DNA of 64,000 nt from Flavivirga jejuensis (GTDB lineage Bacteria; Bacteroidota; Bacteroidia; Flavobacteriales; Flavobacteriaceae): the NCBI RefSeq assembly GCF_030540765.1, contig NZ_JAUOEL010000003.1, forward strand, positions 434,001 through 498,000. The letters run 5' to 3'. The position numbers and the translations under genes are program-made. Of this stretch, positions 1 through 64,000 are shown piece after piece. The notes below the pieces were generated by a model that was given only the letters and a program-made list of their open reading frames with translations, had not been told where the DNA came from and did not search any database. The stretch's first letter is position 1; every line of letters begins with the position of its first letter.

Positions 1-1560
1 TTTTAATGCTAATAGATTATTAGCTAATCGTTGTTGTTTAATATACTTAAACATTAAAAAAGCAGTTACTAATAACAATAAAAGTCCTCCTATAAGCGAA
101 TAAATAATTAATTTCTGTCGTTTAGCTTCTTCAGTAGTCAGTTGAAATTTACTCTCAGTCAAAGCTCTATCACTTTCCAGACTTAAGATTCTATTTTGTT
201 TACTAACGATATCTTTACTAAACCTTGCTGCTTGCGATATTTCTTGCTCTTTTTTAGAATAGAGTTTATCTACCAAATCAACATAACTTTGATAAGCAAT
301 TAGCGCTTTATCAAACTGTCCTGCATCTCTATAGATTTCAGATAATCTTCTGGTAGCGTCTTTCTGTACAATAAGATCTTCTTTACTGTCTGCCTCTTCA
401 ATACTCTTTTCAAGATAAGGAATCGCACTATTATAGTCCTTTTGAAGCGCAAACGCTTTACCTATATGATAGTTTTGTTTTTGTGATGTTAAAGCGCTTT
501 CATTATCTAAAACAGAATCGTTCTCTATATCTTTTATATCTACTAAAGCTTCTTTTCGTAATTGAATCTCATCTAAATAATTACTTCTATTACTTTGAAA
601 ATCGGCAACCTTAATTTTCTCTTCAACAGCGCGTCTTTTATTTTCTGTATTCGCCAACCTCATAGAAGTCTTAAAATACCCTTCCGCTTTTTGAGACTCT
701 CCTTTTGCGTTATAAACTTGAGCAATCTTAGAGTTTAAATCGGTTATTTTGGGCGTTATTAAATGCTTTTGAGCAACTGCTAACCCAGTTTCATAAGTAT
801 CAATTGAAACCTGGTAAGCCTTGGTTGAAAAATAAACATCACCAATACCTTCGTATAGTTGAACCAATTCCCAGTTAGATAATTCCTTTTTATTAATTTC
901 GTTATAGGTCTCTATACTTTCTTGGTAGTTGCTATTTTGCTTATACGCAGCTGCCAATTTTAATTTAACACCATTGGCCTCTTGGTTTTGATCACTTATT
1001 CTATAATTAAAGACCGCCAGATCATATTGTTTCCAAAACATATAGATATCTCCTAAAACCTCATATGCTTCGGCATTTTCTTTTACAGAATTACTTTCAA
1101 CAAATGCCGATTCAATAAATTGAAGACTACGTTTCGCATCCTCTTTTAAATATGTTTCAGCAGAGTCTATTAATGATTTAAACTGATTGGAATTGGACCT
1201 CAAAAGTTTTTTCTTCTTATATTCAGTTTCTTCTTTATTAGACTCTACCTTAACTACAATACGTTCATTACTTTGAATTGTATAATATACTGTTTCAAAA
1301 TCTTTGTATCTTATTGTAAGTTCATCCCCTTTTTTAGCTTGAATTCTAAAATTACCAAAATAATCTGTTGTGGTATAAGCACCTCCATTAATTTCAATAT
1401 TTACATTCGGAATAGGATCGCGTGTGTCACTTTCAATCACAGAGCCCCTTACCGTGAATCTTGGCTCTTGATCTATAGATTTACTATATACTTGTGCAGA
1501 CATAAATGTTGTACTAAGCATAATGCATAAAAACCATATGTGTTTAACTACTATTCGCAT
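1..1560 (-). CDS. TPR sensor protein, probably a LytS-type histidine kinase (C-terminus beyond window edge)
   Basis: The reading frame is open from an ATG at 1560 down to base 1, so 520 residues are visible and the C-terminus is missing. Residues 1-23 form a signal peptide ending in MSAQ. Residues about 33-80 resemble a carboxypeptidase-regulatory-like domain (VRGSVIESDTRDPIPNVNI). A long helical region of tetratricopeptide repeats follows (about 110-460), then one membrane helix at about 484-504. The last visible residues, KYIKQQRLANNLLALK, resemble the linker that precedes the LytS-type kinase core in many flavobacterial TPR kinases. The kinase part itself is outside the window, so an AraC- or LuxR-type output cannot be excluded. 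The likely role is sensing through the periplasmic TPR part, with an adjacent LytTR regulator expected beyond the left edge (inference). Confidence 0.75.
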   Translation of the reverse strand, partial: MRIVVKHIWFLCIMLSTTFMSAQVYSKSIDQEPRFTVRGSVIESDTRDPIPNVNIEINGGAYTTTDYFGNFRIQAKKGDELTIRYKDFETVYYTIQSNERIVVKVESNKEETEYKKKKLLRSNSNQFKSLIDSAETYLKEDAKRSLQFIESAFVESNSVKENAEAYEVLGDIYMFWKQYDLAVFNYRISDQNQEANGVKLKLAAAYKQNSNYQESIETYNEINKKELSNWELVQLYEGIGDVYFSTKAYQVSIDTYETGLAVAQKHLITPKITDLNSKIAQVYNAKGESQKAEGYFKTSMRLANTENKRRAVEEKIKVADFQSNRSNYLDEIQLRKEALVDIKDIENDSVLDNESALTSQKQNYHIGKAFALQKDYNSAIPYLEKSIEEADSKEDLIVQKDATRRLSEIYRDAGQFDKALIAYQSYVDLVDKLYSKKEQEISQAARFSKDIVSKQNRILSLESDRALTESKFQLTTEEAKRQKLIIYSLIGGLLLLLVTAFLMFKYIKQQRLANNLLALK

Positions 1561-1670
1561 GATTTATTTTAGAGTAGATAAACTTACGCACTTTCATTGG
1601 TATAATAAAATGGTGGTTTTACAAATTTGCATCTTTTTAATACGAAAAAGAGGTTGTTACACATTTAAAA

Positions 1671-1708
1671 GCACGCTTTACTCAATCAAACGTGCGCTTT
1701 ACTCATTC
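1671..1708. promoter_or_regulatory. Direct repeat pair with 21-bp period, candidate regulator site
   Basis: Two 17-base units, GCACGCTTTACTCAATC at 1671 and GTGCGCTTTACTCATTC at 1692, match at 14 of 17 positions. They start exactly 21 bases apart, about two helical turns. The pair lies between the divergent sensor gene (start 1560) and the rhodanese gene (start 1771). Paired direct repeats with this spacing are typical for dimeric regulators such as LytTR proteins. The link to the neighbouring sensor system is inference. Confidence 0.4.
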
Positions 1709-1770
1709 TATTTTTTTTAAGAACTAAGTTGAATATAGATTTACAGTGTTAATCAGAAAACAATAATCTT

Positions 1771-2319
1771 ATGAAAATTATATTTTCCGCTTTTATTATT
1801 TCCCTCTTAGTATTTTCAAATAGCAAAACCGAAGTCGTTAAATATCCAAAAGCAAAAGTTAGTTATTCTGCATTTGAAGAATTAGTAAAACAAGTAAAAA
1901 AGCATCGACAGAAAAGACTCATTAATTTTAATCAATTTTTAGCTAAAAGCAAATTAGAAAATGTAGTTATTTTGGATACACGCTCCAAAGAAATGTTTAC
2001 TAACAAACACATTAAAGGTGCCATTCATTTAAATTTTTCAGATTTCACACAAGAAAACCTTAATAAATTAATTCCTAATCCAGAAACAACCATTCTTATT
2101 TACTGCAACAATAATTTTGAAGGAGATGAAATTAATTTTGCAAGTAAAATTGTGCTTCCAAAAATAGTTAAGAAAGATATAAAACCAATTACGCTAGCCC
2201 TAAATATACCTACATATATAAACCTTTATGGCTACGGTTACAGAAATGTATATGAATTATCAGAACTGATTACTCTTTTTGATGAAAGAGTTGAATACAA
2301 AGGAACAGCAATAAACTAA
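1771..2319 (+). CDS. Exported rhodanese-like domain protein
   Basis: This is a 182-residue protein with a hydrophobic N-terminus (residues 1-18) that looks like a signal peptide or anchor. A rhodanese-like fold follows: VVILDTRSKEMFTNKHIKGAIHLNF at about 65-89 is the usual strand-helix entry with the aspartate and arginine of the family. ILIYCNN puts the candidate active-site cysteine at Cys112. The loop after that cysteine (CNNNFEGDE) is not a classical sulfurtransferase loop, so the substrate is unknown. It sits 13 bases upstream of the VWA lipoprotein gene in the same direction, so the two are probably cotranscribed. Family assignment is good; the physiological role is not known. Confidence 0.75.
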   Translation: MKIIFSAFIISLLVFSNSKTEVVKYPKAKVSYSAFEELVKQVKKHRQKRLINFNQFLAKSKLENVVILDTRSKEMFTNKHIKGAIHLNFSDFTQENLNKLIPNPETTILIYCNNNFEGDEINFASKIVLPKIVKKDIKPITLALNIPTYINLYGYGYRNVYELSELITLFDERVEYKGTAIN

Positions 2320-2332
2320 AAAATAAAATATC

Positions 2333-3490
2333 ATGAAAACACATTTTAAAACATTCATTTTCTGCATGGCCTTAATTGGATTTACAGCATGCAACGCAAA
2401 CAATAAAAAGCAAAACTTAGCATATACTCCAACAGAAAAAATACATCATGATCCCAGCAAGCAATTTATTAAAGTGGCGCTTTTATTAGACACGAGTAAT
2501 AGTATGGATGGGCTTATAGATCAAGCTAAAGCCCAGCTTTGGGATATAGTAAACGAATTGTCTTATGCTAAATGCGGAACAAATAAACCCAATCTGCAAA
2601 TTGCTTTATATGAATATGGTAACGATAGATTAAACGGAAACGAAGGTTATATTAGGCAAGTATTAACTTTTAGTGATGATTTAGATGAAATCTCCAAAGA
2701 GTTATTCTCTCTAACGACCAATGGTGGTGAAGAATATTGCGGACAAGTTATACAAACCTCATTAAATCAATTAAATTGGGGTAAGAATGCAGATGATCTG
2801 AAGCTTATCTTTATAGCTGGTAACGAACCATTTAATCAAGGAAAAGTAAATTATAAAGATGCTTCTATAAATGCAAAAGAAAAGGATATTACTATAAATA
2901 CGATCTTTTGTGGTGATTATAAACAAGGCATTTCTTCTTCTTGGAAAGATGGTGCTCAATTAACTAATGGCGATTATATGGCCATAAATCAAAATAAAAC
3001 AACAGTCCATATTGCATCGCCTTACGATGATGACATTTTAATATTAAATAAGAAATTAAATAGAACTTATATCGTTTACGGAGAAATGGGAAAACAAAAA
3101 AAGGCACTTCAATCTCAACAAGATTCTAATGCTGGGTCTTATAGTAAAGCAAATGCAGTAAGCAGAACAGTAAGTAAAAGCACTCATTTATACAAAAACA
3201 AAAAATGGGATTTAGTAGATGCTGTAGAAGAACAGGAGGTCGTTATTGAAGATATTAAAGACAATGCCTTACCTGAGGAATTAAAAGGAAAAACAAAAGC
3301 TGAAATAAAAACCTATGTCGCAGAGAAAAGTAAAGAACGTAACACCATCCAAAAAAAGATTCAAGAACTTAATAAAAAGCGAAAAGAATACGTTGCGAAT
3401 CAGAAAAAAGGAGAAAATAATGGGTTAGAAAATGCAATGACTAAAGCTATAAAAGAGCAAGCTAAAAAGAAAAAGTATAGTTGGAACTAA
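2333..3490 (+). CDS. VWA domain lipoprotein
   Basis: This is a 385-residue protein. The N-terminus ends in a lipobox (LIGFTAC, Cys20), so it is likely exported and lipid-anchored. A von Willebrand factor A domain spans about residues 45-250. Its MIDAS motif DTSNS is at 53-57, followed by further conserved blocks such as LQIALYEYGND. Residues about 300-385 are rich in lysine and glutamate and predicted to be helical, possibly coiled coil (KERNTIQKKIQELNKKRKEY). VWA domains bind metal and mediate protein-protein contacts; the partner is unknown. The gene follows the exported rhodanese by 13 bases and is followed by a strong hairpin terminator at 3545. Confidence 0.8.
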   Translation: MKTHFKTFIFCMALIGFTACNANNKKQNLAYTPTEKIHHDPSKQFIKVALLLDTSNSMDGLIDQAKAQLWDIVNELSYAKCGTNKPNLQIALYEYGNDRLNGNEGYIRQVLTFSDDLDEISKELFSLTTNGGEEYCGQVIQTSLNQLNWGKNADDLKLIFIAGNEPFNQGKVNYKDASINAKEKDITINTIFCGDYKQGISSSWKDGAQLTNGDYMAINQNKTTVHIASPYDDDILILNKKLNRTYIVYGEMGKQKKALQSQQDSNAGSYSKANAVSRTVSKSTHLYKNKKWDLVDAVEEQEVVIEDIKDNALPEELKGKTKAEIKTYVAEKSKERNTIQKKIQELNKKRKEYVANQKKGENNGLENAMTKAIKEQAKKKKYSWN

Positions 3491-3544
3491 GAAGATACAT
3501 ATTATAGTCATTAGTTTGAGAAAAGTATAATCGAAGTAATCTAA

Positions 3545-3585
3545 TAAATTGGAGGTTTTAAACTTAAAACCTCCAATTTATTTTG
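3545..3585 (+). terminator. Rho-independent terminator after the VWA gene
   Basis: A 16-bp perfect stem (3545-3560 with 3565-3580) has a 4-base loop and is followed by TTTTG. It lies 55 bases after the VWA stop and ends the rhodanese-VWA unit. Confidence 0.8.
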
Positions 3586-3659
3586 TTTTAAAATATAGCA
3601 ACATAGTAAAATTGAATTTATGCTGTAATGTATCCAAAGTTTTATATAAATAGAATTAG

Positions 3660-3697
3660 AACGGGTTTACTTTTTAGAGTTGAACCCGTTTTTTATT
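3660..3697 (+). terminator. Second hairpin terminator in the 3491-3879 gap
   Basis: AACGGGTT (3660-3667) pairs with AACCCGTT (3683-3690) and is followed by a T-rich tail. It is the second hairpin in the 389-base gap 3491-3879. The gap has no convincing gene; its rest is AT-rich sequence that presumably carries the promoter of the histidine-rich gene. Confidence 0.6.
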
Positions 3698-3879
3698 ACC
3701 ATTAAAATATTGATTTATAATGACATATTAATCATGAGATGTTATAAAAATTCCATGATTTATTTGACTACATAAAACTGGTCGACAATTAATTTTAACT
3801 TCTGGAAAAACGAATGTGATTTATATTTTATAAATAAAATCAGAACATTTATCTTTAGACTCAGAATTGCTCCCATAAT

Positions 3880-4380
3880 TTGAAAAACACTAATTCAATA
3901 AAGTTTTTACTCCTCAAAAAATTCATTATTGTAATGTCTTTTTTCTACATATTGAGCCCATTACAGACTCAAGTATACAGACTACTTCACAAAATATCGC
4001 ATCATCTGATCTCAGAAAATCATCACAAAGAGAAACATGCAGAAGCCAGTCATAATCACAATAGCCATCACGACCACGTGTTTCTATCTTACATTTCTTC
4101 TTCAGAAAAGCATCATCACGAAGAAAAAGAGTATGCTGAGCATCACACTCATGAGTTCCTTTCTTTTTTAAGTTCGGTTTTCAATATCGATACGACCCCT
4201 AATGATAAAGAAAAGCACCTTTTTGATATTAAACTAGATAAGCATATTCTTCCTGAAAAAAGAATCGGTCAAGAACAATTCCCCTTAGCTATATCTCCAA
4301 TAATTTGGTTTTATGATACTAAAATAATTAGCCGTGGATTGGATGTAAATATCCCCCCTCCCAAAACAACTTTCACATAA
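3880..4380 (+). CDS. Histidine-rich exported or membrane-anchored small protein
   Basis: This is a 166-residue protein if the TTG at 3880 is the start; an ATG at 3934 would give 148 residues. The N-terminus has a hydrophobic stretch (FIIVMSFFYILSPL) fitting a signal peptide or anchor. The middle (about residues 38-100) is dominated by histidine with glutamate, for example HHKEKHAEASHNHNSHHDH and EKHHHEEKEYAEHHTHE. Such tracts bind zinc, nickel or copper. The C-terminus ends in a proline-rich stretch. It lies 215 bases upstream of a TonB-dependent receptor in the same direction, which suggests a metal uptake or sensing unit (inference). No named family was recognised. Confidence 0.65.
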   Translation: MKNTNSIKFLLLKKFIIVMSFFYILSPLQTQVYRLLHKISHHLISENHHKEKHAEASHNHNSHHDHVFLSYISSSEKHHHEEKEYAEHHTHEFLSFLSSVFNIDTTPNDKEKHLFDIKLDKHILPEKRIGQEQFPLAISPIIWFYDTKIISRGLDVNIPPPKTTFT

Positions 4381-4474
4381 GATATTTTCAATTTTTTAAG
4401 TTCATAGATTTATTAAGTCTATGACCTCAGTATACCTATGTCCATTATAATGGTATTAGGTGTGCATTCATTTC

Positions 4475-4506
4475 CCCTACCCTAAAATCAAGATTTTGGG
4501 GTAGGG
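4475..4506 (+). promoter_or_regulatory. Strong hairpin between the His-rich gene and the TonB receptor
   Basis: CCCTACCCTAAAATC pairs with GATTTTGGGGTAGGG, about 14 pairs including one wobble, with a tetraloop. No clear T-tract follows on the + strand. It may be a weak terminator, an attenuator or a processing site that sets the ratio between the two genes. No known riboswitch consensus was recognised in the 4381-4595 gap. Confidence 0.45.
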
Positions 4507-4595
4507 AATTAATTGTTTGTGTCTTATAATTTCAAATACATTACAAATAGGTCTTCCCCTCGGGAGATCATTTAACAAATTATAAAATTCAAAAA

Positions 4596-6824
4596 ATGAA
4601 ATATATAATAATTGTATTATTAATCATTTCTAATAGCACTATTTGTGCTCAAAATTTGAAGGGAAACGTCGTCGATAAAACGAACCAACCCCTTGAAGAT
4701 GTTAGTGTTTTTAACCAAAATACAGGAAAACACAGTCATACAGATGCTACAGGCTCATTTACTATAACTAATACATCCGCTCAGGATTCGGTCTATTTTT
4801 CTAGCTTAGGTTACAAAACAAACCTTATCAAAGTATCACAAGAAAACTTGAACTCAAGAGTAACGATAGTTATGGAAGAATCGGACATTTCTCTTAATCA
4901 AGTAATCATAACATCAGAACTTAATGCGCTAAGCCGTATCGTGGATGTGGATGTACAGAAAAGTGCTGTAAAATCATCACAGGAGATCCTACGTAAGGTA
5001 CCAGGTTTGATAATCGGACAGCATGCTGGAGGCGGTAAGGCAGAACAGATATTCCTTCGAGGTTTTGATGTTGACCATGGTACAGATGTGGCCATTAGTG
5101 TAGACGGTATTCCTGTTAACATGACCAGCCATGCGCACGGTCAAGGCTATGCCGATTTACATTTTGTTATTCCAGAAACCATAGAAAATGTAAATTTTGG
5201 CAAAGGTCCCTATTATTCAGAAAAAGGAAATTTCAATACAGCAGGGTATGTTGACCTTCGCTTGCGAAAAACACTGAATAAAAGTTTGATCTCGTTAGAA
5301 GCTGGGCAATTCAACACCTCACGATTGTTAGGTATGTTCAATTTTTTAGAGTCGGAAAACAGCAATGCCTATATTGCATCGGAACTTTATCTAACCGATG
5401 GCCCATTTGATTCTCCACAGAATTTCAACCGCATCAATATTATGGGTAGATATAACTATAATTTATCTGGAGATCAGGAATTAAATCTTACAGCTTCGCA
5501 TTTTAAAAGTAAATGGGATGCCTCAGGACAAATTCCTCAGCGAGCAATAGATCTAGGCATTGTAGATAGATTTGGAGCTATTGACGATACCGAAGGAGGT
5601 CAAACAAGTAGAACCAACCTCTTGGTAAACCATACTAAAGCAATCGATGAAAACCAGCTTTTTAAGACTAAGGCTTTCCTGTCTTTATACGATTTTGAGC
5701 TGTATTCTAACTTTACTTTCTTTTTAGAAGACCCCGTAAATGGCGATCAGATACGTCAAAAAGAACACCGTATTATCCTAGGTGCTGAAAGTGTGTTCCA
5801 AAAAAAGAATATGATTTTGGGTCATGATGTTCAATTCGAATATGAATCTGGAATTGGATTTCGGTATGATAATGTCGATGATATTGAGCTATCAAGCACT
5901 TTGAACCGCCAAACAACACTTAACAGAATATCCTTGGGAGATGTGGATGAAATAAACACTTACGGGTTTTTAAATGCAAAATTTAAAACTGGAAAGTGGA
6001 CCTTCAACCCTGCCCTACGGTTGGATTATTTCAAATTCGACTATGTGAACAAGATTACAGAAACCTACGATAATCAAAGTGAGTCTAAAGTTGCTTTTAG
6101 TCCAAAATTGAATACCATCTTTTCGGTGAACAGAAATTGGCAACTTTTTCTCAAATCTGGTATCGGGTTCCATTCTAATGACACCAGAGTTGTAGTAGCC
6201 AATAATGGGAAGGACGTACTCCCTGCTGCCTACGGAATAGATTTAGGTACAATCGTAAAACCAACCAACAGATTGGCCTTAAATGCGACGCTTTGGGGGC
6301 TGTTCTTAGAACAAGAATTTGTCTATGTAGGCGATGCTGGAATAGTTGAACCCAGTGGAAAGACACGCCGTTTAGGTGTGGAATTCGGAACCCGCTATCA
6401 AGCTATGGATTGGTTGTACCTGTATGGGGATATCAACTATACCTATGGAAGAAGTACAGAAGAAGCCAATGGAGAAGATTTTATTCCGCTTGCTCCAGAC
6501 CTGACTTCATCAGGAGGCATCTTATTGAAAGGTCTGGGTAACTTTTCAAGTGCATTGACGTATCGTTTTGTAGACAATAGACCAGCAAACGAAAATGATT
6601 CGATAATAGCTGAAGGCTATTTTGTTACCGATTTTAATCTTAATTACAATTGGAAAAACTGGACGTATGGCATTGTTGTAGAAAATCTTTTTGACACAGC
6701 GTGGAACGAAACTCAATTTGCTACAGAAAGTCGCTTGTTTAATGAAGCTTCCCCTATAGAGGAAATACATTTTACGCCAGGGACACCTTTTTATATTAGA
6801 GGGAAAGTATCTGTATCTTTTTAA
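4596..6824 (+). CDS. TonB-dependent outer-membrane receptor, candidate metal importer
   Basis: This is a 742-residue protein. Residues 1-18 are a signal peptide ending in CAQ. A carboxypeptidase-regulatory-like domain spans about 21-95 (LKGNVVDKTNQPLEDVSVFN). The plug domain spans about 115-225, with KVPGLIIGQHAGGGKAEQIF and a histidine-containing stretch HAHGQGYADLHF. A beta-barrel follows and ends in the aromatic residue of KVSVSF, as expected for an outer-membrane protein. No SusD-like partner is nearby. The upstream His-rich protein and the histidines in the plug make a metal ion or metal chelate a plausible substrate (inference). Base composition is unusual: sampled 60-base lines at 5101 and 6241 have 30 and 27 G+C, against 19 in a line at 2401, so recent acquisition is possible. 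Confidence 0.85.
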   Translation: MKYIIIVLLIISNSTICAQNLKGNVVDKTNQPLEDVSVFNQNTGKHSHTDATGSFTITNTSAQDSVYFSSLGYKTNLIKVSQENLNSRVTIVMEESDISLNQVIITSELNALSRIVDVDVQKSAVKSSQEILRKVPGLIIGQHAGGGKAEQIFLRGFDVDHGTDVAISVDGIPVNMTSHAHGQGYADLHFVIPETIENVNFGKGPYYSEKGNFNTAGYVDLRLRKTLNKSLISLEAGQFNTSRLLGMFNFLESENSNAYIASELYLTDGPFDSPQNFNRINIMGRYNYNLSGDQELNLTASHFKSKWDASGQIPQRAIDLGIVDRFGAIDDTEGGQTSRTNLLVNHTKAIDENQLFKTKAFLSLYDFELYSNFTFFLEDPVNGDQIRQKEHRIILGAESVFQKKNMILGHDVQFEYESGIGFRYDNVDDIELSSTLNRQTTLNRISLGDVDEINTYGFLNAKFKTGKWTFNPALRLDYFKFDYVNKITETYDNQSESKVAFSPKLNTIFSVNRNWQLFLKSGIGFHSNDTRVVVANNGKDVLPAAYGIDLGTIVKPTNRLALNATLWGLFLEQEFVYVGDAGIVEPSGKTRRLGVEFGTRYQAMDWLYLYGDINYTYGRSTEEANGEDFIPLAPDLTSSGGILLKGLGNFSSALTYRFVDNRPANENDSIIAEGYFVTDFNLNYNWKNWTYGIVVENLFDTAWNETQFATESRLFNEASPIEEIHFTPGTPFYIRGKVSVSF

Positions 6825-6842
6825 AATCAAAACTATTTTTTC

Positions 6843-6936
6843 AAGAGGTTGTCTAAAAAGCGGTAAACCTTGTCATTCTATCTATGTTTGCAAAAGATTA
6901 GTGTCATTCTGAATGACACTTTTTAGACAGCCTCTT
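6843..6936. terminator. Long inverted repeat between convergent genes, with nested hairpin
   Basis: AAGAGGTTGTCTAAAAAG (6843-6860) pairs with CTTTTTAGACAGCCTCTT (6919-6936) with a single G-T wobble. Nested inside at about 6899-6920 is AGTGTCATT..AATGACACT, a core of the dispersed repeat family seen elsewhere in this window. It lies between the convergent TonB receptor and PorP/SprF genes, so it probably terminates both, but its size also fits a small mobile palindrome. Confidence 0.6.
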
Positions 6937-7014
6937 TAATTGATATTTTGTTCTTCTATATAAATACCAGCAGAAATAACTTCATTACTGGAAAATCCTA
7001 TTTTAAATAGTTTT

Positions 7015-8016
7015 TTAATTAACTGCGGGACAATTACACACGTAACGTTTCCGTTTACAATTAAAGTTATAACCCAGTGTAAATTGATGTAAGCCACCAT
7101 TAGTAAATACCACCGAGTTTGTTTGATATGTATAAGTATATGCAAACATAAACTCATTATAGTTAATACCTAAAATAGGTGTAATCTGCTGTAGTCTTTG
7201 ACTGCTTACCCTGGTGCCATTAATAAATTCAGCACCGTCTAAACTTTGCCTATATGATAAGCCTCCCCAAACTTTTCCAAAATCCATTTCCATATAAGCT
7301 TTTGCATTAACATCAATTGAAGACTCTTTTGTCCCATCTTTATATTGAAACATTAATGAAGGCTCATAACTCCATTTACTGCCATATTTGTTAAACACAC
7401 TTCCAACAGAAAATAAGTAACGTCTTAAGTTGCTAGTTATATTAGTGTCTCTATTAATCCCCGAATTCTTTAATACATTTTTAATAGTACCATGTGCATA
7501 GTAATCTAAATAATGGTAAGAGAATCCAAAATCCACATTAAAATTGGCTTCACTCTCAACAGCACCACTAATTATAGGATCTGGCCCATCAAACAAAAAA
7601 GACGTTTCATCTAATCTATATTGAATAAAACCAGCGCTTAAACCAAAAGAAAGCATGTTTAAATCTAGCTCGCTTCTAGAAAATAATAAATGATGTGCAT
7701 AAGTAACATAAGCTCCAGATTGTGAATGATACCCGTTTTTATCGGTATATAAAATACCTCCTATGGCAGACTGAGAGTCTCCTATTCTACCATTTAAACT
7801 TAAAGTTAAAAGTCTTGGAGCATCTTCTTGCCCAAACCATTGTTGCCTTGCAGTTAGTCTTACTTTAGCACAATTAGCAGCTCCAGCCATAGATGGATGA
7901 ATCAAGTAGTAATTGTCTGTGAGATAATCAGCATATATTGGCAATCCTTCTTGAGAAATCACCATATGGGTGAATAACATCCCTATAACTATCATTAAAA
8001 TGTTATTAAATTTCAT
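7015..8016 (-). CDS. PorP/SprF family type IX secretion membrane protein
   Basis: This is a 333-residue protein with a signal peptide (residues 1-21, ending VISQ). The start of the mature part, LPIYADYLTDNYYLIHPSMAGA, matches the family hallmark in which a short YxxNxxxxNPAxAG-like block begins the barrel. Alternating beta strands follow to the end. The C-terminus carries the cysteine-containing tail CKRKRYVCNCPAVN seen in SprF-like members. PorP/SprF proteins are outer-membrane barrels that pair with particular large T9SS surface proteins and serve in their secretion or anchoring. The usual partner, a giant adhesin gene, is not adjacent here. It runs convergent with the TonB receptor at 4596-6824. 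Confidence 0.88.
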   Translation of the reverse strand: MKFNNILMIVIGMLFTHMVISQEGLPIYADYLTDNYYLIHPSMAGAANCAKVRLTARQQWFGQEDAPRLLTLSLNGRIGDSQSAIGGILYTDKNGYHSQSGAYVTYAHHLLFSRSELDLNMLSFGLSAGFIQYRLDETSFLFDGPDPIISGAVESEANFNVDFGFSYHYLDYYAHGTIKNVLKNSGINRDTNITSNLRRYLFSVGSVFNKYGSKWSYEPSLMFQYKDGTKESSIDVNAKAYMEMDFGKVWGGLSYRQSLDGAEFINGTRVSSQRLQQITPILGINYNEFMFAYTYTYQTNSVVFTNGGLHQFTLGYNFNCKRKRYVCNCPAVN

Positions 8017-8184
8017 TTCAAGTAGGTTTGGTTTAACATTAGAGTACTGATTGTTAAAAATTTACAGACAAAAAAAGAGAATAAAAATTTCAAACGTCAT
8101 CTTTTGCCTTAATCAAAAATCACAGAACTCAAATATATAGCATCTAAAGTTTTCTTTTAGTATTTTTGTAAAAAATTAGCTAAA

Positions 8185-9093
8185 ATGAACACTTTCAAGG
8201 TTTCTGTGCAAGAAACATCCAATAATACCATAGTTAAATTTGAATTAAATCAATTTATAACAAAGCATCAAAGCTTTGAATTTAATAATATAGACGAAGC
8301 AAAAGCATCTCCTTTAGCGCAGCAATTATTTTATTTACCATTTGTAAAAAAGGTTTACATTTCTGGAAATTTCATTGCTGTAGAACGTTATAATATTGTT
8401 GAATGGAACGATGTTCAAGATGAAGTTGCCGAACAAATTGAAGCGTATTTAAATGATGGTGGCCAGGTTATAGTAGAGGACGCAACTACTGTTGCTAAAA
8501 AAATTCCTGTAACGGTTTATGCTGAGAGTACACCAAATCCAGCTGTCATGAAGTTTGTTACTAACAAAAAAATAGTGGCTGCTCTTTTTGAGTTTACATC
8601 TATTGATGAAGCAAAACTATCACCATTGGCAACAGAATTATTCCATTTTCCTTTTGTAAAAAGTGTTTTTATAGATGAGAATTATGTATCGATTACTAAA
8701 TTCGACATTGCAGAATGGCAAGATATTACCATACAAATTCGTGAGTTTATAAAAAGCTATATTGAAAATGGTAAAGAAGTCGTATTACCTAATGCTGCTG
8801 AAACTTTACAAAAATCGACAACACAACTAGATAATCATTATGAAACACTAGACGACACATCAAAAGAAATAATAAATATTCTTGAAGAGTATGTAAAACC
8901 AGCTGTAGCTAGCGATGGTGGTAATATTCAATTTATATCTTACGATGAAAACACCAAAAATGTAAGTGTCATGCTTCAAGGGGCATGTAGTGGTTGTCCA
9001 TCCTCTACTTATACTTTAAAAAGTGGTATAGAAAACATGCTAAAAGAAATGCTTCCTGGTAGAGTTGAAACGGTTGAAGCTATAAATGGGTGA
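8185..9093 (+). CDS. Nfu-type iron-sulfur cluster carrier with duplicated N-terminal domain
   Basis: This is a 302-residue cytoplasmic protein with three parts. Two Nfu N-terminal-type domains lie at about 1-95 and 111-200; both contain the DEAKxSPLAxxLFxxPFVKxVxI pattern. A NifU C-terminal domain lies at about 222-300. The cluster-binding CxxC (GACSGCPSS) is at Cys268 and Cys271. Family members hold a 4Fe-4S cluster at a dimer interface and hand it to target enzymes. The second N-domain keeps the TPNP motif while the first is more diverged, so it looks like an internal duplication. A -7 box TATTTTTG is at 8161-8168. The dodecin gene follows after 72 bases. Confidence 0.9.
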   Translation: MNTFKVSVQETSNNTIVKFELNQFITKHQSFEFNNIDEAKASPLAQQLFYLPFVKKVYISGNFIAVERYNIVEWNDVQDEVAEQIEAYLNDGGQVIVEDATTVAKKIPVTVYAESTPNPAVMKFVTNKKIVAALFEFTSIDEAKLSPLATELFHFPFVKSVFIDENYVSITKFDIAEWQDITIQIREFIKSYIENGKEVVLPNAAETLQKSTTQLDNHYETLDDTSKEIINILEEYVKPAVASDGGNIQFISYDENTKNVSVMLQGACSGCPSSTYTLKSGIENMLKEMLPGRVETVEAING

Positions 9094-9165
9094 CTTTTTT
9101 AAATGACATGTGTCAAAGTTAGTAGTTACTCTTAGTGAGTAATATTTTAACTTAAAAATTAAGAC

Positions 9166-9366
9166 ATGTCAGTATTAAAAGTAATCGAAGTTTTATCAAA
9201 TTCAGACAAAAGTTGGGAAGATGCCACTAAAAAAGCCGTAAAACATGCTTCTAAAAGCGTAAAAAATATTCGCTCTGTATACGTTCAAGATCAAAGTGCT
9301 AGCGTAAAAGATGGTGAGGTCACAGAATTTAGAGTGAATCTTAAAATTACATTTGAAGTAAACTAA
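9166..9366 (+). CDS. Dodecin family flavin-binding protein
   Basis: This 66-residue protein has typical dodecin size. It opens with VLKVIEVLSNSDKSWEDATKKAVKHASKSVKNI, the strand-helix of the family with the flavin-stacking tryptophan (Trp17). It ends in a beta sheet (EFRVNLKITFEV). Dodecins assemble into hollow dodecamers that store or buffer flavins. The gene lies between the nfu gene and a terminator at 9388. Confidence 0.92.
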   Translation: MSVLKVIEVLSNSDKSWEDATKKAVKHASKSVKNIRSVYVQDQSASVKDGEVTEFRVNLKITFEVN

Positions 9367-9387
9367 GGTTCTCTTCATTTAAAACAC

Positions 9388-9416
9388 AAGCGTTCTTAAA
9401 GTGAACGCTTTTTTTA
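9388..9416 (+). terminator. Terminator after dodecin
   Basis: AAGCGTTC (9388-9395) pairs with GAACGCTT (9403-9410), followed by a T-run, 22 bases after the dodecin stop. Confidence 0.85.
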
Positions 9417-9442
9417 TGCTTAAATTTCGCTAACTTTGGTAA

Positions 9443-11548
9443 ATGAAGCACCTCCAAAAAATCCTGTTTATTATTTTAATTATAAGCTGTAAAGGTCAGA
9501 ACTCAAAATCTATGGAACATAAATACACCAACGATCTAGTAAATGAAACAAGTCCGTACTTATTACAACACGCTCATAATCCTGTAAATTGGAATGCTTG
9601 GAATGAGAACACATTAGCAAAAGCTAAAGCAGAGAACAAATTAATCTTAATTAGTGTTGGTTATTCTGCTTGCCATTGGTGCCATGTTATGGAACATGAG
9701 AGTTTCGAAGATAGTTTGGTCGCCCAAGTAATGAATAAAAACTTCATTAATATAAAAGTTGATAGAGAAGAACGACCAGATGTAGACCAAGTTTATATGA
9801 ATGCTGTACAACTCATGACAGGTAGTGGTGGTTGGCCTTTAAACGCTGTAGCTTTACCAGATGGAAGACCTGTTTGGGGAGGCACTTATTTTAAGAAAGA
9901 GCAATGGATAAGTGCTTTAGAACAAATTTCTAAGTTATATGTTGAGAAACCTGAAAAACTTCATGAATACGCCGATAAATTAGAGGAAGGGATAAAATCG
10001 CTAGATGTTGTTCAGTTAAATACAGACGCACCTGTTTTTGAAAAGACTTATATAAATACTGCCATTGAAAATTGGTCTAAGCAATTTGATAATCATGCTG
10101 GTGGTATGAATAGAGCACCAAAATTTATGATGCCTAATAACTATCATTTTTTATTAAGGTATGCCTATCAAACAAATGATGAAAAGTTACAAGACTATGT
10201 AAATTTAACGCTCAAAAAAATGGCTTATGGTGGCGTTTTTGATCAAATTGGCGGTGGTTTTTCGAGATACTCTGTAGACGCTAAATGGCATGTCCCACAT
10301 TTTGAGAAAATGCTTTACGACAACGGACAATTAGTAAGCCTTTATTCAGATGCTTACCTCATCACTAAAAATGAATTGTATAAAGATATTGTTACAGAAA
10401 CTTTAGAGTACATAAAACGTGACATGACCACCGAAAATGGGGCGTTTTACTCATCCCTTGATGCAGATAGTGATACCCCAGAAGGCGAATTAGAGGAAGG
10501 CGCTTTTTATGTTTGGCAAAAAGACCAACTAAAAACGCTTTTAAAAGAAGACTTCGAATTGTTTAGTGATTATTATAATATTAATAATTATGGGTTTTGG
10601 GAACACGGTAATTATGTTTTAATTAGAAAAGATGATGATGAAAAAATCATTGAAAAATACAATATAACAAAGCCTCTTTTAGCCGAAAAGAAAAAGCATT
10701 GGAAACAAGTCTTAATCGAAGTTCGCGATAAGCGTTCTAAACCACGATTAGATGACAAAACACTCACCTCTTGGAACGCCCTTATGCTTAAAGGTTATAT
10801 TGATGCCTATAGAGTTTTTGGCGATCCGTCTTATTTAGCTTCCGCTGAAAAAAATGCCCATTTTATAATTAAAAATCAATTACGAGAAGATGGTGGCTTA
10901 TACCATAATTACAAAAATGGAAAAAGTAATATCAACGGTTATTTAGAAGATTATGCAGCTACCATTGATGCCTTTTTAGGACTTTATGAAAATACCTTAG
11001 ATGAAACCTGGTTAACAACCGCTAGAGATCTTGCTAACTATTCTTTCGATCATTTTTTTGATGATACTAGTAAAATGTTTTATTTCACCTCTAATGAAGA
11101 TAAATCTTTGGTTTCAAGAAGCATTGAATATCGAGATAATGTGATCCCTGCAAGTAATTCTATAATGGCAAAAAACCTATTTAAGCTATCTCATTATTTT
11201 GATAATGTTCATTATAGTAAAACTGCTATGAGCATGTTAAATAATGTGAAACCCGAAATGCTAGAGTACCCATCGGGGTATTCGAATTGGTTTGATTTAA
11301 TGTTAAACTATACCAACCCATACTATGAAGTTGCTATAGTTGGAAAAAATGCAAAAAATAAAATTACTGAATTGAACAAAACGTACATTCCTAATAAGCT
11401 TATTGCTGGTAGTACTTCAGAAAACAATTTACCCTTATTAGAAAACAGATACAACCCTAACAACACGCTTATTTACGTTTGTGTAAACAAAGCCTGTAAA
11501 CTCCCAGTATCTGAAGTTGATAATGCTATAAAACTATTAAAAGAATGA
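9443..11548 (+). CDS. DUF255 (YyaL/SSP411-like) thioredoxin-domain lipoprotein
   Basis: This is a 701-residue protein. The N-terminus IILIISC is a lipobox (Cys16), so it is probably a lipoprotein. The thioredoxin-like DUF255 domain starts at about residue 28 with [21 protein letters not shown], the family signature. It includes [16 protein letters not shown] with a CxxC at Cys77 and Cys80, and [13 protein letters not shown]. The C-terminal two thirds form an alpha/alpha-toroid like that of N-acylglucosamine epimerases ([30 protein letters not shown]). The precise reaction is not established for the family. A -7 box TAACTTTG lies at 9431-9438, only 4 bases before the ATG, which suggests a very short or absent leader. 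It overlaps the next gene by 4 bases. Confidence 0.9.
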
Positions 11549-11898
11549 CTTTTTTAACAACCTTATTAATTGCAGTAGTAGCCTTCGAACATTTATATTT
11601 TCTTGTGTTAGAAATGTTTTTGTGGACCAAACCCAAAGGGATAAAAGCTTTTGGATTAAAATCTAAAGAATTTGCTGAAGAAACCAGAGTTTTAGCCGCA
11701 AATCAAGGATTATATAATGGATTTCTGGCTGCAGGGCTCATTTTTTCTATCATTCAGAATGATATAACTTTTGCTATTTTCTTTCTTATTTGTGTGACTA
11801 TTGCAGGAATCTATGGGTCTTACTCAACGAAGAAAATAAAACTGTTTTATATACAAGCTGTTCCAGCAATTGTAGCTTTAATAGTAAGTTTAATTTAA
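11545..11898 (+). CDS. DUF1304 family membrane protein
   Basis: This is a 117-residue integral membrane protein with about four hydrophobic segments. The block [17 protein letters not shown] near the N-terminus and [20 protein letters not shown] in the middle are characteristic of DUF1304. Its function is unknown. It starts in an ATGA overlap with the DUF255 gene, so it is translationally coupled to it, and it is followed after 21 bases by the MscS-type channel gene. Confidence 0.88.
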
Positions 11899-11919
11899 AA
11901 TTATAAATATTTAAAAATT

Positions 11920-12732
11920 ATGGATTTAGAAAAATGGCTTGACATTGCTCAAAGTTTTATTATGGAATATGGCATAAAAATAATTGGTGCCATAGTTATT
12001 TGGATTATTGGTTCTTGGGTTATTAAAAAATTAAACAAGGGGATGTCTAAATTAATGGCAAAAAGAAGCTATGATGAGAGTCTTCAAAAATTCTTATTAA
12101 ATTTAATAGGTTGGGCTTTAAAAATTATATTATTCATAGCCATTCTTTCTCAATTAGGTGTTGAAACCACATCGTTTGCTGCCATTTTAGCTGCTGCTGG
12201 TTTAGCTATTGGTATGGCACTACAGGGATCTTTAGGAAACTTTGCTGGCGGTGTTTTAATCATGATTTTTAAGCCTTTTAAAATCGGTGATTTAATTGAA
12301 GCTCAAGGCGAATTAGGTGTCGTGAAAGAAATTGAAATTTTTACAACCAAATTAACAGGTTTATCTAATAGAGAAATTATAATTCCAAACGGGTCTTTGT
12401 CTAACGGAAATATTATTAATTATACCACAGAAGGCACGCGTCGTGTCGATTTAACTTTTGGTGTTGGTTACGATTCTGATATTAAGAAAACCAAAGAAGT
12501 TTTAATGAATGTATTAACATCTCATCCAAAAGTTTTAAAAGAACCTGTTCCAACAGTAAACGTATCTGAATTAGCAGATAGTTCTATAAATTTTGCTGTA
12601 AGACCATGGAGTACTGCTGATGATTATTGGGATGTTTATTTTGGAATTACCGAAAATGTAAAAGAAGCATTAGATGCTGCTGGCATTGAGATTCCTTACC
12701 CACATGCTGTTGAAATACAAAAAGAAGCTTAA
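11920..12732 (+). CDS. MscS-family small-conductance mechanosensitive channel
   Basis: This is a 270-residue inner-membrane protein, typical of the short MscS type. Membrane helices lie at about 15-35 and 60-80. The pore helix is at about 88-115, with the glycine/alanine-rich sequence AAAGLAIGMALQGSLGNFAGG. The cytoplasmic beta domain follows (KPFKIGDLIEAQGELGVVKEI, IIIPNGSLSNGNIINYT), then the alpha/beta vestibule. It opens under membrane tension to relieve osmotic downshock. It is the last gene of a probable three-gene unit. Confidence 0.92.
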   Translation: MDLEKWLDIAQSFIMEYGIKIIGAIVIWIIGSWVIKKLNKGMSKLMAKRSYDESLQKFLLNLIGWALKIILFIAILSQLGVETTSFAAILAAAGLAIGMALQGSLGNFAGGVLIMIFKPFKIGDLIEAQGELGVVKEIEIFTTKLTGLSNREIIIPNGSLSNGNIINYTTEGTRRVDLTFGVGYDSDIKKTKEVLMNVLTSHPKVLKEPVPTVNVSELADSSINFAVRPWSTADDYWDVYFGITENVKEALDAAGIEIPYPHAVEIQKEA

Positions 12733-12912
12733 GATTATAGGCAAATAATAATTTTATCAAATTACTTGTTAAACATCCTCCAATAATACATCTTAGAATT
12801 GGTACTATTGAATGTAAAGAGGCACTTTTAAATTAAGTAATCTATAGTTAAAATTTGTTTCGTAACATTTAGGAGGCCTTAAAAGTGACATTCCAAATGC
12901 AATGAAGTTGCT

Positions 12913-13055
12913 ATGTCATCCTGAAGCCTGCCTAATAATTGGCAGACGGGGAGTTACGACTGAAGAATCTTTGGAGATTAATGATAAAGATTCTTCGCTG
13001 CGCTCTGAATGAAATAATAGAAAGTTAGTTGTTTATAAAGCACGTCAATGGTAGA
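12913..13055. repeat. Dispersed repeat, copy 1 of a direct duplication
   Basis: The copy runs from GTCATCCTGAAGCCTGC to CACGTCAATGGTAGA. Its core is GACTGAAGAATCTTTGGAG followed by an inverted AAAGATTCTTCGCTGCGC. The core is self-complementary (AAGAATCTTT with AAAGATTCTT). A second copy lies at 13101-13220. Such elements around GTCATTCTGA..GAAGAATCT are common intergenic repeats in flavobacterial genomes. Confidence 0.75.
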
Positions 13056-13100
13056 CATCTGCTAATATTTTAGCAAGCGGATGTGATGACGTAATACGGG

Positions 13101-13220
13101 TGTCATTCAGAAGGAGGTACGACTGAAGAATCTTTAGAGATTAATTATAAAGATTCTTCGCTGCGCTCTGAATGACAAACGATTGAAAATTAAGTGCTTA
13201 TAAAACACGTCAATCGTAGA
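13101..13220. repeat. Dispersed repeat, copy 2 of the direct duplication
   Basis: It opens with GTCATTCAGAAGGAGG and shares with copy 1 the core GACTGAAGAATCTTTAGAG, the inverted AAAGATTCTTCGCTGCGC and the tail AAACACGTCAATCGTAGA. The copies are in the same orientation about 190 bases apart. The shared flank beyond the palindrome shows a segmental duplication and not just two independent insertions. Confidence 0.75.
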
Positions 13221-13376
13221 ATCTCTTATAATTTAATCCTTCTATTTTTAGACAAATAAGATTCTTTAACTCCGAAAATTATCGGAATGTTCTGAATGAC
13301 ACGAACCTTTTGCAAGCATGGAATAGTATTACGATTTGAACAAAATGAAAACACCTTATACCATCTTATAAATAGT

Positions 13377-13550
13377 TAACAATGAAATTTGTCAGCCCTT
13401 CACTATTCTCGGCACGCATAAGAGCAGTAGCGGATTTATATGTACTTATTTTTCAGAAATCAATATACTTAAACAAACACAAAGAAGGTTCGAGTTTTTA
13501 CCTAAACCTCTATCGCTTTTATACTTTGTTACTACCTGCTGGCTTTTCTA
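13377..13550 (-). repeat. Palindrome-rich element directly after the GNAT gene (cassette-site-like)
   Basis: On the - strand the element begins right after the GNAT stop. It reads GTAACAAAGTATAAAAGCGA, then a small hairpin GGTT..AACC (13488-13509 region), then a far arm ending GTTAAC. Arms ATAAAAGC-GATAGAGG-TTTA and ATAAGAGCAG-TAGCGGATTTA pair with single-base bulges, and the outer ends GTAACAAAG and GTTAACAATG also pair. Long imperfect palindromes with bulges after a gene stop resemble recombination sites of gene cassettes, but no integrase is in the window. The weak frame 13382-13633 inside it is not considered a gene. Confidence 0.5.
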
Positions 13551-13994
13551 CTACCAGATATTTAGACAAAATCTTTCTTTGCTTTTCGATTTACCACCAA
13601 TTTTATTATAAAAGTCAATTGCTTTTTTATTAAAATCAGGTGTTTGCCATTGAATTTCAGAACAATTTATAGATTTTGCGTATATTTTTATACTATCCAT
13701 AATTTGTGTTCCTATGCCTTTTCCTCTAGTTTGTTCATTTAAAAACAAACAATCTAAATAGATATAATAATTTGCATTCCAAGTAGAAAATTGTTTCATA
13801 AAAGTTGCGTAACCAACAATTTCATCATTGAGTTCCACAACTAAACATTCTACAACATCAATATTGAAAATATAATTACTTAATCTATTTAGACTATTAT
13901 TACTTAAAGTGCCTGCCTTTTCAAATTTGGCGTGCGCTTTAACTAATTTTTTAATAGCTTCGAAATCTTTTTTTTCTGCAATTCTTATTGCCAT
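13551..13994 (-). CDS. GNAT family N-acetyltransferase
   Basis: This is a 147-residue protein with the GNAT fold. It opens with MAIRIAEKKDFEAIKKLV, the usual strand and helix start. The acetyl-CoA pyrophosphate loop RGKGIG is at residues 90-95, preceded by the strand IYLDCLFLNEQ. The C-terminal NKKAIDFYNKIGGK matches motif B (AxxFYxKxGF). The acceptor substrate is unknown. The gene starts 11 bases after the stop of the rhodanese gene, in the same direction. Its stop is followed at once by the palindromic element at 13377-13550. Confidence 0.9.
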   Translation of the reverse strand: MAIRIAEKKDFEAIKKLVKAHAKFEKAGTLSNNSLNRLSNYIFNIDVVECLVVELNDEIVGYATFMKQFSTWNANYYIYLDCLFLNEQTRGKGIGTQIMDSIKIYAKSINCSEIQWQTPDFNKKAIDFYNKIGGKSKSKERFCLNIW

Positions 13995-14005
13995 AAATCA
14001 TTAAT

Positions 14006-14398
14006 TTAACAAGCACATTCAAACATAGAGCCTTCGGTAGAATTTGTCCCTTCAGTTGCATAGCCATCAAATTTCCACCATTCAATTCCACCCATAAGTT
14101 CTTTTACTTTAAAGCCCAATTTAGCCATTTTTAACGCACCTTTTGTAGAAGCGTTACAACCTATACCATCACAATAAATAGCATATGTTTTTGACTTGTC
14201 AAGATGCTTTGTAGTTTCTTCGTTCATTTCTCTGTGTGGAATGTTAATCGCTGTTGGAATATGTTCTTTATCAAACCCAAAGGCTTGGCGTGCATCTAAT
14301 GCAATATAATCTGTGCTGTTTTCAAAGCCATCATATAAATCTGATGGATCCATTTCGTAAGCTAATTTGTTTTCGTAAAATTTAATTTGTTTATTCAT
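14006..14398 (-). CDS. Rhodanese-like sulfurtransferase domain protein
   Basis: This is a 130-residue cytoplasmic single-domain protein. YIALDARQAFGFDKEHIPTA is the rhodanese entry, with the aspartate-alanine-arginine of the family. TYAIYCDGIGCNASTKGA carries the candidate active-site Cys76 and a second Cys81. MGGIEWWKFDGY is the usual family end motif. It transfers or binds sulfane sulfur. The gene is divergent from the MetR-like regulator, with a MetR-type box between them, so sulfur-related control is plausible (inference). The -7 box is TAGGTTTG at 14422-14429 on the - strand. Confidence 0.9.
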   Translation of the reverse strand: MNKQIKFYENKLAYEMDPSDLYDGFENSTDYIALDARQAFGFDKEHIPTAINIPHREMNEETTKHLDKSKTYAIYCDGIGCNASTKGALKMAKLGFKVKELMGGIEWWKFDGYATEGTNSTEGSMFECAC

Positions 14399-14421
14399 AA
14401 TTTTTAGATTTTAATTTGATA

Positions 14422-14429
14422 CAAACCTA
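14422..14429 (-). promoter_or_regulatory. -7 box of the rhodanese-GNAT unit
   Basis: The - strand reads TAGGTTTG, matching the Bacteroidota TAnnTTTG element, 24 bases before the rhodanese ATG. No clear -33 TTG was found at the expected distance. Confidence 0.45.
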
Positions 14430-14483
14430 ATGACATTAATAGTTTGGAAATAGTACTGAAATTGAATGATTTTAATTTATATA

Positions 14484-14496
14484 TGAAAATATTTCA
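14484..14496. promoter_or_regulatory. MetR-type palindromic operator TGAA-N5-TTCA
   Basis: TGAAAATATTTCA fits the MetR consensus TGAA-N5-TTCA known from enterobacteria, here with a central T. It lies between the divergent MetR-like gene and the rhodanese gene. It is about 75 bases upstream of the inferred rhodanese start site and about 40 upstream of the regulator start site. That is the usual LysR-family layout for activating the target and repressing itself. Confidence 0.5.
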
Positions 14497-14519
14497 AATT
14501 TAGCTTTATCATATTGTCG

Positions 14520-14527
14520 TAACTTTG
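14520..14527 (+). promoter_or_regulatory. -7 box of the LysR-family regulator
   Basis: TAACTTTG matches TAnnTTTG and ends only 5 bases before the ATG, so the transcript would be almost leaderless. Confidence 0.45.
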
Positions 14528-14532
14528 AAGCT

Positions 14533-15423
14533 ATGGAAATCAAATATTTTAGACTTATAAAAACAATTGCAGAAGAAGGTAGTATTGCTAATTCTGCCGA
14601 AAAATTATTTTTAACACAATCAGCTTTGAGTCACCAATTAAGGGAACTGGAAGAAAGATTGGGATTTAAGGTTTTTATTAGAACTAGAAATAAATGGGAA
14701 TTGACAGATGAAGGTCTTGAATTATATAAATTAGGGAATACAATTCTTGAAAGTATTGAAAAAGGTTTTCAAAATATTGAGCAGTTACGAACTGGTTCTG
14801 TTGGCACAATCAAAGTAAGTACAGAATGTTATAGTTTTTATCAAGGTCTTTCTGCTTTTATACAAAAAATGGGGCTTTTATATCCTGATATTAATGTTGA
14901 TTTAATTCTTGAAGCAACACACCAACCAATACCAAAAATTTTGTCAAACGAAATTGATATTGCTATAATTACTTCAAAGCCTGAAAATGAAACTTTATCA
15001 AGTATTGAAATTTATGAAGATGAGATTTTTGCAATTATTCATAAAGAAAATACGTTGAACAAAACAGATTTTTTAGATGCAAATGATTTTTCAAATATAC
15101 ATTTGATAATCCATTCTTTTCCTTTAGAAACAGTTTCGGTATATGACCAGTTTTTAAAACCGAATAAAATTACTCCACTCAAGATTTCCGCTATTCCTCT
15201 TACCGAGGTTGCCTTAGAAATGGTCGATGCCAATATGGGAATAACGTGTATGCCTAAATGGGCATTAAAATCTTTTAAATTGTCTGATGATTTGATTTTT
15301 AAACGAATTGGCAGAAATGGATTAAAAAGAACACATCATTTAGTTTTCCGAAAATCCGATAAATCAAAGAAATACATTAACGATTTTATTTCAAATTTCG
15401 GAGATGATTTTTCAAAGGTTTGA
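14533..15423 (+). CDS. LysR-family transcriptional regulator, MetR-like
   Basis: This is a 296-residue protein. The winged helix-turn-helix is at about residues 3-62, with GSIANSAEKLFLTQSALSHQLRELEERLG; the TQSALSHQ recognition helix and the following GFKVFIR match MetR closely. The effector domain (about 90-290) also recalls MetR in TECYSFYQGL and FPLETVSVYDQFLKP. MetR proteins respond to homocysteine and control methionine and sulfur genes; the effector here is inferred only. It is divergent from the rhodanese gene and may control it through the TGAA-N5-TTCA site at 14484. It lies in an accessory island, so transfer is possible. Confidence 0.85.
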   Translation: MEIKYFRLIKTIAEEGSIANSAEKLFLTQSALSHQLRELEERLGFKVFIRTRNKWELTDEGLELYKLGNTILESIEKGFQNIEQLRTGSVGTIKVSTECYSFYQGLSAFIQKMGLLYPDINVDLILEATHQPIPKILSNEIDIAIITSKPENETLSSIEIYEDEIFAIIHKENTLNKTDFLDANDFSNIHLIIHSFPLETVSVYDQFLKPNKITPLKISAIPLTEVALEMVDANMGITCMPKWALKSFKLSDDLIFKRIGRNGLKRTHHLVFRKSDKSKKYINDFISNFGDDFSKV

Positions 15424-15478
15424 GTGGTTTTGTGTCCGAGGGTTTTATATAGGAAAATAAGACGTAACAAAAGTACAA

Positions 15479-15958
15479 CTATCTGTTAGCACCTGTTTTC
15501 TTCTTTTTTAAGTATCTATAAATTGGAGCAAAAATTATTATAAAAATTAAACTAACAGGAATAAATTGCTTACTTGACTCTTCGATTACGTGAAATAAGT
15601 ATCCATTTCTGTAATATGAATATGTCACAGTTCCTTGAAAATCATAGTCAATAATTAAGAAATTTATAATTGTCAAAATAAACAGTATTGGAACTCCAAT
15701 GAATAGAGTGTTTTTAAAAGTTATATTTACTTTGAAATATTTGTCATAGCACTTTAAAATCAGATACATATTTAATAGTAATATTAGTATTCCCGTATAA
15801 ATGGCTTCATATCCAATCAGATATATTAATAAGAAGTTAAGACTTGTGAAGAGCCCCAATAGTATTCCCATTACTAGAATGAATACAAGTGCTTTAGTCA
15901 TATTATTATCAATATTGGGTTTCACCTTTACTGTGTTAGATTTATGCTGTTCATTCAA
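15479..15958 (-). CDS. Unrecognised integral membrane protein
   Basis: This is a 159-residue protein with a short charged N-terminus and four hydrophobic segments at about residues 22-42, 45-68, 84-104 and 128-149. It ends in a lysine-rich tail (YRYLKKKKTGANR), so the C-terminus is likely cytoplasmic. No family was recognised. It runs convergent to the LysR gene, with 55 bases between the two stops, and its start is separated from the next upstream gene by a palindrome-rich element at 15965-16168. The setting suggests a cassette-like accessory gene. Confidence 0.6.
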   Translation of the reverse strand: MNEQHKSNTVKVKPNIDNNMTKALVFILVMGILLGLFTSLNFLLIYLIGYEAIYTGILILLLNMYLILKCYDKYFKVNITFKNTLFIGVPILFILTIINFLIIDYDFQGTVTYSYYRNGYLFHVIEESSKQFIPVSLIFIIIFAPIYRYLKKKKTGANR

Positions 15959-15964
15959 TTGATG

Positions 15965-16168
15965 CTAATGACTTCGGCTATGATTAGTACGGGAATTAAT
16001 AAGCGATTAATTTCCGATTAAGCACTTAGCTAAAAAAAATTATTTTGTTTTAATTTTTTATTTTTAAAGCCAATCAAAAGATTTGGCGGACTCTATAAAA
16101 ATACACTAAACTTTGGGTTAAGCATCAAAACCCTTATTAATTATTGCTTTTATTAGCTACAGTTATTT
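15965..16168 (-). repeat. Second palindrome-rich element, after the 188-residue gene
   Basis: On the - strand this starts about 15 bases after the stop at 16183 with GTAGCTAATAAAAGCAATA. It has a small hairpin GGGTT..AACCC (16115-16133) and another GCCAA..TTGGC (16072-16087 region), and ends in an imperfect palindrome around AATTAAT (15976-16030). The order AAAAGC, GG(G)TT-AACC(C) hairpin, AGTATATT or AGTGTATT, then TCCGC is shared with the element at 13377-13550. The two therefore look like members of one family. Confidence 0.5.
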
Positions 16169-16182
16169 ATTAAACATTTTGC

Positions 16183-16728
16183 TTAGTTTTTTTTCAAGTT
16201 ATTAAGATACTGCCCTAATACTTCTTTATCCTTTTCAATTTGCAATTTTTCTAGGGCACGTTCTGGTTTAATCCATTCCGTAACATAATCAAGATCCCTA
16301 GTTGATTTAAATTTATTGGCATCTACATTTGGAATTAATAAATATAAATTAAGATAATTGTCTGTTCTTTTTTTGGGTTGTTCATTTTCTTCAAATGTTG
16401 ACTCGATATCTATAATAGAATAGTTAAACTGATTTAAAGCAATCAAAGATACTTTACTATTGGAAACATCTAGAGTTAAGGATTCTTCTATTATTTCTAA
16501 CGTAAAGTCATCAAAATCATTGCTAATGAAGGTATCGTTAAAAAAGGAGGTGTCAGAGAAAAGCTCCCATTTATTACAAAATATTTGGTAGGGATAATAT
16601 TCCTCATTTGAGTACATAATCAGAATTTCTTTTTCCTGATTTTCTATTATGTAAGTATACCGTACTACTGAAAAGTGAATTTCGGGATATTTTTTATTAA
16701 TTAAAACTTTTAATTTATCTGTATTCAT
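16183..16728 (-). CDS. Unrecognised small soluble protein
   Basis: The ATG at 16728 (MNTDKLKVLINKKYPEI) gives 181 residues and looks more natural than the ATG seven codons upstream. The protein is acidic, without signal peptide or membrane segment. It has an N-terminal strand-rich part (IHFSVVRYTYIIENQEKEILIMY) and a C-terminal helical part with a conserved-looking WIKPERALEKL. No family was recognised; an immunity or antitoxin-like role is possible but unsupported. It lies 45 bases after the 97-residue gene in the same direction and is followed by the palindromic element at 15965-16168. Confidence 0.5.
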   Translation of the reverse strand: MNTDKLKVLINKKYPEIHFSVVRYTYIIENQEKEILIMYSNEEYYPYQIFCNKWELFSDTSFFNDTFISNDFDDFTLEIIEESLTLDVSNSKVSLIALNQFNYSIIDIESTFEENEQPKKRTDNYLNLYLLIPNVDANKFKSTRDLDYVTEWIKPERALEKLQIEKDKEVLGQYLNNLKKN

Positions 16729-16773
16729 AAATTTATAACATAGTACCAACTATAATTTTTAAATATTTTCTTT

Positions 16774-17067
16774 TTAATTCATCACTAATTGAAAATATTT
16801 TCCGTTACAATATTTTGGATTAAGCTCTATTTTTGTCGTAAAGAACTTGCCCTTTGATTCAGAGTTATAAATTCCGAATCCGAAATGCTTTTTTCCATTC
16901 GTGATTCCATTGTCAAAATAGTTTTGGAACTCAGACATAGAGTTTATTCTAATAATTTCTTTTTCCATTTCAGAGTCCGATTCATAAAGTTCCGTTTTTG
17001 AGTCCGAAAAAATGTACTTAATCAGTTCAAAAAGTTGATTTTTCTCTATGATTTCTGTTCTCTGCAT
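16774..17067 (-). CDS. Unrecognised 97-residue protein
   Basis: This is a small acidic soluble protein starting MQRTEIIEKNQLFELIKYIF. It has a predicted helix, an acidic linker (YESDSEMEKEIIRIN) and a C-terminal strand pair around GKKHFGFGIYNSESKGKFFTTKIEL. No known domain was recognised. It is upstream of, and possibly cotranscribed with, the 181-residue gene. An 11-bp inverted repeat lies about 30-57 bases before its start. Confidence 0.5.
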   Translation of the reverse strand: MQRTEIIEKNQLFELIKYIFSDSKTELYESDSEMEKEIIRINSMSEFQNYFDNGITNGKKHFGFGIYNSESKGKFFTTKIELNPKYCNGKYFQLVMN

Positions 17068-17096
17068 TATCTTTTCTCAAATTACACACAACAATT

Positions 17097-17124
17097 GAAT
17101 ATAGTTAACATGGTAACTATATTC
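17097..17124. promoter_or_regulatory. Perfect 11-bp inverted repeat upstream of the 97-residue gene
   Basis: GAATATAGTTA (17097-17107) pairs with TAACTATATTC (17114-17124) around a 6-base centre. The position 30-57 bases before the start at 17067 fits an operator or a leader hairpin. Confidence 0.35.
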
Positions 17125-17209
17125 CCATTATGTGAGTGGTCAAATTAATAAATATTTTATGCTTTTAAACGTTTTATTGCAGGTGGGTATAAATTTCAGT
17201 TGTAAAAGC

Positions 17210-17893
17210 TTAAAAAGATCTAGGTTTAGGCTTTAAAGCCACAAAATCTTTTAAATAATAAGGTTCAAAATAAGCGACATCTTCTATCTCGTTTATTTTG
17301 TATTTATTATAAGCCAAATGACTCATCTCATTTGCCGATGGTAATTTACCATCAACAAAAATAGCATTTGAATGTTTAATTAATGTTTTTGCTTTTTCAA
17401 CACCATTTCCAATAAAGTAAACGGTTCCTTTTTCTAAATAGTCTTGAAAGGAACTTTCATCTAAAATTTGTGCTTCAGTAATTCGTATTTGATTATAATC
17501 AGCATCAAAAATAGCAGAATACACTTCCATTCTTCTAGCGTCTAACATAGGAATAATAACGCCACTATCACAAGTTACCTGATGAGCTAAAGCTTCTAGT
17601 GTAGAAACAGAGATTAAAGGCTTATCTATAGCAAAACAAAGCCCTTTTGCCGCCGAAACTCCAATTCGTAATCCCGTATAAGAGCCTGGACCTTTACTTA
17701 CTGCAATAGCTTCTAAATTTTCTGATGTTATGTTGGCTTCTTTTAAAACTTCGTCAATATAAATATGAAGTCTTTCGGCATGTGAGTAGTTTTTATCATA
17801 ATCCTCTTTTAAAACTAATGTTTTCCCTTCTTTTGAAAGTGATACCGAACAGTTAGTTGTTGCTGTTTCTATATTTAGAATGTATGTATTCAT
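17210..17893 (-). CDS. tsaB: tRNA threonylcarbamoyladenosine biosynthesis protein TsaB
   Basis: This is a 227-residue actin-fold protein of the Kae1/TsaD family. ILNIETATTNCSVSL at the N-terminus is the phosphate-1-like strand. SHAERLHIYIDEVL and AIAVSKGPGSYTGLRIGVSAAKGL are hallmark blocks of TsaB. It is the scaffold partner of TsaD and TsaE in making t6A37 on ANN-decoding tRNAs, a core function. It marks the right border of the accessory island. It lies 65 bases after the TolC-like gene in the same direction and may be the last gene of that transcript. Confidence 0.93.
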   Translation of the reverse strand: MNTYILNIETATTNCSVSLSKEGKTLVLKEDYDKNYSHAERLHIYIDEVLKEANITSENLEAIAVSKGPGSYTGLRIGVSAAKGLCFAIDKPLISVSTLEALAHQVTCDSGVIIPMLDARRMEVYSAIFDADYNQIRITEAQILDESSFQDYLEKGTVYFIGNGVEKAKTLIKHSNAIFVDGKLPSANEMSHLAYNKYKINEIEDVAYFEPYYLKDFVALKPKPRSF

Positions 17894-17958
17894 TTTCAGT
17901 GTTCAGTGTATAAATTAATTATAAATATACTTTTAGATTACCACTACTATTTTTTCAA

Positions 17959-19323
17959 TTAATTAGTTAAAGATTTTCCCATGTAAAAGTCTAAAACTTT
18001 TGTCTTAAAAACAAAATTATACTTTGCATTTAAAAAAGAGGACTGTGCATTAATTAATCTGTTTCTTACCTGTTCTAACTCAAAAGACGTACTGACTCCT
18101 AAGTCGTATTTTTCTTGTTCATTTTTAAAAGCCTCTTCTTGGGCTGTCATAGATATTTTTGAAGCCTCATATTGCTTTAAAGATGCTTTAGCGTCTGCAT
18201 ATGCCTGCTCTATATTGCTTGTTAAAGTCTGTTTTTCTTGCTCCAATTCTAAGTTTAGCCGCTCCTTATTGATCTTAGATCTATTAACATTGGCATCGTT
18301 TTTAAATCCAGAAAATATTGGAACATTTAGACTAAATCCAAAGTTATATCCTAAATTGTTTTCTATTTGTTCAGCAAAACCATTTGGTCTAAGTTCGGTT
18401 AAAGCTCCTGTATTATCGAAAATAGGAATAACGTCATCTTGTCCTTGAAAATGTTGATATGAAGTTCCTACCCCAGCACCAAAGGTCAATGAAGGGTAAT
18501 ACGAACTTTTAGCAACAGCAATATTAAACTCTGCATTCTCAACGTTTAACTCTGCATTTTTTATTTCAGGCCTGTTAGTTAATGCATAAGATAAGATCTC
18601 ATTTGTAGAATTATAAGTTAAAACCGTATTGGTTAGGTCTATAAGAATATTTTCCACATCAAACCCATCTTTAGATACTTGCAATAGTTGAGATAAACTT
18701 AATAAAGATAAGATCACACTATTTTCTGCATTTACCAAACGTTCACTATCTGTTGCTAATTGAGATTTAGATAGCAACAGGTCTGCTTTAGCTCTTACTC
18801 CTGCATCAACAAATCCTTGTACTTGGTCTAAACTTTTCTGACTAATTGTAACTTGTTCTTCAGCTAATTTTAAAGCCTCTTTATTAAGTAAAATATTTAG
18901 ATAGGCATTAACAACATTTAATGAAATATTATTTTTTAAAATATCTAATTGAAGTTGACTCGTTTTTAACCCCAGTTTAGATTGCTTATATAAATTTATA
19001 TTTTGAAAACCATTAAAAATTGTTATTCCTGTGCTTACTCCAAAGCTATTCCCTCTAGAATCACTCGCTATCCTACTACCGTCATTACCGATGAATGATC
19101 CAAAATTATAATTTTGCGAAGCAGATCCACTAACTGTTGGTAAAAAAGCAGCTTTAGCTGTGGTTATATCTTCTTTAGCTATTAAAGCATCCAACTGAGT
19201 TTGTTTGATTGAAATATTATTTTCTAAAGCATGGTCTACACATGCTTGGAGGGTCCATTTTTTATCTTGTGCAAAGGATGAAACCACAAAAAATAATGTG
19301 CCTATTATTAAACTATGTTTCAT
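17959..19323 (-). CDS. TolC-family outer-membrane efflux protein
   Basis: With the start at the ATG at 19323 (MKHSLIIGTLFFVVSSFAQ, a good signal peptide) it has 454 residues; the frame runs further upstream but would overlap the adaptor gene. Two outer-membrane efflux repeats are seen, each a helical hairpin with beta strands: residues about 22-225 (WTLQACVDHALENN..., typical start) and about 245-450 (NRPEIKNAELNVENAEFNIAVAKS...). It forms the trimeric outer-membrane duct for the MacAB-like pump encoded just upstream (adaptor, two permeases, ATPase). Confidence 0.92.
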   Translation of the reverse strand: MKHSLIIGTLFFVVSSFAQDKKWTLQACVDHALENNISIKQTQLDALIAKEDITTAKAAFLPTVSGSASQNYNFGSFIGNDGSRIASDSRGNSFGVSTGITIFNGFQNINLYKQSKLGLKTSQLQLDILKNNISLNVVNAYLNILLNKEALKLAEEQVTISQKSLDQVQGFVDAGVRAKADLLLSKSQLATDSERLVNAENSVILSLLSLSQLLQVSKDGFDVENILIDLTNTVLTYNSTNEILSYALTNRPEIKNAELNVENAEFNIAVAKSSYYPSLTFGAGVGTSYQHFQGQDDVIPIFDNTGALTELRPNGFAEQIENNLGYNFGFSLNVPIFSGFKNDANVNRSKINKERLNLELEQEKQTLTSNIEQAYADAKASLKQYEASKISMTAQEEAFKNEQEKYDLGVSTSFELEQVRNRLINAQSSFLNAKYNFVFKTKVLDFYMGKSLTN

Positions 19324-19336
19324 ATGTCGTTTAAAA

Positions 19337-20470
19337 TTAATCATTATTATCTTCTTCATCTTCATTATCGTCGTTATCTTTTGATGCTTTGTTCCATACT
19401 TTAACTTTATCTCCTTCTTTTAGGCCTTCCGTAATTTCAACATTAATACCATCGGACAGTCCTAGTTTAACCTTTTCTTTTTTAAATTTATTATCGCTCT
19501 TTAATATTTCAACAAAAGGTTTTTCTGTAATTCTATTAAACTGAAGCAACGCTTCTCTAATTGCAAAAACACTATCCTTGCTTTCAATATCTATTTCTGC
19601 ATTTGCGCTATAACCAGCCCTTACATTTGTAGTTGAATCTAATGCAACATTCGCTTTAATTGTAAATTGAACTGCACCATTTTCTTCTATGCCTTTTGGT
19701 GCTACAAAAGTTAGTGTTGCAGGAAACTCTTTGTCGTTAATAGCTCCAAGAATCACTTTTATTTCTTTACCTTCTTCTAGTTTTCCCACTTCTGCTTCAT
19801 CAACTTTGCCTTCAAAAATCATAAAGCTCATGTCTGCAATCGTTGCAATAGTGGTTCCTGCATTAAAGTTATTACTTTGGATTACCTGATCGCCTTCCCG
19901 AACAGGAATTTCTAATATGGTTCCTGCTATTTGAGCTATTATATTTGTATTTGCCGAACTCCCTCCCGAAATAGAACCTCTTTTAATAATTTGGTAATCG
20001 TTTTGAGCTTGTGCTAACGACTCTTTTGCTTGATTGAATGATAGCTCACTATTTTCGAAATCCTGAATAGAAATAACGCCTTTGTCGAATAGTGTTTTAT
20101 TTCTATTATATAATACTTTGGCATTATCGAAAGATAATCTCGCAGATGCTATTCTACTTTTGGCACTTACTAAACTTTGCTCATTAGGAACCACTCTAAT
20201 TTTAGCAATTAAATCGCCCTTTTTTACAATGTCTCCTTCTTCTACAAGAATTTCATCTACTATTCCAGAAATTTGTGGCTTTAATTCAATCTCTTCTTCA
20301 GGGTTTAACTTACCAGTTGCTACTGCCTTTGTATTTATAGAGGTATAAAAAGGTATTTCTGTTTTATAGTCTACAATATCTTTGGAATTTGAATCTTTAA
20401 AATATTTTAATACAAACGCTAATAGTATGATGACAACTATTACTAAAATGATTTTTACTGTCTTATTCAT
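19337..20470 (-). CDS. Periplasmic adaptor of an ABC efflux pump (MacA/HlyD family)
   Basis: This is a 377-residue protein. One N-terminal membrane helix (ILVIVVIILLAFVLKYF, about 8-26) anchors it in the inner membrane. A split biotinyl-lipoyl domain surrounds ISGIVDEILVEEGDIVKKGDLIAKI and IAQIAGTILEIPVREGDQV. A coiled-coil hairpin lies between them (about 118-165) and beta-barrel and membrane-proximal domains follow. The last 15 residues are strikingly acidic (DNDDNEDEEDNND). It bridges the permeases and the TolC-like protein. The gene is 77 bases after the permease gene and 13 before the TolC start. Confidence 0.9.
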   Translation of the reverse strand: MNKTVKIILVIVVIILLAFVLKYFKDSNSKDIVDYKTEIPFYTSINTKAVATGKLNPEEEIELKPQISGIVDEILVEEGDIVKKGDLIAKIRVVPNEQSLVSAKSRIASARLSFDNAKVLYNRNKTLFDKGVISIQDFENSELSFNQAKESLAQAQNDYQIIKRGSISGGSSANTNIIAQIAGTILEIPVREGDQVIQSNNFNAGTTIATIADMSFMIFEGKVDEAEVGKLEEGKEIKVILGAINDKEFPATLTFVAPKGIEENGAVQFTIKANVALDSTTNVRAGYSANAEIDIESKDSVFAIREALLQFNRITEKPFVEILKSDNKFKKEKVKLGLSDGINVEITEGLKEGDKVKVWNKASKDNDDNEDEEDNND

Positions 20471-20547
20471 TTGATTATTTTTATTTGGTCACATAGTACA
20501 TCTACACATAAAATTATTAACATAGATGGTTCGTTTTATTTGATTGT

Positions 20548-21792
20548 TTATTCTTCTCTTAATGCTTCTATTGGTTTTATGCTTGTAGCTTTAAATGCGG
20601 GAATTAGTCCGATTAAAGTTCCTAGAACAACTAATATTATTAATGCTATAAATACAACGGCAATTGATACGGATGCATTAACTATAGCGGCATCGTCTCC
20701 TTGACCAAAAGCTGCATCTAAGGCTATTAGAATCCATCCCCCTGTTATTATTCCAAGTACACCAGCAACTAATGTTAAGAATACAGCTTCTACAACTATT
20801 TGCCTTTTAATTTCAAAAGGTGTAGCTCCTAAAGCACGACGCACCCCAATTTCTTTAGTACGTTCTTTTACTGTAATAAGCAAAATATTGCCTATAGCAA
20901 ATACCCCCGCTATTAATGTGGCAATACCAACAAACCATGTTAAAAATTGCATCCCTGTTAAAAACCCTGTTAACTTACCAAACTCCTTACCTAAATTAAA
21001 ACTACCAAAAGCACGACTATCTTTCGGGTGAATTTTATTTAAATTTTTAAGCAGCAATTTAGCATCGGCTTCAATTTGCTTAATATCGGATTCTGGTTTT
21101 CCTGTTATCATCATCCAACCTATCTCATCACCTCTATTATATATTTGCTGAAATGTAGTAAATGGAATATGCATATCTGTTGATGGTCCCATATTAACAT
21201 CGCCATTTTTAAATATGCCAATAACTTTAAAACTCATGCTATTAATTTGTACATATTCCCCAATAGCATTTTCTTTTTTTTCAAATAATTGTTTATAAGT
21301 CTCTTCGGATAACAGAGTTACTTTCTTATCAAAATCAATATCATTTTGATTGATAAACCTTCCATAAATTAATTTTTTCTTTTGTACTTGATCTAACAAA
21401 GGATAATCGCCTGCCACTTGAAAACTGCCCGAAAGAAATTTTCTAACAACAGTTGCTTGGTCCTGACTTCTTGGAACAACAAACTCTATACCTTCAACAT
21501 TCTTTTCTATTTTTTTTGCATCCGATAATGATAGTCTAACCTTCCTACCTTCTTGAAATCCTTTAAATGGTTTACTTGTACTTTGCCCCCAAACAAAAAC
21601 ACTATTGGTAGCAAAATCGCCAAACAAACGGTTAAATGAGTTTTCTAATCCTCTTGCAGAACCTAATAACCCTATTAATAGTAAAATTCCCCACCAAACA
21701 CCAACCATAGTTAGAATAGACCTTAGTTTATTTTTACTAAAGCTATCGTAAACTTCTTGCCAGGTATCTCTATCAAATAAAAACTTAAACAT
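20548..21792 (-). CDS. MacB-like ABC transporter permease (second)
   Basis: This is a 414-residue FtsX-type permease. One helix is at about 22-45. A large periplasmic MacB core domain spans about 46-275 (FVWGQSTSKPFKGFQEGRK). Three C-terminal helices follow from about 285, with the coupling segment TVKERTKEIGVRRALGATPFEIKRQIVVEA that contacts the ATPase. It starts 1 base after the stop of the paralogous permease gene, so the two are likely to form a heterodimer. The substrate is unknown; MacB relatives export peptides, lipoproteins or toxins. Confidence 0.9.
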   Translation of the reverse strand: MFKFLFDRDTWQEVYDSFSKNKLRSILTMVGVWWGILLLIGLLGSARGLENSFNRLFGDFATNSVFVWGQSTSKPFKGFQEGRKVRLSLSDAKKIEKNVEGIEFVVPRSQDQATVVRKFLSGSFQVAGDYPLLDQVQKKKLIYGRFINQNDIDFDKKVTLLSEETYKQLFEKKENAIGEYVQINSMSFKVIGIFKNGDVNMGPSTDMHIPFTTFQQIYNRGDEIGWMMITGKPESDIKQIEADAKLLLKNLNKIHPKDSRAFGSFNLGKEFGKLTGFLTGMQFLTWFVGIATLIAGVFAIGNILLITVKERTKEIGVRRALGATPFEIKRQIVVEAVFLTLVAGVLGIITGGWILIALDAAFGQGDDAAIVNASVSIAVVFIALIILVVLGTLIGLIPAFKATSIKPIEALREE

Positions 21793-21793
21793 A

Positions 21794-23023
21794 TTAATCG
21801 TTTCTTAGTGCTACAATGGGTTTTATTTTTGATGCTTTTTTTGCTGGCAAATATCCAGCAATGGCTCCTGCTGTTATTAGAGTAATGGTAGCTCCTATTA
21901 CTAAACTATTACTTACACCTGGGTCTTTTATAAAATATACTTTTAGAATAGGTTCAACTAACTCCAGCACACCTACGCCTATTAACAAACCAACATATCC
22001 TGCAATAGCTGTAATTAATATAGATTCAATTAAAATTATGGACACAATAGATCTGGGAGATGCTCCTAATGCTTTACGGATTCCTATTTCTTTAGTACGT
22101 TCTTTTACAATAAAAATCATAATATTACTAACACCAACTATGCCTGCTATAAGTGTTCCGAAACCAATAACCAAAATAATAACGCTAAGTCCAAAAGTCA
22201 TTTGCCCAACAGCTTTTGTTCCTTCTGCCATATTACGAACTCTTATAGCACGTTGATCACTTTTAGCTACAGAAAAGCGATCCTTCATTTTTTTAGTAAT
22301 GAGATTTCCAAAAGATAGTGCTTCGTCATAATCCATTTCTGGATTATAGGTTAAATTTATTTGATCTATATAATCATTATTACCATAAAGATGTTGTGCT
22401 GTAGAAACTGGCATATAAATTAAACGCTCTTCATTATCTCCTCCATCGTCTGTAAAAACACCAACCACTTTATATTGAATACCGCTAAGGTTTATATATT
22501 TACCCAAAGCTGTTGTTTTTATAAACAAATCTTCTTCTACTAACCTACCTATAACAACAACTTTCGTTCTATTTTGTATATCACTTTGATTGATATATCG
22601 ACCATCTCTTATCATTGTCTTTTCTAAAAACTGATGGTCTGGATGGACTGCTCTTAAAGTGTAACTACTCTGTTCATTTCGAAATGATGCTTGAACATTT
22701 CTGTAAATACGGGCGGTAATAAATTCTACTTTATTTCCAAACTCCTCTTTTACAAAATCAAAATCTTCATTTTTAAAATTAATGCGCCTCCCTGCCTGCA
22801 ATCCTTTATGCGCTTTTGTTGTTTTTCCCGATTGTATAAAAATTGAATTTGTAGCATCGTCTATAAATGCTTCTGCAAAGGTGTTTTGTAGGCCATTGGC
22901 AATCCCAAAAAGAATAGTGAATAATAATATTGCAAAAGCTACGGTAAAACCAGACAACAAGCTTCTGGTTCTGTTCATATTAATACTCTGAAATATCTCC
23001 CTCCAAAGATCTAGATCAAACAT
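21794..23023 (-). CDS. MacB-like ABC transporter permease (first)
   Basis: This is a 409-residue paralogue of the downstream permease with the same layout: helix at about 20-45, periplasmic core domain to about 275, and three C-terminal helices. The coupling region IVKERTKEIGIRKALGASPRSIV is well conserved. It overlaps the ATPase gene by 8 bases. Two different permease genes with a separate ATPase contrast with enterobacterial MacB, where ATPase and permease are fused; the split form is common in Bacteroidota. Confidence 0.9.
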   Translation of the reverse strand: MFDLDLWREIFQSINMNRTRSLLSGFTVAFAILLFTILFGIANGLQNTFAEAFIDDATNSIFIQSGKTTKAHKGLQAGRRINFKNEDFDFVKEEFGNKVEFITARIYRNVQASFRNEQSSYTLRAVHPDHQFLEKTMIRDGRYINQSDIQNRTKVVVIGRLVEEDLFIKTTALGKYINLSGIQYKVVGVFTDDGGDNEERLIYMPVSTAQHLYGNNDYIDQINLTYNPEMDYDEALSFGNLITKKMKDRFSVAKSDQRAIRVRNMAEGTKAVGQMTFGLSVIILVIGFGTLIAGIVGVSNIMIFIVKERTKEIGIRKALGASPRSIVSIILIESILITAIAGYVGLLIGVGVLELVEPILKVYFIKDPGVSNSLVIGATITLITAGAIAGYLPAKKASKIKPIVALRND

Positions 23024-23717
23024 ACTGTTCTGCTCTTACTTGTTCTACTTTTTTATCTTCCATGATCACCCCATCTCGTAAGCGAACAATTCGTTTACAC
23101 ATACCAGCTATATCTTCCTCATGTGTTACCATTAAAATGGTTTTTCCTTCATCATTTAATTGTTGAATAAACGCCATAATTTCATGAGACGTTTTAGTAT
23201 CTAACGCTCCTGTAGGCTCATCTGCTAGTAATAATTTTGGATTTGCAGCTAAAGCTCTAGCTATGGCAACACGTTGATTCTGCCCTCCAGAAAGCTCTTT
23301 TGGTAAATGCTTTGCCCAATCTGATAATCCAACCTTTTCTAAATGAAACATGGCCATTTCTTGACGTTCTTTACGCTTCATTCCTTGATAGTATAAGGGT
23401 AATGCTACATTTTCTAGAGCATTCTTATAATTTATAAGGTTGAAAGACTGAAAGATAAAACCTAAAAACTTATTTCTGTAAACGGCTGCTTTCTTTTCTG
23501 TAAGGTCTTTAATAGGCAGTCCATCTAGTATATAATCCCCAGAATCTGCTTCATCTAACATCCCTATAATATTTAGTAATGTAGATTTACCAGAACCCGA
23601 AGACCCCATGATGGCTACCATTTCGCCTTCTTCAACTTTAAGGTCTATACCTTTTAAAACATGTAAACTGGAATCACCTATTGGATAGGATTTGTGGAGT
23701 TGGTTTATCTTTAACAT
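23016..23717 (-). CDS. ABC transporter ATP-binding protein (MacB/LolD type)
   Basis: This is a 233-residue ATPase. Walker A GSSGSGKST is at 38-46, the Q-loop at IFQSFNL (about 88-94), signature LSGGQ at 142-146, Walker B LLLADEP at 162-168 and the H-loop at MVTHE. The residues after the signature read NQRVAIARA in place of the more usual QQRVAIARA. It is the first gene of the five-gene export operon ATPase, permease, permease, adaptor, TolC-like and powers the permease pair by ATP hydrolysis at the inner membrane. Confidence 0.95.
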   Translation of the reverse strand: MLKINQLHKSYPIGDSSLHVLKGIDLKVEEGEMVAIMGSSGSGKSTLLNIIGMLDEADSGDYILDGLPIKDLTEKKAAVYRNKFLGFIFQSFNLINYKNALENVALPLYYQGMKRKERQEMAMFHLEKVGLSDWAKHLPKELSGGQNQRVAIARALAANPKLLLADEPTGALDTKTSHEIMAFIQQLNDEGKTILMVTHEEDIAGMCKRIVRLRDGVIMEDKKVEQVRAEQYV

Positions 23718-23806
23718 TTTCTGATTGATTAGAATAAGCGGTTAAACTTTATAATTAGACTTCTAAAGCAAAGAAATGTTACAAAAATTGTTCCGAAAAG
23801 TTTTTA

Positions 23807-24025
23807 TTATTTTTTTAACGTGTTGTATTTCTTACAAATAAAGTATATAATCCCTCCAACAAGAATGTATGGAACAGCCATTAAGTATACAATGCCATCA
23901 TTAATACCCTCTGCTGTGGCTTGCCCTTCTTCACTTTCTAAAACAGCACGGCACATAGCGCATTGTGCATTGGTCTCTAGAAAAAAGAGGAAAGAAAAAA
24001 GAAAAAAGAAAATTTTACTTTTCAT
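23807..24025 (-). CDS. Small CxxC membrane protein of the respiratory cluster
   Basis: This is a 72-residue protein. A signal-like N-terminus (FFLFSFLFFLETNAQ) is followed by a short exported part with CAMCRAV (Cys22 and Cys25), then a second hydrophobic helix (about 46-65) and a lysine-rich C-terminus. No named family was recognised. It lies 9 bases after DUF420 and downstream of the SCO gene. With its exposed CxxC this hints at a role in copper or thiol handling for cytochrome oxidase assembly (inference). Confidence 0.7.
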   Translation of the reverse strand: MKSKIFFFLFSFLFFLETNAQCAMCRAVLESEEGQATAEGINDGIVYLMAVPYILVGGIIYFICKKYNTLKK

Positions 24026-24034
24026 AATTAAGAC

Positions 24035-24571
24035 TTAAACATAGTAAGGTGAAATCATAATATAAACCACAACACCAGTTATGGCTACATACAACCATAA
24101 CGGAAATGTTATTTTTGCTATTTTTTTGTGCTTCTCTATATTATTAGTAATCGCCCTAACATAAGTAATTAATACAAACGGAATAATGATGATTGACAAT
24201 AATATGTGAGTTAACAATATAAAATAGTAGACATATTTAATAACGCCTTCGCCTCCAAATTTAGTTGAATCGCTCGTCATATGATAGGCTACATACATCA
24301 CTAAAAATGACACAGAAAGTAGGATTGCTAACTTCATCAATTTTTCATGTATTGCTCTATTTCCTTTTTTAATTTGAAAGACTGCTACTATTAAAACCAA
24401 AGCTGTTACCCCATTTATTGATGCATAAATAGGAGGAAGAAATGCCAGTGGTTCTACATTTGGAATTTTTACTCCAAACAAAATGGCTACTGCTATTGGT
24501 ATTAATATAGATAATACTACTATTAATTTATTGTATTTTTTGTCGTCTAGAATTTCTTTTGAACTACTCAT
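24035..24571 (-). CDS. DUF420 family membrane protein
   Basis: This is a 178-residue protein with five hydrophobic segments (about 17-37, 45-63, 78-97, 110-135, 152-172). Histidines sit in or next to helices (RAIHEKLMK, YVAYHMTS, LLTHILLS), the conserved pattern of DUF420, the family that contains CtaM, a protein needed for heme-copper oxidase activity. It overlaps the SCO gene by 8 bases, so the two are translationally coupled, and it lies next to the oxidase structural genes. Confidence 0.88.
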   Translation of the reverse strand: MSSSKEILDDKKYNKLIVVLSILIPIAVAILFGVKIPNVEPLAFLPPIYASINGVTALVLIVAVFQIKKGNRAIHEKLMKLAILLSVSFLVMYVAYHMTSDSTKFGGEGVIKYVYYFILLTHILLSIIIIPFVLITYVRAITNNIEKHKKIAKITFPLWLYVAITGVVVYIMISPYYV

Positions 24572-25307
24572 TAAGCAACTTTTTAATATCTTTTTTTAAT
24601 GCACTAATTTCTTCTTTTACACCGTCATCATCAACTTGTTCAGCTTCTGAAACGATACCTCTGTAATATATAATTGGATTCCCAAAATCGTCTTGTCTTG
24701 ATCGGATATATCCATTTTTATCAATTAAAGCGAAGTTTCCTGAATGTTCAAAACCACCTGCTACATCTTCTTCTTCGGCAGTATATAAATTAAACCCTTC
24801 GTTTGATAACTTATAAATAGTGTCTTTATCTCCTGTCATTAAATGCCAATTAGGGTTTGTTACGCCATAAGTATCTGCATAGGCTTTAAGAACATCTGGT
24901 GTATCATAATCTGGATTTATAGTAAATGATGCTACTCCAAAATCTTTAAAATCTTTAAACGTATTTTGAATTTGAATCAGGTTGGCATTCATTCTCGGAC
25001 AAATAGTTGGACATGTTGTAAAAAAGAATTCTATAACATAAACTTTTCCTTCATAATCTTTGTTAGTGATTGTTTTTCCATGTTGATTTATAAAAGAAAA
25101 AGCAGGCACTTTTTTAGGTTCACCATTTATTTCAATAAATGATAAATCTGATGTCATTGACTTTTTATCGTCTGCAAAATCACTTCTACTTTCGTTTCTA
25201 ATAATATCTTTATTAGATATTCTATCCACAATTTTTGGTATAAAAATAATACCAAAAACCAGAATGATAAATGCGATTCCTATATATGAATAATTAGTTT
25301 TTTTCAT
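24564..25307 (-). CDS. SCO family copper chaperone for cytochrome oxidase
   Basis: This is a 247-residue protein with one N-terminal membrane helix (about 8-26) and a thioredoxin fold facing the periplasm. The copper-binding CxxxC is TTCPTICPRM (Cys99 and Cys103), and the distant copper-ligand histidine is in GGFEHSGNFALID (His188). SCO proteins deliver copper to the CuA site of oxidase subunit II. The gene heads a small unit with DUF420 and the CxxC protein. Subunits I and II of the oxidase are not in this window. Confidence 0.93.
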   Translation of the reverse strand: MKKTNYSYIGIAFIILVFGIIFIPKIVDRISNKDIIRNESRSDFADDKKSMTSDLSFIEINGEPKKVPAFSFINQHGKTITNKDYEGKVYVIEFFFTTCPTICPRMNANLIQIQNTFKDFKDFGVASFTINPDYDTPDVLKAYADTYGVTNPNWHLMTGDKDTIYKLSNEGFNLYTAEEEDVAGGFEHSGNFALIDKNGYIRSRQDDFGNPIIYYRGIVSEAEQVDDDGVKEEISALKKDIKKLLNE

Positions 25308-25426
25308 TTAATCAATCTTTTTTACATTCCCTTGAAGAAGGGAGAATCTCTTTATTTTTATTGATTCCTGTCTCTTATATTGGGCTAGCAGAGATTAAAT
25401 CAGGAATCCATATTCTATTTTCAGTT

Positions 25427-25457
25427 TCAATTTATAAGATTCCCGCCTTCGCGGGAA
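25427..25457. repeat. Hairpin repeat after the 239-residue gene
   Basis: TTCAATTTATAAGATTCCCGCC... with the palindrome TTCCCGC..GCGGGAA lies 5 bases after the stop at 25463 (- strand). The same unit recurs at 30718-30752 at the stop of the RemB-like gene. The 155-base gap 25308-25462 contains nothing else recognised. Confidence 0.6.
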
Positions 25458-25462
25458 CTAAC

Positions 25463-26182
25463 TTAATTTACTTCTGCTTTTAAATCGCTTGCTCTTCTTG
25501 TATCAGAATTAAACTCGCCTTTTCTTTTTTGTCGATATTCTGTGAATAGAATACGCATATCTTCACTCATTTTATTCTTTATTTCTGCTACTTCTATACA
25601 ATCATAAGAATTTAAGCCATAAACAGGTTTCTTTTTTTCAAGTTCATTGTCGGTTCTATCATCTAGTCGTCCGCGTTGGTTTAAATCTTTATCAATAATA
25701 AACACCCGATCTGTATCTAAATTTTCAGAAAGATCTGTATGACTTTCTAAAGTAAAAAACACCTTTTGAATCTTATTAGGTTCTCCAAAAATGAAATGCC
25801 AAAATCTTAAATCTTCATACGAGTTAATCTCTGCTTTAAGTTTTTCAACCGCCTCTTCGGTTCCCTTAGGCATTAAAACAACTATTTGAAAGCGTTTAAA
25901 GCCTTTAAACTTATCATAAACTAATTCCTTTAAATTAGATGCTGTTATGGTTTTATCTAAAGGATTATGACCAAAAAAACCTAATACGGTAATATGATCT
26001 TTTAAAAGAATTTGTTCTTCTGAATTTGAAGTAAACTGCTGTAAATCTAAAACCGATTCATTAACAATATCTAACGGCGTATAATTATGAGTTGCTGGAT
26101 ATAAGAACAACAAAAACGTTACGGGAAGAAAAAACAAAACCCCTAAAACCACATACCGACTTACTTTTTTGTAATCCATCAA
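25463..26182 (-). CDS. Membrane-anchored thioredoxin-fold protein, SCO-like without the CxxxC
   Basis: This is a 239-residue protein with an N-terminal membrane helix (about 10-30, VVLGVLFFLPVTFLLFLYP). A thioredoxin-like domain follows: ITVLGFFGHNPLDKT occupies the position where SCO proteins have their cysteines, but no cysteine is present there, and RVFIIDKDLNQRGRLDDR matches the later strand-turn. The only cysteine is in NSYDCIEV, so it cannot act as a classical copper chaperone. The location among oxidase genes suggests an assembly role (inference). It lies between the oxidase operon terminator and the SCO gene. Confidence 0.65.
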   Translation of the reverse strand: MMDYKKVSRYVVLGVLFFLPVTFLLFLYPATHNYTPLDIVNESVLDLQQFTSNSEEQILLKDHITVLGFFGHNPLDKTITASNLKELVYDKFKGFKRFQIVVLMPKGTEEAVEKLKAEINSYEDLRFWHFIFGEPNKIQKVFFTLESHTDLSENLDTDRVFIIDKDLNQRGRLDDRTDNELEKKKPVYGLNSYDCIEVAEIKNKMSEDMRILFTEYRQKRKGEFNSDTRRASDLKAEVN

Positions 26183-26197
26183 ATAACAGTATTTATC

Positions 26198-26353
26198 CCA
26201 TTTCTCATTTGAAATAATCGCAATAAAACGCCCTTTTTTACTTTCTACTTCAATAGAGAAAGAAATCGTAACTAAGGCTATGCTTTATTTTTCTATTTTG
26301 TAGAAAGTAAAAAATCATCATTTTCTTTTACTGTAATTTCAAATGAGAAATGG
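26198..26353. repeat. 156-bp nested inverted repeat, MITE-like or structured RNA
   Basis: The outer arms, 18 bases each (26198-26215 and 26336-26353), are perfect complements. Inside them, 15-base arms (TTTTTTACTTTCTAC at 26234-26248 and its complement at 26300-26314) are also perfect. The centre is weakly self-complementary. There is no coding potential. It lies in the 280-base gap between the 239-residue gene and the oxidase subunit IV gene. Confidence 0.6.
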
Positions 26354-26386
26354 CATTATAAAAACATACGTTTGCAAAAATAAAAA

Positions 26387-26410
26387 AAAGACGGTTTAAA
26401 AACCGTCTTT
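26387..26410 (-). terminator. Terminator of the cytochrome oxidase operon
   Basis: AAAGACGGTTT (26387-26397) pairs with AAACCGTCTTT (26400-26410). On the - strand the stem is followed by a run of T, 53 bases after the stop of the subunit IV gene. Confidence 0.85.
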
Positions 26411-26462
26411 ATATCTGTATTTAACACTTCGTATTCGCTAACTACCAGCTAAACGAATTTAG

Positions 26463-26843
26463 TTAAAAATCTCTTTTTATATATCCATCTTTATATACAT
26501 CGAATACGTAACCGCCTTCTTGTAATAAAATAAATATTAAATATATAATTAAGAATATCGCAGTCCAAACGATCATACGTCTTAAAGCTTTTACTTCGTC
26601 ACGCATGTGCATGAAATCCCAAGTAATATAATATGCTTTTACAATCGTTAGAATAATGAATATCCAGTTAAGTGCTTTCATTCCTAAAACCTGCGCCATT
26701 AAGGATTCTGGTTTTACAATACCTAAACCAACTTCGATTAAAGTTACTATGGTTAAGAAAATTAAAACCCCCCATATTTTTTGAGTATTCGATTTAAACT
26801 TAACTAAACCTCTAAATATTGCTAATTTATGTTCGTGTGCCAT
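26463..26843 (-). CDS. Cytochrome c oxidase subunit IV family protein
   Basis: This is a 126-residue protein with three membrane helices (about 22-40, 50-70 and 89-110). KAYYITWDFMHMRDEVKALRRM between helices 2 and 3 is the typical prokaryotic subunit IV pattern. It is a small accessory subunit of the heme-copper oxidase in the inner membrane. It is the last gene of the operon cyoE, subunit III, subunit III, subunit IV, followed by a terminator. Confidence 0.88.
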   Translation of the reverse strand: MAHEHKLAIFRGLVKFKSNTQKIWGVLIFLTIVTLIEVGLGIVKPESLMAQVLGMKALNWIFIILTIVKAYYITWDFMHMRDEVKALRRMIVWTAIFLIIYLIFILLQEGGYVFDVYKDGYIKRDF

Positions 26844-26912
26844 TTTTAAATGCTTTTTATATTTCCTTGCTTTTCTTTATAAGGAAATGAAAATATTTTT
26901 TAATTTAATCAA

Positions 26913-27896
26913 TTAAACTAGGTAGAAGAATGTGAATACAAATACCCAAACTAAATCTACAAAGTGCCAGTATAAACCAACTTTCTCAACCATTTCATAG
27001 TTTTTTCTTCTCTCGTAAGTTCCTAAAATCACATTAAAGAAAATAATGATATTTATAATAACTCCAGAAAATACGTGGAAACCGTGAAAGCCTGTGATAA
27101 AGAAAAAGAAATCTGCAAATAGTGGCGATCCATATTCGTTAACATATAAATTAGCGCCTTCTACAACTGCTTTTCCATTTTGTTTTATTTGTTTTAATGA
27201 TTCAGCTCTAGATAAAACTGTTTTCTCTCCTGCTTCATTAATTATCTGTGTTCTAACTAAAACATTATCATGAGATTCTAGACCGTGTATCACTTCTTCA
27301 ACAGTATATGTTGGCAAAGTACCTTCAGAAACAAACCATAATCCGCTTTTACTTTCGTGTTTTGATCTTTCTGCATGTGCATCAACTACAACAAAATCTC
27401 TTAATGCAACACGATGTCCTTCTGTATCTACAAACTGTAAAATGTTTCCACCTTTTGTTTGTACTGCACCATAGTCTCCTTTAATAAATGTTCCCCATTC
27501 CCAAGCTTGAGAGCCAACGAATATTAAACCACCTATAATGGTTAAAAACATGTAAATGGTAACTTTAGCTTTATTTAAATGATGACCAGCATCTACGGCT
27601 AACACCATAGTTACAGACGACATAATAAGCACAAATGTCATGAAAGCCACATAATACATAGGTGCGTTTACACCATGTAAAAAAGGAAAGTGAGTAAACA
27701 CTTCATCGGCTATAGGCCATGAATCAATAAACTTAAATCTTGAAAATCCGTAGGCTGCTAAAAACCCAGAAAAAGTTAAAGCATCCGAAACGATGAAAAA
27801 CCACATCATCATTTTACCATAACTTGAATTTAGAGGCTTTGTTGCTCCTCCCCAAGTTTTACCTTCTGTTCCAGTATTTACAACTGTAGTACTCAT
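26913..27896 (-). CDS. Cytochrome c oxidase subunit III with large soluble insertion
   Basis: This is a 327-residue member of the heme-copper oxidase subunit III family. Membrane helices are seen at about 28-50, 75-100, 112-132, then 255-285 and 305-327. GFHGFHVFSG and YWHFVDLVWVFVFTFFYLV are the family signatures. Between helices 3 and 4 there is a soluble insertion of roughly 110 residues (about 140-250; for example DAHAERSKHESKSG), which makes the protein longer than the usual 190-260. A shorter subunit III gene lies directly upstream, so the complex has two such subunits. Confidence 0.9.
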   Translation of the reverse strand: MSTTVVNTGTEGKTWGGATKPLNSSYGKMMMWFFIVSDALTFSGFLAAYGFSRFKFIDSWPIADEVFTHFPFLHGVNAPMYYVAFMTFVLIMSSVTMVLAVDAGHHLNKAKVTIYMFLTIIGGLIFVGSQAWEWGTFIKGDYGAVQTKGGNILQFVDTEGHRVALRDFVVVDAHAERSKHESKSGLWFVSEGTLPTYTVEEVIHGLESHDNVLVRTQIINEAGEKTVLSRAESLKQIKQNGKAVVEGANLYVNEYGSPLFADFFFFITGFHGFHVFSGVIINIIIFFNVILGTYERRKNYEMVEKVGLYWHFVDLVWVFVFTFFYLV

Positions 27897-28033
27897 ATAT
27901 AATGGTTGTTTTTTAAAAGTTGCACAAAAATAATCAATTTATTCATCTAATAAAACATCCAACACTAAATTATACATACTTCAAAAAAAAGCTACTTTGG
28001 ATGTTGTATGAGACTATTAGAAATCAATAAAAA

Positions 28034-28615
28034 TCATCGAATGAAATATAAAAACAAAAAGAGATAAACCCATAGTATATCTATAAAATGCCAAAAGGTA
28101 GCAGCAAGTTCTAATCCAAGCATTTTCGTTGCATTATACTTTTGTTTAAAATGATTATAAATTACCACCAACAAACAAATTAATCCAACAACCACGTGCA
28201 AAATATGCACAATGGCTATTAAATAAATGTAAGACATGGTTACATTACTGGTTGGTCCAGTGAAATTATAACCTAAATCTATGATTTGTTGAAAGCCTGT
28301 AAATTGATTAAAAATAAAAATAACACCTAAAATGAGTGTTACAAATAGCCAAAGAGTTGTTGCTTTTCTATCTCCCTTTTTTAAAGCTTTTTTAGCTAAA
28401 ATGAAAGATAAACTACTAATAAGTATAACCACGGTACTTATTATAAAAGCATTAGGCAATACAAAATCTTTTAACCAATCGGGTCTAGAGCTACTTACAA
28501 TAAAAGCACTCGTCCAGCCCATAAAAGACATAATTAGTGAAATGATACCAAACCAAAGCATCATTTTTTTTGCTCTACTATTTTTCTCTTCTTGTGTTCC
28601 TTGAGTTAAATCCAT
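28034..28615 (-). CDS. Cytochrome c oxidase subunit III family protein (short)
   Basis: This is a 193-residue protein with five membrane helices. YLIAIVHILHVVVGLICLLVV and TFWHFIDILWVYLFLFLYFIR are hallmark segments with the histidines of subunit III. It lies 2 bases after the heme O synthase gene, so the two are coupled. Paired with the longer subunit III gene downstream, this repeats the CtaE-type duplication common in Bacteroidota oxidase clusters. Confidence 0.92.
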   Translation of the reverse strand: MDLTQGTQEEKNSRAKKMMLWFGIISLIMSFMGWTSAFIVSSSRPDWLKDFVLPNAFIISTVVILISSLSFILAKKALKKGDRKATTLWLFVTLILGVIFIFNQFTGFQQIIDLGYNFTGPTSNVTMSYIYLIAIVHILHVVVGLICLLVVIYNHFKQKYNATKMLGLELAATFWHFIDILWVYLFLFLYFIR

Positions 28616-28617
28616 GA

Positions 28618-29511
28618 TTATCTTATAAATTTATCTATTACATAAACTATTTGTACAAGCGTTATATAGGAAACACTAGCTAGCATAAGTTGTTTTGCTG
28701 CTTTCTCGGTCATTTCTTTAAACAATCGAATGGCATAGTACAACATGCCTAATCCTAAAATAAAAACTAATATGGCTGCAACAATTGATAATTGTAATGT
28801 CCCAGTAAAACCAAATACTGGTATAATAGATACTAGTAAGGTCCAAATGGTATACATAATAGTTTGCACTGCCGTTCCTTTATCTTGTTTTCCTGTTGGC
28901 AACATAAAGAATCCTCCTTTTTTATAATCGTCAAATAAAAACCAACCTATAGCCCAAAAATGAGGGAATTGCCAAAAAAATTGTAAAGCGAATAAGGTTC
29001 CTGGTTCTATACCAAAATCATCTGTAGCTGCTACCCATCCTAACATAAAAGGGATAGCTCCTGGAATGGCACCTACAAATACGGCAAGTGGTGTTTTTGT
29101 TTTTAAAGGCGTGTATACACAGGTATATAAAAATATTGAGATAGCACCAAACATAGCTGTTTGCTTATTGATAGTGTATAAAATAATGATGCCAAATAGG
29201 GTAAAAACAGCCGCAATGATGAATGCTGTGGTTACAGACATACGCCCTGCAGGAATGGGTCTGTTTTTAGTACGGTTCATTAAGGCATCTAAATCTTTTT
29301 CAATAATTTGATTAAAAGCATTCGATGCTCCTACCATAAAATAGCCTCCAAAGGCGAGTAGCGTTAATGTTTTAAAATCAACGGTATCAATGCCTAATAA
29401 ATATCCTGCTAATGAAGAAAAAACCACACTCAATGCTAAACGCATTTTTGTGATTTCTTTAAAATCTGAAATAACAGAAGGTGTTGCTAATGAAGATTTT
29501 GAATTACTCAA
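28618..29511 (-). CDS. cyoE: Heme O synthase (protoheme IX farnesyltransferase)
   Basis: This is a 297-residue UbiA-family prenyltransferase with about nine membrane helices. GASNAFNQIIEKDLDALMNRT carries the aspartate-rich magnesium-diphosphate motif and is followed by KNRPIPAGRM, the CyoE/CtaB signature. It attaches farnesyl to heme B to make heme O for the oxidase. The start is a TTG at 29511; the next in-frame ATG, about 22 codons in, would cut into the conserved part. The promoter at 29545-29575 is a good TTG-N20-TATCTTTG match, so this is the first gene of the oxidase operon. Confidence 0.93.
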   Translation of the reverse strand: MSNSKSSLATPSVISDFKEITKMRLALSVVFSSLAGYLLGIDTVDFKTLTLLAFGGYFMVGASNAFNQIIEKDLDALMNRTKNRPIPAGRMSVTTAFIIAAVFTLFGIIILYTINKQTAMFGAISIFLYTCVYTPLKTKTPLAVFVGAIPGAIPFMLGWVAATDDFGIEPGTLFALQFFWQFPHFWAIGWFLFDDYKKGGFFMLPTGKQDKGTAVQTIMYTIWTLLVSIIPVFGFTGTLQLSIVAAILVFILGLGMLYYAIRLFKEMTEKAAKQLMLASVSYITLVQIVYVIDKFIR

Positions 29512-29544
29512 TATTTTTTTATTTATGGCTTTTTATAGCGAGTG

Positions 29545-29575
29545 CAAAGATACCTTATTAAAGCTTTTCGAGCAA
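29545..29575 (-). promoter_or_regulatory. Promoter of the cyoE-oxidase operon
   Basis: On the - strand TTG (29573-29575) is followed after 20 bases by TATCTTTG (29545-29552). This matches the Bacteroidota -33/-7 pattern, 33 bases before the TTG start at 29511. Confidence 0.65.
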
Positions 29576-29663
29576 TGCTTTTTATTGGTTAATTTATTCA
29601 TCTATTCAAGCATAAATTATTTTGTACTTTTATGGTATTCTACAATGCTTAAGATGCCTCATT

Positions 29664-30530
29664 ATGAAATCGACAAAAACACTTAGTACTCTTTTTATTT
29701 TTTTAATCACTTTGGTTGCCTACACTCAAAATAAAGAAGTGATTATTAAAACACACAAGCTCACCGAAAACATTTATATGCTTGAAGGAAAAGGTGGCAA
29801 TATTGCTATTTCAATTGGAGATGATGGTGTTTTTATGATTGACAGTCAGTTTGCAAATTTAACTCCCAAAATTACAACAGCCATTAAACAATTAAGTGAA
29901 AAGCAAATTAAATTCTTAGCAAATACACATCATCACGGAGACCATAGTGGAGGCAATGCAAACATATCTAAACTTGGAACCAATATTATAGCTCATGATA
30001 ATGTGTATAAGCGCATTAAAGCTAATACTAAGCAATCAAAAGAATCATTACCTGTAATTACCTTTAACGACAAATTAAACCTCCATATTAATAATGAACT
30101 CGTTATTGCTTTTCATGTTGAAAACGCCCATACTGATGGAGATAGTATGCTTTATTTTACTGAAAACAATGTGCTCCATACTGGAGATGTTTATTTTAAT
30201 GGCAGATATCCGTATATCGATTTAAATTCTGGTGGTAGCGTTAATGGATATATTGAAGCAATAAAAAAGGGGTTAATGCTTTTAGATAGTGAAAGCAAAA
30301 TAGTTCCTGGGCATGGTGCTATTTCAAACAAAGCCGAATACGAATCGTTTTTAACCATGCTACAAACATTAAAAGCCAATGTGCTAGCAGAGATTGAAAT
30401 AGGTAAAACGGAAAATGACGTCGCTAATAATACTAAGATTACTGCAAAATATGACGCCTTAGGTTATGGTAATTATTTCATTAATAGTGAAAGGGTAAGG
30501 AGAATTTTTTATAAAAGTTTGAAAAAGTAA
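29664..30530 (+). CDS. Exported MBL-fold metallo-hydrolase
   Basis: With the ATG at 29664 (MKSTKTLSTLFIFLITLVAYTQ, a clear signal peptide) it has 288 residues; the open frame extends 14 codons upstream. The metallo-beta-lactamase fold is shown by ANTHHHGDHSGGN (zinc ligands HxHxDH type), the second histidine in NAHTDGDSM, the aspartate in HTGDVYFNG and PGHG near residue 225. The zinc ligands of a two-metal site are therefore complete. It resembles periplasmic members such as quinoprotein-associated hydrolases, but activity on beta-lactams cannot be inferred. It is divergent from cyoE. Confidence 0.88.
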   Translation: MKSTKTLSTLFIFLITLVAYTQNKEVIIKTHKLTENIYMLEGKGGNIAISIGDDGVFMIDSQFANLTPKITTAIKQLSEKQIKFLANTHHHGDHSGGNANISKLGTNIIAHDNVYKRIKANTKQSKESLPVITFNDKLNLHINNELVIAFHVENAHTDGDSMLYFTENNVLHTGDVYFNGRYPYIDLNSGGSVNGYIEAIKKGLMLLDSESKIVPGHGAISNKAEYESFLTMLQTLKANVLAEIEIGKTENDVANNTKITAKYDALGYGNYFINSERVRRIFYKSLKK

Positions 30531-30717
30531 AATATACATTCTATTTGATCTTTCAGAAATTTTATTGATTAATACCAAAATAAAAAACAGGTAAAACTGA
30601 ATTCGTAAAATTCGTATCAAAAATTTTTAGAAGCTGAAAGCGGCATACACTAAATTAGATAGTTTAACTACAATTGAGATCAATAAGGAAGTATCAAACT
30701 CAATATCAAATTTTAAG

Positions 30718-30752
30718 TTCAATTTATAAGATTCCTGCCTTCTCAGGAATTA
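30718..30752. repeat. Hairpin repeat overlapping the stop of the RemB-like gene
   Basis: TTCAATTTATAAGATTCC and the palindrome ATTCCTG..CAGGAAT repeat the unit at 25427-25457. The last bases contain the stop codon of the - strand gene at 30750. The rest of the gap 30531-30749 is AT-rich with nothing recognised. Confidence 0.6.
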
Positions 30753-32849
30753 GAAATCAAAGTACCAGTTAAATAAATCGGTTCGAACTCCAAAATTAAA
30801 CCAAACGGTATTACTTTTAAAAGTTGTTGCCGTTTCTGCTTCTGGGTCAAAATCCCTAAAACTAATATCTGCAAATACTTTTAAATTAGATGCTGGGTTA
30901 ATAACATAGCCTGCTTGTAAATTCCCATTAAAGGTTTTAGTTTTTATACCTTGACCAACTTCAACACCAGTATCAAAAGGCCTGTCATTATAATCTCTAT
31001 AAATATCACCTCCATAACTAAAATTATCTGTGCCGTCATTAAAATCCAGTCCGCGTATTCCATAAATAAGTTTTGCATCTGCAAACCAACGTTTGTAATG
31101 ATAACGTCCTATTAAAATCGCTTCGCTAAAATTGGCTCCCCATAAATGCGCCATAGGCTGGTTATTGTGTGCATAATTTAATACGATGGTATTATGCGAA
31201 TAGGTATATGGTCTTACCCTGTTATATTCGAACTGTAACAGTAAATTATCAACTTTAAAAGCATTAAAATATTTAAGCCCAAGTTGGAAGCCAAACTTGT
31301 TTTTCCAACTTTTTTCACCGCCTTTAACATCGCTAAGAGAAAATTCATCTAAAATAAATTGACCATATGCATTTATATTATCATTCCATTTATATTTAGC
31401 TGATGCACCAAGAAGTGCATTTCCTGCACCTTGTCCTGTCTCAAACTCAATGGCTCTAAAGAATATAATAGGGTTTAGGTAATTGATATCAAAACCTCTA
31501 TCATTTGAGTTTGTCCAAAGCACCGATTCAAACAATCCTATATTCAATCGTTTAGAAACATTCCAACTTAAATAATGATTTGCAATGTACTTTGTTAAAA
31601 ATGCTTTATCTACTTCAACCTCAGGTCTCACATCTTTTAACCACATCCAAGTGTTGGTGTATTTTATTTTCCAAAACTTAGTATTTAATTTTAAAAAGGG
31701 ATGCGGACTTGCTACATCGCTAATAAATAATGAACGGTATCCATCTCCAATAAAGTTTTTACCATGTCCAAATTGAACATTTATAAACTTAGCTGGCGAA
31801 TAAGATAAATATGCTTCGGCTACAGGGTAATCGTAAGAATCGGTTTTAAAACGTTTTGCAATACCGCGACCAGGAATAATTGCAGGATCGGGTCCAAAAG
31901 CTTTTAAGCTCTCTGCATATTCATTTACGTATTGTGCAAACCTACCTTGGCTTTCAAAAACGGTGGTATAAAAATTAAACTTTTTCCCTAATCCACCTTG
32001 AACTAAAAGACCTCTTGTATTATTGTATGTTGTATTAAAACTAGCATCGGTATCTTTTCCTATTTGTAAATCGAATATAGGGTCTACTGTAAACCAATAA
32101 TCGTCTCCTTGTAACTGTACTAAATGTTCATTCCAAAGTTTTTTACCTACCCATGTATCTGTTTCTTTTTTTAATTTTTCTTTTTCAGCCTTAAAATCGT
32201 AATACTTTGATACCTCATCGTACATAAATGGTTTTGAAGCGGTATGGCTATTGGTTCCTACAAGATTCATACTTCTATCGAATCTTGAATAGTCGCTATG
32301 TGTAAATTGTATATTTAACTGACTGTTATACGCTTTATCTTCAAAGGTTTTTAAATTGGCATTAACATTATCAAACTCTGTTTTTAATTGTTTTTCCTGT
32401 TTGGAGATCTCATTATCTTTTGCTAAATCCTGTGTTTGTACAGCTTGGTTAACTAAAGGAATCTTTATAGGTAGCGAATATTGTTTGTATGTTTTTCTTC
32501 CACTATAGGTTGCTGGTTCTATCTTAGGCATTGTTGAGAATACGCGTTTGGTTTCCTCCTTTAGCTCATTATAAATGGCATCAACATAAATAATCCTAAA
32601 CTGTCCAATTGTATCTACTTCAAAAAGCACTACAACTTCTCCTTTGTATTTCTCGTCGTATACTTTTTGTGGTACTTTAAAATTGTTATAAATATGTTCG
32701 AATACATGTTTATCAAAACATTTTTGTAAAGAATCTATGGCTATGGCATTACAATTTGGAAAAACGGGTGGTTTTTCAGCCAAAAAAGTGTCTTGCGAAT
32801 AGCTATGATATTGGACTAATAGTAGGAGTAGTACAATGGTTCTCTTCAT
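30750..32849 (-). CDS. remB: RemB-like gliding motility / Wzi-type outer-membrane barrel protein
   Basis: This is a 699-residue protein with a signal peptide (1-19, ending SYS). Residues about 55-130 resemble the C-terminal domain of TonB (GEVVVLFEVDTIGQFRIIYVDAIYNEL...MPKIEPATYSGRKTYKQYSLPIKI). A coiled-coil stretch at about 145-175 follows. The rest is a Wzi-like beta-barrel (FGHGKNFIGDGYRSLFISDVASP, NPIIFFRAIEFETGQ). This architecture is annotated as gliding motility protein RemB in flavobacteria. The position next to two TonB genes and the sprA region supports a surface or motility role. The symbol is a best match and not proven. Confidence 0.6.
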   Translation of the reverse strand: MKRTIVLLLLLVQYHSYSQDTFLAEKPPVFPNCNAIAIDSLQKCFDKHVFEHIYNNFKVPQKVYDEKYKGEVVVLFEVDTIGQFRIIYVDAIYNELKEETKRVFSTMPKIEPATYSGRKTYKQYSLPIKIPLVNQAVQTQDLAKDNEISKQEKQLKTEFDNVNANLKTFEDKAYNSQLNIQFTHSDYSRFDRSMNLVGTNSHTASKPFMYDEVSKYYDFKAEKEKLKKETDTWVGKKLWNEHLVQLQGDDYWFTVDPIFDLQIGKDTDASFNTTYNNTRGLLVQGGLGKKFNFYTTVFESQGRFAQYVNEYAESLKAFGPDPAIIPGRGIAKRFKTDSYDYPVAEAYLSYSPAKFINVQFGHGKNFIGDGYRSLFISDVASPHPFLKLNTKFWKIKYTNTWMWLKDVRPEVEVDKAFLTKYIANHYLSWNVSKRLNIGLFESVLWTNSNDRGFDINYLNPIIFFRAIEFETGQGAGNALLGASAKYKWNDNINAYGQFILDEFSLSDVKGGEKSWKNKFGFQLGLKYFNAFKVDNLLLQFEYNRVRPYTYSHNTIVLNYAHNNQPMAHLWGANFSEAILIGRYHYKRWFADAKLIYGIRGLDFNDGTDNFSYGGDIYRDYNDRPFDTGVEVGQGIKTKTFNGNLQAGYVINPASNLKVFADISFRDFDPEAETATTFKSNTVWFNFGVRTDLFNWYFDF

Positions 32850-33021
32850 GGAAATCTATTAAGAATTGATTTTGTGGAGAAAGATACTATATTTTTTTCA
32901 GGTACATACTTTAGTCAATTGTTGAAGTTTATTTTTAACTCGCATTATGTATTAAAACTTCGAAATGAATAATGCGGGTTTAATATTGAAATCTCTGTAA
33001 ATAACAAATTCAGGTTAAAGA

Positions 33022-33055
33022 AAAACCACTATCGATTTTAATTGATAGTGGTTTT
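33022..33055. terminator. Hairpin terminator between tonB and the RemB-like gene
   Basis: AAAACCACTATC (33022-33033) pairs with GATAGTGGTTTT (33044-33055), with A/T-rich ends on both sides. The 356-base gap 32850-33205 otherwise holds a dispersed repeat at about 33125-33190 and no gene. Confidence 0.75.
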
Positions 33056-33124
33056 AAAATTTATACGTCAGTTCAATATATTAAATATTGATAATGACTA
33101 ATTTGTTGTCTATAAATAAAGAAA

Positions 33125-33190
33125 TTGTGTCATTCCGAAAGAGGTACGAGGAGGAATCTCTTATTTATGAGATGTCTCGTCACTCATGCT
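33125..33190. repeat. Dispersed repeat copy near the tonB stop
   Basis: GTGTCATTCCGAAAGAGG, then GAGGAATCTCTTATTTATGAG, a member of the same GTCATTC..GAATCT family as at 12913 and 13101. It lies just before the stop of the TonB gene at 33206. Confidence 0.55.
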
Positions 33191-33205
33191 TCTCTCTATA
33201 TACGG

Positions 33206-33994
33206 TTATTCCGCTCTAAAGACTATTGGTACGGTGTACATAACACCTACATTTTTGTCTTGCTGTTTCGCTGGCAACATTTCTGGTATAATGTTGATAA
33301 CCCGTTCTGCTTCATCTGCTAATTTTGGATGTGAAGCTCTGGTTCTTATGTTTGTTACTTGCCCCGTTTTGTCAATTTTAAATTGTACATGAATTTTTTG
33401 CGTTCCAGTTAAACCATAGTCTATAGCAATATCATTGCCATTAAATTTTCTTTGAATAAGCTTAGTTATTTTTCCAGACATACATTTAAGTCTTTCATCA
33501 TTCGATTTTTTCTTTTCACAACCAGGATAAATAGGTACTACTTGAACTAAATTTAAAGGAATAAAGACATCTTCTTCAACTTCTGCCAAATTTATATCAT
33601 CAGGGTCTATTGGTAGATTATCCTTTACGGTTGGATCTTCAGGTTTATTATCTATTATAGGGTTTATAGGAATGTCATCTGGAACTTCTACCAACTTGCT
33701 AGATTGTTTCCTTTGTTTTTGCTCAACAGGTTCCTGAATAACTGGAGTCTCTGGTTTTATTATTGGAATATCAATACTATACGGCTCATCTATTGGAGAC
33801 TTATCCACATAAGTTGGAATCGTAGTTTCAAACTCGGCTTCTAACAAGCCAAAGGCGGCCAGTAAACATAGAATTAGCCCTATTTGAAAGTAAAGGGTTG
33901 AGTTTTTTTGTAAATTTGCATCATGCTTTTGTGATTTTTTCACGATTTGCTCATTTTGCCGAATGAGTTCGTGAGTTTTCTTTGAATTAATCAT
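33206..33994 (-). CDS. Energy transducer TonB (first of two)
   Basis: This is a 262-residue protein. A cytoplasmic N-terminus rich in lysine is followed by one membrane helix (about 34-52, LYFQIGLILCLLAAFGLL). A proline-rich periplasmic spacer lies at about 65-150 (PETPVIQEPVEQK). The TonB C-terminal domain is at about 155-262 (VPIYPGCEKKKSNDERLKCMSGKI, TGTQKIHVQFKIDKTGQV). It couples the proton-motive force to outer-membrane receptors. A paralogue lies directly upstream, with a hairpin between them. Confidence 0.92.
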   Translation of the reverse strand: MINSKKTHELIRQNEQIVKKSQKHDANLQKNSTLYFQIGLILCLLAAFGLLEAEFETTIPTYVDKSPIDEPYSIDIPIIKPETPVIQEPVEQKQRKQSSKLVEVPDDIPINPIIDNKPEDPTVKDNLPIDPDDINLAEVEEDVFIPLNLVQVVPIYPGCEKKKSNDERLKCMSGKITKLIQRKFNGNDIAIDYGLTGTQKIHVQFKIDKTGQVTNIRTRASHPKLADEAERVINIIPEMLPAKQQDKNVGVMYTVPIVFRAE

Positions 33995-34059
33995 AATAAT
34001 TTATAGTATAAATGTTAATATTATGATAAAAACACAATAAGTATACCAAAAAAGAAATC

Positions 34060-34080
34060 CCGTTACAAAATTTGTAACGG
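34060..34080. terminator. Hairpin between the two tonB genes
   Basis: CCGTTACAAA pairs with TTTGTAACGG around a 1-base centre. Located between the stop of one tonB (34124) and the start of the other (33994), it may terminate or attenuate. Confidence 0.55.
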
Positions 34081-34123
34081 AATTTTATATTATGATGATT
34101 CCTGATTTACAGGAGGTTAAAAT

Positions 34124-34843
34124 CTAATCTTGAACCTGGAAAATTATTGGTAATGAATATGGAACATTTACTGGTTTTCCACGTTGTTTTCCTGGTTTCA
34201 TTTTTGGCAACAGACCAATAACACGAGCAGCTTCTTTCTCTAAACCTGGGTGCGGTGCTCTTGCACGTATACCTGTAATATTACCTGTTTTGTCTATTTT
34301 AAAAATAACATTAATACGTTGTCTTCCCGATAACCCTAAATCACTTGCTAATTCTGTATTGAATTTTCTACTAACAAATTGCGATATTTTTTTAGACATA
34401 CAATCCCTCTTCTTAGTGTTATTTCCTTTTTCACATCCAGGAAAAACAGGTACATTTTCAATAACTGAAAATGGTACATCTATATCTTCTTCCACTTCTT
34501 CTACCTCAACCTCTTCTACCTCAACTATTTCAGTTTCCTGATCTACTTCTGTCGATTCTATTACCGTTTCTTCTATTTCTATCTCATCTTCAACAATTTC
34601 AATAACTTCTGGTGCTGCTGGTGGCGGTGGCGGTGGTGGCGGTGTTTGTATTTGCTCTGTGATTGGAATTTCTTCATCTAATTCTTCATCCATACTAACC
34701 ATGCCTATATCTATATCAGACTTGTCATATGTTTTGTAATTGATAGCATAGTTTGTTAAAAATAACATTAAAGCTAAACCTATAGCGAAGTAAAGTGAAC
34801 TATTACGACCTACATTAGCTTTGGGATTTTTTTTAGATTCCAT
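34124..34843 (-). CDS. Energy transducer TonB (second)
   Basis: This is a 239-residue protein with the same architecture as its neighbour: membrane helix at about 16-33, then a proline tract (TPPPPPPPPAAPEV) and a very acidic spacer (EIVEVEEVEVEEVEED). The TonB C-terminal domain starts with VPVFPGCEKGNNTKKRDCMS and includes SGRQRINVIFKIDKTGNITGI. The blocks PGCE and FKIDKTG are shared with the downstream copy, so the two arose by duplication, while the spacers differ. It is 60 bases after vanZ. Confidence 0.92.
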   Translation of the reverse strand: MESKKNPKANVGRNSSLYFAIGLALMLFLTNYAINYKTYDKSDIDIGMVSMDEELDEEIPITEQIQTPPPPPPPPAAPEVIEIVEDEIEIEETVIESTEVDQETEIVEVEEVEVEEVEEDIDVPFSVIENVPVFPGCEKGNNTKKRDCMSKKISQFVSRKFNTELASDLGLSGRQRINVIFKIDKTGNITGIRARAPHPGLEKEAARVIGLLPKMKPGKQRGKPVNVPYSLPIIFQVQD

Positions 34844-34903
34844 AATTTATATCATTTATCAAGATTGCTAAAATAACTATTTATTTATAAAAAAAACAAG
34901 TGT

Positions 34904-35284
34904 TTATACGTTTTTAACGTGCAAACTGCTTTTAAACGACAATACCAATGATGCCAACAAGGCTCCAAGGGTATTTGCTACGGCATCATAAACATCTAGA
35001 GCTCTAGAAACCGTCATACTCTCTTGTAATACCTCAATAACTATACCAAAAAAAACAGAAAAAATAACAGCAAAGAATAGCGCCCTTCTTTTTTTTAATT
35101 TAAAAGTATACGAAAATGTATAAAACCATAAAATGGTTAAGACAAAATAAGCTATAAAGTGAAATACCTTATCTCCAAAAGAAATGCCCAAATCTGGAAC
35201 ATTGTTAAGCTTAATTAAACTAGCTGTACCTAAAGCTAATGAGTATATTATGGTTGCTATTGGCGTTAATTTTTTAAACACCAA
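34904..35284 (-). CDS. VanZ-like family membrane protein
   Basis: This is a 126-residue protein with four membrane helices. [52 protein letters not shown] carry the conserved histidine, glutamate and aspartate/asparagine of the family. Its function is not defined; VanZ relatives affect envelope glycopeptide sensitivity. It overlaps gcvH by 11 bases, so the two are coupled. The order sprA-gcvH-vanZ-tonB is conserved in flavobacteria. Confidence 0.88.
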
Positions 35285-35654
35285 TTAACGCCTTATAATC
35301 GTCTGCAGACATAAGTTCTTCTGCTTGGGAAAGATCTGAACATTTTACTTTTATCATCCAACCATCACCATAAGGATCGCTATTTACTTTTTCTGGTTCG
35401 TCTTCTAAAGATTCATTAAATTCTATGATCTCCCCAGATAATGGCAAAAACAAGTCTGATACTGTTTTAACAGCTTCAACCGTTCCAAAAATTTCTTCTG
35501 CGTCTAATGTTTCATCTACTGTTTCTACTTCGACATATACAATATCACCTAATTCACTTTGTGCAAAATCTGTTATACCGATTGTTGCAACATCACCTTC
35601 TAGCTTTATCCATTCGTGATCTTTAGTGTATTTTAATTCTGATGGAATATTCAT
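35274..35654 (-). CDS. gcvH: Glycine cleavage system H protein
   Basis: This is a 126-residue protein. [35 protein letters not shown] is the classic start. The lipoylated lysine is Lys63 in [18 protein letters not shown] and [11 protein letters not shown] complete the fold. It shuttles the aminomethyl group between the P, T and L proteins of glycine decarboxylase, none of which is in the window. It has its own promoter at 35682-35712. Confidence 0.96.
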
Positions 35655-35681
35655 ATCATTAATTTAAATTCGTTTATTCAG

Positions 35682-35712
35682 CAAATGTATTTATTCAAAT
35701 CTTAATTTCAAA
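35682..35712 (-). promoter_or_regulatory. Promoter of gcvH-vanZ
   Basis: On the - strand TTTG (35709-35712) is followed after 19 bases by TACATTTG (35682-35689), a full match to the Bacteroidota -33/-7 pattern. It is 28 bases before the gcvH start. Confidence 0.65.
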
Positions 35713-35723
35713 TACTTATTTTA

Positions 35724-38700
35724 CTAATTCCCAAAATTATATCTAATGGTAAAACCAGATCGAATGGTTGTTTGTGGAAATGCTGTAGAAATGGCATATT
35801 CTGAAAACGAATAATCAAAATAAAAGAGTCCTGTTAAGTTTTTACTAAAGGCGTAATCTGCAGAGTATTTCAAGCCCCAAATAGTTTGTCCAGATGTTAC
35901 TTGATTATTTTCTACGTCTAAATATCTAATAATAGTCTTATTATCTCTAACAGATATATCTGCTTTCATATTTAAATCACTTACAATACGTTTTCGTGGT
36001 CCTGCTAATTTAGAACGTATTCGTAAATCTTTAATTCTATACCCCAAGCCTATAACATATTCATTACCTAGCACCTCCGTCATTAAATTATTATCAAAAC
36101 TAAGTGATATGAGTCTGTCCTTTTTAACTTCGGCTAAGATTTTAACAGAATTTTTCATTTCAAAATCAAGTCTTACCAAAGGGCTAAACGTCTCAGTTAA
36201 GTTGATATTACTAAGTAAATCTTCATTTTTATAATTCCCTGATTGATCTTTAGTATTGCTTGATTGACTATCGTAATCTAAGTTTGGGTTTATTGCTACG
36301 TAATCTAAATTAGATTGAAACTGATTTATTGTGTATGTTGAGCGGTATCCATGTGTTAATGAAAAACGTTTAAAACGCTTTTTAAACCATGCAAATTTCA
36401 TAAAACCAGAATACTTTAAATCCCAGTTAGGAATAGGCACATCTCTAAATGCTCCTAATTCTACTCCACTAGCATCTTTACCTGTATAAGCTGCTAAAAA
36501 CGCTGGCAACAATACTGCTTGACTACTTTTCCCATATCCTTTAGGAAAACCATCATCGTCTAAATCGTTTAAGTTTGCCCCATTCTTTGCGGCTAATCTT
36601 CTAGCAACAGTAAGTCTGTTTGTTCTAAAATCATTAAACGCCTCAGATATATTTTCATCACTTTTGCTAAACGCTGTCTTTATTAAAATAGTTGATATAT
36701 TAAAATTGCCAAAGGTATTCGGTGTTAATGACTCATATTCGTATGTCTCAGGATCTCCGTTAACTATAAAATTCTCAGAATAGTTTTCGAGATAGCTACG
36801 ACTTCCTACTAGATCAATTTTTAAACCTTTTACAGGTTCCAAACTCGCAGATAAATCCAATTGTTTTGTATGTGTTGCTGAGTACTGTTCGTTAAATTCA
36901 GGAAAAACGGTTAACCAGCCTCTTCTTGCTGCAAGGTCTCTTACATCGCTTTGACTACCAAATATAAATCCTGTTGTTGGCTTTAAAGTTCCTATAAAAC
37001 CTGGAGATTGTAAATAACCTGGTAAATATGTTCCGTTATTTTCGGAATAACTAAGTTGAATTCTTTTTACGCTTGTTAAAACACTAACTCCTGCATTTAA
37101 TAATTTAGTAACCGATTGATTCTTTGCTTTTGGTGGTGCTTTTTTCTTTTCACCTGCTCCAGGAGGCGCTCCTGCCCTTGAAGGTGTTCTGGATCGCACT
37201 CTTTTTATAGGTTTTTTTACTAATCCAATATATTTATAAAACCTATTCATATCTAAACTTGAATTGATATTATGAACATTTGAATTTTGAACGGTATTAC
37301 CTAAGTTATATGTTTCTCCGTTTAACTCTAAATCACCATACAAATCAGAGCCTTTTTGCCATTGGAAATTACCTGTATATTGATACGTGGCGTCAATAAA
37401 ACTAAATGTTGGAATTTTATTGATTGGCAATTGATAGCTTATACCTAAATTTTGGCTTTGACTATTAGGATCTCCAAAATCTAAGATCCCATCCCAAACA
37501 TCTAGATCTGGATCTTGTTCTCCATTAATAATGTTATCTTTAAAATAATTACGAACTATATTATTATTCGCTGCCGTAAAATTTAACTGTAATGATTTTG
37601 TTAGATTGTAATTAATGGTATATTGAAAATCGAAAGTATAGTTTCTTCTAAATAATTCGTCTATACTTATGTCTGATTCTCCTAGATCGACATTTCTAAA
37701 CTTTTGTCTATTAAATTGTCTGTTTATATCGGTATTAATTGTAAAGCTTGTTGGTAATAAGTTTACGTTTAAATCTTTTAATATTTTCCAGTATTTTCCA
37801 GTAAATAATGAATCGTTTTTCTTGAAAGGTTCTACTGTAATGGGGTTAAAATTAAATGCATAATTTGCACCAACTCGTAATGTTTTATCAATAGAATTCT
37901 CTATCTCGAAATCTCTATGTTCTACCTTATTGTATGAATAATTTAAAGTTAAATTCTCAACATCGTAAAAACGAGGTGTTGCGTCGGAAGTCCTGGTTTT
38001 TCTAACTCCTATAAAATTAACACTTTGTCTTTTGGTATAATCTTCAGACTGTTCTTTAATTTCATCTTTTTTTTCTTGTGTATCTGCGGCGGCTATTCTG
38101 GAATCTAAGGTTAAATCTTGGTAAAACTGATCGTATTTAGGAGTAATAAGCTCTTCACTTTGGGCATAATTAAAAGGCAATTGAATCCCCCATTTTTTTG
38201 GTAATAATTTCCCAACATTAATATTGGTAACCACATCGTATTGCTGTACATCCTCTAAACTACGTTCACTTGGTCCTTGCTCAATCCCACCAAAACCAGA
38301 AGTACTTTTACTACCTGTAGCACTTATATTAGCAAAATCTGCAATATTAGTATCCATACTTAATACTGCTGCCCAACCTCCTTCATTATCCATACCAGAT
38401 AAACGAAGTTCGTTAAACCAAGTTTCGGCACAAACATCATTATTTGTGGTGATATTTTTAACTCCAACCATAAGAGTTCTTATATCTCCAAAATTTGGAT
38501 TCCCTTTAACAGCTATTCGATGTTGACCAGACACATAGCCTTGAAACTGGTTCGTTACAGGAATTAAATCGCTACCTACAACATCGTAAAATGTTGGGTC
38601 TTCGTTTGATAGGGTTCCATTTGAAATACCCAGTGATTTAATTTCACCTAATAACGCTGTAGGTATATTAATTTCATTACTTTCTGGCCAAAGCCCTTCA

Positions 38701-41700
38701 CTTGTAATCGAAGTTGAAAGCTGTAAAGGAATTTCTATTTGGTAATAGTTTTCGGTAAGGTCGTTACCCATTCTAATAAATCCAACTAAATCATTATCGT
38801 CCAAATTCCCTGTTCCAGATTCGCTATCTTCTGCATGTATAAACATTCTTAAACGTTCATACTGACGCATATCTATGTTTATATTTTTATATACTCCCCT
38901 TAAATCTTGAGATTCAAGATCACATACTTTTACAACTAAGGATTGCTCATTTTGTTCAACTACGGTATTATTATTAAATAACTCTTCAGGTTCAATCCCT
39001 GGAGGGCTTTCATAACTACCTTCGTTTTCAAGCGTACCAATAACACCCACAGAAAATTCGGTTTGTGGATCGTCTGGTGTTGCATCGTTTTTATCTAAAG
39101 CTTGTGTATAACGTCTCCAATCACTTCGAACTAAATCTAATGTTCCAAAACGAAATACCGTCTTTTCTGTAAATTCTTTAAGATATATTCTTGCAAATCG
39201 AATCGATCTTAAATCACTTATACCACCAATAGGAGTTGCATGATCCCCTTCTACTGGAATTCTAAATTGATACCATCTAACATTTTCAGTCTCACCATTA
39301 GCCAATTCACGAGGCTGATCCTTAAAATCTCTTAAAAATTCTTTTAATGGATTACTATCTGGAATGATATCAAAATCTGTTTGAGAAGCAGGTAAATTCT
39401 CTCTTGTTATGTCTAATTCATATTCATAATAACTATCAATCGTATTCATAGTATTATCACGATTAACATCCTCTACATCTGGTTGTGTATTAGCTGCTCT
39501 GTCTGTATCTGTAAAAGTTTCTGGTGTATTTCCCTCTACACCATTATACTTTTTATAACGCTCAAATATATCGCCTTCTGTATTTAAAAAATAGGTATAG
39601 TTATCGTTTGCAGGATCGTCTCCAAAACTGGTTCCAAAAACACCTATTTCATCAGCATCACTATATCCATCGTATCCTACATCTTGATTTGTTCGTTCAT
39701 CACCTGTAGTATCAAACGCGTAAACTAACGATTGATTTTGAGGTGTCACTGTACCCCATGTTGTTACTGGTAATAAATCTATATTTCCATCTTCTGGCAA
39801 CCCATTTTCATAGAGTTTCTTTCCATCTTTTATAATATCTTCTGAAATATTTCCGAGGTTGAATACTAATTTCCCTCCAGAATTTGTTGGATCCTCTTGA
39901 AACGGATCTTGTAACCAAAATTCAATATACTCTACATTTTGTTGTTCAAAATCTGTAGAAGTTAGTTGGCGCGTAATACCAGCCCAACTATTTTCTGCTT
40001 CAATTGCATCAATACCATCTACTGAAGAGGGGTTAAAATTATATGGCCCTCTTTCTTGTGGGTAATAAGCTAAATCTAATGTAAATAGTACTGAGTTTTG
40101 TCCTTGTACTAAATCTACATCTGGGAAAAGTTCATTTATAAATACACGACTGGTATACAAACTTGAAACATCTTCATCTGAGATTCCAGTAGGGCGTTGA
40201 CTACTATAAAAAATAGGATCTATACTATACCAGTTTAATAAGGCTCTATCATACCCATTTTCAATACCATTTAGATCTTCTGCACCTTCTAGACCATCTC
40301 CATCTAAATCGTAAGGCCTACTAGATAAAAACCACGATTGTTGCGATTTTAAATCAATGCTACTTTGTGAGCCCTCAAAGTCATCAACATATGATGTGGC
40401 TTCACCATTAAGGTTAGTCCCTTTTGGTGCTCCCGGTGCTAAATACGCAAACTCACCTCTTAAAGACAAATTCGATTCAACATCGGTATCTATATTTGGT
40501 AATTTATTAGCTAATCGTGTTAAAAAAGGCACTTTAGTAGCATAATTACCATTAAACCCAAAAATAGTATTGTTTATGGGTTCTGTACCATAATTTGCTT
40601 TTTGGGTTACTGGTCGCTCATTAAGATTTAAAAGTGTTGCTCCTAATACAAAATTTTCGTTAAACTTATGTTCTACATTTACTCCAGTGAAACGCTTTGT
40701 TTGCTGACCAAAAACAGCATTGTTTTCGGTTGAAACTTCAATAGGGGTATTGGATGCTTTTAAAGCTTCGTCTAAAATTTGAACACGCCCTAATTGATAA
40801 TTCACAGTATAATCAATACCTTCAACTAAAACACGCCCTCCTGCAGTAACTTTAACAGAACCTCGTGGCACATTAAAAGATCCTATAGGAATACCATCGC
40901 TTCCAGTAGATTTATAACGTCCTTTTAGCTTGAATTTGTTTTTTTCAACTTCTTCTAAGGCTTCTGTTTTTGTGCTTTTATAAAGCACATCGTATACATA
41001 TTTACTTTGGTTATCGTTATATGAAACATTGTTATCATAATCTCCACCTCCTAATGCATTAAAAAGATATTCTCCAAAAGGTTCTGCACTGGTAAAAACT
41101 ATTTTTCCATTTTGAGAAATCACCGTTATTCCTTCGTAAAAATCAAAAAAACCATCACCTCCAATCTGTGGATCGTTATTAAAATTAAGTCTATCTAAAT
41201 TAAACAACCTTAATAAAGGCACATTTTGTATTAAATCTTCTTCCTCTGTATTTCCATTAACTGGGTTTCCATTTATATCAAGATCAAAACTACCTCCTAC
41301 TGGTGTTATAAAATTTAAAGGCGAAGCCTCGTTATAAAAGATATTAAGTGTAAAATCGTCCGCGCTTAAATTATAAGCTCCTGTATCGTAGATGTTCTTC
41401 ATCATTAGATTCCAAACTGGTTGATCTACATTAGTAATGCTACTTTTTAATAATTTTAAAATTAAATTAGTATTAACAACCTGTGTTACCTCACCCGACG
41501 TATTAGTAGTCACATCGGTAGCATCTACACCATCATTAGCAAATTCTCCTACTTGGTATACTTTTCCGCCTAATGTATACTGAAATGCAATGGCTAAAAC
41601 CTCATCGTTATTCAAACGTTGATTTAAGGATATATATCCTAGTTCTGAATTTAAAGTATATTCTTGACCGCTTATTAATTTTCTAGCATTTTCTAGTTTT

Positions 41701-43013
41701 GCATAATCAAACCCTTCCTTTACTCCTGTTACAGTTATTCCCGATTGTACCGTTGCAACATCTCTAATAGCATCTGTAAGTTGAGACCCAGTGCCTCCAA
41801 TATTGGTTGGATCGAACCCATTATTCGGGTTATTTGGTAAGGCTCCTGGAGCTAGTATATTGACATCTGAGCCTACTTGATTAGGATCACCACTAGACTC
41901 ACCTAAATCTTGAAGTGCTACAATGTTTCTAACATTTTCGGTTGCATTGCTTCTATTAGTTATCCAAACCTCATGCCTTGTAATTTGTAATCCTTTATTA
42001 TTTTTAAACGGATAATTCTCTAAAGCCGTATCATAGGTGTCTCTAAAATACTGGGCTATAAAGAAGTGTCTATTCTCATCGTAATCTCTAATGAATAAAT
42101 CAAATTCTTCTACGGTACCTCCTCCTTGAGCAATAACTGTATTAGATTCTGATTTTTGTTCGGAAAACACTGCTGTTACAGAGGTTTTTCCAAATTGCAA
42201 TTGTGCTTTTACACCAAATAAACTTTGTGCTCCTGTAATTAACGAGCTATTTAAAGGCATACTTACATTACCTACTTCTATTTTTTGAATAATATCATCT
42301 TCTGTAGGCGTGTATTCTAATTTAATTAGATTTTGAAAATCGAAAGTTGATTGCATATCATAATTAGCAGTCACTTGTAATCGAGTACCGACTTTCCCTA
42401 ATAAACTTAAACTAATTCGTTGATCAAAATCAAACGTAAAACTGCTCCTGTTTCTGGGTGAAAATGACGGATTATCTTGCTTTGAAAACAACACCCCTAA
42501 ATCCATTTCTACAGACCCTTGTGGAATAACCTCAATCGTATTACCTCCAAAAATGGTTTCGAATAAATCCGATTTCACATAAAACTCTGGCAATAGATTT
42601 TTTTGTTCATCTTTTGCGTCTCCTTTTTTACCATCGAAAGCATCAATTTTTTCTTTATAATAAGATCGTAAGTTTTCTTTTGCTACGAAATCATAATACT
42701 CTTTAGGTGTTAAAATAATGGGGTAGTTAATATCGAAACGGCCTATCTTTTCTGTATAAATGTATCTATTGGTAATAGGATCGTAAGTATATTTAGATTC
42801 TACGCTATTAGGGTTTGGTGTTTTTAAACGACCTAAATTATACCCTGTTTTAACAGAATCTTGTGCAGGAATTTGTTGCGACCATACTGTAACCGAAAAG
42901 AATAGAGCAAGAATTAAAAAAGCACTTCGACGAAACTTGTCTTGAGCGTAGTCGAAAGGCTGAGTATCACTCTTTTTAATTAATTCATAAAATCTAAAGT
43001 TGGTTTTATTCAA
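35724..43013 (-). CDS. sprA: SprA, outer-membrane translocon of the type IX secretion system
   Basis: This is a 2429-residue protein, in the size range of SprA. SprA is a giant barrel that forms the T9SS pore across the outer membrane and is needed for gliding and for export of proteins with C-terminal sorting domains. Typical blocks are seen: ITNRYIYTEKIGRFDINYPIILTP near residue 80, APGAPKGTNLNGEATSYVDDFEGSQSSIDL near 860, and a barrel-type C-terminus (SGFTIRYNFGN). The start is a TTG at 43013, 7 bases after the ruvA stop; no ATG is available before the mature part. Residues about 15-31, upstream of the hydrophobic signal segment FLILALFFSVTVWSQ, are encoded by a dispersed repeat (see 42921-42971). 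Confidence 0.95.
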   Translation of the reverse strand: MNKTNFRFYELIKKSDTQPFDYAQDKFRRSAFLILALFFSVTVWSQQIPAQDSVKTGYNLGRLKTPNPNSVESKYTYDPITNRYIYTEKIGRFDINYPIILTPKEYYDFVAKENLRSYYKEKIDAFDGKKGDAKDEQKNLLPEFYVKSDLFETIFGGNTIEVIPQGSVEMDLGVLFSKQDNPSFSPRNRSSFTFDFDQRISLSLLGKVGTRLQVTANYDMQSTFDFQNLIKLEYTPTEDDIIQKIEVGNVSMPLNSSLITGAQSLFGVKAQLQFGKTSVTAVFSEQKSESNTVIAQGGGTVEEFDLFIRDYDENRHFFIAQYFRDTYDTALENYPFKNNKGLQITRHEVWITNRSNATENVRNIVALQDLGESSGDPNQVGSDVNILAPGALPNNPNNGFDPTNIGGTGSQLTDAIRDVATVQSGITVTGVKEGFDYAKLENARKLISGQEYTLNSELGYISLNQRLNNDEVLAIAFQYTLGGKVYQVGEFANDGVDATDVTTNTSGEVTQVVNTNLILKLLKSSITNVDQPVWNLMMKNIYDTGAYNLSADDFTLNIFYNEASPLNFITPVGGSFDLDINGNPVNGNTEEEDLIQNVPLLRLFNLDRLNFNNDPQIGGDGFFDFYEGITVISQNGKIVFTSAEPFGEYLFNALGGGDYDNNVSYNDNQSKYVYDVLYKSTKTEALEEVEKNKFKLKGRYKSTGSDGIPIGSFNVPRGSVKVTAGGRVLVEGIDYTVNYQLGRVQILDEALKASNTPIEVSTENNAVFGQQTKRFTGVNVEHKFNENFVLGATLLNLNERPVTQKANYGTEPINNTIFGFNGNYATKVPFLTRLANKLPNIDTDVESNLSLRGEFAYLAPGAPKGTNLNGEATSYVDDFEGSQSSIDLKSQQSWFLSSRPYDLDGDGLEGAEDLNGIENGYDRALLNWYSIDPIFYSSQRPTGISDEDVSSLYTSRVFINELFPDVDLVQGQNSVLFTLDLAYYPQERGPYNFNPSSVDGIDAIEAENSWAGITRQLTSTDFEQQNVEYIEFWLQDPFQEDPTNSGGKLVFNLGNISEDIIKDGKKLYENGLPEDGNIDLLPVTTWGTVTPQNQSLVYAFDTTGDERTNQDVGYDGYSDADEIGVFGTSFGDDPANDNYTYFLNTEGDIFERYKKYNGVEGNTPETFTDTDRAANTQPDVEDVNRDNTMNTIDSYYEYELDITRENLPASQTDFDIIPDSNPLKEFLRDFKDQPRELANGETENVRWYQFRIPVEGDHATPIGGISDLRSIRFARIYLKEFTEKTVFRFGTLDLVRSDWRRYTQALDKNDATPDDPQTEFSVGVIGTLENEGSYESPPGIEPEELFNNNTVVEQNEQSLVVKVCDLESQDLRGVYKNINIDMRQYERLRMFIHAEDSESGTGNLDDNDLVGFIRMGNDLTENYYQIEIPLQLSTSITSEGLWPESNEINIPTALLGEIKSLGISNGTLSNEDPTFYDVVGSDLIPVTNQFQGYVSGQHRIAVKGNPNFGDIRTLMVGVKNITTNNDVCAETWFNELRLSGMDNEGGWAAVLSMDTNIADFANISATGSKSTSGFGGIEQGPSERSLEDVQQYDVVTNINVGKLLPKKWGIQLPFNYAQSEELITPKYDQFYQDLTLDSRIAAADTQEKKDEIKEQSEDYTKRQSVNFIGVRKTRTSDATPRFYDVENLTLNYSYNKVEHRDFEIENSIDKTLRVGANYAFNFNPITVEPFKKNDSLFTGKYWKILKDLNVNLLPTSFTINTDINRQFNRQKFRNVDLGESDISIDELFRRNYTFDFQYTINYNLTKSLQLNFTAANNNIVRNYFKDNIINGEQDPDLDVWDGILDFGDPNSQSQNLGISYQLPINKIPTFSFIDATYQYTGNFQWQKGSDLYGDLELNGETYNLGNTVQNSNVHNINSSLDMNRFYKYIGLVKKPIKRVRSRTPSRAGAPPGAGEKKKAPPKAKNQSVTKLLNAGVSVLTSVKRIQLSYSENNGTYLPGYLQSPGFIGTLKPTTGFIFGSQSDVRDLAARRGWLTVFPEFNEQYSATHTKQLDLSASLEPVKGLKIDLVGSRSYLENYSENFIVNGDPETYEYESLTPNTFGNFNISTILIKTAFSKSDENISEAFNDFRTNRLTVARRLAAKNGANLNDLDDDGFPKGYGKSSQAVLLPAFLAAYTGKDASGVELGAFRDVPIPNWDLKYSGFMKFAWFKKRFKRFSLTHGYRSTYTINQFQSNLDYVAINPNLDYDSQSSNTKDQSGNYKNEDLLSNINLTETFSPLVRLDFEMKNSVKILAEVKKDRLISLSFDNNLMTEVLGNEYVIGLGYRIKDLRIRSKLAGPRKRIVSDLNMKADISVRDNKTIIRYLDVENNQVTSGQTIWGLKYSADYAFSKNLTGLFYFDYSFSEYAISTAFPQTTIRSGFTIRYNFGN
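42921..42971 (-). repeat. Dispersed repeat inserted in frame in the sprA N-terminus
   Basis: In gene direction this reads CTCAGCCTTTCGACTACGCT and onwards to TTCGTCGAAGTGC. It encodes DTQPFDYAQDKFRRS ahead of the signal segment. CTTTCGAC and GTCGAAG form a palindrome. The unit matches the repeats around the GIY-YIG gene (for example GCACTTCGACTGCGCTCAG). It is a 16-17 codon insertion without frame damage. Confidence 0.75.
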
Positions 43014-43019
43014 AATCTA

Positions 43020-43601
43020 TTATAAATTTTTTAAAGCCTGTTTTATAATGGTTTCTACATTAGCATCAGGTTGTGCAATCATAATTTTATCCACGACACG
43101 TTCTGCTTGTTTTTTAGCAAAACCTAGCACTTCTAATGCAGATAACGCTTCATCTTTATTGGTATTGCCTTGAGAAACGGAAACTTCATCAATATCATAA
43201 ATCTTTAAGATCTTATCTTTTAAATCTATAATAACACGCTGTGCTGTTTTTGCTCCAATCCCTTTTATAGACTGAATTAAAGCAACATCACTTGTAGCAA
43301 TTCCTTCTCTTACTTGTTTTGGTGCTAATGATGATAACATGGTACGTGCAATACTTGCTCCAATACCACTTACAGATATTAGCAGTCTAAAAATTTCTCT
43401 TTCTGCCAACGACGAAAACCCATAAAGTGTATGCGAATCTTCTTTAACTTGAAGATGCGTAAATAACTTTAAATTTTCATTCTCTGGAATTTGAGAAAAG
43501 GTATGTAATGAGATATTTAACATATATCCGACACCATTACATTCTATAACAACATGTGTTGGATTTTTTTCAGTAAGTTTTCCTTGAATATGTGTTATCA
43601 T
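43020..43601 (-). CDS. ruvA: Holliday junction branch migration protein RuvA
   Basis: This 193-residue protein has normal size. MITHIQGKLTEKNPTHVVIECNGVGYML is the OB-fold start. LISVSGIGASIARTMLSSL and IQSIKGIGAKTAQRVIIDLKDK are the two helix-hairpin-helix DNA-binding motifs. The C-terminal domain III (EALSALEVLGFAKKQAE) contacts RuvB, encoded at 56307-57329. It binds four-way junctions as a tetramer. It lies 7 bases before the sprA start. Confidence 0.96.
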   Translation of the reverse strand: MITHIQGKLTEKNPTHVVIECNGVGYMLNISLHTFSQIPENENLKLFTHLQVKEDSHTLYGFSSLAEREIFRLLISVSGIGASIARTMLSSLAPKQVREGIATSDVALIQSIKGIGAKTAQRVIIDLKDKILKIYDIDEVSVSQGNTNKDEALSALEVLGFAKKQAERVVDKIMIAQPDANVETIIKQALKNL

Positions 43602-43651
43602 TTAATATTATTCGTTAACCGACCAAATGTAATAAATTTATTCGCACTAAA

Positions 43652-45949
43652 TTACTTCCTGCCAGCATTTTCTAATTCCCATTTTTCTTTGTGCTGAGCA
43701 TCGATCACCGCAATAGCAGTCATATTCACAATCTCATCAACACTAGCACCTAATTGTAAAATATGCACTGGTTTTTTCAACCCCATCATAATCGGCCCAA
43801 TAGAATCGGCTTTATGCAATTCTTTTAATAATTTATAAGTAATATTTGCCGAGTCTAGATTTGGAAAAACTAATGCATTTACTTTCTTCCCTACTAACTT
43901 TGAAAATGGAAACTTCTCCCGAAGCATATCATCATTTAAAGCAAAATCTGTTTGTAACTCACCATCTACATTCATATCTGGAAAATGACGATGTAAATAA
44001 GATACGGCTTCTCTAATCTTAGATGCTTTTTCATTTTCTGAAGAGCCAAAATTAGAATAAGACACCATGGCTAGCACAGGGTCTAAACCAAACATCTTAA
44101 TTACTTTAGATGTCATTTGAGTAATTTTAGCTAAATCTTTAGCACTAGGATCAATATTTATAGAGGTATCGCTTAGAAACAATGGTCCTCTTTTTGTCAT
44201 CATTAAATTGGTAGTTGCTATACGAGTAACGCCCTGAGCCATTCCAATAAGTTCCAACATAGGTTTTACTACTGTTGGATAATTACGAGAATACCCTGAA
44301 ATAAGCGCATCTGCATCGCCTTCATTTACCATCATGGCTGCAAAATAATTACGTTCTCTCATTAAACGTTGTGCAGAATAATAAGTGACGCCTCTTCGTT
44401 TACGTTGTTCCCAATACACTTTAGCGTACTTGTTTTTACGTGCATTCTCTTCTTCTGTTTTTGGATCAATAATAAGAATATTAGCATCAAACTCAATTTC
44501 CTGCATAAGAGATTCTATGGTTTCCTTTCTTCCCAATAGAATGGGTTGTGCAATCCCTTCTTCATAAACTATTTGAGCTGCTTTTAAAACATCTAGCTGG
44601 TCTGCTTCTGCAAACACAACGCGTTTTGGATTAAGTTTTGCTCTATTTAGCAATAGTCTTACCAGCTTATTATCAGACCCTAATCGTTCTAACAGTGTAT
44701 CCTTATATTTTTCCCAATCTGTAATTGGTTGTTTAGCAACACCGCTTTCCATAGCTGCTTTTGCTACAGCAGGAGGCACTTCTGCGATGAGTCGTGGATC
44801 AAAAGGTTTTGGTATGATATAATTTTTACCAAAGGTGAGCCTAGTTTCTCCATAGGCTATATTAACTTGTTCTGGAACGGGCTCTTTAGCTAATTTTGCT
44901 AATGATTTAACTGCAGCCATTTTCATGGCTTCGTTTATCTTTGAAGCACGAACGTCTAAGGCGCCTCTAAATATAAATGGAAATCCTAAAACATTATTAA
45001 CTTGATTAGGATGGTCGCTACGACCCGTTGCCATAATAATATCTTTACGTGTTGCAACAGCTACATCGTATTTTATTTCTGGATCTGGGTTTGCCATAGC
45101 AAAGACAATTGGATTTTTTGCCATAGTTAATAACATCTCTGGCGATACAATATTTGCCATTGAAAGACCAATAAAAACATCGGCTTCTTTCATTGCTTCA
45201 TCCAGGGTATCTATTTTTCTATGGGTAGCAAATTCTGCTTTTTCTTTGGTAAGCGTTTCTCTGTCTTTTCTTATAACACCTTTACTATCGAGCATCACCA
45301 TATTTTCTAGTTTTGCTCCACAGGCTTGGTATAAACGAGAACAAGAAATAGCAGCTGCACCAGCACCACTTATTACTATTTTAACTTTGTCAATCTTTTT
45401 TTCTGCTATTTCTACAGCATTTAACAACGCAGCTGCCGAAATTATGGCTGTACCGTGTTGGTCATCATGCATCACAGGAATATCAAGTTCTTCTTTAAGA
45501 CGTTTTTCTATTTCAAAAGCTTCGGGCGCTTTAATATCTTCTAAATTGATCCCTCCAAAAGTAGGTGCGATCATTTTCACGGTTTGAATAAACTCTTCAA
45601 CATTCTCGGTTCCCACTTCGATATCGAATACATCAATATCTGCAAAAATCTTAAACAGAAGTCCTTTTCCTTCCATCACTGGTTTTGAGGCTTCTGGCCC
45701 AATATTCCCTAAGCCTAAAACCGCAGTTCCGTTAGATATTACTGCAACTAAATTTCCTTTTGCAGTATACTTATAAGCATTTTCTTTGTTTTTTTCAATT
45801 TCTAAACAAGGCTCTGCCACACCTGGCGAATAGGCTAAAGATAAATCTCTCTGACTAGCATATTTTTTAGTTGGAACAACCTCGATTTTCCCTGGAGTTG
45901 GTTTTGCGTGATATATTAGGGCCTCTCTTCGTTTGCTTTCTTCGCTCAT
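43652..45949 (-). CDS. maeB: NADP-dependent malic enzyme with phosphotransacetylase-like domain
   Basis: This is a 765-residue protein of MaeB type. The malic domain is at about 1-160 ([58 protein letters not shown]). The NAD(P)-binding domain is at about 165-400 ([26 protein letters not shown]). A phosphate acetyl/butyryltransferase-like domain is at about 430-760, which in this family is regulatory. It decarboxylates malate to pyruvate with NADPH formation. A -7 box TATCTTTG lies at 45977-45984. Confidence 0.95.
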
Positions 45950-45976
45950 AATGTCATGATTAATTAACTAAGCTTA

Positions 45977-45984
45977 CAAAGATA
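45977..45984 (-). promoter_or_regulatory. -7 box of maeB
   Basis: The - strand reads TATCTTTG, a TAnnTTTG match 27 bases before the maeB start. No clear -33 element was seen. Confidence 0.4.
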
Positions 45985-46033
45985 ATAATCCTATTAAGGA
46001 AACACTTGTTCTTTTAAAAAATTGATATTTCTT

Positions 46034-47899
46034 TTAAATTCTAAGTGTTTTTGAAAAAATTAAATCTGGGTCTATGAGCATATTCAGGCTATCTAAATGT
46101 TTATCTTCTAAAAATTTAATTCCTAATTTATAAGATGCATTAGTCCAGCCAAAACCACCGTCTGTAACATATTTAAAATTTGTGCCTACGTTACCATACT
46201 CTACATCTACTTGATGCGTACATTTGTTAACATCAAACTTTTCTGGTATTAAACCATTATAATTTACAACTGTTTTTACAATAAGCCATAACCATCTATA
46301 AATAAGCTCTTGCGCTTTTTCTTCAAATCCATAGCTTTTTAGACCTTGCCAAATTAACATTTGGTGGGGCGCCCAACCATATGGAAAATCCCATTGTCTC
46401 TCGATACCATCTTTTGGCATGATTTCCAAACTAGATGTTGATGCTAAGCCTCCTTTACAGATTAAATTAGGTAATTGTTTATCAATTAAATTTTCTGCTT
46501 GTTCTTGCGTACATAAATTTGCCCATAACGGATATAGGTTTGTAGTAGAAACACATGGTTGCTGTTCCTTTTTAATAAAATTGTAGTCGTAAAACGTAGC
46601 TTCTTTTTCGTTCCACATAAAGTCTATCATTAACTGCTTTCGTTTGTTTGCACGTTGCAACCATTCATCAGCGTTAAAAGTATTATTGTTATATGAAAAC
46701 GAATCATTAAAATATGTTGTAATAAAATAGGCTATATCTGTTTCAGATTTATAGAGTAAACTATTTAAATCAACAGTATTTAGGTGCGCTGAACAATCAT
46801 CTAATCTATTTGTTGTATCATGTCCGCTTTCTCTCATACTTCTATCATGTATGAAATACTTATCTAAAGTTTCATCAACAATTTCTTTTTTATTGTACTT
46901 TTCTTTAAATTCTATAAGTGACATGTTACACCTTTTTGCAAAGGTTTTAAATATAGTATCAAAATGTTCTGGCTCTGTTTCATTAGGGACTCCTGCTCCT
47001 TCTCCAAAATAGCGATTTAATCCTGTATCGGTTAATCTTACATTTTCTGTCATCCAAACATTAAAATATTCAGAAATGGCTGTGGTCAATTTTTGTTTTA
47101 ACCAACTTAGCTGTAATTTATCTGAATAAGTTTCGTAAAACTCTTTAATAAATGATGTAAAAAAGGGTGGTTGAGACCGAGATAAATAATAGCTACGATT
47201 GGCATTCAATATTTTTCCGTAATGAATAATTTGATACTCTAAATTATCAATCATCGCTTGAGCAAGATCAAATTTATCATCAATTATGAGACCTAAACCA
47301 ATAAAATAGCTGTCCCATCCATACATTTCATTAAAACGGCCTCCTGGAACAACAAATGGAATACTTTTCTCTTTTTCTTTTGAATATGCCAATGCTAAAA
47401 TTCCTGGCTTTTTATTTAAAGCTATTATTTCCTCGTTTGAAATATTTTCCGAAATTGTTTCGACTTTAACATGGGTATGTCCTATTGTTTTTTGCTTGTA
47501 AAACGCTAGTGCTTCAGCATCAGATTCTGGTACATATAACCGTAAAAAATCACCTTGCATTTTTTCATCTTCAAGTACATTTAACAAATCTTCATTATCA
47601 AAACTTCTGGTAAGTTTATCCCAATAGTAATCTTTAATAACTCTAGATATCCGTGTTACTGGTTCTTCAACTATATGTTTTAAAATAATATCTTCTTCTT
47701 TATTAATTAAAAGCGCTGCTTCTTGTAACAAATTAGATAAATGATATGTTCCTTTTATAACGACATTTTCACCTTCTTCATTTCCTATAAAAAATTCTTT
47801 TTCACCTAAATCGTCAACAGTTATAGTGTAACTGCCAGTGGTATCTTCTTGTTTTATTAATTCACTTATGAGTTTAGATTTATTAACGGGCAACTTCAT
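46034..47899 (-). CDS. Cytoplasmic trehalase, glycoside hydrolase family 37
   Basis: This is a 621-residue protein. Both trehalase signatures are present: PGGRFNEMYGWDSY at 185-198 and QWDFPYGWAP at 502-511. Further family blocks are HDTTNRLDDCSAHLNTVDLNSLLY in the catalytic (alpha/alpha)6 barrel and EKFDVNKCTHQVDVEYGNVG near the end. There is no signal peptide, so it is likely to act in the cytoplasm like TreF. It splits trehalose into two glucose. Its start overlaps the MFS gene by 17 bases, so transport and hydrolysis are coupled. Confidence 0.93.
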   Translation of the reverse strand: MKLPVNKSKLISELIKQEDTTGSYTITVDDLGEKEFFIGNEEGENVVIKGTYHLSNLLQEAALLINKEEDIILKHIVEEPVTRISRVIKDYYWDKLTRSFDNEDLLNVLEDEKMQGDFLRLYVPESDAEALAFYKQKTIGHTHVKVETISENISNEEIIALNKKPGILALAYSKEKEKSIPFVVPGGRFNEMYGWDSYFIGLGLIIDDKFDLAQAMIDNLEYQIIHYGKILNANRSYYLSRSQPPFFTSFIKEFYETYSDKLQLSWLKQKLTTAISEYFNVWMTENVRLTDTGLNRYFGEGAGVPNETEPEHFDTIFKTFAKRCNMSLIEFKEKYNKKEIVDETLDKYFIHDRSMRESGHDTTNRLDDCSAHLNTVDLNSLLYKSETDIAYFITTYFNDSFSYNNNTFNADEWLQRANKRKQLMIDFMWNEKEATFYDYNFIKKEQQPCVSTTNLYPLWANLCTQEQAENLIDKQLPNLICKGGLASTSSLEIMPKDGIERQWDFPYGWAPHQMLIWQGLKSYGFEEKAQELIYRWLWLIVKTVVNYNGLIPEKFDVNKCTHQVDVEYGNVGTNFKYVTDGGFGWTNASYKLGIKFLEDKHLDSLNMLIDPDLIFSKTLRI

Positions 47900-49109
47900 A
47901 TTTCTTGGTGGTTTTGTTTAACATAAAAAGAGTAGCTATTAGAATTAACATTGGAATCAGCATAAAGAAAAAGGCTTTTCCCCCACCAATATGTTCAAAT
48001 AAATACCCTATAATTCTGGAGCCAAATGTGCCCCCCAATGCAGAAAAAATGACAATTAAACCCGTCATGGAACTATGCATTTTTTTAGGTAATGCCGAAA
48101 GCACTACAGAATTTATAAGTGGATAAATTGGGGAGATAAAAAGCCCTATAATTGGAAATATGAATCCTATTAACGGAATGTCAAATACATTATTAATTTC
48201 TATAGTTTTTGAATTAAGTGCATTTGGCAATACCAAAGCAACAATTACCATCGCTATTATTAAGCAAGTTATTACTATTTTAAGCCATGGTATTTTTTTC
48301 ACAATAACACCTGCAAGCAATCTACCTAAGGCTAATGAAATTGCTAAAATACTTGCCATTTGAACACTTAATGAATCGTTAAGTGATAACACATTTTTAT
48401 TAAATGTTGGTAACCAGGTCATAATACCTTGTTCTACCATTACAAATAAAAAGGCACTAAGTATAAAAAAGATAACTAATGGTAATGCTATTAACTTCAC
48501 CATTTCTAAAAAGTCTTGGGCTACAGATTTATCTGAGACTTCTGCTTTTATATTTATTTTTGAGAATAAAAGAATGACAAATGATACAGCTATTAAACCT
48601 GCCAGAAACAGGTATACACGCAGCCAGGCATCTGGATTAGATTCATCAAAAAAAGCTGGGAATATAAAATATGCTAAGGCTATCCCTACCATAAAAAACC
48701 CTTCAATAGAGCTCATAAAACTACTATGCTCTTGTGGTGTCTCTGTAAGTAACCCAATCATAGAAAACACTGAAACTTTAATAAAAGCAAAAGCAACTCC
48801 TATGGTTAAAAACAACACTTTTGTGCTTCCAAATGTATTTCCATAGTACATGTAAATACATCCAAAAAAAACTATTAGTAAAGCAAATAGCATACTTTTT
48901 TTATAGCCGATTTTTGGTAAAAATGAGGCTACAAAAAACGATACAAAAGCAATGGGTAAATCTTTAAATGCTTCTAAAACACTTGCGTTTGTTTCACTTA
49001 CATTGTAGTTATCTATAGATTGCTTAATTACTATACCTACGCTATTAAGCAAAATAGCAAATACAAAATAGTTAATGTAAAGGGCTGCTTTAATTCCTAG
49101 GTTTTTCAT
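47883..49109 (-). CDS. MFS sugar transporter, probably for trehalose
   Basis: This is a 408-residue protein with twelve membrane helices and the usual central loop (about 185-205). GYKKSMLFALLIVFFGCIYMYYG and LSALPKKMHSSMTGLIVIFSALGGTFGSRIIGYLFEHIGG recall the FucP/NarK-like branches of the major facilitator superfamily. It lies between a TonB receptor and the trehalase, which it overlaps. This makes inner-membrane trehalose uptake the best guess; substrate is inferred from context only. Confidence 0.85.
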   Translation of the reverse strand: MKNLGIKAALYINYFVFAILLNSVGIVIKQSIDNYNVSETNASVLEAFKDLPIAFVSFFVASFLPKIGYKKSMLFALLIVFFGCIYMYYGNTFGSTKVLFLTIGVAFAFIKVSVFSMIGLLTETPQEHSSFMSSIEGFFMVGIALAYFIFPAFFDESNPDAWLRVYLFLAGLIAVSFVILLFSKINIKAEVSDKSVAQDFLEMVKLIALPLVIFFILSAFLFVMVEQGIMTWLPTFNKNVLSLNDSLSVQMASILAISLALGRLLAGVIVKKIPWLKIVITCLIIAMVIVALVLPNALNSKTIEINNVFDIPLIGFIFPIIGLFISPIYPLINSVVLSALPKKMHSSMTGLIVIFSALGGTFGSRIIGYLFEHIGGGKAFFFMLIPMLILIATLFMLNKTTKKYEVAR

Positions 49110-49164
49110 CTATTTATAATTCTTTAATTCTCTGCATATTGTGTAACGAGACTACTTAAAATAT

Positions 49165-49245
49165 GTCATTCTGAATAAGAATGAAGAATCTTCTTTAACT
49201 TTCATATAAGCGTTTGAGGTTTTTCGACTACGCTACCAATGACAA
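49165..49245. repeat. Dispersed repeat between receptor and MFS genes
   Basis: TGTCATTCTGAATAAGAATGAAGAATCTTC at the left and TTTTCGACTACGCTACCAATGAC at the right form an inverted pair of the GTCATTC / TCGACTACGCT family. It occupies most of the 270-base gap 49110-49379 with the terminator at 49302. Confidence 0.6.
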
Positions 49246-49301
49246 CTTCAAGACTTTTTAATCATCTTTTTATGCGTGTTCCATTTCGTTTTTTGAAAAT
49301 A

Positions 49302-49337
49302 AAATGCTGCCTAGATGTAACTTACTAAACAGCATTT
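49302..49337 (-). terminator. Terminator after the trehalose-locus TonB receptor
   Basis: AAATGCTG (49302-49309) pairs with CAGCATTT (49330-49337), with T-rich sequence on the - strand side, 43 bases after the receptor stop. It suggests that the MFS-trehalase pair is transcribed separately or by readthrough. Confidence 0.6.
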
Positions 49338-49379
49338 TTTATCAATCACATATAAAAACAAATTTAATCACTCTCTTTA

Positions 49380-52010
49380 TTAAAAATTAATTGCTACTGA
49401 TAATCTTATTGCTCTTCCTAGAATCGATCGTCCTAAAAACACCTCTCCATCTGCTGGTGCAGCTCCATCTCCTTCGGTAAGTCCGATCGTATTTAATAAG
49501 TTTGATGCATCTAAGCCGAACCTTAAGTTGTTTATTTTATATGATGCCCCTGCATTTACAACGCCAAATCCTGGTAATTCAAACGTGTTTTCAATATCAT
49601 GATACTTTTTGCCAAAATATGAGTACTTAGCGTATACATTGAAATTATCTGTAATGTTATAATCTGGTCGTATGTTATAGTAAAACTTTGAAATTCTTCT
49701 TGCTAAATTTCCATTTAAGGCTTCTTGAGTTCCTTCATAACCATCGTACTCAGGATTTTGAAGTGTTCCATTTAATGTGGCATTAAATTTTCCTAATTTT
49801 ACAATAGCTTCAAGTTCTAAACCTATATTCTTTACGTTTGCAAACTTTCTTTCAGACACACCTCCTGCTCCTATATCCTGGTAAGTTATGTTGTCTAATT
49901 TCATATGAAATAAGTTTGCAAATAATGCTAATTTTTTCGAAGAATATTTAAATCCAAGCTCTGTTTGATTTACTTTGGTTGGTTCTAAATCTTGAAATGC
50001 TTGATTTTGGTTTCCTTCACCACTTTCAACAGCAATATAAAAGGCTTCTTCAATAGGAGATCTAAACCCTCTACTGTATCTTACATAAGATGCCATATTA
50101 TCATTAAACTTATAGTTTGCAGCACCTGTATAAGATATTTCGCTTACATCATAGTCCCAATAAACATAATCTCCTCTTAAGATATTTACACCATCGTCTG
50201 CTGTATTATTTGGTAATACGCCAATATCGTTACCCCAAGTTCCGTGGTCTCCTGCACCAGAATATTTATCATCATCATATCTAAAACCAAAATTTAAAGT
50301 TAAATCTTCACTAGCTTCAATCTCAGCGTCTACAAAAATGGCATTTAATGTTCCTTTTATTTGAGATTCTCTTTGTAACCATGAAATACCAGAGATACCA
50401 TTGTATGTGTATTCAGTTCCTGTATTAGAATCCACTAGATTTACTAATCGTCCTTCATCTTCAACACTTGTTAAGAAACTACTCCAGTTCCAGTTTTGAT
50501 TTGATTTCCAGTTAGAATAATAATACCCTACATTTAAGTTAACCTTATCCCAGTTGAAATTGAATGATAAATTATTAGCAAAGTTGTTCATCTGCTTTCT
50601 AATATTCCAAAAGTCTGCTCTTTTTAAATTAATATTAGATCCTAGTGCTGCTCCTCCATTATTGTATGTAAAAACAGCATCTCCACTTGCAATCCCTAAA
50701 TCTGCGGCGTAATCTGCTTGACTGGTAACACCTCCCATCCATGCAGCAGCAAAAATGGCATTGTAATCTAAATTGATATCTGTATTCTTGAAGCTGTTTT
50801 TTACCGAAACAATATCTGAAAGTTTGTATTTAAATTCACCTCCTATAGCATTTGTTCTTGGGTGTATTCCATCTTCTAAATCTGCTTTAAAGAATCCACC
50901 ACCCCCTTGTGGTACATTAATTTTAGTCATTTCGCGATTTGCAAATGTTCCATAGTTGGCATCAAATCCTGAATATTCTTTCACTTCATCACCATCTTTT
51001 ACAAAAGGTGTTGATTGATAGAAAATGGTTCTGTCATCCAAACTTTTAAAATGCACTCTGGCATAGCCTTTATCAAACTTATAAGTCATATTAAACTTAA
51101 CTTGTCCACCCTTATTTGCTTTGTATCCTGGATCTCGAATTCCATCATCTACTCTATAAAATCCACCAACATTATAAAATAATTTATCTTCTACAATGGC
51201 TCCACCAAGGTTAAAATCGGTTCTAAATAAACCGTAATCTCCTACTGTTAGTTTTGTAATGCCTTTAAATTCGTTCTGACCTGTATTCGAAATAAAGTTA
51301 ATAATACCTCCTGGAGCACCCGAAGCATATATTGAGGCTGTGCCACCTTTTACTGCTTCTAATCTTTTAACAGTAAGGTCTGTTCTTTGAAAGTTATCGA
51401 TATTAGCAAATTGTAATGCACCATCTTCAAACACTGGCATACCATCTTCTTGAAATTGAACATACTCATAGGCTCCTGCTGTAGGAATACCTCTTGCGAA
51501 TAGGTTGTTTCCTGTTTCACCACCTGATGTTTCAACCAAAAATCCTGGTATAGATTGTAATAAGTCTGCAGTACTTTGTGGTGCTTGTTCTTCTATTTGC
51601 TTAGAACCCATAGTTGTAATGGCAACACTGGATTCCATTTTCTTTCTTGGATTACCTGAGCCTGTTACAACAACTTCACTTAATGACATTAAATCTTCTT
51701 GAAGTACTACATCTACTTGTACACTGCTACTACTTACTGTAAAAGAAAGCTCTTGAGTTTTAAAACCTATATAGGAAACTATTAGTGTATAACTTCCATC
51801 TTCTACATTATTTATTATATAATTTCCATCAAAATCTGTAACGGCTCCTTTACTTGTATTTTGAATTAATACATTTACACCTGGCAATGGGCTACCATTG
51901 GTGCCTGTTATAGCTCCTTCAACGCTTCCATTTTGAGCTAATGCTAAACTTGACACTAAAGTTAGCATTGCAAAACAAAGCTTTTTTAAGGTTGTAATTT
52001 GTTGTAACAT
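49380..52010 (-). CDS. TonB-dependent receptor of the trehalose locus
   Basis: This is an 876-residue protein with a signal peptide (1-25, ending ALAQ). A carboxypeptidase-regulatory-like domain is at about 28-112 (VEGAITGTNGSPLPGVNVLIQNTSKGAVTDFDG). A plug at about 118-240 follows (STADLLQSIPGFLVETSGGETGNNLFARG, GTASIYASGAPGGIINFIS). The beta-barrel ends in LSVAINF. It is not of the long SusC type and no SusD partner is present. The position upstream of the MFS and trehalase genes and next to LacI operators suggests import of trehalose or a trehalose-containing oligosaccharide (inference). Confidence 0.9.
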   Translation of the reverse strand: MLQQITTLKKLCFAMLTLVSSLALAQNGSVEGAITGTNGSPLPGVNVLIQNTSKGAVTDFDGNYIINNVEDGSYTLIVSYIGFKTQELSFTVSSSSVQVDVVLQEDLMSLSEVVVTGSGNPRKKMESSVAITTMGSKQIEEQAPQSTADLLQSIPGFLVETSGGETGNNLFARGIPTAGAYEYVQFQEDGMPVFEDGALQFANIDNFQRTDLTVKRLEAVKGGTASIYASGAPGGIINFISNTGQNEFKGITKLTVGDYGLFRTDFNLGGAIVEDKLFYNVGGFYRVDDGIRDPGYKANKGGQVKFNMTYKFDKGYARVHFKSLDDRTIFYQSTPFVKDGDEVKEYSGFDANYGTFANREMTKINVPQGGGGFFKADLEDGIHPRTNAIGGEFKYKLSDIVSVKNSFKNTDINLDYNAIFAAAWMGGVTSQADYAADLGIASGDAVFTYNNGGAALGSNINLKRADFWNIRKQMNNFANNLSFNFNWDKVNLNVGYYYSNWKSNQNWNWSSFLTSVEDEGRLVNLVDSNTGTEYTYNGISGISWLQRESQIKGTLNAIFVDAEIEASEDLTLNFGFRYDDDKYSGAGDHGTWGNDIGVLPNNTADDGVNILRGDYVYWDYDVSEISYTGAANYKFNDNMASYVRYSRGFRSPIEEAFYIAVESGEGNQNQAFQDLEPTKVNQTELGFKYSSKKLALFANLFHMKLDNITYQDIGAGGVSERKFANVKNIGLELEAIVKLGKFNATLNGTLQNPEYDGYEGTQEALNGNLARRISKFYYNIRPDYNITDNFNVYAKYSYFGKKYHDIENTFELPGFGVVNAGASYKINNLRFGLDASNLLNTIGLTEGDGAAPADGEVFLGRSILGRAIRLSVAINF

Positions 52011-52039
52011 AGTTTAATTATTTTTTAGTTTAAGTTACT

Positions 52040-52068
52040 CAAATGTAGTTTTCTATATATTTTAACAA
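52040..52068 (-). promoter_or_regulatory. Promoter of the trehalose TonB receptor
   Basis: On the - strand TTG (52066-52068) is followed after 18 bases by TACATTTG (52040-52047), 30 bases before the receptor start. The LacI operators lie immediately upstream. Confidence 0.55.
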
Positions 52069-52079
52069 TTCAAATCTTT

Positions 52080-52116
52080 ATCGAAAACGTTTTCGATTTT
52101 ACCGAAAACGTTTTCG
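52080..52116. promoter_or_regulatory. Two perfect palindromic LacI-type operators, 21 bp apart
   Basis: ATCGAAAACGTTTTCGAT (52080-52097) is an 18-bp perfect palindrome. CGAAAACGTTTTCG (52103-52116) is a 14-bp perfect palindrome with the same core. Centres are 21 bases apart, two helical turns, so two dimers bind on the same face. The central CG and symmetric arms fit LacI-family sites. They lie between the divergent receptor and LacI genes, just upstream of the receptor -33 element, a position that fits activation of the receptor or repression of lacI. Confidence 0.85.
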
Positions 52117-52186
52117 AAAGCTTTACTACATCACTTACAATTACTAAATAATTATTCATAATTTAGTGATTTATTACATTCGTAAC

Positions 52187-53203
52187 ATGAAAACTATCAC
52201 TTTAAAACAAATTGCAGAAGAGTTGAATATTTCTGTAACTACCGTTTCTAAAGCTCTTAAGGGTTATTCTGATGTAAGTAAAAAAACAAAAAAACAGGTA
52301 AAGGAATTAGCTAAAAAGTTAAATTATATTCCTAATGCTTCTGCTGTAAACTTAAGAACGCAGCAAACCAAAACCATTGGTGTTATTGTCCCTACCACGG
52401 TACATCATTTTTTTGCAACTGTAATAAAAGGAATCATTAAGACTGCTAAAAAGAGGGACTATATGGTTATTTTATTGCAATCTGAGGAAGATGCTGAGCA
52501 AGAAATTAAATCTGTGGATTTACTCATTAGCAAAGGTGTTGATGGTATTATGATTTCTCTTTCTAATAAAACGCAAAACTTTGACCATTTAGAAAAAATA
52601 AAAAATCATGATATCCCGTTAGTTTTATTTGATAAGATTTCTAAAATTACAGATTGTTCTAAAGTTGTTATAAATGATCAAAAAGCAGCTTATGATGCTG
52701 TTGAGTATTTGATAAAAAAAGGATATAAGCGTATTGCTCATTTTAGAGGTGATTTAAATCCGCAAGTTTCTATAGATCGATTTTTAGGATATAAAAAAGC
52801 ATTATTAAACAATAATATTGAGTTTGATTCTTCATTGGTTTATATCTGCAATAATAATGACGATTTTAATGATGGTCATGCTTCTGCAAAAAAGCTAATT
52901 GATATGCATGGTAAAAATGTAGATGCTCTTTTTGCTATTACCGATATGGTGGCTATTGGTGCGCTAAAATACTTTAATGATCATGGCATAAAAATACCTA
53001 AAGACATTGCAATAATTGGATTTAGTAATTGGTTTATGTCTTCTGTAATCACACCAACTCTAACGACTATTGATCAGCCTGGTTATAAAATGGGGAAAAC
53101 AGCGTTTAAGCTTTTATATAAAGAAATAAAAACTAAAAATGTTGATATCTCATATGAAACTATTGAAATGAAAACTAGTCTTATTGTTAGAGAATCCACC
53201 TAA
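52187..53203 (+). CDS. LacI-family transcriptional regulator of the trehalose locus
   Basis: The ATG at 52187 (MKTITLKQIAEELNISVTTVSKALKG) starts the protein at the helix-turn-helix and gives 338 residues, the usual length. The headpiece has the LacI recognition helix VTTVSKAL, then the hinge (NASAVNLRTQQTKTIGVIVP). The periplasmic-binding-protein-like core follows (HHFFATVIKGIIKTAKKRDYMVILLQSEEDAEQE, IGFSNWFMSSVITPTLTTIDQP). It probably senses a trehalose-derived sugar and acts at the palindromes at 52080-52116. It is divergent from the TonB receptor. Confidence 0.93.
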   Translation: MKTITLKQIAEELNISVTTVSKALKGYSDVSKKTKKQVKELAKKLNYIPNASAVNLRTQQTKTIGVIVPTTVHHFFATVIKGIIKTAKKRDYMVILLQSEEDAEQEIKSVDLLISKGVDGIMISLSNKTQNFDHLEKIKNHDIPLVLFDKISKITDCSKVVINDQKAAYDAVEYLIKKGYKRIAHFRGDLNPQVSIDRFLGYKKALLNNNIEFDSSLVYICNNNDDFNDGHASAKKLIDMHGKNVDALFAITDMVAIGALKYFNDHGIKIPKDIAIIGFSNWFMSSVITPTLTTIDQPGYKMGKTAFKLLYKEIKTKNVDISYETIEMKTSLIVREST

Positions 53204-53207
53204 TTAT

Positions 53208-54137
53208 TTAGTCTTTTAAAAACTTAATATTTCGTTGAAGTCCAGCAAATTTTGTGCGTTTAACTGCAGATTTTCGAAACACTTCCTTAAATGTATCCTC
53301 GGTGATCTCTTCCCAATCTTTTTTGGTCATGGATAACAATTCTGGATGCGGGTTAAAAAGAGGTTCTTTATGTGGTTTTGAGAATCGATTCCACGGGCAA
53401 ACATCTTGGCATACATCGCAACCAAACATCCAATCATCAAATTTCCCTTTAAATTCTGTTGGAATGTTTTCTTTTAATTCGATTGTAAAGTATGAAATAC
53501 ATTTACTGCCGTCTACTACATAAGGTTCTGTAATGGCTTCTGTTGGGCAGGCATCAATACAAGCGGTACAGGTACCACAATGATCTGTTGTTGGTAAATC
53601 GTACTCTAAATCTAAGTCTATAATAAGTTCTGCAATAAAATAAAAGGAACCTACTTGTTGGGTTAGTAAATTACTATGTTTTCCAATCCAACCCAATCCG
53701 CTTTTGGCTGCCCAAGCCTTATCTAAAACGGGAGCTGAATCTACAAAAGCACGTCCATGGACGTCTCCAATTTCTTCTTGAAGAAAATTTAAAAGTAATT
53801 TAAGTTTATCTTTTATTATAAAGTGATAATCGGTTCCATAAGCATATTTACTAATTTTTGGAGCGGTTTTATCTTGTTGAGATTCTGATGGATAATAATT
53901 CAATAATAACGAAACAACGCTTTTGGAGCCTTCTATTAATTTTGTTGGGTCTAAACGTTTATCAAAATGGTTTTCCATGTACTGCATTTGGCCATTCATA
54001 TTCTTGTTTAACCAGTTTTCTAATCGTGGTGCTTCTTCTTCTAAAAAATGCGCCTTACTGATACCACAAGATAAAAACCCGAGACGTTTTGCTTCGGTTT
54101 TTATGAGTTGCGTATATTTAATTTTATTATCTATCAT
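53208..54137 (-). CDS. queG: Epoxyqueuosine reductase QueG
   Basis: The ATG at 54137 ([21 protein letters not shown]) gives 309 residues. [27 protein letters not shown] is the cobalamin-binding and catalytic block of the family. Two 4Fe-4S clusters are held by [16 protein letters not shown] and [11 protein letters not shown]. The enzyme reduces epoxyqueuosine to queuosine in the wobble position of tRNA, using cobalamin. The C-terminal RNA-binding repeats of longer QueG proteins are absent, as is common in Bacteroidota. The gene lies convergent to the LacI gene with 4 bases between stops. Confidence 0.94.
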
Positions 54138-54154
54138 AAATATCAACCATATTA

Positions 54155-54360
54155 GGGCTTCGACTGCGTTCAGCCTGGCAGCAGTAAAAATATTTTAGTT
54201 TTAACAACAATTCGACAAACCTATAACTTGTTAATATCTTAGGTGTTTTTTTGATGGTGTAAATATAAATGAATTCTCTGATGTCGCACTGAGTCCAGTC
54301 AAAGTGCTTATTTATGTATTAATATCTATAGGGTTTTGACTGCGCTCAGCCTGACAAAAT
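54155..54360. repeat. Cluster of inverted repeats on the left side of the GIY-YIG gene
   Basis: Three copies are seen: GGCTTCGACTGCGTTCAGCC at 54156, GTCGCACTGAGTCCAGTC at 54284, and TTTTGACTGCGCTCAGCC at 54334. The second is inverted relative to the third, so these two form a long hairpin. No gene is in the 239-base gap 54147-54385. Confidence 0.7.
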
Positions 54361-54385
54361 CGATAAAAATTTAACATTCGTAAAC

Positions 54386-54697
54386 TTAATCTTTATATCT
54401 ATAATGTGTGGCATTTCGACATTCTGATAGTATTTGAAGCATATCAAAATTTCCATTTATTAACGCTTGCTTTTTTAGTCTCGTCCATCCCTTAATTTTC
54501 TTTTCAAAATAAATTGCTTGTAAGACATTATTGAATTCTTGATAAAACTCTAATATTAATGGTCTTCTTTTATATGTATATGAGCCTTTTTTATATCCTA
54601 ATTCATGCTCTTTGAAACGTTTTTCTATATTATTCGTTATTCCTGTATAATAGGAATCATCTGAACATTTTATTATATAGACATAATATAAATACAT
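54386..54697 (-). CDS. Small GIY-YIG nuclease family protein
   Basis: This is a 103-residue single-domain protein. The catalytic elements look intact: YVY at 5-7, YTGI at 17-20, Arg27 in NIEKRFKEH, and Glu65 in AIYFEKKIKGW. The family (often named excinuclease subunit C-like or UPF0213) is related to the endonuclease domain of UvrC and of homing enzymes; the role of the free-standing form is not established. The gene is flanked at once on both sides by inverted copies of the same palindromic repeat. This is reminiscent of REP-associated enzyme genes (inference). Confidence 0.9.
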   Translation of the reverse strand: MYLYYVYIIKCSDDSYYTGITNNIEKRFKEHELGYKKGSYTYKRRPLILEFYQEFNNVLQAIYFEKKIKGWTRLKKQALINGNFDMLQILSECRNATHYRYKD

Positions 54698-54711
54698 GTT
54701 TAATTTTTTAT

Positions 54712-54837
54712 GGGCTTCGACTGCACTCTGACATTACCATTAATACTTCATTAAAGACTCGACAAGGTTAGAGTTTGTAATTAACCTTTACTGTTAATTT
54801 TCATCTAATTGTCACACTGAGCGCAGTCGAAGTGCAA
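54712..54837. repeat. Inverted repeats on the right side of the GIY-YIG gene
   Basis: GGGCTTCGACTGCACTCTGAC at 54712 is inverted relative to CACTGAGCGCAGTCGAAGTGC at 54815. Together they form a hairpin pair about 15 bases upstream of the GIY-YIG start. The rest of the gap 54698-54914 contains nothing recognised. Confidence 0.7.
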
Positions 54838-54914
54838 TTTAACTTAATTTTATATTACAATCAGGATTCAACTTTTGTTTATGTTGAATATAACCAAAAC
54901 ACTCTGCCCGACAA

Positions 54915-56252
54915 TTAAGTTTTTAAAGCAAATTTCAATGTAACATCAACAGGTTTTAGGGTTATTAAAGGATTTACTTTTATGATATCATTATCTGTAG
55001 ATATATGGAACTTTTGCAATATGGCATCCACCGCCAAAATCATTTCGTACATAGCGAAGTTATTGCCTATACATAATCTTGGCCCTGCACCAAAGGGCAT
55101 GTAATAAGGCATGATGTCTTTTCTGTTTTCCTCAAAAAAACGAGATGGTTTAAATGATTCGGGATTATTCCAATAGTTCTCGTTTCTATGTATTTCATAA
55201 ATAGATGCGCCTATAATGGTTCCTTTTTTTAACACATAGTCGTCTATCTTATCATCTTCAATATTTACTCTATCTGTTATCCAGGCGGGAGGGTATAAAC
55301 GCAGACTTTCCTCAATACAGCACTTCGTATAATTAAGTTTGGGAAGCTTCTGTAAAGGTGTTAATTTTTCTGTATTTGTTTTATTTATCTCAGTTTCAAC
55401 TTTTGTTAGTGCTTCTTTATTTTGAGCCAACAATTTTAAGGTAAAAGTTAATGCATTCGCTGTTGTTTCATGACCTGCTACAAACAAAATTAAGATCTCA
55501 TCAATTAATTGATCATTAGTCATACTTGTTCCATCTTCATACTTTGCAGATAATAACATGTCTAGAAGATCGTCATGCTCATTATCCGATTCTCTTCTTT
55601 GATCAATAATTGTATTAATAATATCTCGGCTTTCTTTTACCAGTTTCATATGGTATTTAATCGCGCCTGTTAGTGTGTACCATAATTTTTTATATGGCAT
55701 TCTTAGCTCTTTAACAATAAACAATTGCAGTTTTTCAATGATAAACTGCAATCTTTTTAGGGTTTCTTTTTCTGCCGAGAAATTAAATAATGATTTAGCA
55801 ACGACTTCGAACGCCAGCTCATTCATTATTGGATATAATGCTATAACCCCCTCTGTATTAATATTCTTTACTTGTTCGTTAATAGCCTTATCAATAATTT
55901 CAACAAGGTTTTGAATTTTCTCTTTATGGAATGCTGGTTGTATTAGCCGCCGTTGTTTTAACCAATAATCGCCACTTGAGGTTAATAAACCATAACCAAC
56001 ATATTTTGACAAATAAGTGGTTTGAATTTTTGATTTGTGGTACACTTTATGGTTTTTTTGAAGCATGTGCTTCGTAATAGCAGCATCGCGCGTTAAAACT
56101 ATATGCCCATAAAAAGGGGATTTGATTGCAAAGGTATCTCCCACCTCATTAAACCATTTATTATGAAATGGAATAGGATTTTTTGCTATGGTAGATGATT
56201 GTATTAAGAATTTATAAAAAGGAACTCTATTGGGGTATTTATATGTATCCAT
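54915..56252 (-). CDS. Cytochrome P450
   Basis: This is a 445-residue protein without membrane anchor, as usual for bacterial P450s. All family marks are seen: the I-helix oxygen-activation motif AGHETT (in LILFVAGHETTANAL), the K-helix ExxR in EESLRLYPP, and the heme loop FGAGPRLCIGNNFA with the thiolate ligand at Cys394. The closest general type is the CYP4/CYP102-like group with PERF-type SRFFEE. The substrate is unknown; no dedicated ferredoxin or reductase is next to it. It lies between the GIY-YIG gene and ruvB in the same direction. Confidence 0.95.
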   Translation of the reverse strand: MDTYKYPNRVPFYKFLIQSSTIAKNPIPFHNKWFNEVGDTFAIKSPFYGHIVLTRDAAITKHMLQKNHKVYHKSKIQTTYLSKYVGYGLLTSSGDYWLKQRRLIQPAFHKEKIQNLVEIIDKAINEQVKNINTEGVIALYPIMNELAFEVVAKSLFNFSAEKETLKRLQFIIEKLQLFIVKELRMPYKKLWYTLTGAIKYHMKLVKESRDIINTIIDQRRESDNEHDDLLDMLLSAKYEDGTSMTNDQLIDEILILFVAGHETTANALTFTLKLLAQNKEALTKVETEINKTNTEKLTPLQKLPKLNYTKCCIEESLRLYPPAWITDRVNIEDDKIDDYVLKKGTIIGASIYEIHRNENYWNNPESFKPSRFFEENRKDIMPYYMPFGAGPRLCIGNNFAMYEMILAVDAILQKFHISTDNDIIKVNPLITLKPVDVTLKFALKT

Positions 56253-56306
56253 AAGTTAAACTTAATAAGATTCTGAAAATATATTCAGAATGACGCAAGG
56301 CAAGCG

Positions 56307-57329
56307 TCAAAACAACCCACCTTGAGTATGTCCTTTTACTCTTCCTAAATGTTTATAAGCTTCTTCTGTAACTTCTCGTCCACGTGGTGTACGCATAATA
56401 AACCCTTGTTGTATTAAAAAGGGCTCATAAACTTCTTCTATGGTTTCTGGACTTTCACTAACAGCTGTAGCAATCGTTGTGAGACCAACTGGTCCTCCTT
56501 TAAATTTATCTATAATGGTTAATAGGATTTTGTTATCCATTTCATCCAACCCATGTGCATCTACATTTAAAGCTTCTAATGCAAACTTTGTAATTTTAAT
56601 CTCGATAGTTCCATTGCCTTTTATTTGAGCAAAATCCCGAACACGACGCAATAAAGCATTTGCTATTCTTGGTGTCCCTCTACTTCGTCCTGCTATTTCT
56701 ATAGCTGCTTCCATAGATATTGGCATATTTAAAATACTGGCACTTCGCTGTATAATGGTTGTTAGTAAGTCTGTTTTATAATATTGTAATCTGCTTTGTA
56801 TACCAAAACGTGCACGCATTGGTGCGGTTAATAATCCTGAGCGCGTAGTTGCTCCAACTAATGTAAACGGGTTTAAATTGATTTGTACAGAACGTGCATT
56901 AGGACCAGACTCAATCATAATATCAATCCTATAGTCTTCCATAGCTGAATATAAATACTCTTCTACTATGGGACTCAATCGATGAATTTCATCTATAAAT
57001 AAGACATCACGTTCATCTAAATTAGTTAATAAACCTGCTAAATCTCCTGGTTTATCTAAAACGGGTCCTGATGTTATTTTTATACCTACATTTAATTCGT
57101 TGGCTAATATATGTGCTAAAGTTGTCTTTCCCAGACCTGGAGGGCCATGAAATAAGGTATGATCTAAAGCTTCTGTTCTTAAATTCGCTGCTTGAACAAA
57201 AATTTGAAGATTTTCCAATACTTGATCCTGACCTGTAAAATCATTAAATGATAGTGGTCTTAATTTTTTCTCTACATCTAATTCCTCTGGTGAGAAATTT
57301 TCGTTGGATGGATCTAGGTTTTCGTTCAT
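56307..57329 (-). CDS. ruvB: Holliday junction branch migration ATPase RuvB
   Basis: The ATG at 57329 ([17 protein letters not shown]) gives 340 residues. [18 protein letters not shown] is the usual start. Walker A is GPPGLGKT, Walker B is LFIDEIHRL, sensor 1 is [19 protein letters not shown], and the winged-helix C-terminus follows ([15 protein letters not shown]). It forms hexameric rings that drive branch migration with RuvA. ruvA is separated from it by about 13 kb in this genome. Tandem -7 boxes lie at 57380-57397. Confidence 0.97.
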
Positions 57330-57379
57330 CAAGTAAGGTTTCTTAAACAATAAAGATACTTAAGCATGTTTAATACAAG

Positions 57380-57397
57380 CAAATATAAACAAATATA
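57380..57397 (-). promoter_or_regulatory. Tandem -7 boxes of ruvB
   Basis: On the - strand TATATTTG occurs twice (57390-57397 and 57380-57387), 10 bases apart. Both match TAnnTTTG, about 51-61 bases before the ruvB start. No -33 was assigned. Confidence 0.45.
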
Positions 57398-57514
57398 AAC
57401 TACCAAAACCCCATTAAACATTTCTATTAAATACAAATTAATGACTTCATTTTATGAATAAATATAATATTTAAAATTTGTTATTTTTATTTAATCTAAA
57501 TAACAATAATGATT

Positions 57515-57522
57515 TATATTTG
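57515..57522 (+). promoter_or_regulatory. -7 box of the siderophore-type receptor
   Basis: TATATTTG matches TAnnTTTG. Transcription would start near 57529 and give a leader of about 130 bases that contains the hairpin at 57583-57614. The gap 57330-57660 holds this promoter, the ruvB promoter and the hairpin, and no gene. Confidence 0.45.
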
Positions 57523-57576
57523 CCGAAAATTTTTAATTAAAACGATAAAAATGAAATAGAATTAATATAATAATCT

Positions 57577-57614
57577 AAAAAAACCAGCATGCCGTCTCCA
57601 AACGACATACTGGT
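57577..57614 (-). terminator. Leftward-facing terminator-like hairpin in a receptor leader
   Basis: ACCAGCATGCCGT (57583-57595) and ACGACATACTGGT (57602-57614) form a 13-bp stem. On the - strand it pairs fully with two G-T wobbles and is followed by a run of seven T (57577-57583); on the + strand the same positions are two mismatches. It therefore looks built to end leftward transcription. Confidence 0.5.
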
Positions 57615-57660
57615 GTAATATCCTCTAACAATAATAATTAAAGCAACATCAAAACAAAAC

Positions 57661-60342
57661 ATGAAATTTTTAACACTAAAAATATATGCTACAAGTATAT
57701 TAAAACTAGCCTTATTTTTTTTAATCTTCATTCAGCATCAATACACAAAAGCTCAGCAAGCTGGTAACATAGTAAAAGGAGAAATACAAGGAAAAATTAC
57801 AACTCAAAACGGTTCACCAATATCAGACGTTTCAATTGTTTTTAAAGACACGAACTATGGAACATCATCAAATAAAAATGGTTTTTTTAGTTTTTATGCT
57901 CCAGAAGGTAATTATACATTATTAATATCTGCATTAGGGTATAATAATATTGAAAAGAATGTTTTTGTAAATTCTAAAAACATCTTAGAAATTGATTTTA
58001 AATTAAAAGAAACCTCAGAAGATTTGGATCAAGTAGTTCTTCAAGGAACTAATAAAAAAGAACAAATTGTATTAAAAGCTAGAACAGCCACCAAATCAAA
58101 CATGAGTCTTTTACAAACTCCTGCTGCTGTTGTTGTTGTTGATAAAATGCTTCTCGATCAACAAGCAAACACAACAATACAAGAAGCTATTCGAAATGTT
58201 AGCGGACTTACTCAAGCTGGTAACAACTATGGAATTGGTGATAATTTAATTATCCGTGGATTAGGAGCTAACTACGCATACGATGGGATGTATGCTGGTG
58301 GGGGTTTAGGTAATAATTACAATCCTGTACGATCCTTAACAAATATTTCTGGAATGGAAATTTTAAAAGGACCTGCCACAGGACTATATGGTATTGGCTC
58401 TGCTGGTGGTCTTATAAATATGGTTGAAAAAAAACCTTTAGATATTCAACAAACTAATTTAGAATTTCAATATGGAAAATGGAATCATTATAGAGGCATG
58501 CTAGATGTAACAGGTCCCATTAACAATAAAACAAGCTATCGTATTGTAGCTGCAACAGAAGCAGAAAACGGTTATAGAGACTTAAGCAGTGCTCGTGATG
58601 AACTATATGCCTCGTTACGACATAATTTTTCCAATAAAAGTGAATTTTTATTATCTGCTGCTTATATTGATGATGAAAATCAAATCGATGCTATTGGAGA
58701 TCCCGTTAGAATATTAAACGAAGCCAGCCTTATTGATCCTGATGCTGGTTATGTTTGGGAAAATTTAGTAAATGATTTTGATGCAGATAACGATGGTATT
58801 TTTGGTGTACAATTAACAGATGAACAGCGTCAAATATTAGCAAATTCAATTACAGATACAGATGGGTTATTACCTTACAACCTTGGTAGCGGCAATTTAA
58901 TTTCTCCATTGTCTGAACCAAATCAGGGGGAAGAGTTTCGTGTAAAATTACGCCACAATTGGACTTTATCTAATAACACGAACTTTACTCAACAACTTCA
59001 GTACCGTACTTACGAATCTGAATTTACACGTCAAACTGGTGGATTTAACTACATATACTGGAATAGAAATGGTGAAATTAATGCTGGTGCAAGAGCACCT
59101 TTAGTTATAGATGATGTTATTTATCCCTTTGCTGCGCGTCGCCAAGAATACCGTCATCAAGAAGCTAAAGAAAAGGCTATTCAATACTTTGCAGATTTAC
59201 AAAATGTATGGGAATCAAATAAATTTAAAGGAGAACATTTGCTAAGCTTTAATTACGAAAAACGTGCTGCAGAATTAATGTCCTGGTCTATTTGGGATGC
59301 CGATGGAACAACTGGTGATAATACACCTGTACCTTATATTCTTGATATTAGAGATCCTAATTGGCCACCTGGTAGTTTTTGGGATTACGATCCAAGTTTA
59401 CGAACTAACTATGATAAAGCGATACAAAGTTATGGTGTTAGTTTCCAAGAAGTTCTTTACTTTAATAAAACACTTACTGGTAGGTTTGGTGCTGCTTATA
59501 GTACCATTAAACAAACCTACGAATCGAAAGCCACAGATGCTAATAACAATATAGCCACACCAGAAGCTGATACAGATGATTCTGGCTTTTCATACAATTT
59601 AGGTTTAAATTATATGATTACTAATGGTATTTCAGCTTTTGCGAATTATGCTAAAGGTAGAACAGCATATAGCATACTAGGATCTGTAACAGGTGAGGAT
59701 GATCGCCCTGATTCAGAATCAAAATCATTTGATTTAGGTTTACGATTTACAGCCTTTCAAGAAAAACTATTAGCTTCTCTAGTTTACTTTGAAACTAAAC
59801 GAACAAACTTGCGTTATGCTAACGAACTCTATAATGATAATATTGGAGATCCTGATTTTAATGTTGATGTCCCTCAATACTTTTATGATGATGAGGATAA
59901 AACCGAAGGTTTAGAATTTGATTTGAGATTTATTTTTGACAAACATTGGTCTATGAATGCAAATGCTACTTACCAAGATGCCATTAGTATTCGTGCTGAT
60001 GAAGCATCCGAACAGACTAAAGGTGTCCCAAAGAAATATGCTCGTTTTTGGGGAGAATACAAACATTTATTAGGGAAATCGAAAACGCCTGTTAGATTTA
60101 ATTTTGGTATGCGTTATGAAAGTGAGCGTACTGTAAATAGTACTGGTTTTGGATTACCAGATGCCTATCTTGATAGCTATGTGGTTTGGGATACGGGTTT
60201 AAGCTTTGATTTAGAAAAATGGAATGTTCGTTTAAATGTAGCTAACTTATTTGATGAAAGATACTATTCAAAAGCTATGTTTTTAGGTGGGTTACCTGGT
60301 GAATCTCGCAATGCCGAGTTAACATTAAGATATACATTTTAA
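57661..60342 (+). CDS. TonB-dependent siderophore-type receptor
   Basis: This is an 893-residue protein. Residues 1-32 are a signal peptide ending in KAQ. A carboxypeptidase-regulatory-like domain is at about 40-125 (GEIQGKITTQNGSPISDVSIVFKDTNYGTSS). The plug is at about 140-260, with QTPAAVVVVDKMLLDQQANTTIQEAIRNVSGLTQAG, typical of FhuE/FpvA-like siderophore receptors, and RGLGANYAYDGMYAGG. The barrel has the C-terminal WNVRLNVANLFDERYYSKAMFLGGLPGESRNAELTLRYTF, the classic end of this subfamily. It probably imports a ferric siderophore, energised by TonB. No Fur box was recognised. Confidence 0.92.
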   Translation: MKFLTLKIYATSILKLALFFLIFIQHQYTKAQQAGNIVKGEIQGKITTQNGSPISDVSIVFKDTNYGTSSNKNGFFSFYAPEGNYTLLISALGYNNIEKNVFVNSKNILEIDFKLKETSEDLDQVVLQGTNKKEQIVLKARTATKSNMSLLQTPAAVVVVDKMLLDQQANTTIQEAIRNVSGLTQAGNNYGIGDNLIIRGLGANYAYDGMYAGGGLGNNYNPVRSLTNISGMEILKGPATGLYGIGSAGGLINMVEKKPLDIQQTNLEFQYGKWNHYRGMLDVTGPINNKTSYRIVAATEAENGYRDLSSARDELYASLRHNFSNKSEFLLSAAYIDDENQIDAIGDPVRILNEASLIDPDAGYVWENLVNDFDADNDGIFGVQLTDEQRQILANSITDTDGLLPYNLGSGNLISPLSEPNQGEEFRVKLRHNWTLSNNTNFTQQLQYRTYESEFTRQTGGFNYIYWNRNGEINAGARAPLVIDDVIYPFAARRQEYRHQEAKEKAIQYFADLQNVWESNKFKGEHLLSFNYEKRAAELMSWSIWDADGTTGDNTPVPYILDIRDPNWPPGSFWDYDPSLRTNYDKAIQSYGVSFQEVLYFNKTLTGRFGAAYSTIKQTYESKATDANNNIATPEADTDDSGFSYNLGLNYMITNGISAFANYAKGRTAYSILGSVTGEDDRPDSESKSFDLGLRFTAFQEKLLASLVYFETKRTNLRYANELYNDNIGDPDFNVDVPQYFYDDEDKTEGLEFDLRFIFDKHWSMNANATYQDAISIRADEASEQTKGVPKKYARFWGEYKHLLGKSKTPVRFNFGMRYESERTVNSTGFGLPDAYLDSYVVWDTGLSFDLEKWNVRLNVANLFDERYYSKAMFLGGLPGESRNAELTLRYTF

Positions 60343-60360
60343 ATACTATTATTTACAAGT

Positions 60361-60395
60361 AAAAAAGCCTTTCCAAATTGGAAAGGCTTTTTTTG
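60361..60395. terminator. Bidirectional terminator between convergent genes
   Basis: AAAAAAGCCTTTCC pairs with GGAAAGGCTTTTTT around AAATT. It has A and T runs on both sides and lies between the receptor stop (60342) and the stop of the secreted protein (60422). Confidence 0.9.
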
Positions 60396-60421
60396 TTATC
60401 ATGTTAAATTTAGCTTTAATC

Positions 60422-63400
60422 TTATTTCTTAATAATTCTCTTTACTAGCGTTCCTTCACTAGTAACTATTTTTAATAAATAAATACCATTAGTCATACTA
60501 GAAAAATCAATCTCTTTATTTTCGATTTCAATGTGCTTTATCATTTTTCCTAAAATATTGTATAATGTTACTTTCTCAAGCTTGATATTATTGGTGTTTA
60601 TGTGTAATATCTTATTAACTGGATTTGGATATACATTTACTGAAACTTTTAACGGCTCTTCTTCTATACCTAATGTTGTAGTTGAAAATGTTTTCACAGA
60701 TCCATAACTTGTGCCTTGAGTGTTAGTGGCATAAGCAACATAAGAGTATTGGGTGTTCGCTGCCAAGCTGGAAATAGTTTCATTAAAAACACCTGAACCT
60801 ATACCATTATCATCAGTAATTACATTTGCACCTCCTATTTGTGGGCTTGCATTTTCTGAGGTAATCGCATATACGATGCCTCGTGCTGTAACCGACGATG
60901 ACCCTTCTGCTGTTACCTCACCTCCCAAATCAACCGCATTTGATGTTATTGAATTTGCATCACTAGTAGTTACTGTAGCCTGAAAATCATCATTTAATAC
61001 GGTTACTACTGCACCATTAGTGATATCTACTCCCAATGTTGTAGCTGCCAAGTTAGATTGTGAAACAGTAATGGTTTCATTGGTCTCCAATTTAGTGTCT
61101 CCTGTTGGTGTCACTGTAAAGGTCTGAGTTTCACTCGCATTTCCTGTAAAGGTTAAAGTCTGACTGGTTACCGCAGAATAATCACTATCTGCTGTGGTTG
61201 CAGTGCCATCTGCTGTACTTACGTCTACTGTAAACCCACCTTGCACAGCATTATCCAGTGTTGCAGTTACCGTAATGGCTCCATCATTTTCGTTGCCACT
61301 TACATTGGCTATGGTTACTGCGGCTGTATCGTCATTGTCTACCGTTACAGTAGCTCCATCGGCAATATTTACTGCCAATGTTGTTGATGCCAAGTTTGAT
61401 TGCGAAACTGTGAGGGTTTCATTAGCTTCCAGTTTGGTATCCCCTGTAGGTGTCACAGTAAAGGTTTGGGTTTCACTGGCATTTCCTGTAAAGGTTAGGG
61501 TCTGACTGGTTACCGCAGAATAATCACTATCTGCTGTGGTTGCAGTGCCATCTGCTGTACTTACGTCTACTGTAAACCCACCTTGCACAGCATTATCCAG
61601 TGTTGCAGTTACTGTAATGGCTCCATCATTTTCGTTGCCACTTACATTGGCTATGGTTACTGCGGCTGCATCGTCATTGTCTACGGTTACAGTAGCTCCA
61701 TCGGCAATATTTACTGCCAATGTTGTTGATGCCAAGTTTGATTGCGAAACTATGAGAGTTTCATTAGCTTCCAGTTTGGTATCCCCTGTGGGAGTCACAG
61801 TAAAGGTTTGGGTTTCACTCGCATTTCCTGTAAAGGTTAAAGTCTGACTGGTTACCGCAGAATAATCACTATCTGCTGTGGTCGCAGTGCCATCTGCTGT
61901 ACTTACGTCTACTGTAAACCCACCTTGCACAGCATTATCCAGTGTTGCAGTTACCGTAATGGCTCCATCATTTTCGTTGCCACTTACATTGGCTATGGTT
62001 ATTGCGGCTGCATCGTCATTCTCTACCGTTACAGTAGCTCCATCGGCAATATTTACTGCCAATGTTGTTGATGCCAAGTTTGATTGAGAAACTGTGAGAT
62101 TTTCATTAGCTTCCAATTTAGTGTCCCCTGTAGGAGTCACAGTAAAGGTTTGGGTTTCACTCGCATTTCCTGTAAAAGTTAAAGTCTGACTGGTTACCGC
62201 AGAATAATCACTATCTGCTGTGGTCGCAGTGCCATCTGCTGTACTTACGTCTACTGTAAACCCACCTTGCACAGCATTATCCAGTGTTGCAGTTACCGTA
62301 ATGGCTCCATCATTTTCGTTGCCACTTACATTGGCTATGGTTACTGCTGCTGTATCGTCATTGTCTACGGTTACAGTAGCTCCATCGGCAATATTTACTG
62401 CTAATGTTGTTGATGCCAAGTTTGATTGCGAAACTATGAGAGTTTCATTAGCTTCCAATTTAGTATCTCCTGTAGGCGTCACAGTAAAGGTCTGGTTTTC
62501 ACTCGCATTTCCTGTAAAGGTTAGGGTCTGACTGGTTACCGCAGAATAATCACTATCTGCTGTGGTCGCAGTGCCATCTGCTGTACTTACGTCTACTGTA
62601 AACCCACCTTGCACAGCATTATCCAATGTTGCGGTTACCGTAATGGCTCCATCATTTTCGTTGCCACTTACATTGGCTATGGTTACTGCTGCTGTATCGT
62701 CATTGGTAATTGTTCCACTTCCTTGCGAATCAGTGATAACTGCATTTGAACCCGTGATATTTGATAAGTTTACAAGAATCGTTTCGTTAGCTTCCAACAT
62801 CGCATCACCATTCACAGTAACATCAAATGTTTTTGAGGTTTGTCCCGAATTAAACGTGAGTGTCGTTGTGGCTATAGCTAAATAATCACTACCCGCTGTA
62901 GCTGTCCCATTTGCTGTGGCATAGTCTACGATTACTGTCCCTGCATTTGAAGGTGATAATGTTACGGTATAAGTAAGAACTGTTGTCCCAGCGTTCCCTT
63001 CTGTTACTGATGGGTCGTCGATAGTGATATTACTAGTGGCAGTGATATCGAAAGTGACCGAAGCTGTATTACTGTCGTCTGTTCCATCATTAGATACAAA
63101 TTGTATGGTTCCAGCATTGGTGCCACTTAGACCTGGTGTGGGAGTAAAGGTGGCTGCATCTAATGCAGTGTTAATAGCCGACAGAGTACCTGAAGCCGTA
63201 AAACTAGAAGAACCGTTTCCACTACCTCCAAACGTAATTCCTGTTGTTCCAGTGGTTAACGTACCTCCTGTTATGGTAAACGTCACTGTTTGGTTGTCTC
63301 CATCTGAGTCTGTGATGTCTATGGAGTTGTCTAAAGCTATGTTGGTGTCATCTTCTGATACAGTGGGAGCTAAAGGGGCTGTAACTACTGGAGCTGCATT

Positions 63401-63907
63401 GGATGCTGTAATATCAATCTCGAATAACAAATCTAATGTTGAATAGGCATCACCCGCAAAATACATTTGCCCACCACTGTAACTTGGTGAATTTGATTGA
63501 TCATAATGCACCTCAGCTGCCGAGAGATCAAATGTATACGTCTGTCCAGATGTTAGTAAAATACCCTCTCCAGAAAAATCAAATTCGGAATAGTCAGTGT
63601 ATAATGCTGGCACTCCTCCCGTTGCTTGGGAAATGCTTTGGTTAGTTAAGAATCCTAAGTTGGAGCCTGCGAACCCATCTCCCTCATAAATGGTTACGGT
63701 AATACCTGAGACGTTGTTTGCTGCAACTATCCTGAGTGCATCCAGTGTTCCAGTACATGTAGCTTGAAAACTCTGGCTCCATCGCCCCGGTCCTCCTGCC
63801 TGAGGTAGTGATATATCTGTATTATCAGGAGTACATTGTGCATTGAGAAGTTGTGGAATAATAAAGGTTAAAAGAAATAAATTTAGAATGCATGTAATTT
63901 TTTTCAT
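60422..63907 (-). CDS. Large secreted Calx-beta repeat protein with T9SS sorting domain
   Basis: This is an 1161-residue protein with a signal peptide (1-23, ending LNAQ). Residues 25-170 form a beta-sandwich (FQATCTGTLDALRIVAANNVSGITVTIYEG). About 172-290 is a cadherin-like domain (SEDDTNIALDNSIDITDSDGDNQTVTF). About 291-405 is a first Calx-beta domain (DPSVTEGNAGTTVLTYTVTLS). Then come five near-identical 114-residue Calx-beta repeats (about 406-975) and a fibronectin-like domain (about 976-1085). The last 75 residues are a type A T9SS sorting domain (VYPNPVNKILHI...NGIYLLKIVTSEGTLVKRIIKK). It is exported by the T9SS and fixed at the surface or released; an adhesin role is likely (inference). 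Confidence 0.9.
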   Translation of the reverse strand: MKKITCILNLFLLTFIIPQLLNAQCTPDNTDISLPQAGGPGRWSQSFQATCTGTLDALRIVAANNVSGITVTIYEGDGFAGSNLGFLTNQSISQATGGVPALYTDYSEFDFSGEGILLTSGQTYTFDLSAAEVHYDQSNSPSYSGGQMYFAGDAYSTLDLLFEIDITASNAAPVVTAPLAPTVSEDDTNIALDNSIDITDSDGDNQTVTFTITGGTLTTGTTGITFGGSGNGSSSFTASGTLSAINTALDAATFTPTPGLSGTNAGTIQFVSNDGTDDSNTASVTFDITATSNITIDDPSVTEGNAGTTVLTYTVTLSPSNAGTVIVDYATANGTATAGSDYLAIATTTLTFNSGQTSKTFDVTVNGDAMLEANETILVNLSNITGSNAVITDSQGSGTITNDDTAAVTIANVSGNENDGAITVTATLDNAVQGGFTVDVSTADGTATTADSDYSAVTSQTLTFTGNASENQTFTVTPTGDTKLEANETLIVSQSNLASTTLAVNIADGATVTVDNDDTAAVTIANVSGNENDGAITVTATLDNAVQGGFTVDVSTADGTATTADSDYSAVTSQTLTFTGNASETQTFTVTPTGDTKLEANENLTVSQSNLASTTLAVNIADGATVTVENDDAAAITIANVSGNENDGAITVTATLDNAVQGGFTVDVSTADGTATTADSDYSAVTSQTLTFTGNASETQTFTVTPTGDTKLEANETLIVSQSNLASTTLAVNIADGATVTVDNDDAAAVTIANVSGNENDGAITVTATLDNAVQGGFTVDVSTADGTATTADSDYSAVTSQTLTFTGNASETQTFTVTPTGDTKLEANETLTVSQSNLASTTLAVNIADGATVTVDNDDTAAVTIANVSGNENDGAITVTATLDNAVQGGFTVDVSTADGTATTADSDYSAVTSQTLTFTGNASETQTFTVTPTGDTKLETNETITVSQSNLAATTLGVDITNGAVVTVLNDDFQATVTTSDANSITSNAVDLGGEVTAEGSSSVTARGIVYAITSENASPQIGGANVITDDNGIGSGVFNETISSLAANTQYSYVAYATNTQGTSYGSVKTFSTTTLGIEEEPLKVSVNVYPNPVNKILHINTNNIKLEKVTLYNILGKMIKHIEIENKEIDFSSMTNGIYLLKIVTSEGTLVKRIIKK
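60983..62692 (-). repeat. Five tandem 342-bp coding repeats
   Basis: The units start at 62692, 62350, 62008, 61666 and 61324 (reading leftward) and have exactly 342 bases, 114 codons, each. Each encodes AAVTIANVSGNENDGAITV to a TVDNDDT-like end. Differences are few and mostly single bases; the last unit diverges in its final third. The high DNA identity implies recent expansion or gene conversion. Confidence 0.92.
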
Positions 63908-64000
63908 TGTATTTTGATTTGGTTAGTGTTGTTTTGTAGTATTAAGATTATAATACTTACAGAAAGCTAATATATCATAAATGCTTTAACATTTCACATT

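Follow-up and report, generated by a model that had tools for sequence, protein, structure and literature searches.

A solo GIY-YIG nuclease gene bounded by REP-like repeats in Flavivirga jejuensis: a candidate mobile element related to CGTC-tagged REPs

Introduction

CGTC-tagged REPs constitute a superfamily that includes the neisserial dRS3 and the rickettsial RPE-4/6 repeats (Di Nocera 2013, PMC3733652). In the part of that survey on which we draw, the units are described as having a [CT]GTC tag, an AT-first stem of 8-9 bp and a CCA-like tail and as occurring mostly in head-to-head pairs, and Azospirillum lipoferum and Neisseria are among the taxa named (PMC3733652). According to the same part of the survey, a dedicated transposase was apparently lacking and the question was left open (PMC3733652). 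The loci described below differ from this picture in that a GIY-YIG gene lies between the units.

REPtrons, which combine a RAYT (TnpA-REP) gene with GTAG REPs, and REPINs share with these loci a lone REP-flanked gene, inverted pairs throughout the genome and a matching of enzyme and repeat, as far as they are covered in that part of the survey (PMC3733652). Here, in contrast, the enzyme is a GIY-YIG nuclease and not an HUH/Y1 transposase, and the tag is CGTC-like and not GTAG; because both enzyme and tag differ, the element in question appears to work like a REPtron without being one. The RAYT side of this comparison is partly general knowledge. Free-standing GIY-YIG homing endonuclease genes, such as the seg genes of phage T4, are also lone GIY-YIG genes that invade a specific intergenic site, whereas the target in the present case would be a dispersed repeat, present in many genomic copies, that also forms the boundaries of the element. 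In the literature searched, which mostly did not extend to subscription journals and preprints and does not prove novelty, no report linking GIY-YIG genes to REPs was found. A Moraxella paper, in the part considered, names GIY-YIG and RAYT merely in one table of accessory genes (PMC9465073).

Results and discussion

Structure of the window locus

The window is the whole 64-kb stretch of F. jejuensis DNA that was analyzed here. On its minus strand, an ORF at 54386..54697 encodes an intact protein of 103 aa with a complete GIY-YIG domain. By searching for the core TTCGACTGCGCTCAG with up to 3 mismatches, we identified five repeat units within 231 bp of this gene, all of them variants of the core and present in both orientations. 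The initial annotation had described the gene as bracketed by repeats, and units are indeed found on both sides; the core matches, at 54159(+), 54289(-), 54335(+), 54716(+) and 54817(-), follow the order + - + [gene] + -, which is not the strict alternation that it had proposed. To the left of the gene, the outermost unit (54155..54180, minus strand; core 54159-54173, 1 mismatch) has a degenerate tag, TGCCA. Next comes an inverted pair, whose left arm (54282..54307, plus strand; core 54289-54303, 3 mismatches) carries a TGTC(G) tag at its left, outer end and whose second arm (54331..54356, minus strand; core 54335-54349, 1 mismatch) carries TGACA at its right, gene-facing end. The unit to the right of the gene (54712..54733, minus strand; core 54716-54730, 2 mismatches) has its TGACA tag at the outer, right end, and the last one (54810..54835, plus strand; core 54817-54831), TGTCACACTGAGCGCAGTCGAAGTGC, is a perfect copy of the 21-mer given in the initial annotation.

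The window as a whole contains 6 core matches, a number not reached in any of 100 shuffles, compared with 0.43 expected. Outside the locus, a single copy was found with up to 3 mismatches allowed, at 42942 inside an ORF of 2429 aa that may be the sprA named in the initial annotation; copies had also been reported from other gaps of the window, where none was detected at this threshold. Across the host genome (6.0 Mb, 33 contigs), a search allowing up to 2 mismatches gave 64 copies, and the reversed control gave none. The window locus accounts for four of the 64, versus 0.007 expected in 700 bp, and one further copy is located 3 bp from a broken second gene (L007, on C33), whose start and end resemble the window gene and whose middle is missing.

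The window's own repeat has the TGTCA tag and the head-to-head pairing of CGTC REPs, but hardly any palindrome of its own: a single flavobacterial unit is not self-complementary (fold z-score +0.35), whereas the canonical CGTC unit of the named loci described below folds alone (z -4.0). The pair in the window folds (z -2.65), as does a composite pair (z -8.0). Thus, the repeat that had been called palindromic is so as an inverted head-to-head pair and not as a single unit.

The window protein matched PF01541 with 62.3 bits (curated cut-off 22.6), which was its sole Pfam match at E <= 0.001, with no HUH/Y1 transposase domain; NCBIfam gave no match at E <= 0.001. A reading as a defence system, based on a weak KwaB match in PADLOC (E 7e-5), was dropped. 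Five residues (Y7, Y17, G19, R27 and E65) were invariant in 16 sequences and include the conserved GIY/YIG tyrosines, arginine and glutamate of the nuclease. In Foldseek comparisons, the AlphaFold model (pLDDT 89, pTM 0.78) was most similar to the UPF0213 proteins 1zg2 and 1ywl, followed by Slx1-Slx4 (E 0.01-0.07, probability 1.0) and the nuclease domain of UvrC (E 0.6). UPF0213 and Slx1 share the fold and family profile of the window protein, but the UPF0213 entries bear the title of hypothetical proteins. In eukaryotes, Slx1 acts as a nuclease together with Slx4, and the PDB titles of Slx1 refer to a branched-DNA nuclease. The predicted Slx1-like fold would be compatible with a nuclease that sees folded or branched DNA.

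Two more solo genes of about 100 aa, each with different repeats, are present in the host genome. One of them (L001) lies between two copies of a ATTCCTGC..GCAGGAAT family that is abundant in the genome, with 87 matches per strand at up to 3 mismatches, mostly identical palindromic sites (control 1 and 5). The other (L004, 1327-1926) is flanked by long direct repeats of 160 bp that are 94% identical and nearly private, as four of five matches are at its own locus; a dispersed family is therefore not found for every cassette of this genome. The upstream repeat copy of L004 extends over the final bases of the gene. At L008, other repeats, of the form GATTCTTCGCTGCGCTCTGAATGA, were seen in the gap 3' of an exonuclease-GIY-YIG fusion gene.

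Association of solo GIY-YIG genes with repeats

To cover the family, PF01541 was searched in 149 genomes from 148 genera, and 60 solo genes with up to 4 kb per side were taken from the higher-scoring end among the matches listed, together with L001, L004 and the window gene; 2 of these 63 genes were dropped because of short flanks, and L007 was excluded as broken. We looked for an exact string of at least 14 bases common to both 300-bp flanks of a gene, direct or inverted. Among the matches listed, 34 of 61 GIY-YIG genes had such a string, compared with 6 of 250 other ORFs taken from these loci, which corresponds to an odds ratio of 51. Named genomes were scanned with an alignment of six family proteins as query, and the best 80 of at least 557 confirmed loci were analyzed, which come from Proteobacteria, Bacteroidota, Chloroflexi, Omnitrophota, candidate phyla and others. 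After four loci with short flanks had been dropped, 49 of 76 genes among these best 80 of at least 557 were positive versus 10 of 285 control ORFs. The test was negative at 27 of 61 family genes and at 27 of 76 named loci. GIY-YIG genes therefore lie far nearer to repeats than other ORFs do, as the initial annotation had supposed, and this association is directly supported.

The units of the named loci, of which CGTCATTCCCGCGAAGGCGGGAATCCAG is an example, agree with CGTC REPs as published: they have a CGTC or TGTC tag, a short AT-first stem and a CCA-like tail, the comparison being with the descriptive text in part of the survey (PMC3733652). As a probe for tag and stem, the 10-mer [CT]GTCATNCCN was searched around the best 80 of at least 557 loci. 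Within 250 bp of the genes we counted 195 occurrences, or 4.95 per kb; farther than 600 bp away there were 85, or 0.18 per kb. Among these best 80 of at least 557, it was present within 250 bp at 70 loci, on both sides at 47, and 10 had no CGTC tag motif within that distance. The nearest tags point outward on both sides at 28 of the 47 two-sided loci and not at the remaining 19. Where the left unit is outward (38 loci), its tag starts a median of 43.5 bp upstream of the start codon, which, with a unit of 28 bp, leaves some 10-20 bp between the two; where the right unit is outward (44 loci), it is directly at the stop codon in 12 (offset 18). In the 28 outward-outward loci, the distance spanned from tag to tag ranges from 344 to 502 bp, with a median of 372 bp. 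In the units shown for 21 loci, the tags read TGTCA or CGTCA. Whole-genome counts of a related 13-mer, carried out for 30 of the 80 loci, gave copies in 28 of 29 genomes, up to 228, with 6 control matches in total. Among the taxa with a gene beside CGTC-type units are A. lipoferum and a record of Neisseria gonorrhoeae. The role proposed in the initial annotation for one flavobacterial repeat family appears to extend further, to CGTC-REP-like units in many phyla.

Some additional features of these loci should be mentioned. The N. gonorrhoeae record (L238, NZ_CP119140.1) is 2.17 Mb long and filed as a plasmid; the GIY-YIG gene is unannotated there and has a CGTC-type unit, which we take to be dRS3-like, directly 3'. 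At L109, L158, L194, L150 and L099, the C-termini of the GIY-YIG proteins resemble translated repeat (for example, ...PLSRG and ...PLPEPVEG), so that the repeat would abut or overlap the end of the gene. Tandem cassettes were seen at L266 and L263: G143 has three copies with a period of 337 bp and 99.9% identity, and G013 has repeated arrays around the genes.

Shorter solo GIY-YIG genes that adjoin tRNA genes are a sister group. Among the matches listed for the family, a tRNA gene on the same strand was found within 400 bp of 8 of 10 short genes (<=90 aa; L070, L085, L098, L107, L116, L119, L123 and L125), compared with 1 of 53 longer solo genes and with 1 of 80 named loci (best 80 of at least 557). 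L002 of the host genome also adjoins a tRNA gene, tRNA-Leu, and some of the short genes have partial tRNA copies, 25-30 bp long, on their flanks.

Correspondence between repeats and nuclease subfamilies

Gene pairs from different genomes were binned by protein identity and examined for a 12-mer common to their flanks. Such a 12-mer was found in 77 of 106 pairs with at least 60% identity, 31 of 141 with 50-60%, 25 of 411 with 40-50% and 18 of 1276 below 40%, and none of 2000 permutations reached the observed contrast. Syntenic pairs accounted for 24 of the 106 highly similar pairs; after their removal, the figures were 54 of 82 versus 18 of 1269. The 3' flank alone gave 52 of 106 versus 6 of 1276, and control stretches 1 kb off gave 8 of 106 versus 10 of 1276. 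For pairs within one genome, a 12-mer was shared by 0 of 17 below 60% identity and by 1 of 2 above. Judged from these sequence comparisons, repeat type tracks the nuclease subfamily and not the host, and the co-variation of repeat and nuclease subfamilies anticipated in the initial annotation is borne out, also without the syntenic pairs. Since flank sharing follows protein identity beyond synteny, the repeat would accompany the nuclease to new places; and since divergent pairs of the same genome share no 12-mer, one host can carry several nuclease-repeat pairs.

Presence and absence of the gene at conserved sites

The interval that contains the gene in the window, bounded by what look like queG and a P450 gene, was found in 12 of 12 genomes of the genus searched; 11 were compared, G158 being excluded for the other DNA that it has there. 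Five of the 11 sites have the gene, with two tandem copies in G154, and in G157 it lies between two outward-tagged units. Among the six gene-less sites, an outward-tagged inverted pair is present in G151 and G149; the pair of G019 has its tags directed inward, G155 shows three units that all run the same way, and no unit was detected at up to 3 mismatches in G150 or G156. On the basis of these 11 syntenic sites, five with the gene and six lacking it, the element in the window would extend over 452 bp, from 54282 to 54733 (54282..54733, no strand assigned), and would comprise an outward-tagged unit, an inner unit, the gene and another outward-tagged unit.

Sphingobium plasmids provided 11 records of the whole fnrL locus, 7 with and 4 without the gene, of which 3 of the 7 and all 4 gene-less ones were aligned. 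TYG46 has REP, gene and REP where TYG64 has one palindromic solo REP, and the two differ by a 333-bp insert with REP core on both sides. This is the one case of an insertion that interrupts a REP and is absent from a similar allele; the interrupted REP would be the target of the nuclease. TYG74 has a similar REP with changes, and TYG72 and TYG65 carry other sequence there. A gene-less pair in MM15, TYG73 and TYG64 falls within a difference of ~147 bp from TYG46, and in MM15 and TYG73 its inner edges (TCCCGCT / GTAGCGGGA) are those of the gene-bearing form. The TYG73 gene matched in two tblastn pieces and is broken. Between sufB and sufC of A. lipoferum 4B, the gene stands between two REP pairs, and neither the gene nor the REP pairs occur in any of the four relatives aligned. 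No fixed-length target-site duplication could be established; the Sphingobium alleles show further differences outside the insert, and gene-bearing and gene-less sites are too diverged for exact ends. In 18 genomes compared for near-identical cassettes as proof of recent movement, the strong matches were tandem within one locus. Between separate places, gene-sized matches (93-96%, ~23 kb apart) were seen only in G128, others were lower (for example, 81% in G106), and the comparison is not decisive.

A mobile element and the routes it may take

Our preferred reading, to which we assign a probability of roughly 0.7, is that gene and flanking repeats together make up a single selfish mobile element, with a nuclease that acts on the REP ends of the element. 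The initial annotation had suggested that the nuclease may play the role of a RAYT for a repeat family, and association and co-variation support this view; the enzymatic act itself is an inference. In the simplest case, an outward-tagged unit ([CT]GTCA...) would be followed after some 10-20 bp by the GIY-YIG gene, and a copy of the unit in inverted orientation would lie at the stop codon of the gene or close to it. The nuclease would most likely cut or nick its cognate repeat, probably when folded, and repair would then copy the repeat-flanked gene into the cut repeat in a homing-like way. Recombination between flanking repeats may lead to tandem copies or gene loss; scattered inverted pairs may be gene-less derivatives similar to MITEs or REPINs, and single units may be relics or targets. 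Homing-like copying, which fits the Sphingobium insertion inside a REP, is the route that we favor, and we give it a little less than an even chance. The window locus itself runs counter to the simple layout in having an extra unit, with its tag gene-ward, between the gene and the outer unit. In addition, many copies look degenerate, so that present activity is uncertain.

True transposition, that is, excision or copy-out of the repeat-bounded DNA, perhaps single-stranded and with the units as ends, would fit the outward tags at both ends, the stereotyped span (median 372 bp) and the Azospirillum insertion at a place where four relatives have no REP, as well as the MITE-like gene-less inverted pairs with the inner edges of the gene form. 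However, the Sphingobium gene sits inside what is a solo REP in TYG64, no fixed target duplication was seen at the sites compared, and the GIY-YIG enzymes known to us are nucleases, not transposases. We consider this route plausible but less likely than homing-like copying.

Repeat copy number and Y1 transposases

The repeats might instead be spread by RAYT (Y1) transposases, with GIY-YIG genes merely landing in REPs as insertion hot spots; IS elements reportedly target REPs. Y1_Tnp matches were indeed present in 59 of 149 family genomes, including that of F. jejuensis, and genomes with Y1 had somewhat more copies of the window repeat, both overall (median 3 versus 1, p 0.011) and among genomes with the cognate clade of the nuclease (27 versus 8.5, p 0.016). 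This clade, defined by a match to the window protein at E <= 1e-37, is found in 19 of the 149 genomes: at up to 1 mismatch, clade genomes had a median of 16 copies (n=19) and the others a median of 1 (n=130; p 5e-9), and 17 of 19 versus 28 of 130 had at least 5 copies. The clade effect persisted in Y1-free genomes (median 8.5 in 8 genomes versus 1 in 82, p 6e-4), whereas Y1 was no predictor in clade-free genomes (48 versus 82 genomes, both medians 1, p 0.12). A RAYT is therefore not needed as driver, although a small Y1 effect remains overall and in clade-positive genomes. In the host genome, the eleven Y1 matches are weak and RAYT-like, some with stops (they include C6:30050-30758, C28:216474-218249 and C32:37501), and the five places listed are each at least 3.9 kb from the nearest copy of the window repeat. 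Landing in hot spots does not predict the matching of subfamily and repeat, and no RAYT or IS200 gene flanked by CGTC units is reported in the part of the 2013 survey used here (PMC3733652). Taken together, these results make a RAYT origin improbable.

It should be noted that 10 of the 45 genomes with at least 5 copies had no nuclease match at E <= 1e-20, and one of these is G019, a congener that carries 20 copies. A weaker match was seen in 8 of them, and G021 and G080 had none at E <= 0.001. The initial annotation would have been refuted by repeat-rich genomes commonly lacking the nuclease; the enrichment for the clade speaks for it, and these 10 genomes speak against it.

A role in host repair, in which an Slx1-like nuclease is kept near REPs (hairpins or terminators) that it processes and nothing moves, could draw on the predicted Slx1-like fold and on the REP directly after the stop codon, which could serve as a terminator. 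Against it stand the patchy presence at conserved loci, the occurrence of several solo genes in one genome, tags that point outward on either side of the gene, and genes that are broken or in tandem; we consider it very improbable. Finally, an artefact of vertical inheritance or sampling is hardly credible: although synteny accounts for 24 of the 106 highly similar pairs, the named set was made up of the best 80 of at least 557 loci and the family loci come from the higher-scoring end among the matches listed, the effect survives without syntenic pairs and in the 3' flank alone, and repeats played no part in sampling.

Implications

A version of the enzyme matched to a version of the repeat in many unrelated bacteria suggests that a tiny, unrecognized class of mobile DNA made these repeats. 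With odds that we put slightly above even, solo GIY-YIG genes bounded by CGTC-type REPs would be widespread, unrecognized autonomous mobile elements that, at ~350-450 bp, rank with the smallest possible; the CGTC REP superfamily (dRS3, RPE and others) would have its missing source in them, and a sister group would have taken tRNA genes as its home in place of the REP. GTAG REPs have their RAYTs, and for CGTC REPs the corresponding question becomes directly testable now that dozens of genomes offer a concrete enzyme together with cognate repeat pairs. If true, the common annotation 'GIY-YIG nuclease family protein' would gain a function and several families of small repeats would be explained; an extremely small selfish element would be added to those known, together with a natural series of matched nuclease and target pairs.
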